From contig DAOVIP010000004.1 of the NCBI GenBank assembly GCA_030671465.1, forward strand, positions 1 through 15,330: a stretch of DNA of 15,330 bases, given 5' to 3'. The notes below the pieces were generated by a model that was given only the letters and a program-made list of their open reading frames with translations, had not been told where the DNA came from and ran no database searches. The DNA is from Candidatus Aminicenantota bacterium. Lineage in GTDB: Bacteria > Acidobacteriota > Aminicenantia > UBA2199. The position numbers and the translations under genes were made by a program. Shown piece by piece: positions 1 through 15,330 of this stretch. Numbering within the stretch: position 1 is the first letter of the stretch; each line of letters starts with the position of its first letter.

Positions 1-347
1 GCAGCATTGATCTTTTCAGCAAACTGAGCGAGATCTCCGGTATCACCCACCCCGGCATCTGCGGACAGGTTTTTGACAGTGGGCTGGGGACCGGTCCAGA
101 TAATATCATCAACCGTAAAATCATTTCCAAATATATAATCCCGGTCTTCATCAATATCGATAACCCCGTCGAAACCGGGTAGATCAAGCCCGAAATAATA
201 AAGAAAGCTGCTGTCCTGCCTGAAATGATAGGGATTGGCAGGATAGTTCATGGCACTCTCACGATTTCCCGGAAAAACAACCAAACCGGAATCCAGCTGC
301 TCTTTCAGTTTCTTTCTTCTTTCAAGGTAGATATCTTTTGCAAACAT
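1..347 (-). CDS. pepP: Xaa-Pro aminopeptidase (aminopeptidase P, M24B), N-terminal part, cut by window start
   Basis: This gene encodes the N-terminal 115 residues of an Xaa-Pro aminopeptidase, a cytosolic metallopeptidase that removes an N-terminal residue preceding proline. The product starts MFAKDIYLERRKKL. It carries hallmarks of the aminopeptidase P N-terminal domain: PGNRESAMNYPANPYHFRQD at about residues 26-45, followed by SSFLYYFGLDLPG and, further on, FGNDFTVDDIIWTGPQP. The catalytic 'pita-bread' domain with the metal ligands lies outside the window, so catalytic competence cannot be judged. The start at 347 is supported by an AAAGGAG ribosome binding site about 9 bases upstream. The gene lies 71 bases downstream of rlmH and has its own plausible promoter, so it may be transcribed both from that promoter and by read-through from the ribosome cluster. 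Family assignment is confident. The exact subtype (PepP versus PepQ) rests on the N-terminal domain alone. Confidence 0.88.
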   Translation of the reverse strand, partial: MFAKDIYLERRKKLKEQLDSGLVVFPGNRESAMNYPANPYHFRQDSSFLYYFGLDLPGFDGVIDIDEDRDYIFGNDFTVDDIIWTGPQPTVKNLSADAGVGDTGDLAQFAEKINA

Positions 348-376
348 TTTTCAATCTCCTTTTCTGATTAAACATC

Positions 377-405
377 ATCATACAAAAGAATCAATCGTAA
401 ATCAA
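377..405 (-). promoter_or_regulatory. sigma70-type promoter upstream of pepP
   Basis: On the minus strand, TTGATT (400-405) and TATGAT (377-382) are separated by exactly 17 bases. This lies in the 71-base gap between rlmH and pepP. Transcription would start near 370 and give a leader of about 23 bases containing the AAAGGAG site. The call is by consensus match only. Confidence 0.55.
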
Positions 406-418
406 TGCAGAAATTTAA

Positions 419-883
419 TCAGCGGTGATAGGTAATCCCTTTCAGAATGGTCATGGCCCGGTAGAGCTGCTCCAGAAAAACAATCCTGAAAATATCATGG
501 GAAAAGGTCATTTTGGAAAAGGATAATTTCAAATCTATATGTTCATCCAGAACCGAAGATAATCCGGAAAATCCCCCGATTAAAAAAACGATACGGCCCC
601 GGGCCCGGGTAATTTCGCGGGATAAAAATCCGGCAAACTCGGTAGAACTCATCTGCCTGCCCCTTTCATCCAGACTAATGACAAAATCATCACGTTTCAG
701 ATGTTTTTGAATCTTTACTGCCTCTTTTTCTTTAACCAGGCGTTCATCTGTTAAGCCGATATCTTTCAGCTGGGTGAGGGTAAATTTAAAAAATCCATTA
801 ATCCGCTTAACGAATTTTTGCTCAACAGGATTTAATTCCTTGAATTTAAGACCTCCGATACAGATCAGCTCAATCATTCTCAT
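419..883 (-). CDS. rlmH: 23S rRNA (pseudouridine1915-N3)-methyltransferase RlmH
   Basis: RlmH is a SPOUT-class methyltransferase that methylates N3 of pseudouridine 1915 in helix 69 of 23S rRNA, using S-adenosylmethionine on assembled 70S ribosomes. The 154-residue product has the usual family length and motifs: LDERG at 71-75 followed by QMSSTEFAGFL, the SAM-knot glycine segment FLIGGFSG at 100-107, and the C-terminal signature LSFSKMTFSH at 120-129, then LEQLYRA (137-143) and a terminal YHR. The glycine segment is commonly FVIGGADG in relatives, so FSG is a mild variation. The start overlaps the end of the sigma54-activator-like gene by 14 bases and has no Shine-Dalgarno sequence, which suggests translational coupling. 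A second ATG at 877 (starting MIELICIGG) is an equally plausible start. This is the last gene of the overlapping obg-nadD-rsfS-activator-rlmH run. Confidence 0.95.
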   Translation of the reverse strand: MRMIELICIGGLKFKELNPVEQKFVKRINGFFKFTLTQLKDIGLTDERLVKEKEAVKIQKHLKRDDFVISLDERGRQMSSTEFAGFLSREITRARGRIVFLIGGFSGLSSVLDEHIDLKLSFSKMTFSHDIFRIVFLEQLYRAMTILKGITYHR

Positions 884-1790
884 ATTTTTTCAATTTATTG
901 TACAGGGATTTTCTGGAAATCTTCAGTATATCGGCCACCCTTACCTTGCTGCGGTATTTCTTCAACAGGAATAAAATATACTTCTTCTCCATTTCAGATA
1001 GAGGCATATCGGAAATTTTCACACTCTCCAGCAAATCACCAGAATGTCGATGCAGGCTGTAAATACCTTCATCATCCAGTTTCGATCCGACCACAGACAG
1101 GTTGTGGATAAAATTTTCAATTTCCCGGATATTGCCAGTCCAGCGGTATGATTTGAGGCCTTTCATGCCTTCAGGACTGATATTGACCTGCAATCCCGCC
1201 CTTCGGGCGAAAAACAAGACCAGAGGGAGGATATCGTTCTTTCTCTCTCTCAGAGGCGGGACATGGATTTTGTAGGATGATATCCGGAAAAACAGATCCT
1301 GGCGGAATTCACCCCTCCTGACTTTATCCTCGATGTCCTCATCGGCTGAAAAAACAAATCGGGCCGGGATATCGGTTTCACGGTTTGAACCCAGAGGAAA
1401 ATATTTTTTTCTCTCGATGATCCTCAACAGCCGGGACTGCAAGTTGAGGCTCAGCAAATCGATCTGGTTTAAAAATAAGATTCCCTCCCCGGCCTGCTTC
1501 CATTTGCCTTCATAATTCCGGCTGGCCCCGGTAAAGGCGCCGCGCCTGTATCCAAACCACTCACTCTCCAGCAGGGTTTCCGGAACATCACCGCAATGTA
1601 AATTCAGGATGTTGTTGAAATGACTGAATTCAGACAGATAATAAACCCAAAAATCCTTACCCACACCGGTTTCGCCGAAAATCAGCACATTGGTGGCCAG
1701 GTCAGCGATTTTTTCAATCTTTTTTTTAACCCCCAGGGATTCCTTATCTTTTAAATTGTTAATCCCGGTAAAAATAATATCTCTTTCCAT
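870..1790 (-). CDS. sigma54-activator-like AAA+ protein with Fis-type HTH and altered Walker B
   Basis: The product (306 residues) resembles the central AAA+ domain plus DNA-binding domain of NtrC-family sigma54 activators, with no receiver or other sensory domain. Visible in order are Walker A GETGVGKD (39-46), the sigma54-contact loop GAFTGA (84-89), Walker B region GILFLNQI (103-110), arginine fingers in FRQDLFFR (R163, R169), PPLRERKNDI, sensor II GNIREIEN (219-226), and a C-terminal Fis-like helix-turn-helix (about 282-303). Most activators have Asp-Glu in Walker B; here the codons at 1464-1469 read AAC CAG, giving Asn108-Gln109. The usual ATN of sensor I is SAD (148-150). ATP hydrolysis is therefore doubtful while sigma54 contact is preserved. 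I chose the ATG at 1790, where homology begins; an ATG at 1844 would add 18 residues lying entirely inside rsfS. Even so the gene overlaps rsfS by 32 bases and rlmH by 14. Its targets are unknown. Confidence 0.85.
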   Translation of the reverse strand: MERDIIFTGINNLKDKESLGVKKKIEKIADLATNVLIFGETGVGKDFWVYYLSEFSHFNNILNLHCGDVPETLLESEWFGYRRGAFTGASRNYEGKWKQAGEGILFLNQIDLLSLNLQSRLLRIIERKKYFPLGSNRETDIPARFVFSADEDIEDKVRRGEFRQDLFFRISSYKIHVPPLRERKNDILPLVLFFARRAGLQVNISPEGMKGLKSYRWTGNIREIENFIHNLSVVGSKLDDEGIYSLHRHSGDLLESVKISDMPLSEMEKKYILFLLKKYRSKVRVADILKISRKSLYNKLKKYEND

Positions 1791-2154
1791 CCATCCATAA
1801 TTTTTCCAGAGAATACTTTTCTCTGTTTTCCGGAGAAAAAACATGAATTACAAAATCGATGTAATCCAGAAGGATCCAATCGGTATTGTTTTCCCCTTCA
1901 ACACCGAAGGCTTTCCGGTGGTATTCTTTTCTTAACTGTTTCTGGACCTCATCGGATATGGCTTTGTTCTGGCGTGATGAGTTCCCGTTGCAAATAACCA
2001 TAAAGTCAGTTATATCACTTATCCCTTTCAATTTCAACACCATGGTTTTTTCACCTTTTTTATCCAGTATAATAGAAACCACGCGTTTGATTACCGGGGG
2101 GATCTTGCGCTTTTTCAAATCCTCGGTAATAAACTTATAATCGTTAAGATCCAT
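1759..2154 (-). CDS. rsfS: Ribosomal silencing factor RsfS (Iojap/DUF143 family)
   Basis: RsfS binds ribosomal protein uL14 on the 50S subunit and blocks joining with 30S, shutting down translation during starvation or stationary phase. The 131-residue product has typical length and the conserved core: an LKGISDITDFMVICNGNSSR stretch beginning near residue 42, then KAISDEV, GEN..DWILLDYIDFVIHVF in the middle, and the C-terminal REKYSLEKLW. Its ATG at 2154 overlaps the stop of nadD by 11 bases. An AGGAG sequence lies about 10 bases upstream, a little far but usable. NadD-RsfS adjacency is a common bacterial arrangement, which supports both calls. The 3' end runs 32 bases into the activator-like gene. 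Confidence 0.95.
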   Translation of the reverse strand: MDLNDYKFITEDLKKRKIPPVIKRVVSIILDKKGEKTMVLKLKGISDITDFMVICNGNSSRQNKAISDEVQKQLRKEYHRKAFGVEGENNTDWILLDYIDFVIHVFSPENREKYSLEKLWMDGKRYYFYRD

Positions 2155-2785
2155 ACAAATTATTCTCCTCTATGAGTTTCATGACCTCCTCAGGTACCAA
2201 TTGAACAACCGGCTGGTTTAAGCGGATCTGTTTCCGAATCCGGGTTGAAGACAACTGGAGTTGTGGAGATTCATAGGCATAAATATAAACACCCGGTAAA
2301 TCAAGGGTGAATCCGGCATTGAGACAGCAGGGGATATCTTCTGCCATCAGCAAATCCTGCACTTTCTGGAGATGAGGAAGTTTCCTCAATAGTACAATAA
2401 AAAAGACCGACTGTAGAAGCTGGCGGTAGTTCTTCCAGGATTTGATTTTCAGAAAGCCCTCACTGCCCGAAATGAAGTAAAACAATTTCTCTGGATAGGC
2501 TTTTTTCAATATCTGAATGGTTTTAATGGTCCAGGACGGTCTTGATCGCTTCATTTCAACATCACAGGAAACCAACCCGGGAAATGGAACCAGGGCCCGG
2601 TCCAGCATTTTCCAACGGATTCGGGCCGGTGTGCGAACAATACTTTGCTTATGCGGCGGATTTGCCGACAGGACATACAGAATCTGTTCCAGATCAAAGG
2701 CCTCTAAAACCTTCAGACCGATTTCAATATGCCCGTTATGAACCGGATTGAATGTTCCCCCTAATAATCCAATTTTATTTTTCAT
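2144..2785 (-). CDS. nadD: Nicotinate-nucleotide adenylyltransferase NadD
   Basis: NadD transfers AMP from ATP to nicotinate mononucleotide to make deamido-NAD, a step shared by de novo and salvage NAD synthesis. The 213-residue product starts with the nucleotidyltransferase signature GGTFNPVHNGH (9-19), containing the HxGH motif (H16, H19). It has NPPHK near residue 43 and the C-terminal SSTRIR motif (about 179-184) that contacts ATP phosphates. Length matches the family. The ATG at 2785 overlaps the obg stop by 11 bases with no clear Shine-Dalgarno sequence, so translation is probably coupled. The downstream overlap with rsfS is also 11 bases. Nothing is missing from the active site as far as can be read. 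Confidence 0.96.
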   Translation of the reverse strand: MKNKIGLLGGTFNPVHNGHIEIGLKVLEAFDLEQILYVLSANPPHKQSIVRTPARIRWKMLDRALVPFPGLVSCDVEMKRSRPSWTIKTIQILKKAYPEKLFYFISGSEGFLKIKSWKNYRQLLQSVFFIVLLRKLPHLQKVQDLLMAEDIPCCLNAGFTLDLPGVYIYAYESPQLQLSSTRIRKQIRLNQPVVQLVPEEVMKLIEENNLYGS

Positions 2786-3776
2786 GAAAGTATCCGAATA
2801 TCTTTTTTTTGAGGCTATCCAGGTTAATGCCCTTCAGTGCCGAAATCTCAACATAATCGATTTTGATCTGCCTGCAAAGCTTTTTCAATTCATCGACGCT
2901 CTCTCTGCTTTTCTCAGCGATCAGGTCGATCTTATTGCCCACCACCATGAATTTTTTGGCGTTTAAACTGGTTTTATACAACTTCAGTTCATTTCGAAGG
3001 ACTTCAAATGTCTCCAGCGGTGAAGGAAATGAATCCACTGACAGGTCAATCAAGAAAACCAGCAATTTATTTCTCTCGATGTGTCTCAGAAAATCTTGTC
3101 CCATACCTTCACCCCGGTGGGCGCCTTCAATGATCCCGGGAATATCGGCCATCACCAGGCTGTTATAGCCATTATAAACCACCCCGAGATGGGGGATCAG
3201 GGTCGTAAAGGGGTAATCGGCGATTTTGGGTTTAGCAGCACTGACTTTTGAAATCAGGGTAGATTTCCCGGCATTGGGAAGCCCGACCAGTCCGGCAAAG
3301 GCAATCAATTTCAATTCCAGGATCACCTTTATGGTTTCTCCCTTGCCGCCGGGTTCGGCGATCCGGGGGGTTTGATGGCGTGCAGACTTGAAATGGGTAT
3401 TCCCCCGCCCCCCCTTACCACCACGGGCCACTTCCCATTCAATGGCTTCCCGGTCAAAATCAAATATCAATTTTTCATCCGGATAGGTTTTGACCACTGT
3501 GCCGGCCGGGATAGTCAGGATTTCATTTTGACCATTTTTCCCACTCTTTTTTGCTCCGCTCCCATGTCTGCCTTTGGGAGATCTGACAATATTCCGAAAT
3601 TTAAAATCCACCAGCGAATGTTTTCCCGATTTGCTGATCAAAATGATACTGCCGCCATCTCCGCCGTCACCTCCATCGGGTCCACCTTTGGGGACAAATT
3701 TTTCCCGGCGGAAACTGATACACCCATTGCCGCCATCACCGGCTATAAAGGTTACTACTGCCCTGTCAACAAACAT
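2775..3776 (-). CDS. obg: GTPase ObgE/CgtA
   Basis: Obg is an essential GTPase that acts in late 50S subunit assembly and stress signalling. The 333-residue product has the glycine-rich Obg domain (about 1-157, beginning MFVDRAVVTF and including KGGPDGGDGGDGG), then a TRAFAC-type G domain. Its G motifs are G1 GLPNAGKS (165-172), the G2 region YPFTTL (188-193), G3 DIPG (211-214), G4 NKID (281-284) and G5 SALKG (312-316). It ends right after the G domain, so it lacks both the acidic tail of gammaproteobacterial Obg and the OCT domain of many Gram-positive forms. The ATG at 3776 has only an AT-rich, weak ribosome binding site. A 118-base gap separates it from rpmA upstream. The order rplU-rpmA-obg is widely conserved in bacteria, so co-transcription is likely. 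Confidence 0.97.
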   Translation of the reverse strand: MFVDRAVVTFIAGDGGNGCISFRREKFVPKGGPDGGDGGDGGSIILISKSGKHSLVDFKFRNIVRSPKGRHGSGAKKSGKNGQNEILTIPAGTVVKTYPDEKLIFDFDREAIEWEVARGGKGGRGNTHFKSARHQTPRIAEPGGKGETIKVILELKLIAFAGLVGLPNAGKSTLISKVSAAKPKIADYPFTTLIPHLGVVYNGYNSLVMADIPGIIEGAHRGEGMGQDFLRHIERNKLLVFLIDLSVDSFPSPLETFEVLRNELKLYKTSLNAKKFMVVGNKIDLIAEKSRESVDELKKLCRQIKIDYVEISALKGINLDSLKKKIFGYFHEK

Positions 3777-3844
3777 TAATTAAAATTTACCGATAGCCCT
3801 GAAGAAAACGGCTTCTTTATATTCAAGGAATTCAGTTATTGATA

Positions 3845-3859
3845 GCTTCGGACCGAAGC
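3845..3859. repeat. 15-base perfect inverted repeat between rpmA and obg
   Basis: GCTTCGG and CCGAAGC flank a single central base, so the transcript could form a hairpin of 5 to 6 base pairs. It lies in the 118-base non-coding gap downstream of rpmA. No T-run follows it on the minus strand, so it is not a standard intrinsic terminator. It may be an RNA processing or attenuation element, or a protein-binding site. Confidence 0.45.
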
Positions 3860-3894
3860 GGGAATGAGAGGAAACTGGCTTGAAAAACAAAAAA

Positions 3895-4146
3895 CTATTT
3901 GGGTTCAATCTCCACAAACCGTTTGTTTTTGCGGTGTAAAAATCTGACATTACCCGGAATCAGGGCAAAGAGCGTCTTGTCCTTTCCCATGCCCACATTT
4001 TTGCCCGGATTAAATTTGGTTCCCCGCTGTCTGAGAATGATCGCACCGGCACTAATCTGTTCGCCTCCATACTTCTTTACCCCCAATCGCTTGGAGATAC
4101 TATCGCGTCCATTTCGAGCACTTCCGGCTGATTTTTTGTGTGCCAT
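3895..4146 (-). CDS. rpmA: Large ribosomal subunit protein bL27
   Basis: bL27 is a 50S protein whose N-terminal tail reaches the peptidyl-transferase centre. The 83-residue product is near the usual length of about 85 and starts [16 protein letters not shown], then [11 protein letters not shown], with [15 protein letters not shown] in the centre. The N-terminus is the mature form and carries no Firmicutes-type cleavable extension. Start and stop are tightly linked to rplU: the sequence TAATG contains both the rplU stop and the rpmA start, a one-base overlap. The ribosome binding site (AAAGGAG) is formed by the last lysine and glutamate codons of the rplU tail. Confidence 0.98.
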
Positions 4147-4646
4147 TATTTCTTCTCCTTTCCTTTAGCGGCAGGCGGCTTTTTCGTGGGTGCGGTTTTT
4201 TTCGGGGCCGGTGAGACAGATTTTTTGGCCGCGGGCCGAGATTTAGAAGGTTTTGCAGTACCGGTTTTGGCCCTGGTTTTGATCTCAGGTTTCGGTGCCG
4301 CTGTCGTTTCTTTCGGCCCGGTGGACTTGCCAATCTCAATTTTTTCTATTTTTAAGCGGTGCAGCATCTGCCGGTGACCCTGGGTCCGCTTGTATCCCTT
4401 TTTTGATTTTTTCTTGAAAATGATGACCTTGGGCGATTTAAATGCTTCCAGAATCCTGGCCTCTATATTGCCGTTTTCTACATAAGGCTGTCCCAGATGC
4501 AGATCGTTATCCCTGATCAGCAGTACTTCCTTAAAGTTGACCTGGTTCTCCTTGGATATCATATTTTCATCAATATGTTCCACTTCGATGATATCGCCTT
4601 CTTCAACTTTGTACTGTTTTCCGCCTGTTTCGAGAATTGCAAACAT
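4146..4646 (-). CDS. rplU: Large ribosomal subunit protein bL21 with long basic C-terminal tail
   Basis: bL21 binds 23S rRNA early in 50S assembly. Residues 1-106 are a normal bL21: [18 protein letters not shown], then FKEVLLIRD and the rRNA-binding [16 protein letters not shown] before KIEKIEIG. The usual protein stops near residue 103. Here about 60 further residues follow (107-166), made almost only of Lys, Ala, Pro, Thr and Ser, as in histone H1-like tails. The tail is in frame with no internal stop and carries the rpmA ribosome binding site, so it is not a simple frameshift artefact. The ATG at 4646 has a GGAG site about 9 bases upstream. This is the first gene of the cluster, directly behind a near-consensus promoter. 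Confidence 0.96.
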
Positions 4647-4675
4647 TTTTATTACTCCAACTAAAAATCTTCTTT

Positions 4676-4704
4676 TTTATAACACAAAACCGAGGATAAG
4701 TCAA
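4676..4704 (-). promoter_or_regulatory. sigma70-type promoter of the rplU-rpmA(-obg) cluster
   Basis: On the minus strand, TTGACT (4699-4704) and TATAAA (4676-4681) are separated by 17 bases. It lies in the 84-base gap between the beta-propeller stop and rplU. The predicted start is near 4669, giving a leader of only about 23 bases, too short for a structured ribosomal-protein leader. Confidence 0.72.
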
Positions 4705-4730
4705 TATCCGGATTCGTCTTTAACCGAACC

Positions 4731-7079
4731 CTACCCCGGGCAGACCACGGATTTTGGTTTTATGATAAAAAGTTTGCCGGAAAGAAAATCGCTGATCCAC
4801 AAACAGCCCTGGGTGTCCTGTAAGATCCGATTGATCCTGAACAGACCATCTCCAAATTGCCCCCTCACAAAAAAGGCCGTGTTATTGGTGTCAAAACTGG
4901 TTTCACCATAGGGATACCGCTCTTCATGGATTAAATGAAAGGTCCGGTTCTGAACCGAAAATGAGTGGATTTGCAATCGATCGGAACTGTGGGAAGTGAG
5001 GATCAGCTCTTTGCCGGAATCAAACAGGCCATCCGGCCTTCCCGGCCCCGGCAGGGGATACTTGACTGAATCCCCACCCGGAAACTGCAGGGTCCTTTCC
5101 TGGTGATTGATCACCACCAATTCATCCCCCCGGTAAATCAAATCCAGTGGTTTTTCTCCGGTTTCCAGCCGGGTGATGCTGAAATCAGCTTTATTTACCA
5201 CTGTAATGCTGTTGCTATCAAAATTACTGACCGCAATCCGTTCACGGTTGAAAGCAAGACCAACCGGAGTCAATCCCACCGGGCATCTGAACAAAACCTT
5301 CCGGCTATTCAGATCCAAGATTTGCAGGACGCCGGCTTCATCATCCCTCTCACCTACCCTCACCATATACAGCCAGTGGTGATCGGAATCATATTTCAAT
5401 ATTCTCTGGGTGGTTTCCCGGACAACCGTTTCATCCAGTTCCCAGCGCATATCTCCCTGGTTGGGACTTCTAATGGCATCGGGAAGGGAAATGACAAACT
5501 GTTTTTCCCGGCCCCAGTTGTTCTGAAGGGCATACAAAACCCCTGATCTGTCCACTGTTATCTGTTGGGCCATCCTGGGGATCCGGCGGTCGTAGAATTC
5601 AAAGGTCTCCGGGTGGACACCCAGAATCCCATTCTTGGCCCCCCAGATATAAACCACCGGCCAGTAAGCTTGATGGGGACCGTAGGCCAGACAGATATAG
5701 CCATCCGGCAGGGTAACGGCCCGGCCGGGATAATCGCAGGGAAGCCTTAAATATCGGGAGCTCCCATCCGGCTGTACTTCAGCAACAGAATCCTCGGAGT
5801 TAAAGACCAGAACGCCAGCCCGGTTTTTCAGGGCCACTGAATCCACCGGCGCCCAGCCGGTATACACTTTCCTGGTTTTAAAGCTCCGGGTATCCAGGAA
5901 GGTGACAGCAGATCCGAAAGAACCGTTTACCGCTGTGGCCCCAATGGGAATATATAAGTTTTGGTTGACCGGATTAAAACTCATGCTGAACATATGGGGA
6001 ATAATACCCAGATTCCGTATTCTTTTGGTTAATTTTCTCTGGCCCAGATCCAGCACATTGATTTCTCCATAGGCCCAGCTGGATACAAACAACTTCTGGT
6101 TATCCAAATCAATGGCAGAGGCATCATTGCCATAGGCCGGCATTTTGATCTCACTGACCTTTCCTCCCTGCTGGAAAGAAACCACGTGAACACTGGGATG
6201 ATTGTCATAGGGAATATAAACTTCATCCGTACGGGAGTTATAGTTGATTCCCACCGCTTCACTGAATTCGGGCAGGGTTACAGCCAGATCCCGGCCCCGG
6301 CGAATATCTATCTTGACTGCTTCAACCACTTTTCTTTTATCCGTTTCGATGACCAGATACAGACAATGGTTGTTTTGATTGTATGCCGCAAAATGCCAGC
6401 GGGCCCCTGGCTTTACCTTCAGTTTTCTCTCCTTTAAAATCCTCCCGGAAGGGGAGAAAACAAACAGCCTGGCACTGAATCCGTCAACCGCCACCCAGCT
6501 ATTCGATTTCCGGTCCCAGACCACCTTGCGAATGGGAGGTGGAGGGGTCTGATTCAGGTTCACCATGGTTTCCCGGTGAGATAGCCAGGCAAGAGTCCTG
6601 ATTTTTCCTGTTTGAAGCGACACCAAGACCAGGTTACGGCTGGATCTTCCTACCAGACAGGCATCTCCGCTGGCCTCATTGATGGCAACCATTTCAAACT
6701 GGTCATTGGTGGGGATGGTGATTGCCTTTTTCTTCTCCGGGATCACCACATGAAGGCAGCGGTTTCCAATCAGGTATATATGGCCGGTGGCAGAATCTAT
6801 TTGCAGTGCCTCATCTTTCAAATACTGGGGGATGCGGCTCCGGATGGGGATATTCAGTACCGAATGATCCCGGCCGTCAATCAAGGAGACAGAAGAGGTA
6901 TAGGTATGGGCCACAATGATTCTGTTTCTGATCGGATCTGACTTGACCAGCAGAGGGCCGGCCCCATTCACCTCAAGTCGGTATTCTGACAGGAAATCCA
7001 CCCGGGTAACTTCATAATCGGCCCCCAGAAAAACGCCTGTCATAATGGTGATCAAAAAAACGGATAATCGGATTCTCAT
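4731..7079 (-). CDS. Exported beta-propeller (YVTN-like repeat) protein of unknown function
   Basis: The product (782 residues from this start) begins with a typical signal peptide, MRIRLSVFLITIMTGVFLGA, probably cleaved after A20. It has no lipobox and no later membrane segment, so it is likely periplasmic or secreted. The rest is built of about 40-residue beta repeats of YVTN/propeller type. Examples are DPIRNRIIVAHTYTSSVSLI near residue 48, FNPVNQNLYIPIG in the middle, and FNRERIAVSNFDSNSITVV near the C-terminus. The size suggests two propellers. No catalytic motif was recognised. The ATG at 7079 has AGGAGG 4 bases upstream; an in-frame ATG at 7127 would put 16 extra residues before the signal peptide and is less likely. 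It follows the 416-residue membrane protein after 82 bases and is probably co-transcribed. Its role could be ligand binding or scaffolding, but this cannot be assigned. Confidence 0.8.
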   Translation of the reverse strand: MRIRLSVFLITIMTGVFLGADYEVTRVDFLSEYRLEVNGAGPLLVKSDPIRNRIIVAHTYTSSVSLIDGRDHSVLNIPIRSRIPQYLKDEALQIDSATGHIYLIGNRCLHVVIPEKKKAITIPTNDQFEMVAINEASGDACLVGRSSRNLVLVSLQTGKIRTLAWLSHRETMVNLNQTPPPPIRKVVWDRKSNSWVAVDGFSARLFVFSPSGRILKERKLKVKPGARWHFAAYNQNNHCLYLVIETDKRKVVEAVKIDIRRGRDLAVTLPEFSEAVGINYNSRTDEVYIPYDNHPSVHVVSFQQGGKVSEIKMPAYGNDASAIDLDNQKLFVSSWAYGEINVLDLGQRKLTKRIRNLGIIPHMFSMSFNPVNQNLYIPIGATAVNGSFGSAVTFLDTRSFKTRKVYTGWAPVDSVALKNRAGVLVFNSEDSVAEVQPDGSSRYLRLPCDYPGRAVTLPDGYICLAYGPHQAYWPVVYIWGAKNGILGVHPETFEFYDRRIPRMAQQITVDRSGVLYALQNNWGREKQFVISLPDAIRSPNQGDMRWELDETVVRETTQRILKYDSDHHWLYMVRVGERDDEAGVLQILDLNSRKVLFRCPVGLTPVGLAFNRERIAVSNFDSNSITVVNKADFSITRLETGEKPLDLIYRGDELVVINHQERTLQFPGGDSVKYPLPGPGRPDGLFDSGKELILTSHSSDRLQIHSFSVQNRTFHLIHEERYPYGETSFDTNNTAFFVRGQFGDGLFRINRILQDTQGCLWISDFLSGKLFIIKPKSVVCPG

Positions 7080-7161
7080 ATTGCCTCCTGCACTGATAAA
7101 AGTACCACAATCCATCACCCAATTCAATTGCTTTACAAGCCTGCGGGATTCCCCCGGTTGA

Positions 7162-8412
7162 CTATTTGACCGGAACCTGTTTTTTTAAAAAACCTCCGAA
7201 ATTCAAAAGCCCTGTTTTAAAAGATCCGGGATCATTGAAGCGGGAAGTAAAATCAACACTCAGGAAATACTGCTGAACCTCCAGCAAACGCTGATGGATT
7301 AACCGCCCCAGAAATCCGGACTGATCGGTAAAATCATGCCGATCCAAGAGGATAATGAATTGGGACTTTCCCGGCGCATAATAAATGGTTTGGATCTGAA
7401 TGTTTTTGACCGGGTCTTCATCGGAGAGCTGAAAATCGATCAGCTCGATATCCCCGGAATCTGATTTTTTCAAATCCCTGATCCATTTATTGTTCTTCGT
7501 GTTTTGAAAATCCGGGAATACCAGATATTTCTGGCGCAGAAAAACATAGGTATTCATTTTCAAATTGGCGTAGTTTCCATGATCATCGGGATTTAAATAA
7601 TCTTCCTCGGTCCAGCTTATCCGGTAGATCTGGGGATCCCGGGAAAAACCCAAATAGTTACCGATTTGGTCGATCAATTTTCCCGGGGATAAATCCCGGA
7701 TATCACCGATCCTCTCCTTTAAGAAAGCCGCCACATCGGTAGCAGGAAAAACATCCAGCCGCTGAAGCAGCATATAAAAATAAAACAAAACCGGTAGCGA
7801 TTGAAAATCCTTCTCGATCTCATTGTTGATCTGCAGGTAAGGCCAGCAATTGACGATTCTCTTGAACATGGTATCCGGAAACTCAGTGATCTCCCGAATG
7901 AGCTTTCCTTCCCTGATTTTAAGCATGAAGAGGCCAGTATACAAATTGAATATCAGGGTTTGGTCAGCACCTTCCGGGAAATCAAATTCAAATATATCCT
8001 TGAGGTCATAAAAATTAATCCGCTGTACTTTTTGGATGACCTCAAACAGTGGCAACAGGTCCTGGTCCGTATCGGTTTGATCCTCTGCCGGAAAAAGAAC
8101 TGATTTCAAACCATCTATCGGGAAATTCTGAAAGGGCCGGGGGGATTGTTTCAGGAAATCCAGGATACCCTCCAGTTCAGTTTCAATTCTTTCATTGAAC
8201 CCGGCAAAAACACCTCTGGTGATTTGGGGAATATCCGAGATATTGACCGGTTTCTTTTTTTTATTCTCAGGCGGTTTGGTTCCGGTTTCGACCGGTTTGG
8301 GGCTCTTATTGCCCAGGGGGACAAACAGGTAAACCAGAAAGAGGATAAAGATAATCCCCATGGTGATCAACAGGAAAGTATCCCTCCGCTCTTTACTTTT
8401 CAGCATTTTCAT
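7162..8412 (-). CDS. Membrane-anchored protein of unknown function (416 residues)
   Basis: I do not recognise a family. The product has a short basic N-terminus (MKMLKSKERRD), one hydrophobic segment at about residues 14-33, then a Lys/Pro-rich linker (about 35-56). A soluble region of about 360 residues rich in aromatic and acidic residues follows. The positive-inside pattern predicts a cytoplasmic N-terminus with the bulk in the periplasm. The C-terminal half contains alternating beta-like stretches such as LIDFQLSDE and KSQFIILLDRHDF. The start at 8412 (or the ATG two codons later, 8406) has no Shine-Dalgarno sequence, and a TATAAT box ends 11 bases upstream, so the mRNA leader would be only a few bases. 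It is followed by the exported beta-propeller gene; the pair may work together at the cell envelope, which is inference from position only. Confidence 0.72.
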   Translation of the reverse strand: MKMLKSKERRDTFLLITMGIIFILFLVYLFVPLGNKSPKPVETGTKPPENKKKKPVNISDIPQITRGVFAGFNERIETELEGILDFLKQSPRPFQNFPIDGLKSVLFPAEDQTDTDQDLLPLFEVIQKVQRINFYDLKDIFEFDFPEGADQTLIFNLYTGLFMLKIREGKLIREITEFPDTMFKRIVNCWPYLQINNEIEKDFQSLPVLFYFYMLLQRLDVFPATDVAAFLKERIGDIRDLSPGKLIDQIGNYLGFSRDPQIYRISWTEEDYLNPDDHGNYANLKMNTYVFLRQKYLVFPDFQNTKNNKWIRDLKKSDSGDIELIDFQLSDEDPVKNIQIQTIYYAPGKSQFIILLDRHDFTDQSGFLGRLIHQRLLEVQQYFLSVDFTSRFNDPGSFKTGLLNFGGFLKKQVPVK

Positions 8413-8423
8413 GATTCATACAG

Positions 8424-8452
8424 ATTATAATACATTCACAGGAAATCTTCAA
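8424..8452 (-). promoter_or_regulatory. sigma70-type promoter of the 416-residue membrane protein gene
   Basis: On the minus strand, TTGAAG (8447-8452) and a perfect TATAAT (8424-8429) are separated by 17 bases. Transcription would start near 8417, only about 5 bases before the ATG at 8412. That leaves no room for a ribosome binding site, so the transcript would be near-leaderless. Confidence 0.55.
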
Positions 8453-8471
8453 AAAAAATGTACAAAAACAC

Positions 8472-8484
8472 TGTCAATTTGACA
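8472..8484. repeat. 13-base palindrome overlapping the glycosyltransferase -35 box
   Basis: TGTCAA and TTGACA flank one central T, a perfect inverted repeat in the divergent intergenic region. Its right half is the -35 box of the glycosyltransferase promoter. The symmetry may mark an operator, or may only be a second, unused -35 sequence pointing the other way. Confidence 0.45.
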
Positions 8485-8507
8485 ATGTAACCGTATTCAG
8501 GTATGTT
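8479..8507 (+). promoter_or_regulatory. sigma70-type promoter of the glycosyltransferase gene
   Basis: A consensus TTGACA (8479-8484) is followed after 17 bases by TATGTT (8502-8507). Six bases then lead to the ATG at 8514, so the expected transcription start coincides with the start codon and the mRNA would be leaderless. Confidence 0.65.
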
Positions 8508-8513
8508 TTTGAA

Positions 8514-9263
8514 ATGAAGATTTCTGTTGTAATCATCACCCTGAATGAGGAAGACCGGCTGGAAGATGCCCTGAAGAGTGTCGCGGAAATTGCGGATGAA
8601 ATCGTGATGCTGGACTCGTATTCAACCGATAACACCCTGGAAATTGCCCGCCGCTACAATTGTGAAATCTACCAGAACCCGTTTACCGATTATGGCACCC
8701 AGAAGAATCTGGCTCTTGACAAAGCCAAATATCCCTGGGTACTGAACCTGGATGCCGATGAACGCATATCGGAATCATTGAAACAGGAAATCCTGAAATT
8801 AAAGATGCAGCAGGAAATACCGGTTGACGGCTTCCTGATTAACCGCAAGACCTATTACCTGGGAAAATGGATCAGGCATTCCGGCTGGTACCCGGACCGG
8901 AAATTAAGGCTGTTCCGCAAATCCAAGAGCAGGTGGAAGGGAAGGGTACATGAAGGCCTGATGCTGGATGGTCAGGCACGGGGTATCGGGGGAGATATTA
9001 TCCATTTCACCTACCGAAACCTGGATGATCACCTGCAACGCATCAACCGCTATTCCCGCCTGCAGGCCCAGGATATTGCCCGGTCAAAAAAATGTCTCTA
9101 TTTGAGGGCTGTATTGCTGCCACCCATTACCTTTCTCAGGTTTTATGTCTGGAAGATGGGAATACTTGACGGTTTCCCGGGCCTGGTCATTGCCCTGGTC
9201 TCATCCTGGGGAACCGCTCTGAAATACCTCAAGGCCATTGAAATAAAAAAAACCGAAAGTTGA
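8514..9263 (+). CDS. Glycosyltransferase family 2, LPS-core WaaE/KdtX-like
   Basis: The product (249 residues) is a GT-A fold glycosyltransferase resembling the WaaE/KdtX group, which adds glucose to the inner core of lipopolysaccharide at the cytoplasmic face of the inner membrane. It begins MKISVVIITLNEEDRLEDAL, the exact family start. It continues with DSYSTDNT (34-41), the nucleotide-binding region, and NLDADERIS (78-86) with the metal-binding DAD. The WYPDRKLRLFRK and GRVHEGL motifs are also present. The length of about 250 residues is typical. The sugar and acceptor cannot be told from sequence. No Shine-Dalgarno sequence precedes the ATG, and the promoter position implies a leaderless mRNA. 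The gene stands alone on the plus strand, convergent with pdxA after 24 bases. Confidence 0.88.
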   Translation: MKISVVIITLNEEDRLEDALKSVAEIADEIVMLDSYSTDNTLEIARRYNCEIYQNPFTDYGTQKNLALDKAKYPWVLNLDADERISESLKQEILKLKMQQEIPVDGFLINRKTYYLGKWIRHSGWYPDRKLRLFRKSKSRWKGRVHEGLMLDGQARGIGGDIIHFTYRNLDDHLQRINRYSRLQAQDIARSKKCLYLRAVLLPPITFLRFYVWKMGILDGFPGLVIALVSSWGTALKYLKAIEIKKTES

Positions 9264-9270
9264 AGGTCGG
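9245..9270 (-). terminator. possible weak intrinsic terminator after pdxA
   Basis: On the minus strand, CCGA and TCGG (9267-9270 and 9253-9256) can pair around a 10-base loop and are followed directly by eight T residues (9245-9252). The stem is only four pairs, so this is a weak candidate. It overlaps the end of the convergent glycosyltransferase gene. Confidence 0.3.
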
Positions 9271-9287
9271 GCAAAAATAGGATTCGA

Positions 9288-10211
9288 TTATTTTCTGGCG
9301 ATCAGATGATCAGCCAGTTTCACGGCTTCAATCATGCTGGCTGGATCCGCGATTCCCTGGCCAGCGATATCAAAGGCAGTCCCATGATCGGGTGAAGTTC
9401 GAACAAAGGGCAATCCCAGAGTCAGGTTGACACCGGCCCGTTCCCGGGATAATTTAAAGGGGATCAACCCCTGATCATGATACCAGCAGACCACCACCGA
9501 ATCCTTGGCCCGGAGAGCAGTTGGAAATACCGTATCTGGCGGATATATACCGGCAATATTCATTTCCCCCTCCAGTTTGCTCAGGGCCGGCTTGATGATT
9601 TCCTCCTCCTCGGTCCCGAGATGTCCCTGCTCGCCGGCATGGGGATTTAACCCGCTGATGAAAAAATTAAATTTTTTTCCAAACAGTCGCCTTAGCTCCT
9701 GATCCAGGAAACGCATGAAATCAATGATCCTTTGCTTTTTAATATGCGGGAATATGTCTTTCAGTGAAATATGAAGGGTAAACAGTGAAACCTTTAAATC
9801 TTCAGACCAGAAAAACATCCCGTATTGTTTGATGCCCGATCGGTGGGCCAGATATCCGGTATGACCCCGGAACGGGATGCCCCGTTCCATCCATTTCTGC
9901 TTTGATATGGGGGCCGTGACCACGGCCTGAACCTTTCCGGTCAGGGCCAGGTCAACCGCTTTTCGGACATAGGCAAAGGATTCGTCGGTTTTGTCATCCG
10001 GGTTTTCTAGGGGATAAAAAAAAATCCCTTTTTCCAGTTTTTCTATTCGAGAAATAACCCGGATTTCAGGATCGGGGGAGCAACCATGGCTACCGATGAT
10101 GACCACCGGGTGTTTCGGATGATACCGGGAAAAGGTCTTTTCAATGATTTCCGGCCCTACACCGGTCGGCTCTCCCAGGGTAACGGCAATGATCTTTTTC
10201 AATCTATGCAA
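9288..10211 (-). CDS. pdxA: 4-hydroxythreonine-4-phosphate dehydrogenase PdxA
   Basis: PdxA oxidises 4-phosphohydroxy-L-threonine with NAD(P) in DXP-dependent pyridoxal phosphate synthesis. The 307-residue product shows GEPTGVGPEI (13-22), TAPISK (99-104), GHTGYLA (116-122), the three metal-binding histidines H147, H191 (in GLNPHAGE) and H245 (in WYHDQG), and DHGTAFDIAGQG (275-286). It is slightly shorter than the usual 320-330. The start is unusual: no ATG precedes the first motif, so initiation must use TTG at 10211 or 10202. No Shine-Dalgarno sequence is visible. The preceding Hfq-like gene is in the same frame and ends with TAA only two codons before the TTG, so translation probably depends on termination-reinitiation. 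PdxA relatives outside B6 synthesis exist (PdxA2/DUF1537-linked), but nothing here points to those. Confidence 0.94.
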   Translation of the reverse strand: MHRLKKIIAVTLGEPTGVGPEIIEKTFSRYHPKHPVVIIGSHGCSPDPEIRVISRIEKLEKGIFFYPLENPDDKTDESFAYVRKAVDLALTGKVQAVVTAPISKQKWMERGIPFRGHTGYLAHRSGIKQYGMFFWSEDLKVSLFTLHISLKDIFPHIKKQRIIDFMRFLDQELRRLFGKKFNFFISGLNPHAGEQGHLGTEEEEIIKPALSKLEGEMNIAGIYPPDTVFPTALRAKDSVVVCWYHDQGLIPFKLSRERAGVNLTLGLPFVRTSPDHGTAFDIAGQGIADPASMIEAVKLADHLIARK

Positions 10212-10217
10212 AGATAA

Positions 10218-10541
10218 TTAGGACGGTTTGTCCTTTGAAACTTCTTCTTCCTGGAAGTTGGGATCCTTGTACATATACTTGATTACCTGTTTGAAGATGA
10301 TGAAATTGTTCTCATCCGCTCTCTTTATTTTAAGGCAATTCTTATCATACCACTCGATTCGGCCTTTAAACACCTCACCATTGATTAATTCGATCACCAT
10401 GGGGGTTTTGTTGTTCATCTGCTTGATATAATAATAATTTTCGGCATGGGTTTTATAGGGGGGAGGTGGCTTTTTCCGGGTATCCTTTTTAGAAATCTTC
10501 TTTATTTCAATTAGGTCCGGTTTTATCAATTTGCGGGTCAT
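10218..10541 (-). CDS. hfq: Hfq-like (Sm-fold) RNA chaperone, divergent, with basic N-terminal extension
   Basis: The product (107 residues) contains an Sm fold of Hfq type. Hfq hexamers bind small RNAs and mRNAs and promote their pairing. Sm1 is at about 46-74: TPMVIELINGEVFKGRIEWY matches the Hfq pattern PV.I.L.NG..L.G.IE..D. Sm2 is at about 79-92 (NFIIFKQVIKYMYK). The canonical YKH of Sm2 is FKQ (83-85). Before the Sm fold lies a 45-residue, Lys- and Pro-rich extension (starting MTRKLIKPDL, with RKKPPPP) ending in ENYYYIKQMNNK, absent from proteobacterial Hfq. The start at 10541 is preceded by GGAGGAG with good spacing; an ATG six codons upstream lies at about the predicted transcription start and has no such site. 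The gene is 6 bases from pdxA. Whether it does classical sRNA pairing is open. Confidence 0.75.
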   Translation of the reverse strand: MTRKLIKPDLIEIKKISKKDTRKKPPPPYKTHAENYYYIKQMNNKTPMVIELINGEVFKGRIEWYDKNCLKIKRADENNFIIFKQVIKYMYKDPNFQEEEVSKDKPS

Positions 10542-10564
10542 GATTTCTCCTCCAGACATTTTTT

Positions 10565-10593
10565 ATCTTAAACCAATTTTCATCAAAAGTCAA
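10565..10593 (-). promoter_or_regulatory. sigma70-type promoter of hfq-like/pdxA
   Basis: On the minus strand, TTGACT (10588-10593) and TAAGAT (10565-10570) are 17 bases apart. The predicted start near 10558 gives a leader of about 17 bases containing GGAGGAG. This supports 10541 as the start codon. Confidence 0.65.
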
Positions 10594-10594
10594 C

Positions 10595-10609
10595 CGGATC
10601 CGGGATCCG
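10595..10609. repeat. 15-base inverted repeat upstream of the hfq-like promoter
   Basis: CGGATCC and GGATCCG flank one base and touch the upstream edge of the -35 box of the hfq-like promoter. It lies between the glmU-like stop and that promoter. It could be an operator or part of a transcript end for the upstream operon; no T-run follows it. Confidence 0.4.
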
Positions 10610-10637
10610 CACTCCTGACAAATATAGACATGGATAT

Positions 10638-11732
10638 TTACAGTTTTGGTTTTTTTTTCCGCTGGTGTTTAACCCAATCCGTTTTGGTTAACTGGACCTC
10701 TCTGGCAATGGCCAGCGAATCGGGGGGGACATCCTCGGTAATGGTCGAACCGGCTGCTATCAGACTGTTTTTACCAATTTTCAGGGGGGCAATCAGCTCG
10801 GTACCGGAACCGATGAAAACACGATCTTCAATGGTGGTGGTATGTTTCTTTTGGCCATCGTAATTGCAGATAATGGTTCCGGCCCCGATATTGACCTGCT
10901 CTCCGATGGAGGCATCACCCAGGTAGGACAGATGCATGGCCTTGGCTCCTTTTCCCAGGGTGGTTTTTTTGATCTCAACAAAATTTCCAGCTTTGCCCCC
11001 GCGCCTGATGACGGCCTGGTTTCTTAAATGGGTGTAGGGTCCCACCTGAACATCGTCCTCCAAAATCGAATCCCGTAGCACACAATGAGGCAACACCGTA
11101 CAATTGTGACCGATGGCGGTGTTCTCAATATAAGAATGGGCATCGAGACTTACATTCCTTCCCAGGCGGCTGTTCCCTTTGACCACCACACCCGATCCGA
11201 TGCGGGAACCGCTTCCGATGGATACCCTGCCTTCCAGATAAAAATGACGGTAATCATCGATATGGATGTTCTTTTTCAATAGTTGTTGAATTTGAAAGCG
11301 GGTGATACATTCTTCAACCTGGCCTGGATTCTGGATCAGATCGCATACCTGGTAAGGGTTCTTCAATCCGGCCAGCTTAATTTCCGCTTTTTCCGATAAA
11401 ACCGAGCAGACTCCTTTTCTTATCCGGATCCGGTGTCTGCGAATCGCCTCCCTGCTAAGAATGAAAAGCGGAAAGCCGGAAAGCGAAACAATATCTGCTG
11501 ATAGTCTCTGAGATTTGAACAATCTCTTGAGTTCGGCAATTCCTGCAGGTTCGATGTCCAGAAATCTGGTAAAATCAAAAACAACCAGAACCTCATAATC
11601 CGGGTTCAGCTGTTCCGGATGATGAAAGTCGATGCCTTTGAACCGGCGGCCCATCCAGAAAAACAGGTCTTCACCCCGGAAACGCATAACAGAGACCGGT
11701 AAGGCTCCGGGATCAAAGGTGGCAACAATCAT
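10638..11732 (-). CDS. GlmU-like left-handed beta-helix acetyltransferase without recognisable pyrophosphorylase domain
   Basis: Residues from about 165 to 350 match the GlmU C-terminal domain, which acetylates glucosamine-1-phosphate with acetyl-CoA on the way to UDP-GlcNAc. The hexapeptide repeats run through GPYTHLRNQAVI (R237), GKAGNFVEIKK (246-256), MHLSYLGDASIG (H267), NIGAGTIICNYDG (281-293) and DVPPDSLAIAR. The residues I know as acetyltransferase active-site positions all appear kept. The first 130 or so residues do not show the GxGTRM signature or other uridylyltransferase motifs and are about 90 residues shorter than in bifunctional GlmU (about 455 residues). The N-terminal region may be a collapsed nucleotidyltransferase domain or something unrelated. 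The start overlaps the TPR gene by four bases (ATGA). The call as acetyltransferase is firm; the sugar substrate is inferred from GlmU. Confidence 0.85.
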   Translation of the reverse strand: MIVATFDPGALPVSVMRFRGEDLFFWMGRRFKGIDFHHPEQLNPDYEVLVVFDFTRFLDIEPAGIAELKRLFKSQRLSADIVSLSGFPLFILSREAIRRHRIRIRKGVCSVLSEKAEIKLAGLKNPYQVCDLIQNPGQVEECITRFQIQQLLKKNIHIDDYRHFYLEGRVSIGSGSRIGSGVVVKGNSRLGRNVSLDAHSYIENTAIGHNCTVLPHCVLRDSILEDDVQVGPYTHLRNQAVIRRGGKAGNFVEIKKTTLGKGAKAMHLSYLGDASIGEQVNIGAGTIICNYDGQKKHTTTIEDRVFIGSGTELIAPLKIGKNSLIAAGSTITEDVPPDSLAIAREVQLTKTDWVKHQRKKKPKL

Positions 11733-12244
11733 TCTATCATGGATAAGAACTCACTGTTTTCAGATAAGGGTTCAAAATCGGGCTCGTTATGGGCAATAAT
11801 TTTATAGTAATCATCCTTGGCAATACTTTTTTCCAAATACTTCAACGCCTTCTCTTCATCATCCTGTTTCATATAAACCAGCGAGAGTAAATAATATATA
11901 TATGGATCCGAGTATTTTCTCTTCTCCGATAGCTCCAGAAAATGTTGAAGGGCCTGATCCAGTTGGCCGGCATTCAGATTATACAGACCTTCATTCAGAA
12001 AGTCCTCATCGGTTTTCAGGACAATTTTTTGAGGATGCAATCGGGAATCGGCCAGATTCTTATATAATTTTGACTGGGTTTGAATTTCCAGCACACTATC
12101 ATATTCGGAATCTTTATAATTCTCAATGATCTCCTTCAACAGATCCAGGGCACTCTTGAAATTCTTTTTGTGAAAAGCCTGCAGGGCCTTATCAAATTCC
12201 AAGCTTATTTTTTTAAGCTCTTTCTCTTCCATACTCAATACCAT
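11729..12244 (-). CDS. TPR (tetratricopeptide) repeat protein
   Basis: The 171-residue product has TPR-type helix pairs. One is near the N-terminus (residues 14-38, FDKALQAFHKKNFKSALDLL). A tandem pair starts at about 90 (NEGLYNLNAGQLDQALQHF, then YIYYLLSLVYMKQDDEEKAL). It ends with NEPDFEPLSENSEF, a capping sequence often seen after the last TPR. No signal peptide or membrane segment is visible, so it is probably a cytosolic adaptor of unknown partner. The start at 12244 has AGGAGGT 9 bases upstream; an in-frame ATG at 12304 without such a site is unlikely. The stop overlaps the GlmU-like gene by four bases, so the two are co-translated, but no functional link is established. Confidence 0.82.
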   Translation of the reverse strand: MVLSMEEKELKKISLEFDKALQAFHKKNFKSALDLLKEIIENYKDSEYDSVLEIQTQSKLYKNLADSRLHPQKIVLKTDEDFLNEGLYNLNAGQLDQALQHFLELSEKRKYSDPYIYYLLSLVYMKQDDEEKALKYLEKSIAKDDYYKIIAHNEPDFEPLSENSEFLSMIE

Positions 12245-12460
12245 TTTGATATTACCTCCTGATCCTGAAAGTGATGAACCGACTCTCCCGGGCCTGCGTT
12301 TCATTATTCCTGAGTATCATGATACCAAATCGTGTGAAATTCATTTCTCTTTGCACCAGCTTTTATTTTACACTGTTTTGGTATTGATTTCAACTTTTCC
12401 AGCCCAGAGGGCGGGCGAAAATGGAGAGTTTGGAAAAAATGTTGAAACGGCCGGTGTTGG
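12245..12460. other. 216-base intergenic region between exbD and the TPR gene
   Basis: It holds a promoter for the TPR gene and about 110 bases of 5' leader. The leader contains a perfect 12-base palindrome, GTATCATGATAC (12314-12325), and ends in the AGGAGGT site. No convincing small gene and no clear terminator for exbD was found. Confidence 0.5.
12365..12393 (-). promoter_or_regulatory. sigma70-type promoter of TPR/glmU-like genes
   Basis: On the minus strand, TTGAAA (12388-12393) and TAAAAT (12365-12370) are separated by 17 bases. Transcription would begin near 12358. Confidence 0.55.
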
Positions 12461-12871
12461 TTACTCTGGAATGGTACTATATCTCTCAAGCATGACACCG
12501 ATAACTTCAATACCGGCACCCTTGGCAATGTCAATGACTCTCAACACATCTTTATAGGAAGCCGATTCATCGGCACGAATAAAGATTTTTCTGTCGGTTT
12601 TAGTCTGATAAATGTTTCTCAATTCATTTTCCAGTAAATCGATTGTGGTGGGAATCTGGTTGATTTTTACGGAGAGATCCTGTTCGAGGGTTAACACAAT
12701 TCCACTGGAAGGACCGCCCTGGTCTCCAACCATCTCGGGTAGATTAATGTCAATTCCCTTCTGAGCAACCGGAGTAATCACCATGAAAATGATTAATAAA
12801 ACCAGCAAGATATCACACAACGGAACCACATTCGGTTCAGATTTTTGTTCAATACCTACTTCCGCACCCAT
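12461..12871 (-). CDS. exbD: ExbD/TolR family biopolymer transport protein
   Basis: ExbD/TolR proteins form the peptidoglycan-binding rotor or stator partner of ExbB/TolQ proton channels that energise TonB or the Tol system. The 136-residue product has a cytoplasmic N-terminus and a single membrane helix, PLCDILLVLLIIFMVITP (17-34), with the proton-carrying aspartate D20. The conserved QKGIDINLP follows, then the periplasmic domain ending DKIF-like (RKIFIRADESASYKDVLRVI) and GIEVIGVMLE. Length is typical. The ATG at 12871 has AGGAGG four bases upstream. No exbB/tolQ or tonB is adjacent in this window, which is unusual since exbB normally precedes exbD. The gene faces away from tetR across a 125-base divergent promoter region. 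Confidence 0.93.
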   Translation of the reverse strand: MGAEVGIEQKSEPNVVPLCDILLVLLIIFMVITPVAQKGIDINLPEMVGDQGGPSSGIVLTLEQDLSVKINQIPTTIDLLENELRNIYQTKTDRKIFIRADESASYKDVLRVIDIAKGAGIEVIGVMLERYSTIPE

Positions 12872-12889
12872 TTATCCTCCTAGTGGTTT

Positions 12890-12918
12890 AATTTATCAAA
12901 AATGAAATAAATTGTCAA
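12890..12918 (-). promoter_or_regulatory. sigma70-type promoter of exbD
   Basis: On the minus strand, a consensus TTGACA (12913-12918) and TAAATT (12890-12895) are 17 bases apart. It lies back to back with the tetR promoter, with a shared A7T7 tract between the two -35 boxes. Confidence 0.62.
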
Positions 12919-12920
12919 GG

Positions 12921-12934
12921 AAAAAAATTTTTTT
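12921..12934. promoter_or_regulatory. A7T7 tract between divergent promoters
   Basis: Seven A residues are followed by seven T residues, flanked symmetrically by TTGTCAA (12912-12918) and TTGACAA (12936-12942). Such tracts bend DNA and can act as UP elements for RNA polymerase alpha subunits; here one could serve both promoters. Confidence 0.4.
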
Positions 12935-12935
12935 A

Positions 12936-12964
12936 TTGACAAAAACGGAATTTCATTTTATATT
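12936..12964 (+). promoter_or_regulatory. sigma70-type promoter of tetR-tolC-adaptor operon
   Basis: TTGACA (12936-12941) and TATATT (12959-12964) are 17 bases apart. The predicted start is at about 12971, inside the first operator palindrome, so repressor binding would block this promoter. Confidence 0.72.
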
Positions 12965-12996
12965 AACCATATGGTTAAACCAACCGGTTAGTTAAA
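12963..12996 (+). promoter_or_regulatory. tandem palindromic operators, probable TetR autoregulation site
   Basis: A perfect 16-base palindrome, TTAACCATATGGTTAA (12963-12978), is joined to an imperfect 22-base palindrome centred on AACCGGTT (12975-12996). Both carry AACC/GGTT half sites. They overlap the -10 edge, fill the whole tetR leader and end at its ATG. Position and symmetry fit a TetR-family repressor acting on its own operon. Confidence 0.65.
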
Positions 12997-13611
12997 ATGA
13001 TAAGATCTAAAAATACCAAAGAAAGAATTCTCAATGCCGGATTAAAGGAATTTTCTTTCCACGGTTATGCGGGAACCCGGATGGACAAGATCTCCATCCG
13101 AGCCAAAATCAACAAGGCCATGTTGTTTTATTATTTCTCCTCCAAGGAGAATCTTTACCATGAAGTCTTAACACACGCGGTCAGGAGTATCATTCCCAAG
13201 ATACGCAACATCATTTTGCTGGAACAGAGTCCCGAGGGATTTTTAGAGAAGTTACCGGAAGTCTATATTGGCTTTTTCACCAAAAATCAGGATTTTGTCA
13301 AAATGGTGGCTTTTGATTTTGTTCAGAAAACCGATATTGTCAAAGCCGCTTTCGAGCAGGCCATTGGGAAGGAATTCCATCAGGGTCCCCGGCTGGTATT
13401 GAAAAAAATCGAGAAATGGTATGAAAAGGGGGAAATATCAGAGAGTGATCCCCTTCAATTCATGATCAATATCGTTTCCCTCTGCCTCTTTGCCTTTATT
13501 GCCAGGCCGATTCTGGAAGCTATTTTCAATCAAAAAATCGGTGACGAACAATTTATCCAGAAGCGAATAAAAAGTGTCATCAATCTTTTAAAACAAGGAA
13601 TGCTAAAATGA
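12997..13611 (+). CDS. TetR/AcrR family transcriptional regulator
   Basis: The 204-residue product is a TetR-family repressor. The N-terminal DNA-binding domain has the expected order: TKERILNAGLKEFSFHGYAG (7-26), the helix-turn-helix TRMDKISIRAKINKAMLFYY (27-46), then FSSKENLYHEVL. The C-terminal ligand-binding and dimerisation domain (about 60-204) is variable and gives no ligand clue. It overlaps the tolC-like gene by four bases (ATGA), so regulator and efflux genes form one operon. No Shine-Dalgarno sequence is seen before its ATG; the short leader consists of operator sequence. It probably represses itself and the efflux genes, and possibly the divergent exbD promoter, whose -10 is about 70 bases away. 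Confidence 0.92.
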   Translation: MIRSKNTKERILNAGLKEFSFHGYAGTRMDKISIRAKINKAMLFYYFSSKENLYHEVLTHAVRSIIPKIRNIILLEQSPEGFLEKLPEVYIGFFTKNQDFVKMVAFDFVQKTDIVKAAFEQAIGKEFHQGPRLVLKKIEKWYEKGEISESDPLQFMINIVSLCLFAFIARPILEAIFNQKIGDEQFIQKRIKSVINLLKQGMLK

Positions 13612-14915
13612 ATAAAATCGCCATCTTGATTTTGATTGCCTTCAATTGGATACCGCTTTCGGCCAAAATCCCCCTGCAGCAGGCCATTACCAGAGGAATT
13701 CAAAAAAGCCTGGTCATTCAGAACAACCTTCTTGAACAGAAAAACCTGAAGCTGGAGAAAAAAAACCGGGATATGAAAAAATGGTTGACTTTGCATCTGG
13801 GAGGGTCTTATATATTCAAATCCCAGCAGATGGAAATCAACTTTTTGGAAATCCAGATCAATGAGGGCATCTCCGTTCCCCTGGAACCCATCATTGTAGG
13901 TGCCCGGCACAACTATGATTTGAAACTGGGCCTTTCCCAGCCTATTTATACCGGCAACCGGTTATCCAATTCTGCCAAACTAAAGGATATTCAGTATGAA
14001 ATGGAAAAACACAATACCGGACTCAATACCATTGAAGTTTCCACCCGAATCAAAACCTCCTATTTCACCTACCGTATGCTGTTTTACCAGCAGCAATCCG
14101 TAAATGCCTTTCTTGAAACCCTTCAGCTCCATCAACGGAAACTGGAAGATTTTTACCTTGAAAACCTGATCAAAAAAAGTGACTTGTTGGAAACCGAATT
14201 CCACCTGCAGGAGCAGATGATGAACCTGGAGGAAATCAAACTCCGGATCGCCAGGGAAAAAATTAATTTTAAATCCCTCTGTGATTTCAATATCGAAGAT
14301 ATCAGCGGAGATTACACCGAAACCATCGAACCCGGCCCGGAGTTACTTTCGGATTTTCAAAACCATCACCCCTATTTACAGATGCTAAACGCTCAAATCC
14401 GGCTGCTGGAAATCCAAAAAAGATTAACCAATGCCGAATACCTCCCCCAGCTGGTCGGGTTTGCCGAAATCCATTATGGCCGGCCGGGCATAGATTATTT
14501 CACCAATGAGTGGAGTTTGTATTTCCAGGGCGGTATTGGCTTTGATCTGAAGTTATTTGACTGGAACCAGCGGAAACGAAACCAGAAAATTCTCAATTAT
14601 TCACAGGAAAAATCCAGAAACAAGCAAAAAGATTTCTCCCGGGAAGTTGAAAATCAGGTCCGGCAACTGCTGGAATCCAAGAAAGCAATAGAAATAAAAC
14701 TGGCCATCATCGGGAATCTGATCGAAATTTCCCGGGAGGACACCGAGTTGAAGGCAGAATTATTTCAAGAACAGCAGATCACCAACAAAGACTATCTGGC
14801 CTCTTTGGCTACCAAGGAAAGATATGTCTTCATGGAAAAGGAACAACAATTGCAGATTGAAATGATAAAAGTCAACATCAACAAATGGCTGGGTTTATTT
14901 GATCGAAAATTTTAG
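13608..14915 (+). CDS. TolC-family outer-membrane efflux protein
   Basis: The 435-residue product is a TolC/OEP family channel that would connect an inner-membrane pump to the outside through the outer membrane. It has a signal peptide (about 1-19, MNKIAILILIAFNWIPLSA), then PLQQAITRGIQKSLVIQNN, the usual OEP start. Long amphipathic coiled-coil helices follow in two internal repeats. The beta-barrel strand regions are LTLHLGGSYIFKSQQ with LKLGLSQPIYTGNRLSNSAK in the first half, and LPQLVGFAEIHYG with GGIGFDLKLFDWNQRKR in the second. Length is typical of the family. No cysteine follows the signal peptide, so it is not lipidated. It sits between tetR and an adaptor gene, the standard order for a tripartite efflux system. 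Confidence 0.9.
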   Translation: MNKIAILILIAFNWIPLSAKIPLQQAITRGIQKSLVIQNNLLEQKNLKLEKKNRDMKKWLTLHLGGSYIFKSQQMEINFLEIQINEGISVPLEPIIVGARHNYDLKLGLSQPIYTGNRLSNSAKLKDIQYEMEKHNTGLNTIEVSTRIKTSYFTYRMLFYQQQSVNAFLETLQLHQRKLEDFYLENLIKKSDLLETEFHLQEQMMNLEEIKLRIAREKINFKSLCDFNIEDISGDYTETIEPGPELLSDFQNHHPYLQMLNAQIRLLEIQKRLTNAEYLPQLVGFAEIHYGRPGIDYFTNEWSLYFQGGIGFDLKLFDWNQRKRNQKILNYSQEKSRNKQKDFSREVENQVRQLLESKKAIEIKLAIIGNLIEISREDTELKAELFQEQQITNKDYLASLATKERYVFMEKEQQLQIEMIKVNINKWLGLFDRKF

Positions 14916-14923
14916 GAGGATCA

Positions 14924-15330
14924 ATGAAAAAAATTATGGCGGTATTATTCGGGATTGTCCTGATATCATTTTGCAACAGCGGAAAAACCGCCGAGATCAA
15001 AGTTCCGGGCATTGTGGACGGGGACATTATCACCCTGAAGTCCATGGTTTCCGGACAGGTGGATCAAATGCCCTTGAAGGAAGGCACCCGGGTGGCAAAG
15101 AATGATCTGGTTGTGGTCATAAACAGCGACAAAACCGAAAACAAGTTAGAGGAACTCAATATCAGCTCCAAAGAAATCGAAATCAATATCCTGAAATTAA
15201 GGCAAAAGTTGAACCTGGTCAAATCCAATATTCAATACCTTGAGAACCAGGTGCAAAGGTTCAAACGATTGAGAAAGAAGAATTCCATATCCGGAGAAAA
15301 ACTGGAATCCATGGAACTCAAACTGCTGGA
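14924..15330 (+). CDS. Efflux periplasmic adaptor (HlyD/MFP family), N-terminal part, cut by window end
   Basis: The visible 135 residues begin MKKIMAVLFGIVLISFC, a lipoprotein-like signal with Cys17, although the residue before it is Phe rather than the usual small residue. A biotinyl-lipoyl-like half follows: VPGIVDGDIITLKSMVSGQV (31-50), then KEGTRVAKNDLVVVINSD, typical of membrane fusion proteins. A long coiled coil rich in Leu, Lys and Glu is entered (from about residue 73) and runs to the window edge. The adaptor would link the TolC-like protein to a pump encoded further right, either ABC or RND type. AGGAGG five bases before the ATG includes the stop codon of the tolC-like gene, so translation of the two is closely linked. 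Confidence 0.85.
   Translation, partial: MKKIMAVLFGIVLISFCNSGKTAEIKVPGIVDGDIITLKSMVSGQVDQMPLKEGTRVAKNDLVVVINSDKTENKLEELNISSKEIEINILKLRQKLNLVKSNIQYLENQVQRFKRLRKKNSISGEKLESMELKLL

Follow-up and report, generated by a model that had tools for sequence, protein, structure and literature searches.

How does a regulator built like a sigma54 activator work when the acidic pair of its Walker B motif is gone? The question is raised by a gene, here called X, that lies in a 15,330-nucleotide stretch of a Candidatus Aminicenantota genome (the window) and in which Asn-Gln stands at the place of the Walker B Asp-Glu. The answer that we favor, at a probability of roughly 45%, is predicted from sequence: X would sit on DNA as a switch related to the sigma54 system, gated by ATP that it hydrolyses slowly or not at all.

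X encodes a sigma54-activator (bEBP)-like AAA+ protein without N-terminal regulatory domain, which matches the Pfam profiles Sigma54_activat (150.8 bits), AAA_lid_14 (44 bits) and HTH_8 (31.5 bits, E 1.5e-07) above their cut-offs. Its fold matches bEBP structures, the top Foldseek match being 3m0e, the ATP-bound form of an NtrC1 Walker B mutant. As an earlier note on this DNA had described, the Walker A motif, the GAFTGA loop, both arginine fingers, sensor II and the Fis-type HTH are all found in X, the Walker B segment reads GILFLNQI and sensor I is changed from ATN to SAD (Table 1). Moreover, the glutamate-switch Asn, present in most of the best 120 relatives, is a His in the X of the window (NLHC).

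Table 1. Coordinates of X, its motifs and its surroundings in the window
Feature	Position	Strand	Remarks
Gene X	870..1790	minus	CDS with stop; coding 873-1790, stop 870-872; 306 aa
Walker A GETGVGKD, residues 39-46	1653..1676	minus	Lys45 in 119/120 relatives (best 120 of 5291 matches)
L1 loop GAFTGA, residues 84-89	1524..1541	minus	Phe86 120/120, Thr87 117, Gly88 116 (best 120 of 5291)
Asn108-Gln109, at the Walker B Asp-Glu place	1464..1469	minus	AAC CAG; plus strand ctggtt
Asp111	1458..1460	minus	Gly, Ser or Ala in ordinary bEBPs
Sensor I SAD (not ATN), residues 148-150	1341..1349	minus	Context FSAD
Arginine fingers Arg163 and Arg169, with Asp165	1284..1304	minus	120/120 each (best 120 of 5291); context FRQDLFFR
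Sensor II Arg222 (GNIRE)	1125..1127	minus	120/120 (best 120 of 5291)
Fis-type HTH	882..1001	minus	HTH_8; recognition helix with Arg293-Lys294
rlmH	419..883	minus	Pfam SPOUT_MTase; overlaps the end of X; adjoins X in 25/30 f1 loci
rsfS	1759..2154	minus	Pfam RsfS; 32-nt overlap with X; adjoins X in 30/30 f1 loci
nadD-like nucleotidyltransferase	2144..2785	minus	Pfam CTP_transf_like; presumed operon
obgE	2775..3776	minus	Pfam GTP1_OBG; presumed operon
Sigma70-type promoter-like TTGACT-17-TATAAA	4676..4704	minus	Upstream of rplU, presumed operon start
798-aa protein	4731..7127	minus	Directly upstream of rplU; no Pfam match at E 0.001
Hfq-like protein, 113 aa, N-terminal extension	10218..10559	minus	Adjoins pdxA; Hfq_1 E 3.6e-11, Hfq below cut-off
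364-aa protein	10638..11732	minus	Hexapeptide (GlmU-like C-terminal) repeats, plus an N-terminal part without assignment

The loss of the acid is fixed among relatives. In the best 120 of 5291 protein matches, position 108 is Asn in 111 and Asp in 9, position 109 is Gln in 113, Arg in 5, Lys in 1 and Gly in 1, never acidic, and the sensor I position 150 is Asp in 102. Likewise, none of the 32 loci of the window's own family (f1; f1, f2 and so on are anonymous family codes) has an acid at 109, the residues being Gln (24), Gly (3), Asn (2), Arg (2) and His (1); two f1 loci, L149 and L151, are partial. Site counts throughout exclude L165 (contig end, no Walker B) and include L234 despite its run of N. 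What is conserved across these sequences is the absence of an acid at 109, Gln itself not being strictly kept. The idea that Gln specifically is conserved was ruled out by the Arg, Gly, His, Asn and Lys also found there. The earlier note had proposed to check the conservation of Asn-Gln and Ala-Asp: Asn108, Gln109 and Asp150 prevail, but because of these substitutions a trapped Glu-to-Gln change is not the conserved feature.

Ordinary bEBPs keep the acid: 125 of 126 control rows have Asp-Glu and one has Asp-Asp, and sensor I has TN in 100 of the 126, where X has Ala-Asp. The controls (9 from the window's own genome, 40 from its class, 77 from many phyla) include two duplicate pairs (L059/L273 and L096/L103), leaving 124 distinct sequences, and leave out L009, which is the window itself, as well as L011-L014, which gave no profile match at E 1e-8. 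The 77 were drawn by a scan with X-derived patterns, of which one spans the arginine fingers and none the Walker B motif, so that the presence of the fingers in 126/126 controls is partly due to selection. The sole Asp-Asp control, L003, comes from the window's own genome (contig C303); it reads GTIFLDDVDDI, with an Asp at 111 as well, and has SK at sensor I.

Could the change be a sequencing error, a strain-specific mutation or the mark of a decaying pseudogene? The absence of an acid at 109 in 32/32 f1 loci and 120/120 proteins, together with purifying selection (pairwise dN/dS of 0.08-0.29, dS being estimable for 11 of 12 pairs, inside the range of the housekeeping neighbors), rules this out and makes the chance of such an artefact negligible; the change is fixed. 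Among the matches listed, X has no internal stop. It is found in 32 of 34 f1 genomes (the window's and 33 others), and the two genomes without it, G017 and G033, also lack an rlmH match, as would be expected if their assemblies have gaps at this locus. Candidatus Aminicenantes is the source name given for several close relatives (for example on contig L056, 66% identical); a few are named Acidobacteriota, Candidatus Deferrimicrobium, Desulfobacteraceae or Candidatus Kapabacteria, and the oddly named ones are taken as misplaced metagenome bins. Nothing in X itself speaks for an artefact, the one anomaly being confined to the neighboring rlmH. There, positions 581-790 are 95-96% identical to L016 (genome G001, same genus), against 49-87% for the other operon blocks compared, and the G001 contig ends at this very stretch; one of the two sequences seems to have recombined here or to come from a chimeric contig.

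The gene order obgE-nadD-rsfS-X holds in 30/30 f1 loci, with X and rsfS overlapping in 28 of them (starts estimated from alignments). One of the 25 loci in which rlmH adjoins X has a gap of 133 nucleotides between them. In the five others (L020, L021, L022, L024 and L026, of genomes G005, G021, G008, G018 and G014), rlmH matches lie on other contigs, although the L026 contig stops 127 bases beyond X, so that adjacency cannot be judged there. These five belong to large-genome genera of f1, and in them X stays with rsfS. As far as gene order tells, the firm genomic link of X is thus rsfS, the ribosomal silencing factor.

Upstream of rplU, the sigma70-type pattern is present in 20/20 f1 regions with an rplU match (the window's and 19 more, one of the 20 fetched regions having no such match); 70 of 4000 mononucleotide shuffles match it. 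From gene order we infer that this promoter drives X, which is most likely co-expressed with the ribosome-silencing genes. As for sigma54 sites, the window holds two loose matches, both on the plus strand, and none to a stricter pattern; the 20 upstream regions (window and 19 loci) gave two stray loose matches, none convincing. No conserved operator dyad is evident in these 20 regions, and autoregulation is therefore not claimed.

The earlier note had treated the change as a property of this one protein. It is real in X, but its scope is wider, since a syntenic gene without the Glu occurs in several acidobacterial lineages. Within the class, an X-like gene lies between rsfS and rlmH in f2 (three full copies, plus a fourth truncated by the end of its contig, with rsfS out of view), f3 (one) and f5 (seven). 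In f4 and f7-f12, all 24 loci that show rsfS lack it at this place, three further loci being uninformative. Beyond the class, 22 of the 69 phylum loci have it upstream of rlmH; of these 69, a search supplied 29 and the other 40 were picked for family spread, so that they are not a random draw. Outside the phylum, the small sample of 36 genomes (20 with an rlmH match) had no X between rsfS and rlmH in 10/10 loci with rsfS in view; at one locus, L320, a bEBP lies downstream on the opposite strand.

The Walker B pair varies widely over this family. It is SS in f2, DL in f3 and DL or DM in f5, and the Glu is absent from all 43 scored class copies (32 f1, 3 f2, 1 f3, 7 f5), a pattern most simply read as a loss in their common ancestor. 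Outside the class, 13 of 22 copies have DE, the others being f14 (SG), f16 (DG, two copies), f32, f49 and f62 (DG each), f40 (AG), f43 (DR) and one of two f60 copies (DD). A search with an f16 copy returned eight close short proteins (query included), all with D-G-[VI]-[DE], followed by 112 listed bEBPs that are all DE, 9 of them shorter than 380 aa; synteny was seen at two f16 loci. Judged by these matches, the f16 type is a second lineage in which the loss of the Glu is fixed. The recognition helix carries a further signature, Arg-Lys at 293-294, in 61/65 syntenic X copies vs 6/126 controls, and in 8/8 f16-type proteins vs 4/112 other bEBPs.

On a tree of the AAA+ domain only, X copies are scattered among bEBPs (three label changes); the tree constrained to a single X group was 13 log units better (p-AU 0.65). 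A tree of AAA+ and HTH, with the Walker B columns removed and an outgroup of only six bEBPs, placed all 40 X rows on one side of a branch supported at 100/96 and grouped every class copy together (88/85). On the latter tree, five changes (losses or regains) account for the missing acid at 109, and one of these plausibly falls at the base of the class group. The two trees hold 17 and 8 of the 32 f1 loci and 30 and 6 of the 126 controls, respectively; L234, with its run of N, is in neither. By sequence, the X copies form a set of orthologues that is linked to rsfS and, in most loci, also lies beside rlmH. In the open-licence literature, titles and abstract openings yielded no prior description of it.

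Does the missing Glu mean missing hydrolysis, as the earlier note proposed? The acid at 109 is gone, but an Asp at 111 is invariant (120/120 of the best 120 of 5291 matches and 32/32 f1 loci). Since it replaces the usual Gly (the 126 controls have Gly in 99, Ser in 14, Ala in 11, Asp in 1 and Glu in 1), hydrolysis may have been relocated instead of lost, and a Glu-to-Gln change alone is no proof of a dead enzyme. Over the whole family, 49 of 51 loci with a non-acidic 109 have Asp or Glu at 111, the exceptions being L173 (Gln, with a Glu beside it) and L249 (Asn), vs 1 of the 14 X loci with an acidic 109, 2 of 126 controls and 0 of the 112 bEBPs in the f16-copy search; by family code, the figures are 10/11 and 1/9. 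The AAA+HTH tree offers four independent pairs on supported branches, of which a mean of 3.2 go the same way, 0 the opposite way and 0.8 show no difference; the sign test is not significant (median p 0.25, and p 0.5 with the two pairs of the AAA+-only tree). This covariation of 109 and 111, strong by count and unproven by the tree-based test, remains suggestive. No weight is given to Fisher values, which take related rows for independent ones.

A precedent is found in NLR proteins, whose extended Walker B motif is given as hhhhD[GAS]hDE in PMC2323615; there, the role of the Glu is proposed to pass to acids that start three residues past the first Asp, and ATP hydrolysis is reported for NALP12. 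The resemblance to NACHT/NLR proteins lies in the lost Walker B Glu and in an acid at the third residue past the first Asp; the f16, f49 and f62 copies read D-G-x-[DE], the f16 lineage having its D-G-[VI]-[DE] in 8/8 proteins. On this reading, Asp or Glu at 111 would activate water in a NACHT-like D-x-h-[DE] arrangement and X would be a real, perhaps slow NTPase. X is a bEBP, however; no NACHT profile matched it (Pfam scan, E 0.001), and FLNQIDLL agrees with the NLR motif solely in the +3 acid. The likeness of f1 X is only partial because its Gln109 is not tiny and its first Asp is usually Asn. This loss of the Mg-ligand Asp and the changed sensor I count against relocation, as does the acid at 111 that f2 and f5 keep (9/10) despite having lost their arginine fingers. 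Classical AAA+ proteins commonly have an Asp at this place (DEID), where it is not necessarily catalytic. A relocated catalytic acid is, on balance, rather unlikely.

Is sigma54 still the partner of X? The genome of the window (2.41 Mb in 521 contigs, 88% complete) has one rpoN match (E 2.0e-50), which answers a check suggested by the earlier note, and of 40 genomes with X, 39 also have rpoN, the exception being G260 (90% complete), in which it was not found. GAFTGA is kept, its Phe in 120/120 and Thr87 in 117/120 of the best 120 of 5291 matches. Over the wider family, L1 varies (GAFTDA, GAFSDA, GTFTDA, GVATGV), and f2, f3 and f5 have lost their arginine fingers; with GAFSDA in 5/7 f5 copies, this suggests that contact with sigma54 may be dispensable family-wide. 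X could accordingly bind DNA at sigma70 promoters, GAFTGA being a relic, in the manner of VpsR or R. capsulatus NtrC. Natural bEBPs that act at sigma70 promoters and are said to need no hydrolysis are described in PMC10274813, and one GAFTDA protein did not show sigma54 in the pull-down reported in PMC10714721. GAFTDA also occurs in 12/126 other bEBPs and is hence no proof of sigma54 loss. Like X, R. capsulatus NtrC, Caulobacter NtrC and VpsR are natural bEBPs that departed from the standard mechanism, but in the account of PMC10274813 they lost GAFTGA, whereas X keeps it and has its own Walker B altered. We regard a regulator independent of sigma54 as distinctly unlikely.

The invariant arginine fingers and Asp165 (best 120 of 5291 matches), kept although the protein's own site is altered, raise another scenario, in which X would join the hexamers of other bEBPs and poison or tune them, its fingers serving the neighbor's active site. 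Partners would be at hand, as the window's genome holds, besides X, eight strong Sigma54_activat matches, another that lies at the end of a contig, and four that are weak; moreover, linked PspF dimers alternating wild-type and E108-variant subunits keep partial function (PMC4132715). The sister families, however, lost their fingers, and co-assembly is not obvious since X is 34-43% identical to non-orthologous bEBPs among the matches listed. Such an antagonist is very improbable.

The ATP-gated switch draws on what is known of Walker B variants of PspF. The E108Q protein has less than 1% of the ATPase activity, a 30-fold higher ATP affinity and a constitutively hexameric state (PMC4132715), the maximal rates per minute being 0.07 for E108Q and 0.23 for D107A against 39.5 (PMC3419264). 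With ATP it still remodels the sigma54-holoenzyme and, when the promoter DNA is pre-opened, gives full activation of transcription that depends on GAFTGA, with an optimum at an ATP level about 100-fold lower. On duplex DNA, E108 variants are defective at ordinary ATP and E108Q is active at low ATP (PMC4132715). Given this reported activity, the earlier note's proposal that X binds sigma54 without remodelling it does not follow from a Glu-to-Gln change. X shares with E108Q the Gln at the catalytic position. It differs from the PspF and NtrC1 laboratory mutants in being natural, in also lacking the Mg-ligand Asp and in carrying Asp111, and other members of its family have Gly, Ser, Leu, Met or Arg at this place; from PspF-type activators, which are also without regulatory domain, it differs by its Asn-Gln Walker B, AD for TN at sensor I, the acid at 111 and the linkage to rsfS.

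We propose that X is a ring-forming, DNA-bound regulator derived from a sigma54 activator, for which ATP would be mainly a bound ligand and not a fuel. That X keeps its nucleotide and subunit contacts while sensor I, the catalytic acid and the residue that binds Mg are altered argues for such a role of ATP, which would sit between the subunits and stabilise the hexamer, hydrolysis being absent or very slow; since Asn108 would weaken Mg binding too, nucleotide binding by X is itself presumptive. The ATP-bound ring would hold or pre-remodel sigma54-RNA polymerase through GAFTGA at sites bound by the Fis-type HTH, and by acting like PspF E108Q would give an output that tracks the ATP level and promoter melting. 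As cryo-EM links hydrolysis with DNA melting and with the passage of the sigma54 N-terminus as a thread (PMC12054792), X should engage the polymerase but melt promoters poorly. The lack of a sensor domain and the presumed co-transcription with obgE, nadD, rsfS and rlmH from a sigma70-type promoter suggest that X would make a response related to sigma54 depend on growth and on the energy state of the cell. Against the ATP-gated switch stand the acid at 111, which may restore catalysis, the loss of the arginine fingers in f2, f3 and f5, the missing rpoN match in G260, and the lack of a convincing sigma54 site at the operon and of a conserved dyad. The observations of the earlier note are thus confirmed and its interpretation partly supported.

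At the scale of the Acidobacteriota, a further proposal, which we hold to be doubtful, is that one rsfS-linked bEBP family repeatedly replaced the DE-x-G of its Walker B, either by a D-[G]-x-[DE] that resembles NACHT proteins or, among the Aminicenantes, by an N-Q-x-D nucleotide switch; a ring on DNA would then be gated by its ATP state, whether through binding or through slow turnover with the shifted acid, and would couple ribosome silencing to gene control. Activators of the bEBP type are the standard example of how ATP hydrolysis can power transcription, and the family of X has discarded the catalytic Glu, apparently several times. In the lineage of X, where the rest of the machinery is kept, nature offers its own version of the PspF E108Q experiment. 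X hence makes it possible to ask directly whether a natural sigma54-type regulator can do with ATP binding alone or whether, as proposed for NACHT proteins, the catalytic acid can move.
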